The notes under the pieces were generated by a model. The model did not search any database and was not told the origin of the DNA. It saw only the letters and a list, made by a program, of their open reading frames with translations. A stretch of DNA of 64,000 bases from Lysobacterales bacterium 66-474 (GTDB lineage: Bacteria; Pseudomonadota; Gammaproteobacteria; Xanthomonadales; Rhodanobacteraceae), in NCBI GenBank assembly GCA_001899805.1, contig MKWP01000015.1, positions 1,018,048 to 1,082,047 on the forward strand. Reading direction: 5' to 3'. The position numbers were made by a program, and so were the translations under genes. Positions 1-64,000 of the stretch are shown here, piece after piece (position 1 is the first letter of the stretch; every line of letters starts with the position of its first letter).

Positions 1-150
1 GTTATACGTGATGTAGTCGGAATCTTCCGCGAAACAAGCCGCATAGGCTTCGCCGTCACCTTGCGCCCAGGCATCACGCAAACGTTGCATCAGCACACGA
101 ATCGCGGCTTCGTCGACAGATTGAACGCTGCCGCTTCCAATTGATTCCAT
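1..150 (-). CDS. SgcJ/EcaC / SnoaL-like (NTF2 fold) family protein, truncated at window edge
   Basis: Minus-strand reading from ATG at 150: MESIGSGSVQSVDEAAIRVLMQRLRDAWAQGDGEAYAACFAEDSDYITY, typical N-terminus of the family. Confidence 0.65.
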   Translation of the reverse strand, partial: MESIGSGSVQSVDEAAIRVLMQRLRDAWAQGDGEAYAACFAEDSDYITYN

Positions 151-200
151 GTCATCGACCTTTCTGCCGGTCAGGCAGTGTTCTCGATCCAAGCCGTTTA

Positions 201-1361
<1,161 letters not shown>

Positions 1362-1481
1362 CGCCCACCTCGCCTTGTCGTGTCCGTGCCCACCCACCAT
1401 TCGCGGGTCGCGGCAATCCAACCTCGCATGATAACCGCGCGTGCCGCGGGACGAGCGTTTGAACCTCCGGGCGCTTTAACT

Positions 1482-1507
1482 TATCTCTCTATCCTGATAT
1501 AAAGATA
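1482..1507. promoter_or_regulatory. 26-bp imperfect palindrome TATCTCTCTATCCTGATATAAAGATA, candidate ArsR-family/SahR operator
   Basis: 10 of 13 symmetric positions pair; lies between the divergent acyl-CoA dehydrogenase and ArsR-MTase genes. Confidence 0.5.
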
Positions 1508-1508
1508 T

Positions 1509-1776
1509 GGGTCTGCCAGCACCCTGCCGAATGGCTGCGCTGGCGGCCCCTTGCCCGCAGGGCAAGGAAGAACGAGGAGGATGTATGTCGATACATCGAC
1601 GAGTGATGACGCAGCCATGCGGGCAAGGGGCCCCGGCCCGAAGGGTTGCTCCGCGGCGACCGCCATCCTTCGGTGCGCGCCTTGACCATGGAACCACCAT
1701 GGCGCTGCGGCGCGCGCCTCGTCTGACAACCGCTGCGGAAGCAACGCGGCTCATCCGGCAGGGTGTTGACAGACCC
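1509..1776. repeat. 268-bp structured intergenic element with 25-bp terminal inverted repeats (22/25 matching) and nested palindromes
   Basis: GGGTCTGCCAGCACCCTGCCGAATG (1509-1533) versus reverse complement of 1752-1776 GGGTCTGTCAACACCCTGCCGGATG; inner pairs 1545-1556/1621-1632 and 1549-1556/1560-1567. Confidence 0.7.
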
Positions 1777-1778
1777 TG

Positions 1779-2708
1779 ATGTTGGACCTGGTTTCCGCCA
1801 CCACGTTGCTGCGCGTGCTGTCCGACCCTACCCGGGTGCGGCTGCTCGCATTGCTGCGGCGCGAGGAATTGACGGTCGCCGAACTGTCGTCGGTGTTGCG
1901 GCTGGCGCAACCGCGCGTTTCCACGCACCTCGCCAAGCTGAAGGAATCCGGCCTGGTGCGCGATCGCCGTGCCGGCGTGTCGGCGTATTACCGATTCAAC
2001 GAGAGCGGCTTCGACGGCGCGGCCGATTTGCTGCGCGCGCTGGAAGACGGCGTCGACGACGCGATGCTGGATGCGGATGTGCAACGCCTGCCGTCGGTGC
2101 TGGCCGCGCGCGCGCGTGACCGCGGTTGGGCCGACAGCGTGGCCGGCGACATGGAGCGTCATTACTCGCCGGGCCGCACCTGGGAAACCCTCGCCCGCAC
2201 GCTGCTGCAATTGCTGGAAACCGGCGACGTGCTGGATATCGCGTCGGGCGACGGCGTGCTGGCCGAACTGCTGGCGCCCCACGCACACTCGATCGTGTGC
2301 GTGGATTCCAGCCCCAACGTGGTCACCGCCGCGCGCAAGCGCCTCAAGGCGTTCCACAACGTCGAAGTGATCGAAGGCGATATGCACGAACTCGAACTCG
2401 CGAATCGCAGGTTCGATCTCGTGTTGATGATGCATGCGCTCACCTACAGCGGGCACCCGCAACAGGCGATCGCGGAGGCCGCGCGTGTCTTGAAACCGGG
2501 GGGACGCCTGCTGGCGGCAACGCTCGCGAAACACGCACACCGCGCGGCGGTGGCGCCGTTCGACCACAAGAACCTCGGTTTCAGGCGCGAAGACCTGACC
2601 GGTTTTGCACGCAAGGCCGGTCTTGAAGTCCTGCACTGCGAACGCATTTCGCGCGAGGCACGTTCGCCGCATTTCGAAATACTGAGTCTGCTGGCCCGGA
2701 AACCATGA
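1779..2708 (+). CDS. ArsR/SmtB-family HTH regulator fused to SAM-dependent methyltransferase (SahR-like)
   Basis: N-terminal [52 protein letters not shown]-terminal class I MTase [19 protein letters not shown]; next to metH. Confidence 0.85.
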
Positions 2709-3811
2709 ACCAGAACCTGCCTTTCCTGCATCCCGGCCGCGTCGAAAAGCTCGATGACGCGCTGGCCAGGCGCATCCTCGTGCTGGACGGCGCGATGGGC
2801 ACCATGTTGCAGCAGCACGAATTGGACGAAACCGGCTATCGCGGCGAACGTTTCGCGTGCGGCTGCGACATGCAGCACGCCCACGACCACGCGGGCGAAC
2901 ACGCCGACGCCCGAGGCTGCGAGCGCGACCTCAAGGGCGACAATGACCTGTTGTCGTTGACGCACCCCGAAATCATCCGCGACATCCACGCCGCGTATCT
3001 CGATGCCGGCGCGGATTTCGTCGAAACCAACACCTTCAATTCGACTTCCATCAGCCAGGCCGATTACGCGCTGCAGCACCTGGTGCACGAGTTGAACCGC
3101 GAGGGCGCCAGGCTGGCGCGCGCCGCCTGCGACACGGCAGAAGCGAAGACGCCGGATCGTCCGCGCTTCGCGATCGGCGTGCTGGGGCCGACCAGCCGCA
3201 CCGCGTCGCTCTCCCCCGACGTCAACAATCCCGGTTTTCGCAACGTCGATTTCGACGAACTCGAAAACGCCTACGCCGATGCCACGCGTGGCCTGGTCGA
3301 AGGCGGCGCCGACATCGTGATGGTGGAAACCATTTTCGACACGTTGAACGCGAAAGCCGCGCTGTCCGGCATCGCGCGCGTGTTCGACGAACTCGGTGGC
3401 CGACTGCCCATCATGATTTCCGGCACCATCACCGACCGCTCCGGCCGCACGCTTTCGGGACAAACGGCCGAAGCGTTCTGGTATTCGGTCGCGCACGCGC
3501 GGCCACTGTCGATCGGGCTCAACTGCGCGTTGGGCGCCAAGGACCTGCGCCAGCACATCGAGGCACTGGCGCGTGTCGCGGATTGCGCCGTCAGTGCACA
3601 TCCGAATGCAGGCCTGCCGAATGCACTGGGCGGCTACGACGAGACGCCGGAAGAAATGGCCAGGACGCTGGGCGAATTCGCGCGCGACGGCCTGCTCAAC
3701 ATCGTCGGCGGTTGCTGCGGCACCACGCCCGCGCACATCGCGGCGATCGCCGAAGCGGTGCGCGATGTACTGCCGCGCGGATTGCCCTCGACGCGCTTCA
3801 AGGCTGCATAG
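2705..3811 (+). CDS. metH: methionine synthase, homocysteine-binding (N-terminal) module as a separate protein
   Basis: [14 protein letters not shown]..., [34 protein letters not shown]; followed by the remaining MetH modules. Confidence 0.9.
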
Positions 3812-3819
3812 TTTTTTCC

Positions 3820-3903
3820 GTCATTCCGGCGAAAGCCGGAATCCATTTGCTTTCGCATTGCACACGAAGATCAAGATGGATCCCGGCCTGCGCCGGGATG
3901 ACG
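3820..3903. repeat. intergenic palindromic repeat (GTCATTCCGGCGAAAGCCGGAATCC ... GGATCCCGGCCTGCGCCGGGATGACG)
   Basis: Two hairpins with outer inverted ends between the metH halves. Confidence 0.75.
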
Positions 3904-3928
3904 AGCAAACACGGAACACCCAAACCAC

Positions 3929-6619
<2,691 letters not shown>

Positions 6620-6662
6620 AGCAGGGCGTCACGGCCTGCGGTGCAGGCCGTGGACGTTGCCG

Positions 6663-6932
6663 CTACAGCGAAGCGCCACCCATGTTGTGCATCGCGAACA
6701 GCGCCGCGAAACCGCCCATGATCGCGAACATGAAGACCAGCACCAGCGCGACCAGCGCCAGGATCAGCGTGGCGCGGCAGTAGTTCTGCTTGCTCGGGTG
6801 CGTGCCGCTGGAAAAACCCCACACGAACAACATCACCAGACCGACGATCGGGATCGCCAGCACGATCAGCGTGATGATCCAGTCGCCCAATGAAACCGGC
6901 GACGACTCGCGTGCAGAAAGTTGCGCGTTCAT
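6663..6932 (-). CDS. small integral membrane protein
   Basis: MNAQLSARESSPVSLGDWIITLIVLAIPIVGLVMLFVWGF...; two hydrophobic helices. Confidence 0.6.
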   Translation of the reverse strand: MNAQLSARESSPVSLGDWIITLIVLAIPIVGLVMLFVWGFSSGTHPSKQNYCRATLILALVALVLVFMFAIMGGFAALFAMHNMGGASL

Positions 6933-7052
6933 GAAAGCCCCTCCGCGTCGTGGAAAACCCGGCCATGCATCCACCCCGGGCGCGTGCGCCCGCTGCGATC
7001 GTAGCCGACCGCCGCGCGGTCCGCAGCAAGCCCTTTCCCGGCTCGGCAGCCG

Positions 7053-7373
7053 TCAGGCGGCAGCGCCGTCCGTGGTGTTGTTCTTTTGATGCTTCACGTG
7101 CATCACGAGGTTGTAAACCGACACGAATGCCGGGAACAGGTTGGACAGGATTCCCACCGAGTCGTTCTTGCCCACCGTGAAATATGCCAGCAGCAGCACG
7201 CTGCCGCACACCGACAGTACCCAGAACGTCAGCGGCATCACCACCCGTTTGTGCTTGCGGGTCGCGTACACCTGCACGAACCAGCGGCTGGTGAACAGCA
7301 CCATGCCGAGAAAGCCGACCGCCTTCCACGGCGTGATCTGGAAATCAGACAGGGCTTGCAGGATGTCGTGCAT
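7053..7373 (-). CDS. lipid-A-disaccharide synthase N-terminal (LABN)-domain membrane protein
   Basis: WKAVGFLGMVLFTSRWFVQVYATRKHKRVVMPLTFWVLSVCGSVLLLAYF. Confidence 0.8.
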   Translation of the reverse strand: MHDILQALSDFQITPWKAVGFLGMVLFTSRWFVQVYATRKHKRVVMPLTFWVLSVCGSVLLLAYFTVGKNDSVGILSNLFPAFVSVYNLVMHVKHQKNNTTDGAAA

Positions 7374-7473
7374 GGCGAGGGTCCGGCGCGGTTTGCAGCG
7401 GCGGATTGTAGCAACCGCCCACTTGCGCCGATTGACCACGGCCGGCGCCGCCCATAGACTTGCCGGTTCGCGT

Positions 7474-7548
7474 GGGCGGTTAGCTCAGCGGTAGAGCACT
7501 GCCTTCACACGGCAGGTGTCACAGGTTCGATCCCTGTACCGCCCACCA
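7474..7548 (+). tRNA. tRNA-Val(CAC)
   Basis: Cloverleaf GGGCGGTTAGCTCAGCGG...CTGCCTTCACACGGCAG...GGTTCGATCCCTGTACCGCCCACCA; anticodon CAC. Confidence 0.95.
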
Positions 7549-7580
7549 GCATCCTCGCCGGCTCAGCAACTTGCGACAAG

Positions 7581-7608
7581 ACCGATTTCCCAGGAATCGG
7601 CCTTTTTT
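7581..7608 (+). terminator. Rho-independent terminator downstream of tRNA-Val
   Basis: CCGATT-TCCCAGG-AATCGG followed by CCTTTTTT. Confidence 0.75.
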
Positions 7609-7660
7609 CTTTGCCTTGCCGGGCGTGCGCGGGCCCGGGCCCTCGGCGCATCGCCAACAG

Positions 7661-9025
7661 TCAACTGCCGTCCTTTTTCCTGAAGTCGACCACGTTCTCC
7701 GTCGCCCCTGGACCCGGCAACGCAGCGTCGGGCGGCTGCGCGGCAGGAAACTGCACGGTCGCGGTGGTGCCCTTGCCGAGTGCGCTTTCCAGCGTGACCC
7801 GCCAGCCGTAGCGATCGGCGATGCGGCGCACGATCGCGAGGCCGATGCCATGGCCCTTGTCGCCGGTGCGACTGCCGCGGTAGAACGCCTGGAACGCGCG
7901 CTCGAGGTCTTCCTTGCTCATGCCGCTGCCGGTATCGCGCACGCACACCTTGTCGGCTTCGACTTCCACCGTGACGCCACCCTGCTCGGTGTACAGGCAG
8001 GCATTGCGGATCAGGTTGCCGACCAGCACCGCGAACACCCGCGGCGGCGCGTGCAACGCGAACCGCGCGTGTTCCGCCAGCAGCATTTCGACCGGCTTGC
8101 CAACCAGCAATTCGCGATAACGCGCGACTTCGGCGCCGACCACGTCGTTGGCGAGGAAATCCTCTTCCCGCAGGCCGGTGTCCGATTCGCGCGCCAGCAC
8201 CAGGAAGGTCTCGATCAAGGCCTCCATCTCGCGCACCGAGCGCCGGATCCGTGCCAGCGAGCGCTGCGCGAACGGACTCATGTCCTCGTCGCCCAGCACG
8301 TCCACCGCGACCTTCATCACGGTCAGCGGCGTGCGCAGCTCGTGGCTGGCGTCGCGGGTGAAGTTGCGCTCGCGTTCGACGAAGGCTTCCAGCCGGTTGG
8401 CGAAGTTGTACAGCGCGCTGACCAGCACCTCGACGTCGCTGTCGGTGGCGGCGGGCAACCTGCCGGGCGCCAGCGATCCGGGGTCGGGCTGGTCGGGATT
8501 CCAGCGCCGCACCACCTTGGCCAGCGCGATCACCGGCGACAGCGCCTTGCGCGAGGCGCGGTAAGTCAGCCAGGTCGCGAAATAGATGATCAGCACCACC
8601 AGCACGACCGGGATCAACCCGAACAGCATCACCACGCTGTTCGGGCGATCGTTGTTGAACAACAGGTACAACCTGCCGCGTGGACCATCCGACACCAGCA
8701 CCGTGCCCACCGTGTCGTCGGGTTGGCGCACCTGGTGGAAGCCGGGCGCGAGCCCGCGCAGGTTCGCGGGAATCGCGGCGTCGCCCTGTCCGGGCGCCTG
8801 TCGGTAACCCCGGATCAACCAGGTGTCCGGCAACGGCGCGCGCGGATCGCGCGCCAGTTGCTGGTGGTAGTAGCGCGCTTCGCGCTCCAGCTCCTGGCGC
8901 GCGATGGCCTTGAGGCTGGAACTGGCGGCGGCGTAGACGCCGAGCGCGGTGACGACGCTGATCGCCGCCACCAGCAGCGAGAACATCACCCAGAAGCGGT
9001 GCCCGATGCTGGCATACTTGGCCAT
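7661..9025 (-). CDS. sensor histidine kinase
   Basis: H-box FTRDASHELRTPLTVMK, HATPase VRDTGSGMSKEDLERAF and GHGIGLAIVRRI, two TM segments. Confidence 0.92.
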   Translation of the reverse strand: MAKYASIGHRFWVMFSLLVAAISVVTALGVYAAASSSLKAIARQELEREARYYHQQLARDPRAPLPDTWLIRGYRQAPGQGDAAIPANLRGLAPGFHQVRQPDDTVGTVLVSDGPRGRLYLLFNNDRPNSVVMLFGLIPVVLVVLIIYFATWLTYRASRKALSPVIALAKVVRRWNPDQPDPGSLAPGRLPAATDSDVEVLVSALYNFANRLEAFVERERNFTRDASHELRTPLTVMKVAVDVLGDEDMSPFAQRSLARIRRSVREMEALIETFLVLARESDTGLREEDFLANDVVGAEVARYRELLVGKPVEMLLAEHARFALHAPPRVFAVLVGNLIRNACLYTEQGGVTVEVEADKVCVRDTGSGMSKEDLERAFQAFYRGSRTGDKGHGIGLAIVRRIADRYGWRVTLESALGKGTTATVQFPAAQPPDAALPGPGATENVVDFRKKDGS

Positions 9026-9089
9026 GTGCCGAGCTTAACCGCAGCCGCGCGGCGTGGCGAGGCATGCGCGCGAAACTGCTGCGTGCCGG

Positions 9090-9839
9090 TCACGGCCGTG
9101 CGTGGCTGGCTTGCGTCTCCGCCTCGGCCTCGGCGTCCAGGTCGGCGATGCGGTAACCCGCGCTGTGGATGGTGTGCAGCAGCGGACGCGCGTAAGGCTT
9201 GTCCACCACCCGGCGCAGGTTGTACAGGTGCGAACGCAGCGTGTCGGAATCGGGCAGGGTGTCGCCCCAGATTTCGCGCTCGATGTCGTGGCGCGACACC
9301 ACCCGCGGCGATTCGCGCATCAGGATGGTGAGCAGCTTCAACCCGATCGGCGACACCTGCAGTTCCTCGCCGTCACGTACGATCCGCAACGTCGCGGTAT
9401 CCAGGGTCAGGTCACCGACCTGGTAGACCTCGCTGGAAACCTGCCGCCGCTCGCGCCGGATCAGCGCGCGGATGCGGGCTTCCAGTTCGCGCGGCTCGAA
9501 CGGCTTGACGAGGTAATCGTCGGCGCCGGCGTCCAGCCCGATCAATTTGTCCTCGAGCGTGTCGCGCGCGGTCAGCATCAGCACCGGCGTGGTCTTCTTG
9601 GCTTCGCCGCGCAGCTTGCGGCAGACGTCCAACCCGTCCATCCCGGGCAGCATCAGGTCCAGCACGACCACGTCGTAATGGTCGGAGACGGCCAGGTGCA
9701 AGCCGCTGATGCCGTCACCCGCGAAATCGACCGAATAGCCACGCCGTTCCAGGAACTCGCCGATCATCTCGGCGATGCCGCTGTTGTCCTCGACCAGCAG
9801 GATCAGTCCTGTCTGTTTTTCATGTTCAGGTTCGCTCAT
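9090..9839 (-). CDS. OmpR-family response regulator
   Basis: ILLVEDNSGIAEMI, VVLDLMLPGMDGLDVCRKLR, LVKPFEPRELEARI, C-terminal winged helix; start at MSEPEHEKQ. Confidence 0.92.
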   Translation of the reverse strand: MSEPEHEKQTGLILLVEDNSGIAEMIGEFLERRGYSVDFAGDGISGLHLAVSDHYDVVVLDLMLPGMDGLDVCRKLRGEAKKTTPVLMLTARDTLEDKLIGLDAGADDYLVKPFEPRELEARIRALIRRERRQVSSEVYQVGDLTLDTATLRIVRDGEELQVSPIGLKLLTILMRESPRVVSRHDIEREIWGDTLPDSDTLRSHLYNLRRVVDKPYARPLLHTIHSAGYRIADLDAEAEAETQASHARP

Positions 9840-10105
9840 GACCGGCAATGTGCCCGCTGTCAGGTGATCACGGCGTGAACGCATCAGCCCGAACGTTGCA
9901 CGCGCCAGCCGCGCACGGCTTGCATTTGCACGACGACATCCCGAGTCGGGCTGGCGCCGCTTCGATGGCGCCCGTGCTGCCACGTGTCAACCGGACATCG
10001 CGCGACGCGTTGACCGTTCGGGCGGGGCAACGACCGCCTGCCTTCATGAGCGGTTCCGCGGCGGACGCGTACCTCCCCTCCTGCCCGTCGCGGTCGTGAG
10101 GCGCC

Positions 10106-10139
10106 CTGCCGCAAGCGGCAACGCTTGCGGCAGCTTTTT
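10106..10139 (+). terminator. intrinsic terminator without an assigned upstream gene
   Basis: CTGCCGCAAGCG-GCAA-CGCTTGCGGCAG, 12-bp perfect stem with GNRA loop, then CTTTTT on + strand. Confidence 0.75.
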
Positions 10140-10157
10140 CCCGGTCCGTCCGCGCAC

Positions 10158-11129
10158 TCAGTCGTCGCTGGGAACGCTGACCTTGCCCTTGACGCCGTGA
10201 TGGTGGACGTCGCCGCTGCCGAGGCTGCCGACGCTGAAGTCGCCGCCTACTCCGTTCGCGCCGAAATCACCCGAACCGACGCTCTGCGCACTCACGTTGC
10301 CGCCGGCCTGCTCGATGCTCACGTCGCCGGACGCAACCGCGCCGACCGTCACGTCGCCCTTGACGTTGCGCGCGCCGAGATCGCCCGAACCCACGCTTTG
10401 CACCTGGACGCTGCCGCCGACGCCCGCGAGCTTGGCGTCGCCCGAAGCCACCGAACCGATCGACACGTTGCCGGTGACGTTGCGCAATCCGAGGTCACCC
10501 GAACCGACCGACCCCGCGTGGGCATCGCCGCGCACGCCGTCCACGCTCACATCGCCCGAGCCGAGGCTGGACAGGTTCAGGCTGCCGACGTCATTCGCCA
10601 CGACATCGCCCGAACCCACCCTGAGGCCCAGCTCGCCGGCTACGCCGTCGACCTTGAGATCGCCCGAACCCAGCGTGGCATCCAGCGCGGCGAGCTTGCT
10701 GGCCGTGGCGTCGCCCGAACCCTCCTTCAGCCTGACCGCCAACGCCTGCGGCACGCGCACGTCCAGTTTCAGGTAGGCGTAGGAACCGCCTTCGACGATG
10801 TTGAAGATGGAGAAGAAATTCACGTTGTGGTCGCCGTCGCGCGCGATCACGCTGGCGGTGTCGCCGGTGCGCGCGGTTTCGACCTTGATGTCCTGCAACC
10901 ATTTTTCGTCCGACGCACAGGCGGTGCCGCGGACCTCGATCTTGGCCAATCCGGGCTGGCCCTGGATGACGAGGTTGTCCGGGCCGATTTCCACCGCCAG
11001 CAATTTCAGGCCGGCCGCGTCGATTTCGGCGTTGCGCGGCGCGCTGTACCGGCACGGCTCGGCGGCCAGCGCGCACGCGGATGCCGCGAGCAGCGACACG
11101 CATGTCAACAACAGGATGGATCGGCGCAT
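10158..11129 (-). CDS. secreted DUF2807 / GIN-domain-like repeat protein
   Basis: Signal peptide; ten (G/A)SGD motifs at ~20-aa intervals. Confidence 0.75.
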   Translation of the reverse strand: MRRSILLLTCVSLLAASACALAAEPCRYSAPRNAEIDAAGLKLLAVEIGPDNLVIQGQPGLAKIEVRGTACASDEKWLQDIKVETARTGDTASVIARDGDHNVNFFSIFNIVEGGSYAYLKLDVRVPQALAVRLKEGSGDATASKLAALDATLGSGDLKVDGVAGELGLRVGSGDVVANDVGSLNLSSLGSGDVSVDGVRGDAHAGSVGSGDLGLRNVTGNVSIGSVASGDAKLAGVGGSVQVQSVGSGDLGARNVKGDVTVGAVASGDVSIEQAGGNVSAQSVGSGDFGANGVGGDFSVGSLGSGDVHHHGVKGKVSVPSDD

Positions 11130-11269
11130 GATCGGTTCTCCGGCGCTGCCGCGATCGCGGCGGGACCAGACGAGATTAATCGGGAATGCGTCGCCGGCTC
11201 ATGTGCCCAAAGTCGGCGTGACTTGCGGCCTATCGACTCGGAAACCTTCTGAATGACCCGCCATCGGCA

Positions 11270-11331
11270 CTTCGACAAGCCCAGTGCGAACGGACAACGT
11301 GCCGATCCCGTTCGTGGTGAGCCTGTCGAAC
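11270..11331. repeat. intergenic inverted repeat TTCGACAAGCCCAGTGCGAACGG...CCGTTCGTGGTGAGCCTGTCGAA
   Basis: Complementary arms about 24 nt long. Confidence 0.65.
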
Positions 11332-11360
11332 CATGAACGGAACCCGCAACACCAAGCCCC

Positions 11361-12185
<825 letters not shown>

Positions 12186-12469
12186 ATCAGATAATCACCT
12201 TCGAGGTTTCGCATCTGGCAATTCGCGAAATCGCAGACCGAAAACGTTGCGCAACCAATGTCCTTGTCGGTAGCGGATGTAGTCGGCGCGCTTGAAGCTG
12301 GCCACGATAGCAGTGTTGTCACCTTCGAGACGCCATGCGAACGGCTGATTACACCTGGCACCACCGCACGACGTAGGCCGAGACGCCAAACTGCGGACAA
12401 TCACCGAGCACACGCGAGACCGACCTTGTGGCCCGTTCAATCGACAGTTTCACAGCACTTTGGGCACCG

Positions 12470-12595
12470 CTTGCGACTAATCATCCATCAATGTTTCGAC
12501 ATCGCCCAAGCCCAAGCCAATTCGAACAAGGTTGACTGGCACCCGCAACTCATCCACGTGCCCTTGATCAGTAATGCTGGCCCACATTGCAAACG
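12470..12595 (-). pseudogene. possible C-terminal remnant of a Cys/Met-metabolism PLP enzyme
   Basis: Minus-strand reading ...ASITDQGHVDELRVPVNLVRIGLGLGDVETLMDD* resembles the family C-terminus (..LVRLSVGLED..DLI.DL). Confidence 0.35.
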
Positions 12596-12794
12596 GCCGC
12601 GTCACCATCGGACCGGACTAGCCAAAGTTTGCGTTGTACCGCACGCTGCCAAGATGCGCGAGAAAATCGTCAGCCGCACGATCTCCCACACCGACATCGC
12701 ATCGCGGAAATGCATCCACCGATCTTACCGACCATGAACATAGTGATCTCATCAAATGCCCCGCCGCCAAACGCACGGGTTAGGTTGAACACCC

Positions 12795-12853
12795 GGGTCA
12801 ATTTTGGATCGGTACAACCCTCAAAATGGGCCAATTTTCAATCGATGGCAACA
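12795..12853 (-). mobile_element. IS21-family-like terminal sequence, relic
   Basis: Minus strand TGTTGCCATCGATTGAAAATTGGCCCATTTTGAGGGTTGTACCGATCCAAAATTGACCC: TGTT end plus repeated AAAATTGRCCC boxes; no transposase ORF. Confidence 0.55.
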
Positions 12854-12887
12854 TTGCGGCCCTACCAGGTACGTTTGCAGAATGGCG

Positions 12888-13781
12888 TCATGCCTGCAAC
12901 TGTTCGTTGCTCCGCACCCGTTCCAGCAACCTGACCACACCTTCGGCAATGGCCTGCGGATGGTCCTCCTGGAGGTAATGCGCGCCATCTCCCAGTTCCA
13001 CGAATTCGCAGTTGGTCAACGCGGCAGCAAAGGTCCGCCCGAAGGCTGGCGAAACCAGCGCACCTGGGTTGCCCGCGAAGAGCACCTTGGGGTACATGGA
13101 CTTTCCGAGGGCCGTGTGAGCGCGAGTCAGCGTTTCGTGCACGACCCACGGAGTTCCCTCAATCGGAAGCTCGTTGGGGAAGCGGAATATCGGAACCCGC
13201 GAACGTTCATCCGGGAACGGCTTGCGATAGACGGCCATCTCCTCGTCGCTGAGCTTCCTGCTGATGGATCCGGGCAGTATCCTTTCGACAAACGCGTTCT
13301 CACGCAAGATCAACTGTTCGCCGACACCCGGTGTCCTGAACTTCCGGAAAATTTCCCGCGCCTGCGGCGTTTGGTGGAACTCGTCCCACGATTTCATCGG
13401 ACGAATGAACTCCATAAACGCCAATCCGCGCACGAAACCGGGCCGCCTCTCGGCTAGTTCGAACGCGAGCGCAGTACCCCAGTCCTGCGCGACGACACAC
13501 GCTTCGTCGATCCCGAGTTCAACGAGGAACCGATCCAGCCAAGCCACATGATCCGCGAACGTATACGGAAGGTCTGGTTTGCCCGACTGGCCGAATCCGA
13601 TCAGGTCAGGCGCGACGCAAAACGCCACGTCGGACACAATGGGCATGATGTTGCGCCAAATGTACGACGACGTCGGATTACCGTGCAGGAACAGCACGGG
13701 GTATTTGCCTCGTTCGCCTATCGATCGATAGGCCATGGTCGAGTGGTAGATCTTGATCACGGGAAGCTGGATGTCAGGCAT
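12888..13781 (-). CDS. haloalkane dehalogenase
   Basis: LHGNPTSSYIWRNIMP, LIGFGQSGKPDLPYTFADHVAWLD, VAQDWGTALAFELAERRPGFVRGLAFMEFIRP, GALVSPAFGR, HYLQEDHPQAI. Confidence 0.88.
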   Translation of the reverse strand: MPDIQLPVIKIYHSTMAYRSIGERGKYPVLFLHGNPTSSYIWRNIMPIVSDVAFCVAPDLIGFGQSGKPDLPYTFADHVAWLDRFLVELGIDEACVVAQDWGTALAFELAERRPGFVRGLAFMEFIRPMKSWDEFHQTPQAREIFRKFRTPGVGEQLILRENAFVERILPGSISRKLSDEEMAVYRKPFPDERSRVPIFRFPNELPIEGTPWVVHETLTRAHTALGKSMYPKVLFAGNPGALVSPAFGRTFAAALTNCEFVELGDGAHYLQEDHPQAIAEGVVRLLERVRSNEQLQA

Positions 13782-13873
13782 ATGCAATCTCGCTGTGTAA
13801 AATGATTGTGAGAGAAGCTTGTGGAATCGGTCCAATGCGTTGTCGACGATTTTCATGTGACGAGATAGCCGAC

Positions 13874-14440
13874 CTAGTTGCCCCCCGGTTTCCGCGGGGG
13901 CATCCCCACCCGCGTCGCGAACATCTCCTGGTCGAGGCGCCAACTCTTGCCGCCGTCGGCAGAATTGACCGCTCGCCAGTAAAACGAATCGGGCTTGATG
14001 CGGCCGAATATCCAACGGGTGGCTTCGCCGTTTTCTGATCGTTCCAGGACGATCTCGTCGCCGACAGCCTTGGCGATGAACGGAAGGACGTATCCATTGA
14101 CTGGGCCATGCCAAGTCGAGCGCCACGCTCCGAGCCTCGGATCGTAGAATCGCAAGGTCACGCCGAATTCGCCGGCGGGCTTTGGGCCCGTTATGCGTTG
14201 TGACCTCGGCGGAACCATCCAGACGTCCTCGATCGCTCGTCCTTCGAGCGCCCAACCAAAATGCCACTCACCCGGCGTTCGCCATCGCACGCTTCCATCA
14301 TGGTTGTAATAGATGACATCCAGCGACCAGCTGCCGACGAACTGGCCAAACAGCATGAGGTCGCTCTCGTGCGATTGGGCTGGCCCCGAAGCATGCAGGG
14401 CATCCAACATCGCATGGCTGGCGTCTTTAACCGGTTTCAT
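13874..14440 (-). CDS. stand-alone DUF1579/SnoaL-like beta-barrel domain protein, paralogue of the arginase-fusion C-terminus
   Basis: GSWSLDVIYYNHDGSVRWRTPGEWHFGWALEGRAIEDVWMVPPRSQR... collinear with 14629..16233 C-terminal third. Confidence 0.65.
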   Translation of the reverse strand: MKPVKDASHAMLDALHASGPAQSHESDLMLFGQFVGSWSLDVIYYNHDGSVRWRTPGEWHFGWALEGRAIEDVWMVPPRSQRITGPKPAGEFGVTLRFYDPRLGAWRSTWHGPVNGYVLPFIAKAVGDEIVLERSENGEATRWIFGRIKPDSFYWRAVNSADGGKSWRLDQEMFATRVGMPPRKPGGN

Positions 14441-14628
14441 GTGACTACCTCGAACAGATTGAGTGGTTGGCAGGGTGACGTCGCAAGCCTTGGTATCGAT
14501 GCACAGCCAGGGCCACCTGACCGGGCGTGCGGTTGCCATCTCTTCCGCCATCCATGAATCGACCGTACCCAGCCTGCATGCGCCCATCACCCTGCCTAGG
14601 CGAGTGACAACAACGGCACCATCAACGC

Positions 14629-16233
14629 TCAAGTTGCTCCGACTGGCTGACGCTTTGCCCACATGACCTGTTGCAAACGCCAGGTCTTCCCTCCGTCCGA
14701 AGAAACCTCGGACCGCCATTTGAAGGTGTCTGCTCGCATGTCGTAGAACACCCAATGCGAGAGCTTGCCATCCTCGTCGATGCGCTCAAGGACGATCTCG
14801 TCGTCGATGCGGCGCCCGATGAACGACCAGACGATCCCGTTCACCACCCCGTGCCATACCGAACGCCATGCATGGATGTGTGGATCGTAGAAACGAAGTG
14901 TTGCGCCATATTCGCCGGGTGGCGGATCGATGGTTTTCCGATCGGCGCGGGGCGGCACCACCCACACATCTGCGATTGCGCGGCCTTCAAGCACGCGCGC
15001 GAAATGCCATTCGCCGGGAATCCGCTTCTTGATGCTCCCGTCCGGATTGTAGAAAACGACATCCAGATTCCAACTGCCGAGCAAAGGGGCAAAGATGTCG
15101 TTGTCCCCTGCCACCTTTGGGGCCGGCTCACGCGCAAGCAGAGCATCGGCGAAAATGGCTTCGTTCCGCGGAATGTGCACCATTGCGTCCTCGGTCGCCG
15201 CGAATCCACGGACACGGCCGCTCAAGACAAATGCCCGTTCTATAACATTGGCAAGTTGCCGAGCGAGGCGTCCATTGGGATCAAGGCTCGGATCGAAGAT
15301 CGTGAGCTCCATCCCTACTGCCTTGGGGCTGGCCAGCAGTTCCGCGAGAATGACTTGCAACTGATCAAGGCTCATTCCGCGCGGATTGGGTGAATCCACG
15401 GCGGGCATGACGGTTGCATCCAGCACATCCGCATCCAGATGAATCCAGAACCCATCCGTTCCGGCCGACTCGAGCCTATGTCGGGCTTTGCGCGCAATCT
15501 CGTGGACGCCATGGCGCCTTATCGCATCAATGTCGAAGACCGATGCACCCGAGTGATCAAATTGCTCGATCGCGAAAAACTCGCCGTCCTTCGCGGTCCG
15601 GGAGAGGCCAATCTGGACGACATCATCGATACGGAAATATGGCTTTCGGCCAGCAATGTCGACCAATTGTTCCGGACCGAATCCCGTGGCGAGGCCAAGG
15701 TCTCGGCCCGCAGCCGTGAGGCGACCGTGATACCCGAATGACTCGCGAGGAGGCGAGAAGTCGTCGTGTGCATCGATGAACACCAGGCCGTAACGTCCTT
15801 TTTCGCGAAGAGCAAGTCCGGTTCCGAGCAACACACTGCAATCGCCACCGAGCACAACAACGAATCGTTTGGAGCTGAGGATTGGAGACAAACGGGTAGC
15901 CAGCCCCCGGCTGTACTTCGCGATTGCAAGGCCATTTCTGAAGCCCGTTGTCGGCTCGTCAACGAACGAATAGGCAGGCGGAAGCACCCTTCCCATGTCC
16001 TGAACGCGTAGCCGTTCCGGTAATCCAGTCGCCCGGATCGCCTCGGGCAGCCGATTGACGCCTGGTTCCACGCCCGGCTGAGGTGGGCGCAGACCAAGAT
16101 TTGAGGGTGCGTCCAGCAACCTAATGTCACCGGATACCTTCGCTCTGACGCTTGAAGGTGTTGCGGAGGTCGCATGCACCGCTCCCACCGCCAGTAGCAA
16201 CCAAACTGGAATGCTCGTCCGCCAAGCGATCAT
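14629..16233 (-). CDS. secreted arginase/ureohydrolase-like domain fused to a C-terminal DUF1579-like domain
   Basis: Signal-like N-terminus MIAWRTSIPVWLLLAVGAVHATSA; VVLGGDCSVLLG, VFIDAHDDF, IHLDADVLDATVMPAVDSP; then GSWNLDVVFYNPDGSIKKRIPGEWHFARVLEGRAIADVWVVPP. Confidence 0.8.
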   Translation of the reverse strand: MIAWRTSIPVWLLLAVGAVHATSATPSSVRAKVSGDIRLLDAPSNLGLRPPQPGVEPGVNRLPEAIRATGLPERLRVQDMGRVLPPAYSFVDEPTTGFRNGLAIAKYSRGLATRLSPILSSKRFVVVLGGDCSVLLGTGLALREKGRYGLVFIDAHDDFSPPRESFGYHGRLTAAGRDLGLATGFGPEQLVDIAGRKPYFRIDDVVQIGLSRTAKDGEFFAIEQFDHSGASVFDIDAIRRHGVHEIARKARHRLESAGTDGFWIHLDADVLDATVMPAVDSPNPRGMSLDQLQVILAELLASPKAVGMELTIFDPSLDPNGRLARQLANVIERAFVLSGRVRGFAATEDAMVHIPRNEAIFADALLAREPAPKVAGDNDIFAPLLGSWNLDVVFYNPDGSIKKRIPGEWHFARVLEGRAIADVWVVPPRADRKTIDPPPGEYGATLRFYDPHIHAWRSVWHGVVNGIVWSFIGRRIDDEIVLERIDEDGKLSHWVFYDMRADTFKWRSEVSSDGGKTWRLQQVMWAKRQPVGAT

Positions 16234-16315
16234 AGGCTAACTTGTAAAATACGTTTATTAAGTTAGACAGTAATGTATCTTGCCTAACCTGTCAATACAT
16301 GTTAAAAGGTTATGC

Positions 16316-16936
16316 ATGGTCATCGAGAAGCACACTTTCCGAAGCCGAGACATCGTTGCCGGCAACCTCGCGCTTGACTTCGTCAACACCGTGACTGGTC
16401 GCAACGCAACGCCTCGAGACTGGCTGGACGGATACAGCGCACTGCTCGAGTGGGCAAGGCTCTGTGGCTGTTGTTCCCGGGGCGATCTTGCAACGCTAGA
16501 CCGCATGGCGACTGCAGGACCGGCGCGTGCAAAGGAAGCGTTGGTCAATGCCAAGCGACTGCGGGAAGCGTTGTGCTCCGCGGCCTATGCGTTCGTGCAC
16601 GGTGAAAGCGCAGATCCCATGAGCCGTGCAACGATTGAACGCTTTCACCGGTCAGCAGCGCAGGCGGCACACTTAGAGTGGCACGCTCACCTATGTCGCA
16701 TCGTTTGGACCGCGGAGCATTCGGGCCTGGACTTGATTTCGCATGTCATCACCGTGCAGGCCGTGCGCCTGTTCGGTGACGTCGACGTCGACAGATTGCG
16801 GGTTTGCGCGGGTGACAATTGCGGGTGGGTATTCCTCGACACCTCACGCGGTGGTCGCCGACGCTGGTGCGATATGGCGACGTGTGGCAATGTCGCGAAA
16901 GCCCGCCGTCACTACAGTCGGATACACTCAGACTGA
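16316..16936 (+). CDS. CGNR zinc-finger (ABATE-domain) transcriptional regulator
   Basis: AGNLALDFVNTVTGR...; C-terminal LRVCAGDNCGWVFLDTSRGGRRRWCDMATCGNVAKARRHYSR. Confidence 0.88.
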   Translation: MVIEKHTFRSRDIVAGNLALDFVNTVTGRNATPRDWLDGYSALLEWARLCGCCSRGDLATLDRMATAGPARAKEALVNAKRLREALCSAAYAFVHGESADPMSRATIERFHRSAAQAAHLEWHAHLCRIVWTAEHSGLDLISHVITVQAVRLFGDVDVDRLRVCAGDNCGWVFLDTSRGGRRRWCDMATCGNVAKARRHYSRIHSD

Positions 16937-17099
16937 CAACCCGCTGTAACCAGACGCCAGAACCAGGACCATGCTTCACGCGTGCTCGCAAGCAGATCGC
17001 GTGACGTTTCGGTCGCGTGTATGAATTTACACTCTGGGAACGCTGTCGCGTGTGTCCAAGTAAATCGGTATCGGCTACCCAAGCGCGCAAGATGGTCCA

Positions 17100-17903
17100 T
17101 CACGCAGGGCGCAATCGCGCCAGCCAATCCACCGATGTATCGCCGATCGCGAGAAATTCGGGGTTGAGCAGCGAATCCCCGGTGTTGTAGCGCAACGGTT
17201 CGCCGTGCAGGTTCACGACCGCACCGCCGGCCTGCTCGACCACGCACTGCGCGGCCGCGGTGTCCCATTCGGAGGTCGGGCCGAGCCGCAGGTACAGGTC
17301 GGCGTCGCCGCGCGCGACCATGCAGAACTTGATCGACGAGCCCACCGACACCAGCCGGTGGTCGCCGAGCCGTGCGAGCACTTCTCCCTGGCGATCGCTG
17401 CCGTGCGAACGGCTGCCGGCCACCACCGGAACCGCTGCAGCCGCACGCGTCGCGATCGGACGCGGCAATGCGCCCGGCGCCGATTCCAGGAACGCGCCCT
17501 CGCCCGCCACGCCGTAGTACAGATCGCCGGTCACCGGCAACAGCACCACGCCCAGCAAGGGCGCATGGTTTTCGATCAGCGCGATGTTGACGGTGAACTC
17601 GCCGTTGCGCTTCACGAATTCGCGGGTGCCATCCAAAGGATCGACCAGCCAGTAGCGGGGCCACGCACGGCGCGTTTCCCACGCGATGCTTTTCGACTCC
17701 TCGGACAACACCGGGATGTCCGGCGCCAGCGCGCGCAGGCCCTCCACGATCACGCGGTGCGAGGCCATGTCGGCGGCGGTCAGCGGCGAATCGTCGGACT
17801 TGTGTTCGACCGCGAAGCTGCCGGCGTAGATTTCCAGGATCGCCGCGCCCGCGCAACGCGCGAGCTGGCGACATTCGGTCGCAAAACGTTCGAGCGTGCT
17901 CAT
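17100..17903 (-). CDS. cysQ: 3'(2'),5'-bisphosphate nucleotidase
   Basis: DDSPLTAADMASHRVI, LSEESKSIAWETR, WLVDPLDGTREFVKRNGEFTVNIALI. Confidence 0.92.
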   Translation of the reverse strand: MSTLERFATECRQLARCAGAAILEIYAGSFAVEHKSDDSPLTAADMASHRVIVEGLRALAPDIPVLSEESKSIAWETRRAWPRYWLVDPLDGTREFVKRNGEFTVNIALIENHAPLLGVVLLPVTGDLYYGVAGEGAFLESAPGALPRPIATRAAAAVPVVAGSRSHGSDRQGEVLARLGDHRLVSVGSSIKFCMVARGDADLYLRLGPTSEWDTAAAQCVVEQAGGAVVNLHGEPLRYNTGDSLLNPEFLAIGDTSVDWLARLRPA

Positions 17904-18457
17904 GTGGGACGAAACCTTCCTTCAAGAAATTCACGCGCGATGAAAAGCGCGGCGATCGAGCGTCCTTCGGACACGTCGTCGCGCGCCAGCAGCAAATGCA
18001 ATTCGGAAAGCTTCCACGGCACCACTTCCGGGGGTTCCGGTTCGTCGCCGGGACGGCGCTGGGGATACAGGTCCTGCGCCAGCACCACGCCCGCCTTGTG
18101 GCTCATGTACGCCGGCGACAACGACAGGCTGGCCAGCGGCGTCAGTGTGCGCGCGCCATAACCCACTTCTTCCTGCAGTTCGCGGTTGGCCGCCTGCAAC
18201 GGAGTTTCGTCGCGATCGATGCGGCCCTTCGGCAAGCCGAGCTCGTAGCGATCCAGGCCCGCGCCGTACTCGCGCACCAGCAGCACGGTGGCATCGTCGA
18301 GCATCGGCACGATGAACACCGCACCCATGCCCGACGCGGTGAGGCGTTCGAAGGTGCGGCGCGCACCGTTGGAAAACGCGAGGTCGACTTCCTCGACGCG
18401 CAGGAAGCGGCTGTCGCGCGCGGCGCGCCTCGCGAGTATCTCGGGCGGTGTGGGCAT
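17900..18457 (-). CDS. nudE: ADP compounds hydrolase, NUDIX
   Basis: NUDIX box GRIDRDETPLQAANRELQEEVGYGA; overlaps cysQ. Confidence 0.88.
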   Translation of the reverse strand: MPTPPEILARRAARDSRFLRVEEVDLAFSNGARRTFERLTASGMGAVFIVPMLDDATVLLVREYGAGLDRYELGLPKGRIDRDETPLQAANRELQEEVGYGARTLTPLASLSLSPAYMSHKAGVVLAQDLYPQRRPGDEPEPPEVVPWKLSELHLLLARDDVSEGRSIAALFIAREFLEGRFRPT

Positions 18458-18506
18458 CCCGTGATTGTAACGAGTTGCCGCCGCCGGCAGGCGCGAACCG
18501 GCCGGA

Positions 18507-19388
18507 TCAGTGGCCGGAGGACGCACTGGCCGGCGCCGCCGCGCTCGTCGCCGGTTTCGGCAACGGTGTGGTCTTTCTGCCGGTGAGCGATGCCGCCGGC
18601 GGCATCGACAGGCGGATGTCGTCGTCGTTCTTCGGCGGTGGTTGCGGGTCGTCGCCCTTGCAGCCGGCGAGCAGCATCAGCGGCGAGACCGCGCAGTGCA
18701 GCTTGATGCCGCCCGGCAAATGCACGGTCTTCTGGACCGTGGTCTTCTCGATCGCCTTGTCGACCGCGCGCCCGACCGTTTTCGCGCCCAGGCTTTCCTT
18801 GTCGGGCGCCCAGTCCTGGTTGAAGCGGGTGGGCGTGTACGGAACCGGAGACTTGCCGCTGTAGATCTGCGAGCCCTGCAGCGTCGGGGCGCTGTAGGCC
18901 GGCGCCGGTTGCGGCGCGGAACCGGTGCTCGGCAACCGGATCTGCCCATTCGATTCGTAGAGCTGCAGTCGCGGCGCCTCGACGCCTTCGAGCGTCGCGC
19001 TGATCGCGCCCTTCGCCGGTGCCTCGCGGTGCACGAGTCGCGGCGGCGTGGCTGCGGGCTGTCCGGGCAGCGGCGGGGGCGGCAGCAACGGCGGCGGCGC
19101 CGGCGGCTCCGACGCCGACTCGATCAGGGTGATCGAGATGACGCCGCCCTGGTTTTCGCGATACGAAGTCGGGCGCAGGATCAGCCAGGCGAGCCAGGCC
19201 AGCAGGGCGTGCGCCACCACCACCAGCGCGACCAGCAGCCACAGGTTGCGGCGATTGCGCGGCGGCGGCACGCGCTGGGTGATCCGCACGTAGGGCAGGC
19301 CGGAAAGTTCGGCGGCGGCGTCATGCACGACTCCGCGGTCGCGGGGTCGTGGCTGCTCCTCGATTTCCTGTCCATCGTTGCGTGGCAT
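18507..19388 (-). CDS. proline-rich membrane-anchored protein
   Basis: Single TM NLWLLVALVVVAHALLAWLAWLIL followed by Pro-rich region and Cys-containing C-terminus. Confidence 0.6.
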   Translation of the reverse strand: MPRNDGQEIEEQPRPRDRGVVHDAAAELSGLPYVRITQRVPPPRNRRNLWLLVALVVVAHALLAWLAWLILRPTSYRENQGGVISITLIESASEPPAPPPLLPPPPLPGQPAATPPRLVHREAPAKGAISATLEGVEAPRLQLYESNGQIRLPSTGSAPQPAPAYSAPTLQGSQIYSGKSPVPYTPTRFNQDWAPDKESLGAKTVGRAVDKAIEKTTVQKTVHLPGGIKLHCAVSPLMLLAGCKGDDPQPPPKNDDDIRLSMPPAASLTGRKTTPLPKPATSAAAPASASSGH

Positions 19389-19571
19389 GCGGCCGGCCGA
19401 TGCGCGCGCGGTGCGCGTGTGGAAGTGTAGGGGATGCGCGATGGCCGTCCTCGCCGGGATGGCGCGTGTTGAGACCATCCTGCATGCTGCAGGTTCCACT
19501 GGAGCCGCTTGACCGTGGCCCCGGATCGGCGCATGGTCATGCGACCGCCGCCATCCCGAAGCGAGGTCGTC

Positions 19572-21623
19572 ATGGGCGCCTACACCACCGGAGACATCCG
19601 CAACGTGGCTTTGGCGGGCCACGCAGGCGCCGGCAAGACCAGCTTGTTCGAAGCGCTGCTGCAGGCCGGCGGCGCGATCCAGTCGGCCGGAACCATCGAG
19701 CGCGGCAGCACCGTGTCCGACCATGACGACCAGGAGAAACAGCGCCAGCACTCGATCCACTCCACCCTCGCATCGATCGATTCCGCGGGTTGCCACATCA
19801 ACCTGATCGACACCGCGGGCTATGCGGATTTCCGTGGCGAAGCGCTGGCGGCGCTGGCCGCGGTCGAGACCTGCGCGGTGGTGGTCAACGCCGCCAACGG
19901 CATCGAACACGGCACGCGCCGCCTGATGCACTACGCGAAGGAACGCCGGCTCGCACGCATGCTGGTGGTCAACCGCATCGACATGGAAGGCGTCGATATC
20001 GCCGCGCTGGTCGACGAGCTGCGCGGCGAGTTCGGTCCCGAATGCCTGCCGGTGAACCTGCCCGCGGAGCGCGCCGCGAAAGTGGTGGATTGCTTTTACG
20101 TGCACGACGGGATGAGCGACCTCGGCCCCGTCGCGGATGCGCACCAGCGGATCATCGACCAAGTGGTCGAAATCAACGAACGCGTGATGGGCCACTACCT
20201 CGAGGAAGGCGAGGACAAGCTTTCACCGGAAGACCTGCACGACGCGTTCGAGCAATGCCTGCGCGAGGGCCACCTGGTGCCGATCTGTTTCACCTCCGCA
20301 CGCAGCGGCGCGGGCGTCGCGGAGTGGCTCACCATCGCGCACAAGTTGTTGCCGCACCCGGGCGAGGCCAACCCGCCGCCATTCGTGAAAGGCAGCGGCG
20401 CCGATGCGCAGCCCGTCGAGGCCAGGCCCGACCCTGCCGCGCACGTGATCGCGGACGTGTTCAAGATCATCAACGATCCCTTCGTCGGCAAGCTCGCGGT
20501 GTTCCGCGTGTGGCAAGGCACCGTGAAGAAGGATTCGCAGCTGTTCATCGACGACGGCAAGAAGCCGTTCAAGGTCGGGCACCTGTTCCGCCTGCAGGGC
20601 AAGGATCACGTCGAGATCGAGCGCGCGATCCCCGGCGACATCGCGGGTGTCGCCAAGGTGGACGAAATCCATTTCGACGCGGTGCTGCACGACTCGCACG
20701 ACGAGGACCCGATCCGGCTGCAGCCGCTCGCCTACCCGTTGTCGATGTTCGGCCTTGCGGTGGAGCCGAAACACAAGGGCCAGGACCAGAAGCTCGCGAC
20801 CGCGCTGGCCAAGCTGGCCGAGGAAGACCCCTGCCTCGGCGTCGAGCACAACAAGGAATTGAACGAAACCGTGGTGCGCGGCCTTTCCGACCTGCACCTG
20901 AAGCTGATACTGGAACGCATGCGCGACCGCTACGGCGTCGAGGTGATCACGCACCCGCCGCGCATCGCCTATCGCGAGACCATCGGCGCCAGGGCCGAAG
21001 GCCACCATCGCCACAAGAAGCAGACCGGCGGCGCCGGCCAGTTCGGCGAGGTATTCCTGCGGGTCGAACCCCTGCCGCGCGGCGCGGGCTTCGAATTCAG
21101 CGACGAGAGCAAGGGCGGCGTGATCCCCAACCAGTTCATCCCCGCGATCGAGAAAGGCGTGCGCCAGGTGCTCGAGCACGGCGCGATCGCGGGCTATCCG
21201 ATGCAGGACGTGCGCGTGATCGTCTATGACGGCAAGTACCATCCCGTCGATTCCAAGGAAGTGGCGTTCGTGTCGGCCGGCAAGAAGGCGTTCCTCGATG
21301 CGGTGGCGAAGGCCAGGCCGATCGTGCTGGAACCCATCGTCAACCTCGACGTCAACGTGCCCGAGCAATACATGGGCGACGTCACCGGCGGACTTGCCTC
21401 CAAGCGCGCGCGCATCAACGGCACCGACGCGTTGCGCGGCGGCGTGCTGGTGGTCAAGGCGCAGGCGCCGCTGGCGGAAGTCGTCGATTACCAGACCGAA
21501 CTGCGTTCGCTCACCGGCGGCGAAGGCCGCTTCGCGATGGAGCTGTCGCACTACGACCCGGTGCCGGCACAGGTCCAGAAGCAGCTGGCCGAGGCCTACA
21601 GGCCGAAGGCGGAAGAGGACTGA
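19572..21623 (+). CDS. elongation factor G-like GTPase (EF-G paralogue)
   Basis: NVALAGHAGAGKTSLFEALL, INLIDTAGYADF, VVNRIDMEG; EF-G domain IV/V motifs. Confidence 0.9.
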   Translation: MGAYTTGDIRNVALAGHAGAGKTSLFEALLQAGGAIQSAGTIERGSTVSDHDDQEKQRQHSIHSTLASIDSAGCHINLIDTAGYADFRGEALAALAAVETCAVVVNAANGIEHGTRRLMHYAKERRLARMLVVNRIDMEGVDIAALVDELRGEFGPECLPVNLPAERAAKVVDCFYVHDGMSDLGPVADAHQRIIDQVVEINERVMGHYLEEGEDKLSPEDLHDAFEQCLREGHLVPICFTSARSGAGVAEWLTIAHKLLPHPGEANPPPFVKGSGADAQPVEARPDPAAHVIADVFKIINDPFVGKLAVFRVWQGTVKKDSQLFIDDGKKPFKVGHLFRLQGKDHVEIERAIPGDIAGVAKVDEIHFDAVLHDSHDEDPIRLQPLAYPLSMFGLAVEPKHKGQDQKLATALAKLAEEDPCLGVEHNKELNETVVRGLSDLHLKLILERMRDRYGVEVITHPPRIAYRETIGARAEGHHRHKKQTGGAGQFGEVFLRVEPLPRGAGFEFSDESKGGVIPNQFIPAIEKGVRQVLEHGAIAGYPMQDVRVIVYDGKYHPVDSKEVAFVSAGKKAFLDAVAKARPIVLEPIVNLDVNVPEQYMGDVTGGLASKRARINGTDALRGGVLVVKAQAPLAEVVDYQTELRSLTGGEGRFAMELSHYDPVPAQVQKQLAEAYRPKAEED

Positions 21624-22195
21624 TGGCGCGCCCGCCCGGCGTGCACCCGGCAGACACCGCGCCGCCGGAACCGCGCACGGTGCGCATGGCGCGGCGCGCG
21701 CTGCTCGCGTTCGTGCTGACCTTCGTCGCATCGCGCAGCGTGGTCTTCCTGATCATGTCGCAGCGCATCCCGAACCTGTATTTCTTCCTGTCCGGCACGC
21801 ACGTCCATCACCTGAATTACGGGATCTTCCTGCTGGCGGGCGTCGGCGCGTACCTGCTGTTCGCGGCGCCGCAGGGACGTTCCGCGCGGATCGCCGCCTA
21901 CGTCTACGGCGTGGCAATGGGCCTCACGTTCGACGAATTCGGCATGTGGCTGCACCTTGGCGGCAGTTATTGGCAACGCGCCAGCATCGATGCCGTGATC
22001 GTGGTGGCCGCGCTGCTGGGGCTGCTGGCCTTCGGCGTCCCCTGGCACGACTACGCGAAGCGCCGGCGCAAATCAGCCATCGCGCTGCTGGCGGCGTTGT
22101 TCGTGTTCGCCGCGGTGCTGTGGGACACCGGCAACCGGATCGGGCACCTGTACGGCCCGCACCTGGAGCAGTTGGAGCGCCAATCGTCGCATTGA
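21623..22195 (+). CDS. integral membrane protein
   Basis: Several TM helices; start overlaps stop of EF-G-like gene. Confidence 0.7.
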   Translation: MARPPGVHPADTAPPEPRTVRMARRALLAFVLTFVASRSVVFLIMSQRIPNLYFFLSGTHVHHLNYGIFLLAGVGAYLLFAAPQGRSARIAAYVYGVAMGLTFDEFGMWLHLGGSYWQRASIDAVIVVAALLGLLAFGVPWHDYAKRRRKSAIALLAALFVFAAVLWDTGNRIGHLYGPHLEQLERQSSH

Positions 22196-22244
22196 CGGCG
22201 CAGCCGTTTGCGCTCCGCGGTGGGGTGACGGGAGACGCCTTCGC

Positions 22245-23216
22245 TCAGCGCGTGGCTCCGCGGAAACGATCCGTCGCAGCGACCAGTTCGTGCACGTTGC
22301 CGGGCTCGAACGCCGAATGCCCGGCGTCCGGCACGATGCGCAAGTCGGCCTGCGGCCACGCGCGGTGCAGGTCCCACGCGCTGCGCGTCGGACACACCAC
22401 GTCATAGCGGCCCTGCACGATCACGGCGGGAATCCCGTGCAGCCGATGCGCGTTGCGCAGCAACTCGTCGTCGTGTTCGAAGAAGCCGCGATTGACGAAG
22501 TAGTGGTTCTCGATGCCGGCAAACGCCAGCGCGAACTCGTCGCCGGCGCTGGCCGCGATGTAGGACTCGTTCTGCATCAGGAAACTGGTCGAGGCTTCCC
22601 ACACCGACCACGCGCGCGCGGCGGCGAGACGCACCGCGGGGTCGCTCGACACCAGCCGCTTGTGGTACGCGCCGATCAAGTCGCCGCGTTCGGCTTCCGG
22701 GATCGCGGCGAGATATTTTTCCCACGCATCGGGATACAACATGTCGCAGCCGCGCTGGTAGAACCATTGCAGCTCGCGCTGGCGCAGCATGAAGATGCCG
22801 CGCAACACCAGTTCGACGACACGTTCGGGATGGGTCTCCGCGTACGCCAGCGCCAGCGTCGAGCCCCACGAACCGCCGAACACCTGCCAGCGCTCGATGC
22901 GCAGGTGCTGGCGCAGGCGTTCGATGTCGGCGACCAGGTCCCAGGTGGTGTTCTCGCGGAGTTCCGCGTGCGGCGTGGAACGCCCGCAACCGCGCTGGTC
23001 GAACAGCACGATCCTGTACACCGCGGGGTCGAAGAAACGCCGGCACTTGGGGTTGCAACCCGCGCCGGGGCCGCCGTGCAGGAACACCACGGGTTTGCCG
23101 TGCGGATTGCCGCACTGTTCGTAGTACAGGGTGTGCAGCCCGGAAACCGGCAGCATGCCGCCGTCGAACGGCTCGATTTCGGGATACAGGCCGCGACGCT
23201 CACTGTGCATATCCAT
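22245..23216 (-). CDS. pip: prolyl aminopeptidase
   Basis: LHGGPGAGCNPKCRRFFDPAVYRIVLFDQRGCGRSTPHA, GGSWGSTLALAYAETHPE. Confidence 0.95.
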   Translation of the reverse strand: MDMHSERRGLYPEIEPFDGGMLPVSGLHTLYYEQCGNPHGKPVVFLHGGPGAGCNPKCRRFFDPAVYRIVLFDQRGCGRSTPHAELRENTTWDLVADIERLRQHLRIERWQVFGGSWGSTLALAYAETHPERVVELVLRGIFMLRQRELQWFYQRGCDMLYPDAWEKYLAAIPEAERGDLIGAYHKRLVSSDPAVRLAAARAWSVWEASTSFLMQNESYIAASAGDEFALAFAGIENHYFVNRGFFEHDDELLRNAHRLHGIPAVIVQGRYDVVCPTRSAWDLHRAWPQADLRIVPDAGHSAFEPGNVHELVAATDRFRGATR

Positions 23217-23291
23217 TCGTGGTATTTCGTCTGGAAGGTAAATCCGGCTAGCCTAACATCCTCCGTCCCTGCAAAGTTGCGCGTTCCCGAC

Positions 23292-24524
23292 ATGAAAACC
23301 TCGTTCCCGAAAAAGGACATCAAGGTCGTCTTGCTTGAAGGCATCCACCAAAGTGCCATCGAGGTTTTCCGCAACGCCGGATACACGCGGATCGAACACC
23401 ACGACAAGGCGCTGCCACGCGACGAGCTGTTCAAGGCCATCGCCGACGCGCACATCGTGGGCCTGCGTTCGCGCACCCAACTGGACGCCGAGGCGATTGC
23501 GCAGGCGCGCCGCCTGCTGGCGGTCGGCTGCTTCTGCATCGGCACCAACCAGGTCGATCTCGACCAGGCGCACGAACGCGCCGTGCCGGTGTTCAACGCC
23601 CCCTATTCCAACACCCGCAGTGTCGCGGAACTGGTGATCGCCGAGGCGATCCTGTTGATGCGGCGCGTGCCCGAACGCAATGCCGAATGCCACCGCGGTG
23701 GCTGGTCCAAGTCCGCCGATGGCAGCTTCGAGGTGCGCGGCAAGACGCTCGGCATCGTCGGCTACGGCCACATCGGCACCCAGGTCGGCGTGTTGGCCGA
23801 AGGGCTGGGCATGCACGTGATCTACCACGACATCGAAGCCAAACTGGCGCTTGGCAACGCCTCGTCGGCACGTGACCTCGACGACCTGCTGGCGCGCTCG
23901 GACATCGTGACCTTGCATGTCCCGGCGACGCCGCAAACCGCCGGCATGTTCGGGACGGCACAGATCGCGCGCATCCGCCGCGGCGCGATGCTGATCAACG
24001 CCTCGCGCGGCAACGTGGTCGACATCGACGCGCTGGCCGCGGCCCTCAGGAGCGGGCAGCTCGCGGGCGCGGCCGTCGACGTGTTTCCGAAGGAGCCCAA
24101 GAGCCGCGACGAGGAATTCGCTTCGCCGCTGCGCGAATTCGACAACGTGATCCTGACCCCGCACGTCGGCGGCAGCACCCAGGAAGCGCAACTCAACATC
24201 GGCACCGAAGTCGCGGCCAAACTGGTGCGCTACAGCGACAACGGCTCGACCCTCTCGGCGGTGAACTTCCCCGAAGTATCCCTGCCCGAACACCCCGGCA
24301 GCAGCCGCCTGCTGCACATCCACCACAACGTGCCGGGCGTGCTGTCGCGCATCAACGACGTGTTTTCGCAAAGCGGCGTCAACATCAACGGCCAGCACCT
24401 GCAAACCGACGGCAAGATCGGTTACGTGGTGATCGACGTGTCGGCCTCCGAAGCGCAGTCGGAGGCGCTGCGCGAACAGCTGGCGGCGATTCCGGGCACG
24501 CTGCGCACGCGGTTGCTCTATTGA
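23292..24524 (+). CDS. serA: D-3-phosphoglycerate dehydrogenase
   Basis: LGIVGYGHIGTQVGVLAEGLGM, ASRGNVVDIDAL, C-terminal ACT domain. Confidence 0.95.
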   Translation: MKTSFPKKDIKVVLLEGIHQSAIEVFRNAGYTRIEHHDKALPRDELFKAIADAHIVGLRSRTQLDAEAIAQARRLLAVGCFCIGTNQVDLDQAHERAVPVFNAPYSNTRSVAELVIAEAILLMRRVPERNAECHRGGWSKSADGSFEVRGKTLGIVGYGHIGTQVGVLAEGLGMHVIYHDIEAKLALGNASSARDLDDLLARSDIVTLHVPATPQTAGMFGTAQIARIRRGAMLINASRGNVVDIDALAAALRSGQLAGAAVDVFPKEPKSRDEEFASPLREFDNVILTPHVGGSTQEAQLNIGTEVAAKLVRYSDNGSTLSAVNFPEVSLPEHPGSSRLLHIHHNVPGVLSRINDVFSQSGVNINGQHLQTDGKIGYVVIDVSASEAQSEALREQLAAIPGTLRTRLLY

Positions 24525-24780
24525 GTCGCAACGCACAACGCCTTGGCAGGTTGGCTGACCCTGGCTTCTTCAGGGAAACCCAACGGTTCGGCATCGCCGC
24601 CGCGGCCTTGCCCGACGGGATGACTCGCGCCTTCCCGGCGCTCGCCCCCGGATCAAGTCCGGGGCAGGCTCTGCGGGCCATCGCTCGCTGACGCTCGCGA
24701 TGTTCGCTCCGCCATCCCTGGCTCCGCAGTCAAACGGCGCCTTGCAGGCGCCAGTTCTCATCCTCACCTCATCCAATAAC

Positions 24781-24807
24781 AAAAACGGGCCCGATGGGCC
24801 CATTTTT
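24781..24807. terminator. bidirectional Rho-independent terminator
   Basis: AAAAACGGGCCC-GAT-GGGCCCATTTTT. Confidence 0.8.
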
Positions 24808-24812
24808 GTCAT

Positions 24813-24889
24813 TGGTCGGGGCGGCGGGATTCGAACCCACGACCCCCTGCCCCCCAGGCAGATGCGCTACCAGGCTGCGCTACGCCCCG
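24813..24889 (-). tRNA. tRNA-Pro(GGG)
   Basis: CGGGGCGTAGCGCAGCCTGGTAGCGCATCTGCCTGGGGGGCAGGGGGTCGTGGGTTCGAATCCCGCCGCCCCGACCA; loop CTGGGGG, anticodon GGG. Confidence 0.95.
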
Positions 24890-25053
24890 ACCGAACGCCC
24901 ATGATAGCGGATCGTGCGGTAAACCGCGGCACGGAATCTTCCGCGGCGGCTATTGTGAAAAGTCAGGCCATGGAAGGCCGTTCTGCTGCTCGCGAACCCT
25001 GGGGCCTGAGTCTCGAACGGAATCCAGCGACGCAGCGATCATGGATGATCGCA

Positions 25054-25428
25054 TCAGGGACCCTTGCGCAGCGGCTCACGCAGTATCTGCAGCAATTGTT
25101 CCAGTTCCAGCCGCATCTGGTGCACGATCTGGTGCGAAATGGAGGCCTCCATCTTGCCCTGCTGGCCTTCCAGCCGCGCGCGCGCGCCGGTGATGGTGAA
25201 GCCCTGGTCGTACAGCAGCGCGCGGATCTGGCGGATCATCAGCACGTCGTGACGCTGGTAATAGCGCCGGTTGCCACGCCGCTTGACCGGGTTCAACGCA
25301 GGAAATTCCTGCTCCCAGTAGCGCAGCACGTGCGGCTTGACGGCGCACAGTTCGCTGACCTCGCCAATCGTGAAATACCGTTTGGCGGGGATGGCGGGTA
25401 GTTCGTTATTGCTGCCCTGATCCAGCAT
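25054..25428 (-). CDS. MerR-family transcriptional regulator
   Basis: [45 protein letters not shown]. Confidence 0.92.
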
Positions 25429-25708
25429 GGTTCTCGACCCTCAGTTTCAGCTTCTGCCCCGGGCGAAACGTCACGACACGGCGCGCGGAGATCGGAATCT
25501 CCTCGCCGGTCTTGGGGTTGCGTCCGGGCCGCTGATTCTTGTTGCGCAGGTCGAAGTTGCCGAACCCCGACAACTTGACCGGCTCCCCCCGCTCGAGCGC
25601 CTCGCGCAACACCTCGAAGAAGGCGTCCACGCACTCCCTGGCTTCACGCTTGTTGAGGCCCACGTCGAGAAACAGGCGCTCGGCCATCTCTGCCTTGGTC
25701 AGCGTCAT
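25406..25708 (-). CDS. ihfA: integration host factor subunit alpha
   Basis: [81 protein letters not shown]. Confidence 0.98.
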
Positions 25709-25709
25709 C

Positions 25710-28097
25710 TCATTTCCTCAATCGGGCCCCGAATTCACGTTCCAGCACCGCCACCACGTCGGCCACGCAGCGGTCGGCCTCCTGATCCGTAAGCGTGCGC
25801 GAACTGTCTTGCAAAATCAAGCCGATGGCAAGACTCTTTCGACCCTGGCTCAACCCCGGACCGTGAAAACAGTCAAACAATACGGGTTCGTTCAACATTG
25901 TTCGCATACCTGAACGAACCGCGCCAGCCACCCGCGCCCACTCCACCCCCTCGTCGACCTCGATCGCGATGTCGCGGCGGACCGAGGGGAAGCGCGGCAG
26001 GGCTTGCGCGATCGGGATGGCCCGGCGGCGCAAGGCCTCCTGCACCACCTCGAAGACGAACGTTTCAGGCAAGTCCAACGCCGCCTGCAGCGAAGGGTGC
26101 AGGGCGCCGACCGCGCCCACCGCCACGCCGTCGCGCAGGATGCGCGCGCCGCGGCCGGGGTGCACCCACGCCGGCAGCTCGCGCGACTCGAACGACCACG
26201 CTTGCGATGCTCCCGACAAGGCCAGCAAGGCTTCGAGGTCGCCCTTGATGTCGAAGAAATCCAGCGCGCGTTTCGGCTCGCCCCATTGCTCGGCGCGCGC
26301 GCTGCCGCAGGCCGCGGCCGCCAGCATCGCGGTTTCGATCGGAGCCGTATCCTGCGCGCGGCGGCCGTGCGTGAACACGACTCCGTTTTCGAACAGGCGC
26401 ACCCGCGCCTGCTGGCGATTGCGGTTGCGCTTGAGGGACTCGACCAGTCCCGGCAGCAGCGAGGTGCGCATCACGGCCAGTTCGGCCGACAACGGATTGG
26501 CCAGCGCGACCGCGCCGGCATCGAGTTGCCAGGCCTGCAACAGGCGGGGGTCAACGAAGGCGTAGCAAATGGCCTCGTGGTAGTCGCGCGCGGCGAGGGA
26601 GCCACCCAGTGCCGACGACGGAAGACGTGTTTCATCGTCGTGCGGTGCAGGCGGCGCACCCGCAGGCAGGCGCACGGGGATTTCATCGTAGCCATGGATA
26701 CGCGCGACTTCCTCGATCAGGTCTTCCTCGGCGAAGATGTCGAAGCGCCGCGAAGGCGGCGTGACCCGCCAGCCATCGGCGGCTGTCTCGACCCGCATGC
26801 CGAGCGCCGTGAGGATGCGTTCGATTTCCGCATCCGTGATCGAAATGCCCAGCACGCGCGCGATGCGCGCACGCCGCAACGTGACGGGAATGCGCTGCGG
26901 CAAATGTTCCGGCAATGCGGCCTCGATGACTTCGCCGGCCCGGCCGCCCGCGATCCCGATCAACAGCGCCGTGGCGCGTTCCATCGCGGCGCGCGGCAAT
27001 TCCGGGTCGACGCCGCGCTCGAAACGGTGTGCCGCGTCGGTGGCAAGCCCCAACTTGCGCGCTCGACCCATGATCGCGGCGGGACTGAAATGCGCCGCTT
27101 CGAGGAACACGTCCTGCGTGGCATCGGTGACGCGCGAATCGAACCCGCCCATCACGCCGGCCATGGCCAATGGTTTGCTTTCATCGGCGATCAGCAGGAA
27201 TCCGGCGTCGAGTTTTGCCTCGCTCTCGTCCAACAGCTTCAACGCTTCGCCGTCACGCGCGCGCCGCACCACGATCGCGCCATCGAGTTTTGCCTCGTCG
27301 AAGGCGTGCATGGGCTGGCCAGTTTCCAGCATCACGTAGTTGGCGACATCCACCACCGCGTTGATCGGCTTGACGCCGGCCGCGCGCAGGCGTTGCGCCA
27401 TCCAGGCGGGCGTCGTTGCAGTCATGTCGATGCCGCGCAACGCGCGCCCGAGGTACCGCGGGCAATCGGCACCGGCTGCAAGGCGGATGTCGCGCGGCGC
27501 AGCGATCGCGGGTTTCACCGAAGGAACATCAAAAGATTTCGCGCGTCCACCGAATTCCGCCGCGACTTCGTCGGCCAACCCAATCATGCCGAGGCAGTCG
27601 CCACGGTTGGGCGTGAGTTCGACCTCGATGGCGGCATCCGGCAACCGGAGATACCCTGCCAATGGCTTGCCGATCGGCGCATCGGCAGGCAGTTCCATCA
27701 ACCCCGATGCATCGGTGTCGATACCGAGTTCCCTGGCCGAACACAACATGCCCTGGGATTCGACACCGCGCAGCTTCGCGACCTTGATCGTGGTGCCGTT
27801 CGGCAGCGTGGCGCCGATCATCGCCAGCGGCGCAACCAGTCCAACGCGTGCATTCGGCGCACCACACACGATCTGCACTTCAGCGTTGCCGGTATCGACC
27901 CGACACACCCGCAGCTTGTCCGCGTCGGGATGCGGTTCGCAGGCAGCGATGCGCGCCACGATCACGCCGTCCAGGGCGTCGCCGATGGCTTCGGACCCGG
28001 CGACTTCCAACCCGCTCATGGTCAGGCGTTTCGTCAGTTCATCGCGGGTCGCGGCGATTTCGACGAGTGAACGCAGCCAGTTTTCGGAGAATTTCAT
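25710..28097 (-). CDS. pheT: phenylalanine--tRNA ligase beta subunit
   Basis: [13 protein letters not shown]...; full-length 795 aa with tRNA-binding, B3/B4, B5 and FDX-ACB regions. Confidence 0.97.
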
Positions 28098-28130
28098 CGG
28101 CTATTTTCAAATAAAAAGCAAAGCAATGGT

Positions 28131-28202
28131 CCGCGAAGTACGCAAAAAAACGCAAAGAAAAATTGTCGTTTGATTCTTTTGCGTTCTTCGCGTTCTTTGC
28201 GG
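28131..28202. repeat. imperfect inverted repeat (CCGCGAAGTACGCAAAAAAACGCAAAG ... CTTTTGCGTTCTTCGCGTTCTTTGCGG)
   Basis: Complementary arms between pheS and pheT. Confidence 0.65.
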
Positions 28203-28219
28203 ATAAATTTTTTCAGGAA

Positions 28220-29290
<1,071 letters not shown>

Positions 29291-29324
29291 TCATAACCGT
29301 CGGCGCGAACGCCGAATGGTTCAC

Positions 29325-29684
29325 TCAAGCAGCCAGATTGGCCTTGGCCTTCTCGGCGATCGCGCCGAACGCCGCGATGTCGTGCACGGCGAGGTCCGCC
29401 AACACCTTGCGGTCGACGGCAATGCCGGCCTTGTCGAGGCCCGCGATCAGGCGGCTGTAGGACAGCCCGAACTGGCGCGCGGCCGCGTTGATGCGCACGA
29501 TCCACAACGCGCGGAACTGGCGCTTCTTCTGCTTGCGGCCGATGTAGGCGTACTGCTGGGCCTTGGTGACGGCCTGCTTGGCAACGCGATAGACCTTGCG
29601 GCGGGCGTTGTAATAGCCCTTGGCGGCCTTCAGGGTTTTCTTGTGACGCGCACGCGCAGTGACGCCACGCTTGACTCGTGCCAT
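29325..29684 (-). CDS. rplT: 50S ribosomal protein L20
   Basis: [62 protein letters not shown]. Confidence 0.98.
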
Positions 29685-29696
29685 GGTCGTCTCTCC

Positions 29697-29894
29697 TTAC
29701 GCGTAGGGCAGCATGCGCGCGACACGCTTGGTGTCGGACTCATGCACGTGGTTGGGGGCGCGCAGACCGCGTTTGCGCTTGGTGGCCTTCTTGGTCAGGA
29801 TGTGCGACTTGAAGGCGTGACCGGCCTTGAACTTGCCGGAAGCGGTCTTGCGGAACCGCTTGGCGGCGGCCCGGTTGGTCTTGATCTTTGGCAT
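29697..29894 (-). CDS. rpmI: 50S ribosomal protein L35
   Basis: [47 protein letters not shown]. Confidence 0.97.
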
Positions 29895-30069
29895 GTTGCC
29901 ACTCCGTTTTCGATTTTCGTGACTGGCGCGGGCGGCGATCGCTCGATCGCGCTTTCCATCCATGCCCTTGCCGGCTTGTATGCGGCAATCCGCTTCCGCG
30001 GCTGCCGCCTTGTCCGTCCGCCGATCCGCGGCGGGCGGGTTGCGCTCCAGAACTGCGAGACGCAAGTAC

Positions 30070-30132
30070 TTCCCCACCCCAGCGCTACGCGCTCGGCCTG
30101 CGGCCGCCTCTCCCGCAAGCGGGCGAGGGGGA
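30070..30132. repeat. dispersed repeat copy A (CCCCAGCGCTACGCGCTCGGCC...CTCTCCCGCAAGCGGGCGAG)
   Basis: Near-identical to 32938-33001. Confidence 0.7.
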
Positions 30133-30198
30133 GTTGGTGCCGTGCGGTATCGCTCCGCATCGACGAATGAATTTCTTAAAGCTTCCTGCTTCGACCTA

Positions 30199-30720
30199 CT
30201 ACTTCTTTTTGGGGCTGATCATCATGGTCATCTGGCGCCCTTCCATGCGCGGGAACTGGTCCACCACCGCCTGCTCGGCGATGTCGTTCTGGATGCGCCG
30301 GGCCAGCTCGATGCCCAGTTCCTGGTGCGACATCTCGCGGCCGCGGAAACGGATGTTGACCTTGACCTTGTCGCCTTCTTCCAGGAACCGCAGCATGTTG
30401 CGCAGCTTGATGTTGTAGTCGCCGACATCCGTGGTCGGGCGGAACTTCAATTCCTTGATTTCGATCTGTTTCGACTTCTTGCGCGCAGCGTGCGCCTTCT
30501 TCTGCTGCTCGAACTTGAACTTGCCGAAATCCATGATCCGGCACACGGGCGGTTCCGCGGTCGGCTGGATCTCGACCAGATCCAGACCGGCATCCTCTGC
30601 CATGGCCAACGCCTCGTCGCGCTCGAGGATCCCGACCTGTTCGCCATCGGCGCCGATCACCCGCACACGCGGGACACGGATCTCGTGGTTGCGCCGATTG
30701 CCTTTGTTTTCGGTGACGAT
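30199..30720 (-). CDS. infC: translation initiation factor IF-3, inferred ATC start
   Basis: [30 protein letters not shown]...; conserved [10 protein letters not shown] lies upstream of the ORF-caller GTG at 30666; in-frame TGA just upstream leaves ATC (30718-30720) as the likely start, with AGGAGA 7 nt before it. Confidence 0.9.
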
Positions 30721-30769
30721 ACCGTCTTCTCCTGCTCAAGTTCGCCAGCCATGCCTGGCGCGCATTCCG

Positions 30770-32677
30770 TCAGCGCGGGCCGGACTCGGCCTGCAAGCGT
30801 TCGACGAAGGCGGGCAGCGCCATGCTGCCCAAATCTTCCCCGGAACGTGTGCGCACAGAAACGGTGCCCTTCTCCTTCTCGCGGTCGCCGACCACAAGCA
30901 GCCAAGGCACCTTCTGCAACGTATGCTCGCGGATTTTATAGCCTATTTTCTCATTGCGCAAATCGGCCTCGGCCCGGAATCCGGCCCCCCGAAGCTCGCG
31001 GGCGACCGCTCCGGCGTAATCGGCCTGCCCGTCGGTGATGTTCAGCACCACGGCCTGCACCGGCGCCAGCCAGGTCGGGAAGTTGCCGGCGTGGTGCTCG
31101 ATCAGGATGCCGATGAAGCGTTCCATCGAACCGACGATGGCCCGGTGCAGCATCACCGGCACGTGGCGCTGCGAATCCTCGCCCACGTACTCGGCGCCCA
31201 GCCGTCCCGGCATCGAGAAGTCGACCTGCATGGTGCCGAGCTGCCAGTCGCGGCCGATCGCATCGCGCAAGTGGTATTCGATCTTGGGGCCGTAGAAGGC
31301 ACCCTCGCCCGGCAATTCCTTCCATTCGGCCCCGGCCCGACGCAGGGCCGAGCGCAAGGCGTCCTCGGACTTGTCCCAGATCGCATCGTCACCCAGCCGT
31401 TTTTCAGGGCGCAGTGCCAGCATCAACTCGACGTCCTTGAAACCGAAGTCCTGGTAGACCTTCAGGGCTTGCCGATGGAAGTCCACCACCTCCTGCTCGA
31501 TCTGGTCCTCCGTGCAGAAGATGTGGCCGTCGTCCTGGGTGAAGTTGCGCACGCGCAGCAGCCCGTGCAGCGCGCCGGACGGTTCGTTGCGGGTGCACGA
31601 GCCGAACTCGCCGTAGCGGATCGGCAGGTCGCGGTAGCTGTGCAGGCCGTCGTTGTAGATCTGCACATGGCCCGGGCAGTTCATGGGCTTCACCGCGTAG
31701 GTGCGCTTCTCCGACTCGGTGAAGAACATGTGGTCCTTGTAGTTGTCCCAGTGGCCGGATTTCTTCCACAGCGACACGTCCAGGATCGACGGGCATTTCA
31801 CTTCCTGGTAGCCCGAGTCGCGATACACGCCGCGCATGTACTGCTCGACCTGCTGCCACAAGGTCCAGCCGTGCGCGTGCCAGAACGCCATGCCCGGCGC
31901 TTCTTCCTGCATGTGGAAAAGGTCGAGCTGCTTGCCGAGCTTGCGGTGGTCGCGCTTCTCGGCTTCCTCGATGCGCGTGAGGTAGGCCTTCAGATCCTTG
32001 TCGTTGAGCCACGCGGTGCCGTAGATCCGCGACAGCATCGCGTTGTCGGAATCGCCGCGCCAGTACGCCCCGGCGGTCTTCATCAGCTTGAACGCCTTCA
32101 GCCGCCCGGTGTCCGGCACGTGCGGACCGCGGCACAGGTCGGTGAACTCGCCCTGCGTATACAGCGACAGTTCCTCGTTGGCCGGAATCGATTCGATGAT
32201 CTCGGCCTTGTAATCCTCGCCGATGCCGCGGAAGAACACCACCGCGTCGTCGCGCGACTTCACGCTGCGCAATAGCGGCAGGGATTCCCTGGCGATCTTG
32301 TGCATCTCCGCTTCGATCGCGGGCAGGTCTTCCGGCTTGAACGGCTCGCCCTTGGGCGCGAAGTCGTAGAAAAAGCCGTCCTCGATCACCGGCCCGATCG
32401 TCACCTGGGTGCCGGGATACAGCCGCTGCACCGCCTGCGCCAGTAAATGCGCGGTGGAGTGGCGGATGACCTCCAGCGCTTCGGGCGACTTTTCGGTGAC
32501 GATCTCGACGCGCGCGTCGTGGTCGACGGTGCGCGAGAGGTCCACCAGCTTGCCGTCGACCTTGCCGGCCAGCGCGGCCTTGGCAAGCCCTGCGCCGATG
32601 GATGCCGCGACGTCGCGCAGCGTGGGCGGCGCGTCGAAGGATTTGGTGCTGCTGTCGGGGAGCGTGATCGTGATCAT
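30770..32677 (-). CDS. thrS: threonine--tRNA ligase
   Basis: TGS domain [14 protein letters not shown]...; [29 protein letters not shown] at 32677. Confidence 0.97.
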
Positions 32678-32696
32678 GGTGGTCGCTTCAAGCAAT

Positions 32697-32717
32697 AAAA
32701 AAGGGCGCCACGCGCCC
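32697..32717 (-). terminator. intrinsic terminator in thrS leader (candidate attenuator)
   Basis: Minus strand GGGCGC-GTG-GCGCCC-TTTTTT ending 19 nt before thrS ATG. Confidence 0.75.
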
Positions 32718-32743
32718 TCGTCTTGCCTGCAAGGCGCGTTCGA

Positions 32744-32770
32744 TCAATTGGGGACGATGGTAGTTTCCAT
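32744..32770 (-). CDS. candidate thrS leader peptide METTIVPN
   Basis: ATG GAA ACT ACC ATC GTC CCC AAT TGA directly upstream of antiterminator/terminator; no strong SD seen; in-frame longer version starts at 32812. Confidence 0.45.
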   Translation of the reverse strand: METTIVPN

Positions 32771-32827
32771 GTCGCACACTGAACCGGCGTTTCCGCAGGC
32801 CACCCTTTCCATTCCGAGACAGCCGCC

Positions 32828-32856
32828 AAGTTAGTGCAGGCCCGGCGCCGCGTCAA
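32828..32856 (-). promoter_or_regulatory. candidate sigma70 promoter for thrS
   Basis: Minus strand TTGACG - 17 nt - TAACTT. Confidence 0.6.
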
Positions 32857-32937
32857 CGCAGGTCACGCAGGATTTGAGCCGCATCCGCGTTCCCGCTACA
32901 CTGCGCGGCCCGCATGCCCCGCATGCGGAGTACGATG

Positions 32938-33001
32938 CCCTCACCCCAGCGCTACGCGCTCGGCCGGAGGCCACCTCTCCCGCAAGCGGGCGAGCGGGGA
33001 G
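32938..33001. repeat. dispersed repeat copy B, same family as 30070-30132
   Basis: CACCCCAGCGCTACGCGCTCGGCC..CTCTCCCGCAAGCGGGCGAG shared. Confidence 0.7.
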
Positions 33002-33043
33002 TGATCGTCGCGCGACGCGCGACAGCATCGTTGATTGAAGCGG

Positions 33044-33118
33044 GGGCAGTTAGCTCAGCGGTAGAGCACTACCTTGACATGGTAGGGGTCACAGGTTCGA
33101 TCCCTGTACTGCCCACCA
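33044..33118 (+). tRNA. tRNA-Val(GAC)
   Basis: GGGCAGTTAGCTCAGCGGTAGAGCACTACCTTGACATGGTAGG...ACTGCCCACCA; anticodon GAC. Confidence 0.95.
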
Positions 33119-33137
33119 ATTCGTTCGGCCACTTCGC

Positions 33138-33482
33138 CACCCTCACGGCGGCGCCGCGTGCCTGTCCACCCACTGGCCCGGCCCGTATCTTTCGCTCGAT
33201 GCGAAAACGGACGACCCCGCGCCGGATGCGTTCGTGGATTACATCGAACGCCATTTCCCGCCGCCGGCCGGGCACAAGGTCTACTTCGACCACGGCACGC
33301 GCACGCTGGATGCGTATTACGCGCCGATCCAGCAACGCGTCGATCGCGTGCTGCAGTCAAAAGGCTGGACCGGCGACCACTTCGAAAGCCGGGTGTTCCA
33401 GGGCGCCGACCACAGCGAGAAATCCTGGGCCGCGCGGCTGGCGATCCCGATGACCTTCCTGCTGGCGCCCGCGCCGCATTGA
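33138..33482 (+). pseudogene. C-terminal fragment of an alpha/beta-hydrolase (Fes-like) esterase
   Basis: ...HGGAACLSTHWPGPYLSLDAK...VDYIERHFPPPAGHKVYFDHGTRTLDAYYAPIQQRVD...HSEKSWAARLAIPMTFLL*, no N-terminal part; starts just after the tRNA. Confidence 0.65.
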
Positions 33483-33516
33483 CGCGACGACGCCACGCCC
33501 ATGGCCGTGCTGCGCG

Positions 33517-35115
33517 TCAGGGCTTCTTCCTGAAGCCGACACGCTCCAGGAATTCGTAGCGCGGCGCGTTGCGATCCACGAAGGCGTGCGTGTCGACCCC
33601 GATCTCCTGGCGCAGCAGTCCGCCATCCTTCGGCGCCGCGGCCGGCCAATGCGGCAGCCCGGGCCCGTTGGGATCGCCGGTCTTGATGAAGTTCGCGAAG
33701 TAACCTTGCATCGTGGCCGACACCTTGTGGTCTGCATCCGTCCACGCGAAAACGCGATTGGTCGCGAGATTGCCGAGCGCGTATTCGATCTCGCCGCTGT
33801 GCACCGCGACCGGATCGGGGCCCGTGCTGCCGTCGCGCGTGGCCGGGCGCGCCTTGGTGAACCAGTAGTAATAGACCGGCGCGCCGCCGGTTTTGCGTTG
33901 CCATTGCATCCAGCGCCAGGTCGAGAAGGCGATAAACGCGTCGCCGGACAGCGCGGTGCCAGATGCCTTCACCTCGGCTTCGTCGCCGCCCGGATACAAC
34001 TTCAGCGCCTCGTCCGCGTGCTTGCCGAATTGTCGCTCCACGACGGCGCGATAGTTCGCCGGCGTGGGCGGCTTGTCGTCGAGGAACCCGGTGTAGAAGC
34101 CTTCGCCGGAGTTCGAGCCCACCAGCAGCGGAATGCGCGCCTGCGCACCTGCCTCGTAGATCGCTTCCGGCGTGCGCGGCAGGAACCAGCCGTCGATGTC
34201 GACCTTGAACCTGGCCGCATCCCTGTCGCGGGTAGCTTCGAGCAGCGTGCTCGCCGGCATCGCGCGCAACGCGGCCAGCGAATGCGCGCCGACATGATCC
34301 TGGAAGACCTTGCCCCAGTGCTCGGCCGTCGCAAGCGACCACGGCGCGAGGTTGCCCAGCACCGCGCCGCTCTCGCCGATCGCGCGCTGCATCAGGCCCT
34401 TCGAGAGCGGCGAGGCCATCAGCGCCGACACCGACATGGAGCCGGCCGATTCCCCGCCGATGGTGACTCCGTCCGGGTCGCCGCCGAACGCGGCGATGTT
34501 GCGATGGACCCAGCGCAGCGCGGCGACCTGGTCGAGCAGCCCGTAATTGCCGGCGGCGTGGTGCGGCGACTCGTCGGCCAATTCCGGCAACGCGAGGAAA
34601 CCGAACACGCCGAGGCGGTAGTTCACGGTGACGGTAACGATGCCGCGCTGCGCGAGGCTGGCGCCGTCGTAGCGAAATTCCGATCCGTCGCCGCCGACGA
34701 AACCGCCGCCGTAGAAATACACCAGCACCGGCAGCTTCTTTCCTTCACTGCCGGCCGGCGTCCACACGTTGAGGTACAGGCAATCCTCGCTCACGCCGTC
34801 GGAGCGAAACACCATGTCGCTGAACCATCGAAGCTGCATGCAGCGCGGGCTGAAGTGATCGGCGGCGCGCGTGCCCGTCCAGCCGGCGACGGGTTGCGGC
34901 GGTTTCCAGCGCAGCGGTCCGATCGGCGGCGCGGCATACGGAATGCCGCGGAATTCGTCGAGCCCGGTCGCGGCATCACGCAGCCCGGCCAGGGTTCCGC
35001 TGTCGATGCGCACCGCAGGCGTTGCAGCGGGCAACGGCTCCGCCGCCACCGCCGGCAGGGCGAACAGCGCCGCCATCAATCCGGGCAGCAGACAACGCGC
35101 AGCATTCGCGAGCAT
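33517..35115 (-). CDS. type B carboxylesterase, secreted
   Basis: FRGIPYAAPPIGPLRWKPPQPV, EDCLYLNVWTP, VTIGGESAGSMSV; signal peptide. Confidence 0.92.
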   Translation of the reverse strand: MLANAARCLLPGLMAALFALPAVAAEPLPAATPAVRIDSGTLAGLRDAATGLDEFRGIPYAAPPIGPLRWKPPQPVAGWTGTRAADHFSPRCMQLRWFSDMVFRSDGVSEDCLYLNVWTPAGSEGKKLPVLVYFYGGGFVGGDGSEFRYDGASLAQRGIVTVTVNYRLGVFGFLALPELADESPHHAAGNYGLLDQVAALRWVHRNIAAFGGDPDGVTIGGESAGSMSVSALMASPLSKGLMQRAIGESGAVLGNLAPWSLATAEHWGKVFQDHVGAHSLAALRAMPASTLLEATRDRDAARFKVDIDGWFLPRTPEAIYEAGAQARIPLLVGSNSGEGFYTGFLDDKPPTPANYRAVVERQFGKHADEALKLYPGGDEAEVKASGTALSGDAFIAFSTWRWMQWQRKTGGAPVYYYWFTKARPATRDGSTGPDPVAVHSGEIEYALGNLATNRVFAWTDADHKVSATMQGYFANFIKTGDPNGPGLPHWPAAAPKDGGLLRQEIGVDTHAFVDRNAPRYEFLERVGFRKKP

Positions 35116-35271
35116 GGCGGTTTTCCTTCTGGTCGATGACGCAAACGAATCTTCCGCGATGATAGCGAGCAATCCCCCCACCAGCGCCACGATCGCCGCT
35201 GTCAGGATCGGGCGCGGCCGGCGCGGCACCGAGCGCCTCCGCCGGATGGCGGCGCACGCGCTGACGCTGCA

Positions 35272-36783
35272 TCACGCCACCTGCTGCGTCACCGGCTGCG
35301 GCTCCGCCAGCCGCACGCGCAGCGTGCACAGCCCGGCGACGAACAGGCTCACGCCGCCCACCACCAGCGCCCACACGGGTTGTCCGTGGAAGAACCGCTT
35401 CAGCAGTTCGCCGAGCACGCTGGCGGCGATCAGCTGCGGGATCACGATGAAGAAATTGAAGATGCCCATGTACACGCCCATCTTCGCGGCCGGCAGGTTG
35501 TCGGACAGCATCGCGTACGGCAGCGACAGGATCGACGCCCACGCGAAACCCACGCCCACCATCGGCAGCAGCAGCCAGCGCGGATCGTGGATGAACAGGA
35601 AGCCGAGCAGTCCGATGCCGCCCAACCACAGGTTCACCAGATGGCTGGCGCGCAGGCCCCAGCGGCGCACCATCCACGGAATCAGGAAGGCCGCCAGCGC
35701 GGCGCAACCGTTGTACACCGCGAACAGCACGCCCACCCAGTTCGCGGCCTCGTTGAACAGGGCCGAGCGCGCGTCGGTGGTGCCGTATTGCACCTGCGCC
35801 ACCGACGCGGTGGCGTAGATCCACATCGAGAACAACGCGAACCACGAGAACAACTGCACCCACGCGAGCTGGCGCATCGCGTCGGGCATGGTGTGCAGGT
35901 CGCCCAGCACGTGGCCCAGCAAGCCGCGGCGTTCCGACAACACGGGACGCAATTTCATCGCCAGCTCGTAGCCGATCAGCAGCAGGCCGTAGACCGCGAG
36001 GCCGGCGGCGAGCAGGTACACCTCGTCCCGCAAGTCGAACCACTCGATCAGCAGCGCGACGACGATGCCGGCCGCAAGCCATGCTGCGCCGTTGCGCCAG
36101 ATGCCGCGCAGGTCCGGCAACGCACCGGCCTCCCCCGCGTCATCGAACGCCTGCAACTGTTCCGGCGGATACTCGCGCGTGCTGACCACGGTCCACGTCA
36201 CCGCGCCGAGCAGCACCACGCCGCCGGCGTAGAACGCGTACTTCACCGTGTCGGGAATGCCGCCGTCCGGCGCCACGTTGCTGACGCCCAGGTGCGCCAG
36301 GACCCACGGCAACATCGAAGCCACCACCGCGCCTGCGCCGATGAAGAAACTCTGCAGCAGGTAACCGCGCGGCCGCTGGTGCTCCGGCAACTGGTCGGCG
36401 ACGAAGGCGCGGAACGGTTCCATCGCGACGTTGAAGGTGGCGTCCATCAACCACAGCAGGATCGCCGCCATCCACAGCGTGCCGGCATTCGGCATCCAGA
36501 ACAGCGCGATGGTCGCGAGCAGCGCACCGGCGAGGAAATACGGGCGACGCCGGCCCAGCCGCGTCCAGGTGCGGTCGGAATAGTGGCCGATGATCGGTTG
36601 CACGATCAGGCCGGTCAGCGGCGCGGCCACCCACAGCACGGGGATCTGTTCCACCGAGGCGCCGAGCGTCTGGAAGATGCGGCTGACGTCGGCGGTCTGC
36701 AACGCGAAGCCGAACTGGATGCCGAGGAATCCGAAACACATGTTCCAGATTTGCCAGAAAGACAGCTCGGGTTTGCGATTCAT
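35272..36783 (-). CDS. MFS transporter, SLC45/GPH-like sugar transporter
   Basis: LSFWQIWNMCFGFLGIQFGFALQ, PIIGHYSDRTWTRLGRRRPYFLAGAL; ~12 TM; ATGA overlap with upstream gene. Confidence 0.88.
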   Translation of the reverse strand: MNRKPELSFWQIWNMCFGFLGIQFGFALQTADVSRIFQTLGASVEQIPVLWVAAPLTGLIVQPIIGHYSDRTWTRLGRRRPYFLAGALLATIALFWMPNAGTLWMAAILLWLMDATFNVAMEPFRAFVADQLPEHQRPRGYLLQSFFIGAGAVVASMLPWVLAHLGVSNVAPDGGIPDTVKYAFYAGGVVLLGAVTWTVVSTREYPPEQLQAFDDAGEAGALPDLRGIWRNGAAWLAAGIVVALLIEWFDLRDEVYLLAAGLAVYGLLLIGYELAMKLRPVLSERRGLLGHVLGDLHTMPDAMRQLAWVQLFSWFALFSMWIYATASVAQVQYGTTDARSALFNEAANWVGVLFAVYNGCAALAAFLIPWMVRRWGLRASHLVNLWLGGIGLLGFLFIHDPRWLLLPMVGVGFAWASILSLPYAMLSDNLPAAKMGVYMGIFNFFIVIPQLIAASVLGELLKRFFHGQPVWALVVGGVSLFVAGLCTLRVRLAEPQPVTQQVA

Positions 36784-39011
36784 GGAGGGGTGTCTGCCGA
36801 CAGCGGCGCGATGTGGAGGGCGCCGATTCTGGCATCGTTCAAGGGCCCTTCGCTGCCGCCCGCGCCACCGGTGTAGTGCGCGAAGTTCGCGAGGCCGCTC
36901 ATGTTGAAGCCCTGTTGCAGCGCGAACGTGCAGTGTGCACCGGAAGCGCTGACATCGAAATCGGCGAAAGTGGAAGACTGTTCGCGGACGCTGTGCGGCA
37001 TCACGATCGGAAATGTTTGCGGCGGTGCATTGCCGCAACGCACGACCAGGCGCTTCACCGCTGCGGTGATCCCGGTATTGATGGGACCATGGCTGTTGGC
37101 GTAGTCCAGCCATACCCGGAAGCGACCACCGACTGGTGTGCTCCAGGCGCGCGGCCAACCGCCCGCCACGCTTGCAACCTCGCCCACACAGGTTTGCCGG
37201 CTCGGCAGCGATTCGATGCCGTCCTTGCCGAGCTGCGTCACGCGCAGGCAACTGCGCGCGGATGACGGGGGCAAGGTCCAGGTATCGCCCATGTCGCCGA
37301 ACCGTTTGCCATCGACGTACAGCACGCTGCGATCACCCTCCGCGTGTACGTGCCAGGTCTTCGTGTCTTGCTTGATGCGCGGTGCATCTGGCGTCGCCGG
37401 TGCATACAGCGTGGCATCGGTGCGCCACGGCAGCACCGGCACTTCGATGGCTTTCAATGCGACGACGATGTTCTGTCCATCGTGATCGACCTTGTCCGCA
37501 ACCAGCAGATTGCCGTCGAGATGTTGCGGACGCTTCAGGGTGACCTTCCGATCCGGCCCTTGCAGCGTGATCGCATCGCGCTTGCCGAACAGCATCGGCA
37601 CCAGCGATGTCGGCAGTTTCGGTTCGATGCGTCCATCGGCTTCGAGCCCGAACACGCCCTCGCCCACCATCGCGAGATAGCCCGCCACCGACCACAACTG
37701 GCGCTTCGAATCCACCACCGGGCCGCTAAGCTTGCCGTCATCGACGTGCGTCGCCTGCGTCGCCAGTTCGTAGTTCTCCATGTTGGAGCCGGCCAGCGCA
37801 GCGCCCCGCATCAGCGATTCGATCTCGAACGCGATCCGCTTCGGATCGTCCACCTTGCGCGCGGCGCGCAACGCGTAGGCGCTGACGAAAGGCCAGATCG
37901 CGCGGTTGTGGTAGATCGGTTGATCGGCGCGCTCGGGCCAGATCACCGGGCTGCCGGCCGGCCATGCGGGATAGTGCTCAAGCGATGAACGCGCCCGCGC
38001 TTCATCCGCCACGCCGCTGGTGACCGCCAGCGACAAGCCCAGCAGGTCGTAGGCTTCCACTGGCAGGCCGTCGCCACCGATGTAGCTCATGTACATGCCG
38101 CGGTCGGCGCGCCAGAAATGCGCGTTGATCGCCGTCTTCAATGCGTCCGCCTGCGCCGCGTATTGCTTCGCACGAGCGTCGCCGCGCTGCGAAGCCATCT
38201 GTGCGGCCAGCCGCAGCGCTTCGTAGTGCAGCACGTTGGTGGACAGCGCGAACGACTGCCCGATGAACACCACGTTGTCTTTCGTCCACTCGGGATACGT
38301 CTGCTCGCGCCAGTCGAGGAACGAGGTCTCGCCGCGATAGAGGCCCATGCGCGCATCGAACGCATATTCGCGGTCCTGCGCCAGGGTGCCGTTCAGCGCC
38401 TGCCAGACCTTGTCGACAAACGACTTGTCCCCGAGCAGGTGGCGCGCGCCGAGGAACCACACCACCCTGTCGGTGCTGATCGGCCAACTGCCGCCCGAGC
38501 CGGTGTCCTGCATCGGAAAGAGTTGTCTTGAACCCGGGCCCTGCGGAACATCCTTCCCCCGCACGCCGGACAGCTTGAACAGCAAGCCGTTGCGCGAACG
38601 CGCGGCGTCGTAACGCCACAGGCCCAGGTCGATCGAGTACGACAGGTCGCGCGTCCACACATACGGCCACTTCTCGCCGGTCTCGAAGCAGTGGCAGGGA
38701 ATCGCGCGATCGTGGTCGTAGGCGCCGTCGTGGATTTCGCTGATGGAATCCTGCGCCAGGTCGTCCTGCGCCATCGCGAACAGGCCGTCGAACAACGTGC
38801 TGGCGGTTCGCACGCTGCGAGGTTGTGCCGCGATCGTGCGCTCGCCGAACGGGCCTTGCAGGACGAAACCGCCGTTGGACACGTTTCGCATCATGGCGGA
38901 CTGGCCGTTCCAGTCGATGCGATCGTGCCACGACGACGCGGGCGCCGCGGCCAAGCCGGCGCCGGCGATCGCCGTCAGCGCGAACAGGCCGAAGCGTGCC
39001 GCGCGGCGCAT
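36780..39011 (-). CDS. six-hairpin ((alpha/alpha)6) glycoside hydrolase
   Basis: Signal peptide; WPYVWTRDLSYSIDLGLW, TFLDWREQTYPEW-like, PIYHNRAIWPFVSAYAL. Confidence 0.7.
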   Translation of the reverse strand: MRRAARFGLFALTAIAGAGLAAAPASSWHDRIDWNGQSAMMRNVSNGGFVLQGPFGERTIAAQPRSVRTASTLFDGLFAMAQDDLAQDSISEIHDGAYDHDRAIPCHCFETGEKWPYVWTRDLSYSIDLGLWRYDAARSRNGLLFKLSGVRGKDVPQGPGSRQLFPMQDTGSGGSWPISTDRVVWFLGARHLLGDKSFVDKVWQALNGTLAQDREYAFDARMGLYRGETSFLDWREQTYPEWTKDNVVFIGQSFALSTNVLHYEALRLAAQMASQRGDARAKQYAAQADALKTAINAHFWRADRGMYMSYIGGDGLPVEAYDLLGLSLAVTSGVADEARARSSLEHYPAWPAGSPVIWPERADQPIYHNRAIWPFVSAYALRAARKVDDPKRIAFEIESLMRGAALAGSNMENYELATQATHVDDGKLSGPVVDSKRQLWSVAGYLAMVGEGVFGLEADGRIEPKLPTSLVPMLFGKRDAITLQGPDRKVTLKRPQHLDGNLLVADKVDHDGQNIVVALKAIEVPVLPWRTDATLYAPATPDAPRIKQDTKTWHVHAEGDRSVLYVDGKRFGDMGDTWTLPPSSARSCLRVTQLGKDGIESLPSRQTCVGEVASVAGGWPRAWSTPVGGRFRVWLDYANSHGPINTGITAAVKRLVVRCGNAPPQTFPIVMPHSVREQSSTFADFDVSASGAHCTFALQQGFNMSGLANFAHYTGGAGGSEGPLNDARIGALHIAPLSADTPP

Positions 39012-40564
39012 CAATGCAACTCCACCACGACCAGGCCTTGCGGGGGCACGTCGAGTTGCAGACGGCCATCGCGGATCTCGAGCGGCTGCGGCGGCGCCAT
39101 CTTGCCGGCCGCGCGCAATTGCTCGATCTGCTCGCGGCTCGGGAATGGCGGGCGCCCCATCTGGTCGAACAGTGCGACCGCGTTGCCGTGTTGTGCATCC
39201 AGCCGCCACAGCGTGGCCCTGGCGTCTTTCGCCAGCCGCGACACGTTCACCTCGAAATGCTTGACGTCACCCTTGGGCGCGCCCGGGGTGTAACTGGCGG
39301 TGTCGCCTACCGGCGGCGCGTAATTCCACAGCGCCAGCACCAGCGTGCCGTCGGCGCGCTTCGTCGCGAGCGCGCTGTCGGACTTCAGCGGCAGGCGCAC
39401 GTCACCCAGCTTGTGCAGCATCGCGAAAGCGTTGAACGCCGGCTTGTCGATGCGGTCCTCCGCAATCAGCCCGAAGCCGCCATAGAACGGCGTGCGCACG
39501 ACGCCCTGTTCCTCGAATACGTCGGAGAACGTCCAGTAGCTCATCATCGCGATCTTGCCCGCGCATTCGCGGATGGTGTTGGCCATCCACGGCCCCATGA
39601 ACACGCTGTCGGTGACGTTGGGCAGGTTGGCGTAGGACGCGTTGTATTCGCTGAAGACCAGCGGCAGCTTCGGATACCTTGACGCCAGGATTTCCTTGTG
39701 CACCTTGTCGACCGCCTTGCACACCATGTCGGCGCGCGAGACCGGCCGGGCGTCATGGAACACGTTCTGCGAGGTGTCGTCGCCGTACACGTGGCTGCTG
39801 ACGAAATCCACCGGCACGTTCGCCTTGTGGACGTGGTCCAGGAACGCCGGCACCCACGCCGCCTGCGCGGTGGCGGGGCCACCCACGCGAATCCTCGGGT
39901 TCACCGATTTCAGCGCGCGCACAGTGTGGTCGTACAACTCGAAGTAGGTGGACTGCTTGGGTTCCCCGCCCCAGAAATCGATGTTGGGCTCGTTCCACAC
40001 CTCGAAATACCAGCTCGCGACTTCATCGATGCCGTAGCGCTCGACCAGGTGCCGGGCGAATGCCTCGATCATCGCATCCCATTCCGCGTAGCTCTTGGGC
40101 GGCATCACGTTGGGCTTGTACCAGAACGTATGGTGCTTCGAGGTATCCGAGCTCAACGCCTCCGGCATGAAACCGAGTTCAACGAACGGTTTGACCCCAT
40201 GCGCAAGCAGGCCGTCGTAGATCTGGTCGACGTAGGAAAAGTTGTAGCTGATCTTGCCGTCCTTGCCCCGATTCACCAGGCCCACGTCGTCGTCGAAGAT
40301 CCCGTGGAAGCGCACGTATTCGAAACCCGTGGCAGCCTGCACCGTGTCGAGGTCCTTGCGATAGTCGTCGCGCAGCGACAGCACCGCGCGGCCCGATCCG
40401 AACATCTGCTCCCAGAAATGCGGGAAGGGCGTACCTTGCGCGGCGGCATCCACGCGCAGGCGCACGGTTTGCGCAGGCGGCGCGGCCGTGGCAACGCCGG
40501 CGACCACCACCATTGCAAGCGACAGGAGCAGCGCGAACCCGCTTGAAAGCTTCCGGATCTTCAT
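39011..40564 (-). CDS. GH39-family glycosidase (beta-xylosidase-like)
   Basis: FEYVRFHGIFDDDVG, WYFEVWNEPNIDFWGG, PLVFSEYNASY. Confidence 0.88.
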   Translation of the reverse strand: MKIRKLSSGFALLLSLAMVVVAGVATAAPPAQTVRLRVDAAAQGTPFPHFWEQMFGSGRAVLSLRDDYRKDLDTVQAATGFEYVRFHGIFDDDVGLVNRGKDGKISYNFSYVDQIYDGLLAHGVKPFVELGFMPEALSSDTSKHHTFWYKPNVMPPKSYAEWDAMIEAFARHLVERYGIDEVASWYFEVWNEPNIDFWGGEPKQSTYFELYDHTVRALKSVNPRIRVGGPATAQAAWVPAFLDHVHKANVPVDFVSSHVYGDDTSQNVFHDARPVSRADMVCKAVDKVHKEILASRYPKLPLVFSEYNASYANLPNVTDSVFMGPWMANTIRECAGKIAMMSYWTFSDVFEEQGVVRTPFYGGFGLIAEDRIDKPAFNAFAMLHKLGDVRLPLKSDSALATKRADGTLVLALWNYAPPVGDTASYTPGAPKGDVKHFEVNVSRLAKDARATLWRLDAQHGNAVALFDQMGRPPFPSREQIEQLRAAGKMAPPQPLEIRDGRLQLDVPPQGLVVVELH

Positions 40565-40589
40565 GCCAGACCTCCAGTGACGACGCGGC

Positions 40590-40603
40590 TGTAAACGTTT
40601 ACA
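40590..40603. promoter_or_regulatory. LacI-type operator TGTAAACGTTTACA
   Basis: Perfect 14-bp palindrome 26 bp upstream of GH39 start. Confidence 0.7.
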
Positions 40604-40678
40604 TCCGCCGAGTCTGCCGTGGTTCCCGACCCACGTCCAGCACGAATTCCGAAACCCGGAGTCATCGGCGCCGGATGG

Positions 40679-43054
40679 TCAAGGCTTGGCCGCCCCGCGC
40701 AGCATCACCTCGCGCGCCGCACCCGCGTCCAGCCGGAGCACGGTGAAATCGCCGTAGCGATCGCGGCCCGTGGACCAGCCTTGCCCGGTCGCCGACTCCA
40801 GCGCGGACTCGCTGGCGTAGTGGGCCAAATCCCCGTCCCCGGCCGTGGCCACGGTGGCGGTGATCCCATGCACCTTCACCAGCCAGTGCTTCAACGCAGG
40901 CCGATAGCTGCCGGAGGGCGCAGCAGTGCGGAAGATCGCATTGTCTCCATCGCGCTGCACGGAAAGGCGCTGCAGGAAATACGCGCCCTTCTCGTAGGCG
41001 TAGGTCTCGCCATCGTCGTCGTAATAGTCGAACTGCGTGGCCTGGTCCGAAGGGAACACCTGCACCGTCATGGTCGCGACCGGATGCTGGCCGACGTAAT
41101 CCATCACCGGCTGCATCGGGATGATTGCGCCGTCGCGGATGAACAGCGGGATGTCGCGCCAGGTCTTCGCATCGACGGGATAGTCGATGGTTTGTCCGCC
41201 CGCGTAGGTCTTGCCCCTGAACCAGTCGATCCACGTGCCGGCCGGCAAATAGATGCGTTTCGACGTATGGCCCTGCTCGACCACCGGCGACACCAGCAGC
41301 CATTGGCCGAACAGCCACGCCTCCACGTCGTCGCGCACCCTCGGATCGTCGGGCCAGTCGAAGGTCAGCGGTCGCACCAGGCCCACGCCGTGCGCGTAAT
41401 CCGAATGCTGGTAGGCATAGATGTACGGGATCAGCGCGTAACGCAGGCGGATCGCGGCGGTCGCGGCGGCTTCGGCGATCGGCCCATAAATCCAGGGCTG
41501 GCGCTTTTCATTGAAGGTGCCGTGCACGCGGAAGATCGGCGTGAACGCGCCGAACTGGATCCAGCGTGCGTAGTTCTCGTCCGACGGATGGCCGTTGAAG
41601 CCGCCGCCATCCATGCCCCACTGCGTTGCGCCGACATTGACCGCGCTCAACATGAGGGTGCGTTGCGCGGCCATGCTGGCGAAGCCGGTATCGATGTCGC
41701 CCGACCACATGCCGTAGGCATAGCGCTGCGATCCCAGCCAGAAGGTGCGGTTGATCGACCACACGCGCTGACTGGTTTGCGCGCGCTGCGCGTCGTACAA
41801 CGCGCGCTGCATGTTGAGGAACTGCGTGTTCGAGGTGAGCGTCCCGTCCTTGCCGTACACGTCGGCCTCGTCGTTCCACCAGCCGACGATGCCCTTGTCG
41901 AACCCGTACTTCATCGCGAGACCGGCGAACCAGCGGCGGGCGGCGGGTTTGTCGAAATCGACGTCCTTGGCCTGCTTGTGCGAGAAGTACTCCGGATACG
42001 CCTGCTCGCCCGGTATCCACAAATCGTGCGCGGTGGCGTAGTCGCCCTCGGCCGTGCCCAGCAGCAGGCGCGGCTTCATGATGCCGGTGAGCTTCACGCC
42101 TTCGGCATCGAGCATCTTCGCGAGCTTGCCGCTTGCGCCATCCGGAAACTTCTCCGGGTTCCAGCGGAACTCGCCGTAGTCGCCCTGCCCCCACGCCTTC
42201 CAGTCGAAGTCGAGGGTGAAGTTGTCGAGCGGGATGTGTTTCGCCCGATAGGTCTTGACGATGGCGAGCAGTTCCTTCTGGTCGATGCCCCACTGGCTGT
42301 TGGCGAAACCCATCGCCCACTTCGGGAACAGCGGCGCGGGACCGCTGAGCTTCGCCAATTCGCCGAACAACTCCGTTGGCGTCCCGACCAGGATGTAGTA
42401 ATCGGCATCGGGACGCTTGAAGTTGTCGACCGCGATGCGGCCCTTGGCCAGATCGAACTCCGCGCCATCGCAATCGACCAGCACGCCGTACCCGGCCGTG
42501 CTCCACACGAACGGCGCGCCGGCATGGCCCTGCTTGCCGGCCTGCGCGATCTGCTTGCCGCTGCGCAGAAGTCCGGCGGTGACCGGCTGGTTGGCCTCGA
42601 AGCCGCCGATGCCGTACAGCGCATCGCCGGCCGCGTGGTCGAGCACGATGCGGCCCGAAGCCAGGGCCATGACTTCGGATTGGCGCAACAGCACCACGCC
42701 TTGACGGTTGGTGACAAGCAACGTGCCGGCCTTGGGATCCATCGTCGCGGACATTCGGTCCGAGCTGAGGGTGAACGCGTTTCCGTGGTGCGTCACCACC
42801 GGCTTGAACGTGGAACCCGACAAACCGTGGGGATCGATCACCAGACTCGGCAGCGTTGCGCCGCTGGCCGGCACGACGTGTACGTGCAACACGCCCGGCG
42901 CCAACATTTGCAGCTTGATAGTCGCCCCAGCCAAACCCTCCGTGACGACTCCGGATGGCTGCACCGACTTCGCAATGGCGCTTGTTGCCAGGCACAGCGC
43001 GAGCAGCGCAAACAGCACGCACGCCGACGTCCGCAGAGGGCGCTTCATCAGCAT
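40679..43054 (-). CDS. GH31 alpha-glucosidase/alpha-xylosidase, secreted
   Basis: FTLDFDWKAWGQGDYGEF, GIVGWWNDEADVYG, WSGDIDTGFASM; signal peptide. Confidence 0.92.
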   Translation of the reverse strand: MLMKRPLRTSACVLFALLALCLATSAIAKSVQPSGVVTEGLAGATIKLQMLAPGVLHVHVVPASGATLPSLVIDPHGLSGSTFKPVVTHHGNAFTLSSDRMSATMDPKAGTLLVTNRQGVVLLRQSEVMALASGRIVLDHAAGDALYGIGGFEANQPVTAGLLRSGKQIAQAGKQGHAGAPFVWSTAGYGVLVDCDGAEFDLAKGRIAVDNFKRPDADYYILVGTPTELFGELAKLSGPAPLFPKWAMGFANSQWGIDQKELLAIVKTYRAKHIPLDNFTLDFDWKAWGQGDYGEFRWNPEKFPDGASGKLAKMLDAEGVKLTGIMKPRLLLGTAEGDYATAHDLWIPGEQAYPEYFSHKQAKDVDFDKPAARRWFAGLAMKYGFDKGIVGWWNDEADVYGKDGTLTSNTQFLNMQRALYDAQRAQTSQRVWSINRTFWLGSQRYAYGMWSGDIDTGFASMAAQRTLMLSAVNVGATQWGMDGGGFNGHPSDENYARWIQFGAFTPIFRVHGTFNEKRQPWIYGPIAEAAATAAIRLRYALIPYIYAYQHSDYAHGVGLVRPLTFDWPDDPRVRDDVEAWLFGQWLLVSPVVEQGHTSKRIYLPAGTWIDWFRGKTYAGGQTIDYPVDAKTWRDIPLFIRDGAIIPMQPVMDYVGQHPVATMTVQVFPSDQATQFDYYDDDGETYAYEKGAYFLQRLSVQRDGDNAIFRTAAPSGSYRPALKHWLVKVHGITATVATAGDGDLAHYASESALESATGQGWSTGRDRYGDFTVLRLDAGAAREVMLRGAAKP

Positions 43055-43076
43055 CGGTTACCCCAAATCCGGTAGG

Positions 43077-44636
43077 TCATTGCAGGATCGCGCTGCCGTA
43101 CGGCGGCAAGTCGACGCGGCCGCCGGCCACCGTGGTGTCGGAACGGCTGTGCCGCAGCAGCTCGTGGAAGCGATCCGCGGGCAGCGGCAGGATCTGCGCG
43201 GTCCCGGACAGGTTGTGCACCACCAGCACGGTGTCGGCACCATCGGTGCGCTGCCATGCCACGAGTTGGTCGTCCGCCTGCGGATACACCGCGAAACCAC
43301 CCGCGCGCAACGCAGGGATGTCGATGCGCCACTGGATCAACATGCGGTACCAATTCAGCAGCGAATGCGGATCGGAGTCCTGCGCGGCAACCGAAATGGG
43401 CCCGCCGTTGGCCGGCGACGTCGCGTGCCATGTGGCTTCGCCATGCGCATCCAGCGTGCGATCCCAGCGCATCGGCGTGCGCAGGTCGGGGTCGGGTTTG
43501 GTTCCCCGCATGCCGAGTTCCTCGCCGTAATAGATGTACGGCTCGCCGGGCAAGGTCATCAGCAGCGCGGCGGCGACACGCATGTGCTCGGGGTTTCCGC
43601 CAAGCTGGCTCATCACGCGCTCCTGGTCGTGGTTGGACAGGAACGGCGCGTCCTTTTGCATCGCATCACCGGCAACGTGGTCGTAGGTCGCGTACGTCTG
43701 CGCCAGCGTGCGCGCGAGATCGAGGTTGCGCTCGGACTTCACGACTTCGATCAGCTGCTTCGCGATCGGGAAGTTGAAGGCTGCATCGAGCGGCTTCAGG
43801 TATGGCGCGATGTCGGCCGCCTCGTCGCGCGTCACCTCGCCCACGAGGTAGGTGTGTGGATTCACCTTGTCGAGTCCCTTCCGGTATTCGTCCCACCACG
43901 CGATGTTCTTCGCGATGGATTCCGGATTGCCGACATCCGAAGGGAGGTTGACGTAGATGTGCCGCGCCGCATCCAGCCGGAATCCGTCCGCGCCCTGCTT
44001 CAGCCAGAACTGGCCGATCCCGATCATCTTCTTGCGCACGGCCGCATTGTCGTAGTTGAGATCGGGCATCGCCGGATCGAAGATGCTCTCGTAAAACTGG
44101 CCGTCCTTCGCGCGATGCCACGCCTGTCCGCCGAATGCGTTGGGCGTGTCGACGTCGGTGGTCTTGTCCGCCCAGATGTACCAGTCACGGTATGGGCTCT
44201 TCGGATCGAGCGCCGACACGAACCACGGGTTCTCGTTGCTCGAATGGTTGGCCACCATGTCGATGACCACGCGGATACCGCGCGCATGTGCCCCCTTCAC
44301 CAGACGGCGGAAATCCTCCAAGGTGCCGTATTGCGGATTCACCGCTTCGTAATTGGTGACGTCGTAACCGTGGTAACTCGGCGACGGACTGATCGGCATC
44401 AGCCAGATTCCGCTCACGCCCAGTTTCTGCAGATAGTCGAGCTTGGCGGTGACGCCATTCAAGTCCCCGATGCCATCGCCGTTGGTGTCGTACCAGCTGC
44501 GCACGAAGATTTCGTACCAGACACCGGATGCGGCTTTGGCGGCGTCACCTGGGCGTGCCGGTGTCGCGGCAAATCCGGTGGCCATCCACGCCAGCGCGAC
44601 CAGCAGCGCGGCGATGCAGGAAGCATGTTTTCTCAC
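43077..44636 (-). CDS. GH13 alpha-amylase family protein, secreted, GTG start
   Basis: WYEIFVRSWYDTNGDGIGDLNGV, VVIDMVANHSS, GFRLDAARHIY, LVGEVTR, FLSNHDQERV; overlaps halogenase stop. Confidence 0.9.
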   Translation of the reverse strand: MRKHASCIAALLVALAWMATGFAATPARPGDAAKAASGVWYEIFVRSWYDTNGDGIGDLNGVTAKLDYLQKLGVSGIWLMPISPSPSYHGYDVTNYEAVNPQYGTLEDFRRLVKGAHARGIRVVIDMVANHSSNENPWFVSALDPKSPYRDWYIWADKTTDVDTPNAFGGQAWHRAKDGQFYESIFDPAMPDLNYDNAAVRKKMIGIGQFWLKQGADGFRLDAARHIYVNLPSDVGNPESIAKNIAWWDEYRKGLDKVNPHTYLVGEVTRDEAADIAPYLKPLDAAFNFPIAKQLIEVVKSERNLDLARTLAQTYATYDHVAGDAMQKDAPFLSNHDQERVMSQLGGNPEHMRVAAALLMTLPGEPYIYYGEELGMRGTKPDPDLRTPMRWDRTLDAHGEATWHATSPANGGPISVAAQDSDPHSLLNWYRMLIQWRIDIPALRAGGFAVYPQADDQLVAWQRTDGADTVLVVHNLSGTAQILPLPADRFHELLRHSRSDTTVAGGRVDLPPYGSAILQ

Positions 44637-46174
44637 GTTGCACTCCGCGCGACTTTGGAGGTTGGGCCGGACGCGACCGGCGTGCAGGTTCTCGCCACGA
44701 ACGCGTCGTGCGCCGGCAGCCGTTCCACCGTGCGGTTGACAAGCGTCCGGATGTCCGACAGGAACGCCTGCAATTTCGACGCTTCCAGCTCGTCGGCCAG
44801 CGGATGGTATTGCCGGGGTTCGATGCGCTGGCCCAGCATCACCTGCAGCCAGCCCGTTTCGGTGAACAGCTCGTCGGCTTCGCGGAAGATCAAGCCGGTA
44901 CGGCGGAACAGGACGATGCGACGGGCAAGTTCTTCGGGTACGTCCATCGCTCCGCACTGCTGCCAGAACGGCGTGTCGTCGCGCTCGGTGGCCTTGTAAT
45001 GCAGGATCAGGAAATCGCGTACGCGCTCGTACTCGAAGCGCGTCTGGCGGTTGTATTGATCGACCAGCAGCGGATCGCAATGCCTGTCCGGGAACATCCC
45101 GAGGAAACGCGCGATGCCGGATTGCACCAGGTGGATGCTGGTGGATTCCAGCGGTTCCATGAAGCCGGCCGCCAACCCCAGCGCGAGGCAGTTGCGGTTC
45201 CACGCGAGCTTGCGCATACCGGTGACGAAACGCAGCGGACGCGGGTCCTCCAGCGGCTCGCTCGCAAGATTGGCAAGCAACTGCGCGGCGGCTTCGTCGT
45301 CGCTGATGAAACGGCTGCAATACACGTGGCCGTTGCCGGTGCGGTGCTGCAGCGCGATCCGCCATTGCCAGCCGGAGCTGCGTGCGAAAGCCTGCGTGTA
45401 GGGAAGCATCGGCGTCGATCGCGCGCTGGCGACCGCGAGCGCGCGATCGCACGGCAGCCAGTGCTGCCAGTTTTCATAACCGGTCTTCAGCGCGCCTTCG
45501 ATCAGCAGGCCGCGGAAGCCCGAGCAGTCGATGAAGAAATCGCCTTCGACGAGCTCGCCGCCTTCCAGCCGCAACGATTCGATGAAGCCATCCTCGCCGC
45601 GCAGCTCCACCTCGACGACCTTGCCCTCGATGCGCTTGACCGCGCCTTCGGGGATGCGTTCGCGCAGGTACTGCGCGTAGCGCGCGGCGTCGAACTGGTA
45701 GGCGTAGCGGATGCCGCCGAGCGGACTGTTCCCCACCTTGTCCAGCCGCGCGAACTTGTTCAATGCGGCAGCGGCCGCGTTCAGGGAATACGCCCACAGC
45801 GAATGCGGGTCGCCTTGCGCCCGGCTGCGCAGCCAGTAGTGGTGGAACGGCAGCAAGCCCAGCGGCAAGCCGACGTCGCCGAACGCGTGGAGGTACGAGT
45901 CGCCGATGCGCCCCCAGTCGTTGAGCTGCACGCCCAGCTTGTACGTGCCGTGGGTGAAACGCATCAGCTCGTCCTCGTCGATGCCGAGGAACGCGTTGAT
46001 GTGCAGGATCTGCGGAATCGTCGCCTCGCCCACGCCGACGGTGCCGATCTCGGCGGACTCGACCAGGCGTATTTCGCACGCGGCACCCAATCCGCGCGCC
46101 AGCAGGGCGGCCGCCATCCAGCCGGCGGTGCCGCCGCCCACGATCACCACGCGCCGGATCGCGGATTCGCTCAT
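44633..46174 (-). CDS. flavin-dependent tryptophan halogenase family protein
   Basis: VVIVGGGTAGWMAAALLARGLG, GTYKLGVQLNDWG, GFMEPLESTSIHLVQSGI; WQWRIA in place of WxWxIP. Confidence 0.9.
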   Translation of the reverse strand: MSESAIRRVVIVGGGTAGWMAAALLARGLGAACEIRLVESAEIGTVGVGEATIPQILHINAFLGIDEDELMRFTHGTYKLGVQLNDWGRIGDSYLHAFGDVGLPLGLLPFHHYWLRSRAQGDPHSLWAYSLNAAAAALNKFARLDKVGNSPLGGIRYAYQFDAARYAQYLRERIPEGAVKRIEGKVVEVELRGEDGFIESLRLEGGELVEGDFFIDCSGFRGLLIEGALKTGYENWQHWLPCDRALAVASARSTPMLPYTQAFARSSGWQWRIALQHRTGNGHVYCSRFISDDEAAAQLLANLASEPLEDPRPLRFVTGMRKLAWNRNCLALGLAAGFMEPLESTSIHLVQSGIARFLGMFPDRHCDPLLVDQYNRQTRFEYERVRDFLILHYKATERDDTPFWQQCGAMDVPEELARRIVLFRRTGLIFREADELFTETGWLQVMLGQRIEPRQYHPLADELEASKLQAFLSDIRTLVNRTVERLPAHDAFVARTCTPVASGPTSKVARSAT

Positions 46175-46292
46175 GCCGGGAGCATACCCCGTGGACGTCC
46201 GCATTCAACCGCCAGCCGTCGGGTCTGCGGGAAAAGCGGCGGCGGCACGGCTGCGCTGTCGCAAGTCAACGCAGTCACGCCGCCGCCATCCG

Positions 46293-49151
46293 TCACTTGA
46301 ACTTGTACGAAACGCCGAGCTGGTAGCGGCGCCCGTATTCCTCCCAGGTCAGCACCTGCCGCGGATCGCCGTTCTGGTAGGTGATGAAACTCTTGTTGGT
46401 GAGGTTGGAGCCCTGCAGCAGGAAGGTCAGTCCCTGCAGGCGCCCTTCCGGAATCGTGTAGCTGACCTGCGCGTCGTAGATGCTGCCGCCCTTGATCGTC
46501 TGCAGGATGCGGGTGGCGCTGATGCCCTGCACCTCGCCGAGGAAGCTGGTGCGGTAGCTGTCGCTGACGCGCGCCTCGAAGCCGCCTTGCTGGAAGTAGA
46601 TGGTGCCGTTGGCCACCCACTTGGACAGCCCCGGCACGGTGATCGCCTGCGGGTTGCCGGCATACACCACCGAACTCTTGGTGTAGTCGCCGGTGAGGAT
46701 CACGCCGAAGCCCTCCAGCACCGGTACCGACGTGAAGGCCTTGAACGGCAGGTTGATCGTGCCCTGCAGGCCCTTCACGTTGCCCTTGCCGTCGTTGGTC
46801 GGGCCGGACACGATGCCGTAGGTGGTGCCCAGTTGCTGCTTCTGCGCGGACGACAGGAACGCATCCACGAACGGGGCGAAGTCATGCAGGAACGCGGCGC
46901 TCGGGTTGATGAAGTCGGACAACTTCAGGTAGTACCCGGACAGCGCCATGTAGCCCTGGTTCTGCGCGAAGTAGTGCTCGAGGCTGATGTTGAAGTTGTT
47001 GGCCATCGTCGGCAGCAGTTCCGGATTGCCGCCATTGGCGCTGAAGTACGACGTGTTGGGATCGGTCGACGTCAGATGCGTGACGTTGCCACTGATCGCG
47101 AGGCTCGCGCTCATCTGGTCCATGCGCGGGCGCGCCAGTACCCGTGCCAGGCCCACGCGCAGGTCGGTGCTGTCGGTGAAGCCGAACACCAGGTTCGCGC
47201 TGGGCAGCCAGCGGGTGTATTTGGTGCCGCCCGACACCGGGACCAGCGTCACCACCGAGGAACCGGTCGTGCTGGTGCCCGCGGCCACGCGCTGGCCCTG
47301 CGAGGATTCGTTGGTGTGCGCCACCTGCACGCCGATGTTGCCGCGCACCGGCACGTTGCCCAGCGAGGTGTCGAGGTTGAACTGCACGAACGGCGTCGTG
47401 TCGAGCTCGCGCACCTTCCAGTTCGGCGGCACGCCGATCGAGGAAAGCGCCGTCGGGAACAGGTCGTAGGTACCGTTCGCGAGCAGGTCGAGCGGGTTGT
47501 AGATCACCTGCGGGCCGATGCCCATCCACGCCAGCGGGTCGCCGGTGCCGGCGGACGGAATCGGCGCGGTCTGGGCGCCGTTCGGCAGCACGATGAAGTC
47601 CTGGTCGATGTTGTAGTTCTTGTTGCGGGTGGCGCGGTCGACACCGAACTTCACGTTCGAGAACGGACCGGAAGCGAAATCGTGCTGGACGCTGAGGCGC
47701 AGGCGCGCGAGGTAGTCGTTGGTGTGCGGCATGTTGATGAAGCCCGCCTGCACCACCGGCGGGTTGTTGCCGCTGCCCCAGCCCTGCGGGTCGGTCAGCA
47801 CCAGGCCCTGGGTGTAATCCTGCGTGGTGTTGACGTACAGCAATCCGTTGCCGAGTTCGCTGAAGTGGATCGTGTCGAGCGGGCCGGTCTTGTTGTAACC
47901 GGTGCCGGTGTAGCTTTCCAGCAGGACGTCCTGGCGGTCGGCGCGCGAGTAGCTGGCGTCCATCTCCGCGGACCAGTCCTCGTTGAAGCGGATCTTGTTG
48001 TTCCAGCCGATATTCCAGACCTTGGCGCGGGTCTTGTTGTAGTCGTTGCGGACCACCGCGGCCACGTTGCCGTAGGTGCCGCTTTGCACGAAGCCGTTCT
48101 GCACGTTGCCGCCGGGCTGCAACTGGGCGTTGCTCCAGAACAGCGGCAGCTCCATGCCCTTGGCCTGCTGGGTTTCGCGGAAATTGTCCCAGGTGAGGTC
48201 GAGGGTGCTGGTGAAATGGTCGTTGGGCTTGTACTGCAGGGTCGCCAGCACGCCGGTGCGCTTCAACTGGTCGGAGATGCCGTAATTCTTGGAACCGCCG
48301 ACCACCAGGTCGCCGTTGGCGTCGTTGGGATAGCCCCACGGCGCCTGGTGCTCGATCTGCGCGGGATTGGATTCGAGGTCCACGCCGAGCGTCACGCCGA
48401 AGGTGTGGTCGGCGAACTGGTTGACATACACGCCGTTCACCGAATAGCCGTGGTCGCTGACGCCCGGGCCCGGCGACAGGGTGGACAGGCTGTCCCACAC
48501 GTAGCGCGCGTTGACCGCGGCGATTTCATGGTTCTGGTCCAGCGGACGAATCGTGCGCATGTCCACGGTGCCGGACAGGCCCTGCCCGATCAGGCCGGCG
48601 CTGGGCGACATGTACACCACCACGTTGTTGAACCAGCTGGCCGGGTACTGGTCGTACTGCACGTCGCGGTTGTTCGAGGTGCTGACCTGTTCGCGCCCGT
48701 TCACCAGCGCAGTCGAGAAGTCGGGGCCGAGGCCATGGATCGTGAGCACCTGCGGGCGGCCGCTCAGCGTCTGCACCGCCAGGCCCGGCAAGCGCCCGAG
48801 TGCGTCGGCGATGCTGGTGCCGGGCAGCTTGCCGATCTGTTCGGCCGAAACCGCCTCGACGATTTCGTCGGAATTGCGCTTGATCGCGGTTGCGTTCTGC
48901 AGGCTTCCTGCGTAACCCGTGACGTTGATCGCCTGCAGCTGGGTGGGCTGCTTCTTTTCCTCGCGTTTGGCGTTTTTCTGCTTGTCCTGATCGGTGTTCT
49001 GATCCGTGGCGGTCTGCTGCGCCTGCGGCTGCGCCTGGTCCTGTGCTCCGGTGGCCGGCGCGCTGGCGGCGAAAGCGATGTTGGCGCAGGTGGCGAGGCC
49101 GATACCCGCGGAAATCAGCGCCAACGTCATCACATTGCGTTTCAGTTGCAT
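46293..49151 (-). CDS. TonB-dependent receptor
   Basis: INVTGYAGSLQNATAIKRNSDEIVEAVSAEQIGKLPGTSIADALGRLPGLAVQTLSGRPQVLTIHGLG plug; C-terminal QLGVSYKFK. Confidence 0.95.
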   Translation of the reverse strand: MQLKRNVMTLALISAGIGLATCANIAFAASAPATGAQDQAQPQAQQTATDQNTDQDKQKNAKREEKKQPTQLQAINVTGYAGSLQNATAIKRNSDEIVEAVSAEQIGKLPGTSIADALGRLPGLAVQTLSGRPQVLTIHGLGPDFSTALVNGREQVSTSNNRDVQYDQYPASWFNNVVVYMSPSAGLIGQGLSGTVDMRTIRPLDQNHEIAAVNARYVWDSLSTLSPGPGVSDHGYSVNGVYVNQFADHTFGVTLGVDLESNPAQIEHQAPWGYPNDANGDLVVGGSKNYGISDQLKRTGVLATLQYKPNDHFTSTLDLTWDNFRETQQAKGMELPLFWSNAQLQPGGNVQNGFVQSGTYGNVAAVVRNDYNKTRAKVWNIGWNNKIRFNEDWSAEMDASYSRADRQDVLLESYTGTGYNKTGPLDTIHFSELGNGLLYVNTTQDYTQGLVLTDPQGWGSGNNPPVVQAGFINMPHTNDYLARLRLSVQHDFASGPFSNVKFGVDRATRNKNYNIDQDFIVLPNGAQTAPIPSAGTGDPLAWMGIGPQVIYNPLDLLANGTYDLFPTALSSIGVPPNWKVRELDTTPFVQFNLDTSLGNVPVRGNIGVQVAHTNESSQGQRVAAGTSTTGSSVVTLVPVSGGTKYTRWLPSANLVFGFTDSTDLRVGLARVLARPRMDQMSASLAISGNVTHLTSTDPNTSYFSANGGNPELLPTMANNFNISLEHYFAQNQGYMALSGYYLKLSDFINPSAAFLHDFAPFVDAFLSSAQKQQLGTTYGIVSGPTNDGKGNVKGLQGTINLPFKAFTSVPVLEGFGVILTGDYTKSSVVYAGNPQAITVPGLSKWVANGTIYFQQGGFEARVSDSYRTSFLGEVQGISATRILQTIKGGSIYDAQVSYTIPEGRLQGLTFLLQGSNLTNKSFITYQNGDPRQVLTWEEYGRRYQLGVSYKFK

Positions 49152-49287
49152 GGTGTCGCTCCCCAGCTGGTAACTGTCGTTGTGCGTACGCGCACATGCG
49201 GACTTGCAGCCGCGCGTACGGCCGCGCGCCGGGCGGCGCGAAGTCGTGTCCGGATGGTAGGCGCGGGTTCTCGAAGCGGACGCCGGG

Positions 49288-49301
49288 TGTATACGTATTC
49301 A
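49288..49301. promoter_or_regulatory. LacI-type operator TGTATACGTATTCA
   Basis: Palindromic with one mismatch; repeated at 49480. Confidence 0.65.
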
Positions 49302-49479
49302 TGTCCGCGCGGTCACGCGGATATTGCAATGCAACATGCGATGGCGCGCGACGGGTCCCGGGTGCGGCGCGCGCACGCCGGAAACACGCCGCACCAACGT
49401 CCGCGCGGATCGGGCACGCGCCGCATGCGCACGGCTTGCATCTTCGCGCGGCATCGGCATGACGCATGTGCAACATCCA

Positions 49480-49493
49480 TGAATACGTATGCA
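49480..49493. promoter_or_regulatory. LacI-type operator TGAATACGTATGCA
   Basis: Inverted copy of 49288 motif; consensus TGAATACGTATTCA. Confidence 0.65.
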
Positions 49494-49591
49494 CGTCCAG
49501 GGGTGACCACCGGACCCTGCCGCTAAGCTGGACGCCGTTTTCGCCGCGCGCGGAAGTTGCGCGGTACACACAACGCACAAGGGATCCACAA

Positions 49592-51268
49592 ATGTCCGAT
49601 GCTCGCTGGTGGCGCGGAGCCGTCATCTACCAGATCTATCCGCGCAGCTTCCTCGACACCGACGGCGACGGCGTGGGCGACCTGCCCGGCATCATCGAAC
49701 GGCTCGACTACGTGGCCGCACTCGGCGTGGACGCGATCTGGATCGCGCCGTTCTTCAAGTCGCCGATGGCCGACTTCGGCTACGACATCGCCGACTACCG
49801 CGCGGTCGATCCGCTGTTCGGCACCCTGGACGATTTCGACCGGCTGCTGGCAAAGGCGCACGCGCTGGGTTTGAAGGTGATGATCGACCAGGTGCTCAGC
49901 CACACTTCGGCCAAACACGCGTGGTTCCTCGCAAGCCGCGAGAGCCGTGACAATCCGAAATCCGACTGGTACGTGTGGGCCGATCCGCGCGAGGACGGCA
50001 CCGCTCCCAACAACTGGTTGTCGATTTTCGGCGGCTCCGCGTGGCAGTGGGAGCCGCGCCGCGGCCAGTACTACCTGCACAACTTCCTGGCCGAACAGCC
50101 GGACCTCAATTTCCACAACCCCGAGGTGCGCGCGGCGGTGCTGGACGAGTTGCGCTTCTGGCTGGAGCGCGGCGTGGACGGCTTCCGGCTGGACTCGATC
50201 AACTTCTGCTTCCACGACGCGCAACTGCGCGACAACCCGCCCAAGCCCGAGGCCGAGCGTAGCGGGCGCGGCTTCAGTGCCGACAATCCCTACGCGTTCC
50301 AGTACCACTACTACAACAACACCCGGCCCGAGAACCTGGCCTTCCTCGGCGAGCTGCGCGCGCTGATGGACCGCTACCCCGACAGCGTCACGCTGGGCGA
50401 GATCGCCTCCGAGGATTCGCTGGCGACGATGGCCGAGTACACCAGCGGCCACCGCCTGCACATGGGCTACAGCTTCGAACTGCTCACCGACGACTTCAGC
50501 GCCGCCTACATCCGCGACACGGTGCGTGCGCTGGAAGCGAAGATGACCGAAGGCTGGCCGTGCTGGGCGATTTCCAACCACGACGTCGAACGCGTGCTGT
50601 CGCGCTGGGGCGGCGGCCAGCCGTCTGCGCCGCTGGCCAATCTGCTGACCGCGATGGTGTGCTCGCTGCGCGGTTCGGTATGCGTATACCAGGGCGAGGA
50701 ACTGGGCCTGACCGAAGCCGAGGTGCCGTTCGAGTCACTGCGGGATCCGTTCGGCATCGCGTTCTGGCCGCAGTTCAAGGGCCGCGACGGCTGCCGCACG
50801 CCGATGCCGTGGAACACGGACGCGCATGGCGGTTTCACCCGCGGCACACCGTGGCTGCCGTTGCCGAAGGAACATCTTGCGCTGGCGGTGACGCGCCAGG
50901 AGGCCGATGCGGCGTCGACCCTCAACGGCTTTCGCACCTTCATGCATTGGCGACGCGCGCACCCGGCGCTGCGTCTCGGCGCGATCCGGTTCCTGGACAC
51001 ACCCGAACCGGTACTCGCGTTCACCCGCCATGCCGGCCAGGAAACCCTGCTGGTGGCCTTCAACCTTTCCGATGCACCGGCCAGGGTCGCGTTGCCGCTG
51101 CACGGCGCCGCGCACGCGTTGCACGGGCACGGCCTGCAGGAGGGCACGCTCGCGGACGGGCACTTGCACCTGCCGGGTCATGGCGCGATGTTCGTGTCGC
51201 TGGACGCAGTCGACCCGCTCGCGGCCACCCCGGATGCCGTTCCCGCCCACGCCGGAGCCGTGCCGTGA
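49592..51268 (+). CDS. GH13 alpha-glucosidase
   Basis: WWRGAVIYQIYPRSFLDTDGDGVGDLPGI, MIDQVLSHTS, GFRLDSINF, WAISNHDVERV. Confidence 0.93.
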   Translation: MSDARWWRGAVIYQIYPRSFLDTDGDGVGDLPGIIERLDYVAALGVDAIWIAPFFKSPMADFGYDIADYRAVDPLFGTLDDFDRLLAKAHALGLKVMIDQVLSHTSAKHAWFLASRESRDNPKSDWYVWADPREDGTAPNNWLSIFGGSAWQWEPRRGQYYLHNFLAEQPDLNFHNPEVRAAVLDELRFWLERGVDGFRLDSINFCFHDAQLRDNPPKPEAERSGRGFSADNPYAFQYHYYNNTRPENLAFLGELRALMDRYPDSVTLGEIASEDSLATMAEYTSGHRLHMGYSFELLTDDFSAAYIRDTVRALEAKMTEGWPCWAISNHDVERVLSRWGGGQPSAPLANLLTAMVCSLRGSVCVYQGEELGLTEAEVPFESLRDPFGIAFWPQFKGRDGCRTPMPWNTDAHGGFTRGTPWLPLPKEHLALAVTRQEADAASTLNGFRTFMHWRRAHPALRLGAIRFLDTPEPVLAFTRHAGQETLLVAFNLSDAPARVALPLHGAAHALHGHGLQEGTLADGHLHLPGHGAMFVSLDAVDPLAATPDAVPAHAGAVP

Positions 51269-51491
51269 ACGCACCCGCTGCCTGCGGGGAAGCGTCCCGT
51301 CGCGCCAACCTGCGGGTGGGCGCGATCGCCAGCCTGCCGCCGGTGTTCGTGTGGCGTTGCGTGCGCGAGACCCGCGGCGTGGAGCCGGAGGACATGCCGG
51401 ATTGAGGACCGCCATACGGCAGGGGCGCGCAAATTTGGCTAGGATCGTCACCTCGCGACCGCATTGCAGCGACCACCGAGGCACGATCCGC

Positions 51492-52556
51492 TTGCACAGC
51501 AAGAAACGCATCACCTCGTTCGACATCGCCGAGCTTGCCGGGGTCTCCCAGGCGACGGTGTCGCGCGCGCTGCGCGGCGACCCGTCGGTGAGCGAGGAAA
51601 CCCGCCAGCGTGTCGAGTCGGCGGCGGCGACCCTCAATTACACGGTGGACAAGAACGCGTCCAGCCTCAGGAGCAAGCTCGCCGGCACGATCGCGCTGCT
51701 GTTCTTCGAGGATCCCACGCCCGACGATTCGCACATCAACCCGTTCTTCCTGTCGATGCTGGGCTCGATCACGCACGCCTGCGCGCGGCACGGCTACGAC
51801 CTGCTGATTTCGTTCCAGGAACTCGCGCGCGACTGGCACGCCGATTTCGCCGAGAGCAAGAAGGCGGACGGCATCATCCTGCTGGGTTACGGCGATTACC
51901 TCACCCACACCAGCCGGCTGGAAAAGCTGCGCGAGCGCGGCACCAGGATCGTCAGCTGGGGCGCGGTGATGCCCGACCAGCCCTGCATCACCATCGGCTG
52001 CGACAACTTCAACGGCGGACGCTCGGTCACCGGGCACCTGCTCGACCAAGGTTGTCGCCACATCGCCTTTCTCGGCGATGCTTCGCGGCATTTCCCCGAG
52101 TTCCAGGAACGCTACCACGGCCATCTGCAGGCGCTGCGCACGCGCGGCATCGTCCCGGACGACGCCTTGCAGGTGGACGCGGAAAGCTCGCAGGATTCGG
52201 GGCGCCAGGCGACCGAGACCTTGCTGGCGCGCGGCGTGCCCTTCGACGCCATCTTCGCCGCCAGCGACCTGATCGCGATCGGTGCGATCGGCGCCTTGAT
52301 GACGCACGGCATCAGCGTGCCGTTCGAGGTCGCCGTGGCCGGCTACGACGACATTCCCATGGCAAGCTTCGTCAATCCGCCGCTGACGACCGTGCAGCAG
52401 GACACCCGGCGCGCCGGCGAAATGCTGGTCGACAGCCTGTTGCGGTTGATCCACAACGAGCCGGTGGAGAGCAGGATGCTGCCGATGAAATTGATGGTGC
52501 GGCGCTCCAGCCTGTGGCAGGACGTGGCCCATGCCGAACAACCTGGAGAGGACTGA
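51492..52556 (+). CDS. LacI-family transcriptional regulator, probable TTG start
   Basis: ITSFDIAELAGVSQATVSRALRGDPSVSEETRQRVESAAATLNYTVDKNASSLRS. Confidence 0.9.
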   Translation: MHSKKRITSFDIAELAGVSQATVSRALRGDPSVSEETRQRVESAAATLNYTVDKNASSLRSKLAGTIALLFFEDPTPDDSHINPFFLSMLGSITHACARHGYDLLISFQELARDWHADFAESKKADGIILLGYGDYLTHTSRLEKLRERGTRIVSWGAVMPDQPCITIGCDNFNGGRSVTGHLLDQGCRHIAFLGDASRHFPEFQERYHGHLQALRTRGIVPDDALQVDAESSQDSGRQATETLLARGVPFDAIFAASDLIAIGAIGALMTHGISVPFEVAVAGYDDIPMASFVNPPLTTVQQDTRRAGEMLVDSLLRLIHNEPVESRMLPMKLMVRRSSLWQDVAHAEQPGED

Positions 52557-52562
52557 CGGAAC

Positions 52563-53549
52563 ATGCAGAACCTGGCACTGATCGGCGACATCGGCGGCAC
52601 CAACGCGCGCTTCGCGCTCACCGACGTGTCGTCGCCGGTGCCGTCGATACTGCATGAACTGACGGAGACCGACACCGAGTTCCATAGCCTGCGCGACGCC
52701 GCGCAGCATTACCTCGGCACGACCGCGGCCAGGCCGGCGCACGCCGTGCTGGCCGTCGCCTCGCCCGTCGAAGGCGACGACATCACGCTGACCAACCGCG
52801 ACTGGTCGTTCAACCGCGGCGCGTTGCAACAGGCGCTCGGTCTCGACCACCTGCAACTCATCAACGATTTCGCCGCCATCGCGTGGGCGGCGCCGCACCT
52901 CGCGGCGGGCGACCGCGTGACCCTGCACGGATCCTCCGCGACGCCGCCGAAGGGCCCGATCACGCTGATCGGCGCGGGCACCGGCCTCGGCGTGGCGCTG
53001 CTGACGGGATCGACCGCGCGGGGCTGGCACGTCGTGCCCACCGAAGGCGGACACGCCAGTTTCGCGCCGACCGACGACGAGGAACGCTGGATTGCAGCGT
53101 GGCTACGCACGCGCCACGGGCGGGTTTCCAACGAACGCCTGCTGAGCGGCCACGGCCTGTCCAATATCGACGCCGCGTTGCGCGGCGTCGCGCCGGTTGC
53201 GGCGCCGGCTCCGCAAACCGGTTCGCGCCGTTCCAAGGACGTCGTGGACGCCGCGTTGTCGGGCAAGGACCCCGGCGCCGAACACGCCCTGCGGCGTTTC
53301 TGCCGGATCTACGGCGCGGTCGCGGGCGATGCCGCGCTGCTGCACGGTGCCAGCACGGTGCTGATCGCCGGCGGCGTGGTGTTGCACTTCCTGGACTACT
53401 TCCTCGCCAGCGAATTCATGGACGCGTTCACCGCCAAGGGTCGCCATGCCGGTTACATGCAACGGATGGCCGTACAGGTGATCACGAACCCCAACCCCGG
53501 TTTGCTCGGAGCGGCGGTGGCGGTGCGTTCGGCCCCCGCAAAAGCCTGA
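52563..53549 (+). CDS. glk: glucokinase
   Basis: LIGDIGGTNARFAL, LINDFAAIAWAAP, LIGAGTGLGVALL, PTEGGHASFAP. Confidence 0.95.
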   Translation: MQNLALIGDIGGTNARFALTDVSSPVPSILHELTETDTEFHSLRDAAQHYLGTTAARPAHAVLAVASPVEGDDITLTNRDWSFNRGALQQALGLDHLQLINDFAAIAWAAPHLAAGDRVTLHGSSATPPKGPITLIGAGTGLGVALLTGSTARGWHVVPTEGGHASFAPTDDEERWIAAWLRTRHGRVSNERLLSGHGLSNIDAALRGVAPVAAPAPQTGSRRSKDVVDAALSGKDPGAEHALRRFCRIYGAVAGDAALLHGASTVLIAGGVVLHFLDYFLASEFMDAFTAKGRHAGYMQRMAVQVITNPNPGLLGAAVAVRSAPAKA

Positions 53550-53559
53550 TGCCCGGTCA

Positions 53560-54309
53560 TCAAGTCGTGCGTGCCGCCACCGGCCTGACCGGCCCGGTGC
53601 CCATCGTCGTGGCCGTCAACGGCGCGCCTTCCGCCCGCAGCGCATCGCGCTGTGAATCCAGCGGGACCCGCAGCGTGCAATCCTCGGAAAGTGCGAGTTT
53701 CCGGAACGCCGGCAGTGCCCAGGTTCGATCCAGCAAGGCCGCGACGCGCGGCCAGCGTGCCGCATCGATTTCGTAGCGAACGAACTGGGCGGTGCGGAAA
53801 TAACTGGCGATGCTGATGTCGGCGATCGACGGCTCGCCGAAAATGAAAGCGTCCTCCGGCACCTGGGTTTCCAGATAATCCAGCGACGCCGGAATCTCCA
53901 CCTCGCGCGCGCGCTGCATGACGGTCTCGTCGGCCGGTTGTCCGGTGGTGCGCTTCTTGATGGACTTCTCGTAGAACAGGCGCCAGATCAGGCCGTCGGC
54001 CAGCCGCGTGTCGGCGTACTCCTCCAGCCAGCGCGCCCGCGCGCGTTGGGCGATGTCGCGCGGATACAACGAAGGCTCGGGAAACTTGTCTTCCAGATAT
54101 TGGCAAATCACCGAGGAGTCGTTCAGCACCAGCCCGCCGTCGATCAGCACCGGCACGCGCTTGAGCGGGCTCAGGCGCACGAATGCCTCGTTGCCGACGA
54201 ACGGCGCGATCGGATCGATTTCGTACTCGATCCCTTTCGTTTCGAGAAACACCAGCACCTTGCGTACATAAGGCGAGATGTAGCTGCCGATGACCTTGAT
54301 GTCCGACAT
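53560..54309 (-). CDS. glutathione S-transferase family protein
   Basis: IGSYISPYVRKVLVFLETKGIEYE, RVPVLIDGGLVLNDSSVICQYLEDKFP. Confidence 0.92.
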   Translation of the reverse strand: MSDIKVIGSYISPYVRKVLVFLETKGIEYEIDPIAPFVGNEAFVRLSPLKRVPVLIDGGLVLNDSSVICQYLEDKFPEPSLYPRDIAQRARARWLEEYADTRLADGLIWRLFYEKSIKKRTTGQPADETVMQRAREVEIPASLDYLETQVPEDAFIFGEPSIADISIASYFRTAQFVRYEIDAARWPRVAALLDRTWALPAFRKLALSEDCTLRVPLDSQRDALRAEGAPLTATTMGTGPVRPVAARTT

Positions 54310-54351
54310 CGCATTGCTCCGATTGGAGGATCGTAACCCGGATGCGGGTGC

Positions 54352-54428
54352 GTAGCCCGGATGAAGTGAAACGCAATCCGGGAACCAACTCCCCGGATTA
54401 CGGTGCTACGCGCCTCCATCCGGGCTAC
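54352..54428. repeat. intergenic palindromic repeat GTAGCCCGGATG...CATCCGGGCTAC
   Basis: 12-bp perfect terminal arms with inner CAATCCGGG/CCCGGATT. Confidence 0.75.
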
Positions 54429-54452
54429 ACGGCTGTCGAAGCGAAGCCGACC

Positions 54453-56525
54453 CTACGACATCAACGCCTGTTCGCGCACGCGATGGATTTCGTCGCGCAG
54501 GCGCGCGGCGTCCTCGAACTCGAGATTCTGCGCATGCTTGTACATCTGCGCCTCGAGTTTCTTGATCAACGCGCCGGCGGCGTGCGCGTCGAGCGCGGAG
54601 TAGTCCGCCGCCTGTTCCGCGACTTTGCGTGAAGACTCCGCGGCGGACTGGCCTTTGCCGCGGCCACGACCACGACCACGCGACGACGGTTCCTCGCGCG
54701 CGCCTTCCATCACGTCGGTGATGTTGCGCACGATCGTGGTCGGCGTGATGCCGTGCTCGAGGTTGTATTCGACCTGCCTGGCGCGACGGCGGTCGGTCTC
54801 GTCGATCGCGGCCTGCATCGACCTGGTGATGGTGTCGGCGTACAGGATGGCCTTGCCGCGCACGTTTCGGGCGGCGCGGCCGATGGTCTGGATCAGCGAT
54901 CCGGTCGCGCGCAGGAAACCTTCCTTGTCGGCATCGAGGATCGCGACCAATGAAACCTCGGGCATGTCCAGTCCTTCGCGCAGCAGGTTGATGCCGACCA
55001 ACACGTCGAACTTGCCGAGCCTGAGGTCGCGGATGATTTCCACGCGTTCGACCGTTTCGATGTCCGAATGGAGATACCGCACGCGCACGTCCTGTTCGGC
55101 GAGGAAGTCGGTGAGGTTCTCGGCCATGCGCTTGGTGAGCGTGGTGATCAGCACGCGATCGCCCATCTTCACGCGCTCGCGGATTTCGCCCAGCACGTCG
55201 TCCACCTGCGAGCGCACCGGCCGCACTTCGACCTCCGGATCGACCAGGCCGGTCGGACGCACCACCAGTTCGACCACGCTGCCGCCGGACTGGCGCAACT
55301 CATACGGGCCGGGCGTTGCCGACACGAAAATCGTGCGCGGCTCGCGCTGTTCCCATTCCTCGAACTTCAGCGGGCGATTGTCGAGCGCGCTCGGCAGGCG
55401 GAAACCGAATTCGACCAGGGTTTCCTTGCGCGAACGGTCGCCCTTGTACATCGCGCCCAACTGCGGAATGGTGACGTGCGATTCGTCCACCACCAGCAGC
55501 GCGTCGGACGGCAGGTAGTCGAACAGGGTCGGCGGCGGTTCGCCCGGCGCGCGGCGCGTGAGGTGCCGCGAATAGTTCTCGATGCCCTGGCAATAACCGA
55601 CCTCGCGCATCATCTCCATGTCGTACATCGTGCGCTGCTCCAGCCGCTGCGCTTCCAGCAGCTTGCCGACGCCGCGCAGTACCTCGAGCCTTTCTTTCAA
55701 CTCTTCCTTGATCGTGTCGATCGCGTTGAGCACGCTTTCGCGGGTCGAGGCGTAGTGCGTGGCCGGATACACCACGCAGCGCGGCAGCTTGCGCAGCGTG
55801 TCGCCGGTCAGCGGATCGAACATCGAGATCCTTTCGACCTCGCCGTCGAACATCTCGATGCGGATGGCCTCGGTTTCGTTCTCGGCCGGGAAGATGTCGA
55901 GGCTTTCGCCGCGCACCCGGTAGGTGCCGCGGCGCAATTCCATCTCGTTGCGGGTGTATTGCAGCTCGGTCAACTGGCGCAGCAACTGGCGCTGGTCCAC
56001 GCGATCGCCCACCGACAGGATCAGGCGCAGCGACAAATAATCTTCCGGGTCACCCAATCCGTAGATCGCCGACACCGTGCCGACGATCAGCGCATCGCGG
56101 CGCGACAGCAGCGCCTTGGTCGCGGCGAGCCGCATCTGCTCGATGTGGTCGTTGATGCTGGCGTCTTTTTCGATGTACGTGTCGGACGAGGGCACATAGG
56201 CTTCGGGCTGGTAGTAGTCGTAGTAGCTGACGAAATATTCGACCGCGTTGTGCGGGAAGAACTGCCTGAACTCGCCGTACAACTGCGCGGCCAGGGTCTT
56301 GTTGGGCGCCAGCACCAGGGTCGGGCGCTGCACCGCCTGCACCACGTTGGCGATGGTGAAGGTCTTGCCCGAACCGGTGACGCCGAGCAGGGTTTGCGCG
56401 GCAAGGCCCGCGTCGAAACCCTCGATCAGTTTCGCGATCGCCTGCGGCTGGTCGCCGGACGGCTTGTACGGCGCGACCAGTTCGAAGCGCTGGTCGTCAT
56501 GCTGCGTGGCGTGCGTTGCATCCAT
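54453..56525 (-). CDS. uvrB: excinuclease ABC subunit B
   Basis: [61 protein letters not shown]-terminal UVR motif. Confidence 0.98.
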
Positions 56526-56547
56526 CCCGGCATTATAGGTTTCCCAT

Positions 56548-56566
56548 GCTGACAGCTCCTGTCAGC
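56548..56566. promoter_or_regulatory. 19-bp perfect palindrome GCTGACAG-CTC-CTGTCAGC between uvrB and the SIR2-TIR gene
   Basis: 8-bp complementary arms. Confidence 0.5.
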
Positions 56567-56641
56567 AATGTCCCGGTTGCTTTCCGCACAGAGTCCCACG
56601 GACGGGGTCGGGAAAGACCGTTCAACCGCCACCCCTCCTCT

Positions 56642-56651
56642 CCCCCCCCCC
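56642..56651. repeat. C10 homopolymer tract
   Basis: tCCCCCCCCCCgaaag read directly. Confidence 0.9.
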
Positions 56652-56729
56652 GAAAGAGCAGGGCGTTCGCAGATGCGCACGTTCAGGTGCTGGAGTAAGC
56701 TCCGCGCGTCCACCGCGAGGGTTGGGGAA

Positions 56730-58115
56730 ATGACGCTCCCGAACGCTGTCGAGACGCAGCAGGGTTTTGACGAGGACGCCTGGGACGACCTCCTCAACTA
56801 CATCGAGGAGCACCGGGTCATTCCGATCATCGGCCCCGACCTGCTGCGCGTGCAGACCGACAGTGGCCTGCGCCCGCTGTACGTCTGGCTCGCGGAAAAG
56901 CTGGCGGCGCGTTTGTCGGTCGACACGGCCGAACTGCCACAACCGCTCACGCTCAACGACGTGATGTGCGCCTGGCTCGGCCAGCGCGGGCGCCGCGAGG
57001 AAGCCTACACGCGGCTGCGCTCGATCATGCGCGAAGTGCAATTCGAGCCGCCCATGCCGTTGCGGCAACTGGCGCAGATCACCGACTTCGACCTGTTCGT
57101 CACCACCACCTTCGATCCACTGCTGGAAAACGCGATCAACCTGGAACGCTACGGCGGCCAGCCCTCGGCCGAGGTGATCGCCTACTCGCCCAACCGCGTC
57201 GCCGACCTGCCGGCCGAACGTGCGGACCTGCGCCGCAGCGTGGTCTATCACCTGCTGGGAAGGTTGTCGGCGTCGCCGACCTACGTGCTGTCCGACGAGG
57301 ACATGCTGGAGTTCATCTGCGCGCTGCAATCCGAACACCTGACGCCGGAAAAACTCTTCCACGAACTCGAACACAATCATCTGTTGCTGATCGGCAGCGA
57401 TTTTTCGAACTGGCTGGCGCGGTTGTTTCTGCGCATGGCCAAGCGCAAGCGGCTGTCCGATCCGCGTGACGTCACCGAGGTGTTCGCCGACGACCACACC
57501 GCCAAGGACGAACGCCTGGTCGCGTTCCTGCAACAGGTCAGCGTGCGCACGCGCGTGTACGGCGGCGCGGAATCCTTCGTCGCCGAACTGCACCAGCGCT
57601 GGACCGCCCGCCAGAAACCCGCGCAAACAGCTTCCGCTCCCGGCGCGCCGCAACGCTTCCTGCCGCCCGCGCGCGAAATGCCGGAAAACGCGATCTTCAT
57701 CAGCTACGCGCGCGAAGACCTGCCCGCGGTGCAGCGTTTGAAGGCAGGCATGGACGCGGCCGGACTCACAACCTGGTTCGACCTCGACCGGTTGGAAAGC
57801 GGCGACGACTACGACCGCAAGATCCACGCCAACATCGGGCGTTGCAGTTTCTTCGTGCCGGTGATTTCGGCGACGACGCAGCGCCGTCACGAAGCCTACT
57901 TCCGCCGCGAGTGGAGCTACGCCGTCGATCGCATGCGCAACATGGCCGGCGGCGCGGTGTTCATCCTGCCGGTCTGCATCGACGACACCCCGGAAGCCGC
58001 GGCGCTGGTGCCGGAGCAATTCAAGGCCGTGCACATGACGCGCCTGCCGGGCGGCGAAGCCACGCCCGAATTCCTGCGCCGGCTGCAGGAACTGTGCAGC
58101 GGGAGAAACGCATGA
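56730..58115 (+). CDS. SIR2-like N-terminal domain + C-terminal TIR domain protein
   Basis: HRVIPIIGPDLL...TDFDLFVTTTFDPLLENAIN...LLLIGSDFSNWLARLF; TIR AIFISYAREDLPAVQRLKAGMDAAGLTTWFDLDRLESGDDYDRKIHANIGRCSFFVPVIS. Confidence 0.85.
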   Translation: MTLPNAVETQQGFDEDAWDDLLNYIEEHRVIPIIGPDLLRVQTDSGLRPLYVWLAEKLAARLSVDTAELPQPLTLNDVMCAWLGQRGRREEAYTRLRSIMREVQFEPPMPLRQLAQITDFDLFVTTTFDPLLENAINLERYGGQPSAEVIAYSPNRVADLPAERADLRRSVVYHLLGRLSASPTYVLSDEDMLEFICALQSEHLTPEKLFHELEHNHLLLIGSDFSNWLARLFLRMAKRKRLSDPRDVTEVFADDHTAKDERLVAFLQQVSVRTRVYGGAESFVAELHQRWTARQKPAQTASAPGAPQRFLPPAREMPENAIFISYAREDLPAVQRLKAGMDAAGLTTWFDLDRLESGDDYDRKIHANIGRCSFFVPVISATTQRRHEAYFRREWSYAVDRMRNMAGGAVFILPVCIDDTPEAAALVPEQFKAVHMTRLPGGEATPEFLRRLQELCSGRNA

Positions 58116-61100
58116 ACGACCATGCCCCCGCCAGCGATCACGTCGTCACGCTCGATCCGGAAAACCCCTGGCTCGGGCTGGATTCCTATACCGAGGCGAC
58201 CCGCGCGTACTTCCACGGCCGCGACGAGGAAACCGCCGAACTGGCGCGCCACGTGCAGCGCAAGACCCTTGCGGTCCTGTTCGGCCAATCCGGCCTCGGC
58301 AAGACTTCATTGCTGCGCGCGGGCCTGGTGCCGCGCCTGCGCAAGGAAGGTTACTGCCCCGTCTATGTCCGCATCGACTACGCGGCCGGATCGCCCGCGC
58401 CTTCCGAGCAGATCAAACAGGCGATCTTCCGCGCGACCGAAGCGGCCGGACACTGGACGCGGCCCGGTACCGCGATCGAGGGCGAATCGCTGTGGGAGTT
58501 CCTGCACCACCGCGGGGATCTTCTTCGCGACGCCGACGGCCACGCGTTGATTCCGCTGCTGATCTTCGACCAGTTCGAGGAAATCTTCACGCTGGGCCAG
58601 GCCGACGACGCCGGCAAGCTGCACGCCAAACACTTCCTCGACGATCTCTCCGACCTGATCGAGAACCGCGCACCCGCGGCGCTGGAAGCGCGACTCGAAC
58701 ACGACGACAGCGCGATCGAGGATTTCGATTTCGCGCGCGCCGATTACCGCGTGCTGATCGCGCTGCGCGAGGATTACCTCGCACACCTGGAAGGCATCAA
58801 GGATACGATGCCTTCGATCACCCAGAACCGCATGCGCCTCGCGCGCATGGACGGCACGCAGGCGCTGAGTGCGGTGCTGAAACCCGGCGGCAAGCTGGTC
58901 ACCCGGGAAGTCGCCGAGGCCATCGTGCGCTTCGTCGCCGGCGGTTCGGAACTCGCGAACGCCGAGATCGAGCCATCGCTGCTCAGCCTGGTCTGCCGCG
59001 AACTCAACACCATCCGCCAGAACCAGCACCGCAAGGAAATCTCGACCGACCTGCTGGCCGGCTCGCGCGACACCATCCTCTCCGAATTCTACGAACGCAC
59101 GCTGGCCGACCAGCCCGCGGGCGTCAGGCGCGTGATCGAAGACGATCTCCTCACCGAATCCGGTTACCGCGAAAGCCTTGCCGAAGAACGCGTCAGGAAA
59201 GCCCTGGACGCGGCGGGCGCGGCGCCGGATACGCTGGCGACGCTGGTCAACCGGCGCCTGTTGCGGATCGAGGAACGCCTCGACATGCGCCGCGTGGAAC
59301 TGACCCACGACGTGCTGTGCAAGGTGGTGCTGGCCAGCCGCAACCTGCGCCGCGAGCGCGAGGCGCGCGAGGTCGCCGAACGCCAACTTGCCGAGCAGCG
59401 CGAGCGCGAAGCCGCCATCCATCGGACATTGCGGCGCACCCGCATGGTCGCCGGCGTATGCATCGTGCTGCTGCTGGTCGCGATCGCCGGCGCGCTGTTC
59501 GGCTGGTACAGCATGCACCGGGCACGCGCGGCCGAAGCGCAGGCCCAAGCTTCGCGCGCCAACGCGGAAAAACTGGTGAGCTTCCTGATCGAGGATTTCT
59601 ACAACGAGCTGGCGCCGACTGGGCGGCTGGAAACCCTGGGTACGCTCGCGCAAAAAACCGTGTCCTACTACGACAGCCTGCCTCCGGAACTGGTGACACG
59701 GCAGACCCAGATCAATCGCGCGATGGCGCTGGTGCGGCTGGGTTCGGCCCAGGATGCCAGCGGCTCCCCCACTGCGGCCAGAAACTTCGGCGAAGCCGAA
59801 GCGATATTCAAGAAGCTGCACGCGGCTGGAGACCACAGCGAACCCGTGATCTATGGCCTCGCCTCCATCCTGTACAGCGCCAATTACGGACCTGCCGTGG
59901 GCGGCGGGAGTTCTGCCGCGATGGACCAGGCCGCGTCCCTGCTGCGACCGCTCGTCGACAGCCCGAACCCCTCGCGCCGGGTACGCCAGCTTTACGCCGA
60001 CACCCTGAACATCGTTTGCTTGAACCAACGGCCGCAGCAAGGCCTGGCAACCTGCGACGAAGCGCTCAAGACGCTTGCGGGTCTCGGCGCACTCAACCTG
60101 TCGGACCTGAATGCCGCGGCGTCCTGGGCCGATACCGCCGACACCAAGTCGGGGGAGCTGCAGGCACTCGGCCGCGTCGAAGAGGCACAAGCGCTGGAGC
60201 AGCAGGTGTTCGCAATGACCGAGAAGGTTCTTGCCCACCGTCCCGGCGACTTGCATTCGCTGGAGGACCGCTTCTTTGCCGTGAAGCGGCTCGGCGATCT
60301 TGCTGCCAGCCGGCATGATTCCGCGGCAGCGGCGAAGTATGCGGACGAGACCGTGCAGGCCGCCGAGGATTGGATGCGTTTCAATCCTTCCAGCCTCGAT
60401 GCCTGGACCCGGCGGGCGCAGGCGCTGGCCCAGGTTGCGGGGTTCCAATATGAACGCGGCCAGGTATCCGATGCCATCGCCACCGCGCGCAAGGCGCTGG
60501 CGTTGGCGCAAGATCCACGTAGCCCCAAAGGCCTCGCCGCCACGACCTGGTACATTCGGTTCAATCTGGCGGGGGCTCTCGCGATGAGCGGCGAGGCGGC
60601 CGCGGAACAGTCGGCGCAGACCGCCGTGCGAGATCTGCAAGCGCTGGTCGCGGATCGGCCACCCGATTCTCCACAGCGTCGGCTCGCGGCGACAAACCTG
60701 CCGCTCGCAGTCGCGGATATCAAACTGGCCGAGGGTGCGCTGCAACCCGCGTTGGTCGAAGCCACCGCGGCGCGTGCCAGGATCGAACCGATCGAGGTGC
60801 CGGCGACGGACGCCGGTGCCACCCGCTGGAAGAACCAGAATCTGGCAGACAGCTTCAGCATTGGTGCACAGGCAGCGGTACAACTCGGGCACTACGCACA
60901 GGCGGAAACCCTGGCGCGCCAGTGGCTGGCGCTCGCCCCGGATTCGGTAGGCACGCAAGCCAGCCCGAAACCGCTCGAATCACGCGCCCGATTCGTCCTT
61001 GCCCAGGCCATCGCGATGCAGGGCCGGCGCGACGAGGCCATCAAGACGCTGCAACCCGCGCTGGCCTATTACGCCGGGGAACAGAAAGCCGGTGCGCAAG

Positions 61101-61309
61101 GTACCACCTTCCGCCACGACTATGCCTACGCGCTGTATGTCGATTCCCTGGCCGTGCCCGCCGGCACCGCCGGTGCAAAGCAACGCAAGGACGACCTCGA
61201 TGCAGCCACCAAGCTGATCGCCGGCGCCTCGGTCGAAACACAGCGACTGTCCCCGTTCCGTTACCTCTCCGGCCTGATCGCCACGGCCCGCGCAAAACCG
61301 AATGGCTGA
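58112..61309 (+). CDS. nSTAND1-type STAND NTPase with a transmembrane segment and C-terminal TPR-like repeats
   Basis: PWLGLDSYTEATRAYFHGRDEE, Walker A FGQSGLGKTSLLRAG, PLLIFDQFEEIFTLG; TM VAGVCIVLLLVAIAGALFGWY (~59446-59508); ATGA overlap with SIR2-TIR gene. Confidence 0.9.
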   Translation: MNDHAPASDHVVTLDPENPWLGLDSYTEATRAYFHGRDEETAELARHVQRKTLAVLFGQSGLGKTSLLRAGLVPRLRKEGYCPVYVRIDYAAGSPAPSEQIKQAIFRATEAAGHWTRPGTAIEGESLWEFLHHRGDLLRDADGHALIPLLIFDQFEEIFTLGQADDAGKLHAKHFLDDLSDLIENRAPAALEARLEHDDSAIEDFDFARADYRVLIALREDYLAHLEGIKDTMPSITQNRMRLARMDGTQALSAVLKPGGKLVTREVAEAIVRFVAGGSELANAEIEPSLLSLVCRELNTIRQNQHRKEISTDLLAGSRDTILSEFYERTLADQPAGVRRVIEDDLLTESGYRESLAEERVRKALDAAGAAPDTLATLVNRRLLRIEERLDMRRVELTHDVLCKVVLASRNLRREREAREVAERQLAEQREREAAIHRTLRRTRMVAGVCIVLLLVAIAGALFGWYSMHRARAAEAQAQASRANAEKLVSFLIEDFYNELAPTGRLETLGTLAQKTVSYYDSLPPELVTRQTQINRAMALVRLGSAQDASGSPTAARNFGEAEAIFKKLHAAGDHSEPVIYGLASILYSANYGPAVGGGSSAAMDQAASLLRPLVDSPNPSRRVRQLYADTLNIVCLNQRPQQGLATCDEALKTLAGLGALNLSDLNAAASWADTADTKSGELQALGRVEEAQALEQQVFAMTEKVLAHRPGDLHSLEDRFFAVKRLGDLAASRHDSAAAAKYADETVQAAEDWMRFNPSSLDAWTRRAQALAQVAGFQYERGQVSDAIATARKALALAQDPRSPKGLAATTWYIRFNLAGALAMSGEAAAEQSAQTAVRDLQALVADRPPDSPQRRLAATNLPLAVADIKLAEGALQPALVEATAARARIEPIEVPATDAGATRWKNQNLADSFSIGAQAAVQLGHYAQAETLARQWLALAPDSVGTQASPKPLESRARFVLAQAIAMQGRRDEAIKTLQPALAYYAGEQKAGAQGTTFRHDYAYALYVDSLAVPAGTAGAKQRKDDLDAATKLIAGASVETQRLSPFRYLSGLIATARAKPNG

Positions 61310-61360
61310 CCCGTTTCCTGACGACACCGAATCACTTCGAGCCATTCAACACGAACCACA

Positions 61361-61472
61361 TCGTCATTCCGGGGCCGTTTCAGGCTTCATCGGAAACGGA
61401 ACCTGGAATCGGTTCTGGCGAGAGGCGAAACCGATTCCGGGTTCACCCCTGCAGGTTGCCCCGGAATGACGA
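61361..61472. repeat. intergenic palindromic repeat CGTCATTCCGGGGC...GCCCCGGAATGACG
   Basis: Perfect terminal arms; same family as 3820-3903. Confidence 0.75.
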
Positions 61473-61634
61473 AATGGACAGGTTGAGCCCGTAGTACCAG
61501 GGTCTTTCCCCCCGGCAATCGGATCGAGACTTACACGCCGCGTAGGCCTGCGCTGACGCGACATGGCACGGTACGCCGCTGCCGCGCCTGCACGCAATTC
61601 AACAGACTGTTCCCATCGCACGGAGGGAATGGCC

Positions 61635-62192
61635 ATGACTCGATCACCACGCGCCACGCACGGTTTCACCTTGACGGAATTGCTGATCGTGCTGGCCATC
61701 GCCGGCGTCCTCGCGATGATCGGCGCGCCGGCCATGGGCAACCTGATGTCGCGGGTCCACCAGGACAGTGCCGAAGCGTCGATCGCCGACTCGCTGCGGC
61801 GTGCGCGCACCACCGCCGTGATGCACAACAACCGTGTCGTGGTGTGCCCGAGCCGCGACGGCCACCGTTGCGACAAGGGTGAGGACTGGCAATACGGCTG
61901 GCTGGTCGCCGACGACGGCAACCACGACGGCCAGCCCGACATCGGCGCGCAAGCGTTGGCCGTGATCGGCGCGATGCCCGCCGGCACCCGCATCATCACC
62001 AGCACCGGGCGCGGCCAGATCACCTTCCAGGCCAGTGGCAGCGCGGGTGGCAGCAACGTGAGCTTCACGATCTGCCATGTGCACGCCCATGATGGCAAAT
62101 CGGTGGTCGTGGCCAACTCCGGACGCGTGCGCGTCGGCAAGGCCGACGCAGCACACCTGCAAACGTGCCTTGCCGGGATGCAGCAACCGTGA
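61635..62192 (+). CDS. type IV pilin-like pseudopilin, GspH/FimT family
   Basis: THGFTLTELLIVLAIAGVLAMIGAP prepilin motif; GspH-like C-terminal region. Confidence 0.88.
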   Translation: MTRSPRATHGFTLTELLIVLAIAGVLAMIGAPAMGNLMSRVHQDSAEASIADSLRRARTTAVMHNNRVVVCPSRDGHRCDKGEDWQYGWLVADDGNHDGQPDIGAQALAVIGAMPAGTRIITSTGRGQITFQASGSAGGSNVSFTICHVHAHDGKSVVVANSGRVRVGKADAAHLQTCLAGMQQP

Positions 62193-62240
62193 TGCACAGC
62201 CGCGCCCTTTGATGCGGATCGGAACGCGAACGTCCGAACC

Positions 62241-63728
62241 TCAGGGCTGGCCGCAGTACCGGTAATACGCGATGCCGAAATCCTGGAACGCGGGTTCGTC
62301 GCGGTTGCCGACATGATCGATGACCACGCCCGCCGAAGCCGTTGCATGCGCGCCACCCAGCGCACCGGTGTCGTGCAGGGTTTCGTACTGGGCACGATCG
62401 AGATCCACTGCTCCTGCCAGTGCGTGGTCAAAGCGGATCGCGCGCGCGGCTTCCTGCCAACCGGGGACGACGCGAGCAGGAATCGCTTCGGCGGCATCGC
62501 CGCTGCCATAGCCGAGCACCAGCAAATTGCGGCCATCCAGCGCCACGTCCCGCGCGGCTGCCTCCTGCAAACCCGCCGCCAGCCATGCCGGCAACGCGGC
62601 GGTGTAAAGGTTGCCAAGCTCCATGGCATCCATCGAACCCAGTTGCAGCTTGTCATCCACGGCGTGCCGGTACGCGCTGCCCGCACGAAACGCCTTCAAC
62701 ACTGCCATCGACTTCGGATAAGCCGCGGGCGGCAAGGCATCCGCTTCGCAAACCGCAGCGCCGGAAAGTAATTCCCGCGCGGCGCCATCGGGCGCCACTT
62801 TCGCGGCATCGCAATAACCTTCCCACTCCCGCGCCGCCGCGGAATCGTCGGCGGCGTCGTGTGCGAGTGCGGCGAGGTACGCCAGCGCCCAGGCGTTGCG
62901 CGGCATGTGGTGGTACGGGCGGTGCATGAACACCGCGGCCACATCGCGAAGACGCGCCTGACGTGAACCACCGCGGCGCGCGAACATCGCATCCAGCGCG
63001 CGCAGCGTTGCTTCGGTATAGCAATCGGTCGAATATTTGCCGTTGAATACCGGCAGGTCGTTCAGGCGTCCGTGCCGCCCCGGCGTCTGTCCGGCGAAGC
63101 GCAGGAACGGTTTGCGAAAATCCAGCCCGCGATAATCCGACGCGCTGCCGCCCATTGCGAGGTCGAGTTCCAGCAGGCGCGGCGCGGATTCCAGCAGCAT
63201 CGCGACCGCACCCGCGCCCTGCGTGGGCTCGCCGCTGCTGCCGCGCGCGTATTCGGCGATGTCGGCGCTCACCACGATCGCCTGCCGGCCTTGCCCATCG
63301 CAGGCGAGGTAACGCAACCCGCCCTTCAACGCATACACGCCGCCGAGGCAGGCGTGCTTGAACTCGGGGACCTCGCAGTCGCGCGCCAGCATCGGCTTGC
63401 CTTCGGCCTGCAACGCACGATCCACCAGGCCACGCACGATCACCGCACCCGCGGCATTGTCGGTGCTGGATTCGGTGCCCAGCGCAAGATAACCGACGCG
63501 GCGCGGATCGACGTCGTACTGGTCGAGCAAACGCAGAACCGCGTTCGCCGCAAGCGTGTACACGTTCTGGTCAGGACCCGCCATCCGGAACGCGTGGCCT
63601 ACCACCGCGCGCGTCTTCGCCGCATCGTTGCCGGTCCAGTCCGACCATTGCTCCAGATCGACCCTATACGGCGGGAAATACGCCGCCATGCCGCTGATGC
63701 CTGCTACCGACTGCGAAGTTGCGGTCAC
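62241..63728 (-). CDS. hydroxymethylglutaryl-CoA synthase family protein
   Basis: YFPPYRVDL, LALGTESSTDNAAG, EFKHACLGGVYAL (nucleophile Cys), AVFMHRPYHHMPRNAW. Confidence 0.82.
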   Translation of the reverse strand: MTATSQSVAGISGMAAYFPPYRVDLEQWSDWTGNDAAKTRAVVGHAFRMAGPDQNVYTLAANAVLRLLDQYDVDPRRVGYLALGTESSTDNAAGAVIVRGLVDRALQAEGKPMLARDCEVPEFKHACLGGVYALKGGLRYLACDGQGRQAIVVSADIAEYARGSSGEPTQGAGAVAMLLESAPRLLELDLAMGGSASDYRGLDFRKPFLRFAGQTPGRHGRLNDLPVFNGKYSTDCYTEATLRALDAMFARRGGSRQARLRDVAAVFMHRPYHHMPRNAWALAYLAALAHDAADDSAAAREWEGYCDAAKVAPDGAARELLSGAAVCEADALPPAAYPKSMAVLKAFRAGSAYRHAVDDKLQLGSMDAMELGNLYTAALPAWLAAGLQEAAARDVALDGRNLLVLGYGSGDAAEAIPARVVPGWQEAARAIRFDHALAGAVDLDRAQYETLHDTGALGGAHATASAGVVIDHVGNRDEPAFQDFGIAYYRYCGQP

Positions 63729-63812
63729 CGACTGCGCCCCATGAAGCGAACGAAGTGCGGGAGTATGCGGGAAAACCGCGTCGACGTGACGTCAACGACA
63801 CCGGCAAGAAAC

Positions 63813-63841
63813 AAAAAAGGCCGACGCGATGCGTCGGCCTT
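63813..63841 (-). terminator. Rho-independent terminator of tRNA-Asn
   Basis: Minus strand AAGGCCGACGC-ATC-GCGTCGGCCTTTTTT. Confidence 0.8.
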
Positions 63842-63848
63842 GCGTGTC

Positions 63849-63925
63849 TGGCGCCCGAACTTGGACTCGAACCAAGGACCCCCAGATTAACAGTCTAGTG
63901 CTCTAACCAGCTGAGCTATTCGGGC
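63849..63925 (-). tRNA. tRNA-Asn(GTT)
   Basis: GCCCGAATAGCTCAGCTGGTTAGAGCACTAGACTGTTAATCTGGGGGTCCTTGGTTCGAGTCCAAGTTCGGGCGCCA; anticodon GTT. Confidence 0.93.
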
Positions 63926-64000
63926 GAATTTTCAGTTCATTGCTTCGCATCCATCCATGGAGTGCTCTCCGTTCGGCATCCCTGCCTCACCCTCGCGTGC

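Follow-up and report, generated by a model that had tools for sequence, protein, structure and literature searches.

Organization of the locus

The stretch of DNA analyzed here (64,000 nucleotides; hereafter, the window) carries two genes on the forward strand, with uvrB upstream and a gene for a fimT/GspH-type pseudopilin downstream (Table 1). The two open reading frames overlap by an ATGA stop/start junction, such that the putative effector is encoded as a protein of its own, apart from the STAND protein; in these respects, as well as in the identity of the flanking genes, the locus is organized as the preliminary description had stated. Searches of related genomes and GTDB contigs recovered approximately 44 loci containing both genes, and the ATGA junction is kept at 38 of the 44. 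The association of gene 1 with gene 2 persists down to approximately 30% identity and extends to other families. Because the pair is conserved at approximately 44 loci with 38 identical junctions, the pairing is, by sequence comparison, far above chance, and the two genes are best described as one unit.

Table 1. Features of the two-gene module (coordinates refer to the window)
Feature	Coordinates	Strand	Basis
Gene 1, SIR2-like putative pseudo-enzyme domain and C-terminal TIR, 461 aa	56730..58115	+	Pfam, fold model
SIR2-fold domain, residues about 15-290; catalytic motifs lost	56772..57599	+	Pfam, model, conservation
TTTFD replacing sirtuin TTNxD (Asn to Thr)	57102..57116	+	ThsA alignment, homologue comparison
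LG replacing sirtuin HG (His to Leu)	57255..57260	+	ThsA alignment, homologue comparison
TIR_2 domain, residues 322-437	57693..58040	+	Pfam, profile alignment
TIR E394, invariant; aligns with WxxxE glutamate of AbTIR	57909..57911	+	Family profile, homologue comparison
ATGA stop/start overlap of genes 1 and 2	58112..58115	+	Junction comparison, 44 loci
Gene 2, nSTAND1-TM-TPR protein, 1065 aa	58112..61309	+	Pfam, structure model
nSTAND1 NTPase, residues 19-430	58166..59401	+	Pfam, conservation
Walker A GQSGLGKTS	58283..58309	+	25/25 invariant save one Leu to His
Walker B LLIFDQFEE	58556..58582	+	25/25 invariant save one Leu to Ile
Single transmembrane helix, residues 445-463	59444..59500	+	Hydropathy
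TPR-like solenoid, residues 500-1061, fast-evolving, probable sensor	59609..61294	+	Model, structural matches, conservation

SIR2-fold and TIR domains of the gene 1 protein

The N-terminal part of the gene 1 protein had been described as SIR2-like and, as far as the fold is concerned, this reading stands: Pfam SIR2_2 matches residues 122-255 (6e-12), and the closest PDB folds to the AlphaFold model (mean pLDDT 76) are ThsA, followed by Avs5, DSR2, and KomC. The initial reading overlooked, however, that the catalytic motifs are absent. According to work on Avs5 (PMC12931631), every known sirtuin has GAGxS and TTNxD, with HG (or NG) as the catalytic motif; in all 27 gene 1 homologues compared, these are replaced by GPxLL, TTTxD, and LG or FG, respectively, and in the alignment with ThsA the catalytic Asn corresponds to Thr and the His to Leu. 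An active-sirtuin identity was rejected on this ground, and a NADase role for the domain is not supported. Two copies of approximately 31% identity from another family of the class have likewise lost the sirtuin Asn and His and retain the TIR Glu. The SIR2-like domain is the better-conserved half of the protein (82% mean column identity), with conservation peaking at residues 201-250, as would be expected if it served in binding. It is highly improbable that the domain is an active NADase with nonstandard residues: some Avs5 proteins with NG in place of HG stay active, and the Asp of TTNxD is retained in 27/27 homologues, but 3 motifs are altered together throughout, and a single N110A mutation in Avs5 abolishes protection (PMC12931631).

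The C-terminal TIR domain was recovered as described (TIR_2, 3e-17), and a catalytic-type glutamate, for which a check had been proposed, is present. All 27 homologues compared have E394, W349, and D351, and in the family-profile alignment, with a two-residue gap, E394 coincides with the glutamate found in AbTIR-type NADases. The apparent loss of this glutamate came from a single-sequence alignment, arose because Trp was paired with Trp, and was discarded. With a TIR fold and this glutamate, the protein is a predicted enzyme. Around E394, the sequence (YFRREW) departs from the usual WxxxE and contains a two-residue insertion relative to solved TIR NADases, as might be the case if TIR, too, were a noncatalytic scaffold and the module acted via another partner; we consider this improbable, given the invariance of the 3 residues and the profile placement of E394. 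Because the sirtuin motifs are lost while the SIR2 domain is still conserved and E394 is invariant, we infer that the SIR2 domain is a catalytically dead pseudo-enzyme with a structural or binding role, and that TIR, rather than SIR2, is probably the enzyme.

Genes encoding TIR fused to TPR occur near some copies of the pair and elsewhere in the window's genome. Six TIR_2-TPR proteins of approximately 600 aa each, roughly 66-74% identical to one another, are encoded in tandem in the window's own genome, C4 (L084:311-11356), and tandem TIR-TPR genes lie just downstream of the pair at 2 homologous loci (L049:12585-17353 and L053:14208-17297); their TIR domains share 42-52% identity with the gene 1 TIR. 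At a further locus (L050:12644-14497), the pair is followed by a gene with TPR-S sensor and nucleotidyl cyclase domains, a possible signaling partner.

NTPase, membrane helix, and repeats of the gene 2 protein

The NTPase, the single transmembrane helix, and the TPR-like repeats reported for gene 2 were all confirmed. The protein belongs to nSTAND1 (PF20703; 4e-32, 112.7 bits versus a gathering threshold of 27.1), the assignment being based on the Pfam match and the conserved Walker motifs instead of the structural model, which is of low confidence in the NTPase part. Residues 500-1062 are modeled as an all-helical solenoid, mostly at pLDDT 80-97, with many TPR proteins among the structural matches. 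The hydrophobic segment at residues 445-463 has a mean Kyte-Doolittle value of 2.87 (next peak, 1.0), and exactly one such helix is present, at the same position, in all 25 homologues. It is flanked by 3-6 K/R residues on the N side and 1-5 on the C side, with an N-side excess in nearly all homologues. Hydropathy and this positive-inside bias, the sole basis for the orientation, would place the TPR solenoid on the periplasmic side. The NTPase shows 85% mean column identity and holds 188 of the 210 invariant residues, whereas identity in the TPR region is 53-65%, with 53% in the distal part, a pattern suggestive of an arms-race sensor.

The membrane-split STAND is not a unique layout: similar arrangements are found in a distant nSTAND1-TM-WD40 homologue and in a wHTH-nSTAND1-TM-TPR protein of relatives. 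More generally, relatives encode homologues of the TM-TPR half as the receptor part of TIR-TM-TPR, kinase-TM-TPR, and wHTH-nSTAND1-TM-TPR proteins, and the occurrence of this half with differing heads argues for a modular receptor. In distant pairs (approximately 30% identity), the STAND protein carries WD40 or WD40 and Sel1 repeats in place of TPR, which points to an exchange of sensors while the gene pair stays constant and which we count in favor of a function in conflict. Individual loci with the same TM-TPR half and another head include one with wHTH-nSTAND1 (L079) and three with a Ser/Thr kinase, which was assigned by Pfam in L073 and L080 and by similarity of sequence in L077; L082 is a further, putative member of the kinase-headed group.

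Distribution and genomic setting

Within the host genus, the module lies beside uvrB at this site in 6 genomes, and uvrB and fimT are directly adjacent in 9. With these clean empty sites, the module is an accessory insertion between uvrB and fimT, in agreement with the original proposal. Across the phylum, the pair was found in 3 of 399 genomes, a rare and patchy distribution, and a complete genome from another family of the class contains 2 copies. Relatives with 53-78% identity are present on contigs labeled Verrucomicrobiota and Rokubacteria, misbinning of metagenome-assembled genomes being possible for single contigs. In the tree of gene 1, most deep forks are unresolved, and the tree alone is no proof of transfer between phyla. 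Judged from these occurrences, the pair is rare and horizontally spread.

Outside this site, the pair is found beside varied and unrelated housekeeping genes. Among 70 neighbor genes, no enrichment in defense functions was detected, with singleton PADLOC matches, mostly of the helicase/primase type, and housekeeping Pfam families. The defense-island setting considered at the outset was accordingly rejected. A phage or plasmid origin was also rejected: no relative was found in phages or IMG/VR, and the only plasmid relative is distant (31% identity over the full length). Elsewhere in the window, positions 12001-17000 have a G+C content of 57-60%, versus about 65% in the rest, which suggests foreign DNA.

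The housekeeping neighborhood and the stable site within one genus, together with the sharing of the TM-TPR half among Pkinase, TIR, and wHTH-nSTAND1 heads, could be taken to mean that the pair serves envelope or stress signaling rather than immunity, TM-TPR being a generic receptor half that is here connected to a TIR output. The rarity and patchiness of the pair, its empty sites, its fast-evolving sensor, and the recurrent SLOG-SLATT partner described below speak against this view, and TIR combined with STAND is otherwise a signature of conflict (PMC9122126, PMC7159879); we regard envelope or stress signaling as unlikely.

A recurrent third gene encoding a predicted SLOG-SLATT protein

The pair had been presented as a two-gene system, which is correct for the pair itself and misses a recurrent partner. 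At 9 of 37 loci, the pair is adjoined by a gene whose product has a SLOG-like N-terminal region and two 2TM regions of the SLATT/DUF4231 type; approximately 0.02 such adjacencies would be expected by chance for 37 loci, at one SLOG-SLATT gene per ~3000-gene genome. The gene is located either directly downstream of the pair (4 loci: L030, L044, L046, and L062) or divergently and directly upstream (5 loci: L047, L048, L049, L051, and L055); the third gene of L055 was identified by a SLATT_1 match only, and that of L047 by the family profile and weak SLOG-family matches only. The SLOG assignment comes from weak Pfam matches in some members (DprA, 0.001; YspA-like, 0.0096; cpYpsA, 0.03), and a PDB profile search with the SLOG-SLATT family gave no match.

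The window has no cis copy of the gene, which is present in trans in the same genome, beside genes for TIR-TM-TPR proteins that share the sensor half of gene 2. There (L083:6927-15362, C4), two TIR_2/ThsB_TIR-TM-TPR genes, each succeeded by a short orphan ORF, precede the SLOG-SLATT gene, possibly as a Thoeris-like system in its own right, with a membrane protein as effector. SLOG-SLATT genes were found in 32 of 101 relatives, once per genome and often close to TIR-TM-TPR genes, and most loci without a cis copy have one in trans. At the genus level, co-occurrence with the pair makes no difference (6/7 genomes with the pair versus 7/9 without); the broader comparison (28/35 versus 26/92; Fisher p = 2e-7) is confounded by phylogeny and suggestive only.

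SLATT proteins are predicted membrane effectors regulated by ADPr derivatives and are neighbors of TIR genes (PMC9503650). In the 9 loci, as in those neighborhoods, a 2TM SLATT effector is encoded next to TIR; unlike in them, the third gene combines two 2TM regions with a SLOG-like domain and is associated with a STAND-TIR pair. We predict that SLOG-SLATT is a messenger-gated membrane pore. A STAND-gated TIR might instead halt the cell by NAD+ depletion alone, SLOG-SLATT being incidental or an additional effector: TIR-NLR, a one-chain TIR-STAND-TPR protein, protects by this proposed route (PMC9122126), and 28/37 loci have no adjacent third gene. Two distinct arrangements of the third gene are nevertheless hard to obtain by chance, and depletion as the whole of the output appears rather unlikely to us.

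Relationship to known systems

The best-characterized bacterial NLR-like proteins, Avs and TIR-NLR, combine switch and effector in one polypeptide. Here, the N-terminus of the STAND protein bears no effector, which is encoded by a separate, overlapping gene. As anticipated, no named system was matched: PADLOC and NCBIfam models gave no full-length match above cutoff, only partial ones, mostly to the TIR domain, and no paper using the phrases SIR2-TIR or TIR-SIR2 was found among the literature searched. TIR-NLR of P4-like satellites (PMC9122126) shares with the pair a TIR effector, a STAND NTPase, and C-terminal TPRs, but is a single chain, whereas here a separate TIR is fused to a putative pseudo-SIR2 and a transmembrane helix divides the NTPase of the STAND protein from its repeats. 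Avs5 (SIR2-STAND, AVAST type 5) likewise couples a SIR2 fold (PDB 9nc9 and 9jap are among the nearest structures) to STAND; its SIR2 is, however, fused to STAND and active, with GAGxS and TTNxD, whereas here it is encoded in trans, with the motifs lost and TIR as the likely enzyme.

Thoeris is similar in that ThsA is nearest to the SIR2 domain by both sequence and structure, in the presence of TIR, and in the SLOG-like partner at some loci. In Thoeris, the active SIR2-SLOG effector is ThsA, and TIR stands alone as ThsB; the present family instead has an apparently dead SIR2 fused to TIR, the SLOG-like domain resides on a 2TM protein, and STAND is always present. The PADLOC match to ThsB is partial (E = 0.011), and no SLOG was found in gene 1. 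Finally, nSTAND1 conflict proteins with effector-associated domains (EADs; PMC7159879, PMC10907252) resemble the pair in placing a STAND sensor gene beside an effector gene. No EAD family was present among the Pfam matches of the 2 proteins, and no EAD-type adaptor or peptidase effector was detected, such that coupling would have to run via the SIR2-like or TIR domain. TIR-NLR, Avs5, and Thoeris each differ in at least 1 defining feature. We class the pair as a variant of the STAND/TIR conflict theme and as a member of no named system.

Proposed mechanism and implications

In STAND proteins, binding leads to nucleotide exchange in the NTPase and to oligomerization. By analogy, gene 2 would encode an inner-membrane switch, the periplasmic TPR solenoid of which senses an envelope-side or infection-induced cue, with cue binding followed by nucleotide exchange and oligomerization of the cytosolic nSTAND1. 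The oligomer could recruit the gene 1 protein, the dead SIR2 domain serving as a docking or assembly module and not as an NADase, and recruitment would cluster the TIR domains into an active form. Active TIR would cleave NAD+ and thereby either deplete it or yield an ADP-ribose-type messenger; where SLOG-SLATT is present, the messenger may open its 2TM pore.

The steps of this scheme merit different degrees of confidence. That the pair is a two-gene NLR-like conflict module, in which a membrane STAND gates a TIR in trans, we hold to be an evenly balanced proposition. In its favor, E394 and the Walker A and B motifs are retained while all 3 sirtuin motifs are lost, the distribution is patchy with clean empty sites and relatives on contigs of other phyla, and SLOG-SLATT genes are adjacent at some loci; against it stand the lack of a defense-island context and of phage or IMG/VR relatives, the weak SLOG matches, and the similar frequency of SLOG-SLATT with and without the pair at the genus level. 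The step from a TIR product to SLOG-SLATT is tentative and on the doubtful side. More speculative still is the complete transmembrane NLR relay, in which an envelope-reading TPR-STAND, a cytosolic TIR on a pseudo-SIR2 scaffold, and a SLATT pore opened through SLOG by a nucleotide product would constitute three-part immunity of receptor, enzyme, and channel. An immune or alarm role, in the broader sense, is probable from the sequence features.

A family with a membrane-separated receptor, an effector supplied in trans, and a putatively noncatalytic sirtuin part would provide a test of STAND signaling across a membrane and of TIR recruitment, and the recurring SLOG-SLATT partner offers a concrete, testable candidate for the messenger receptor.
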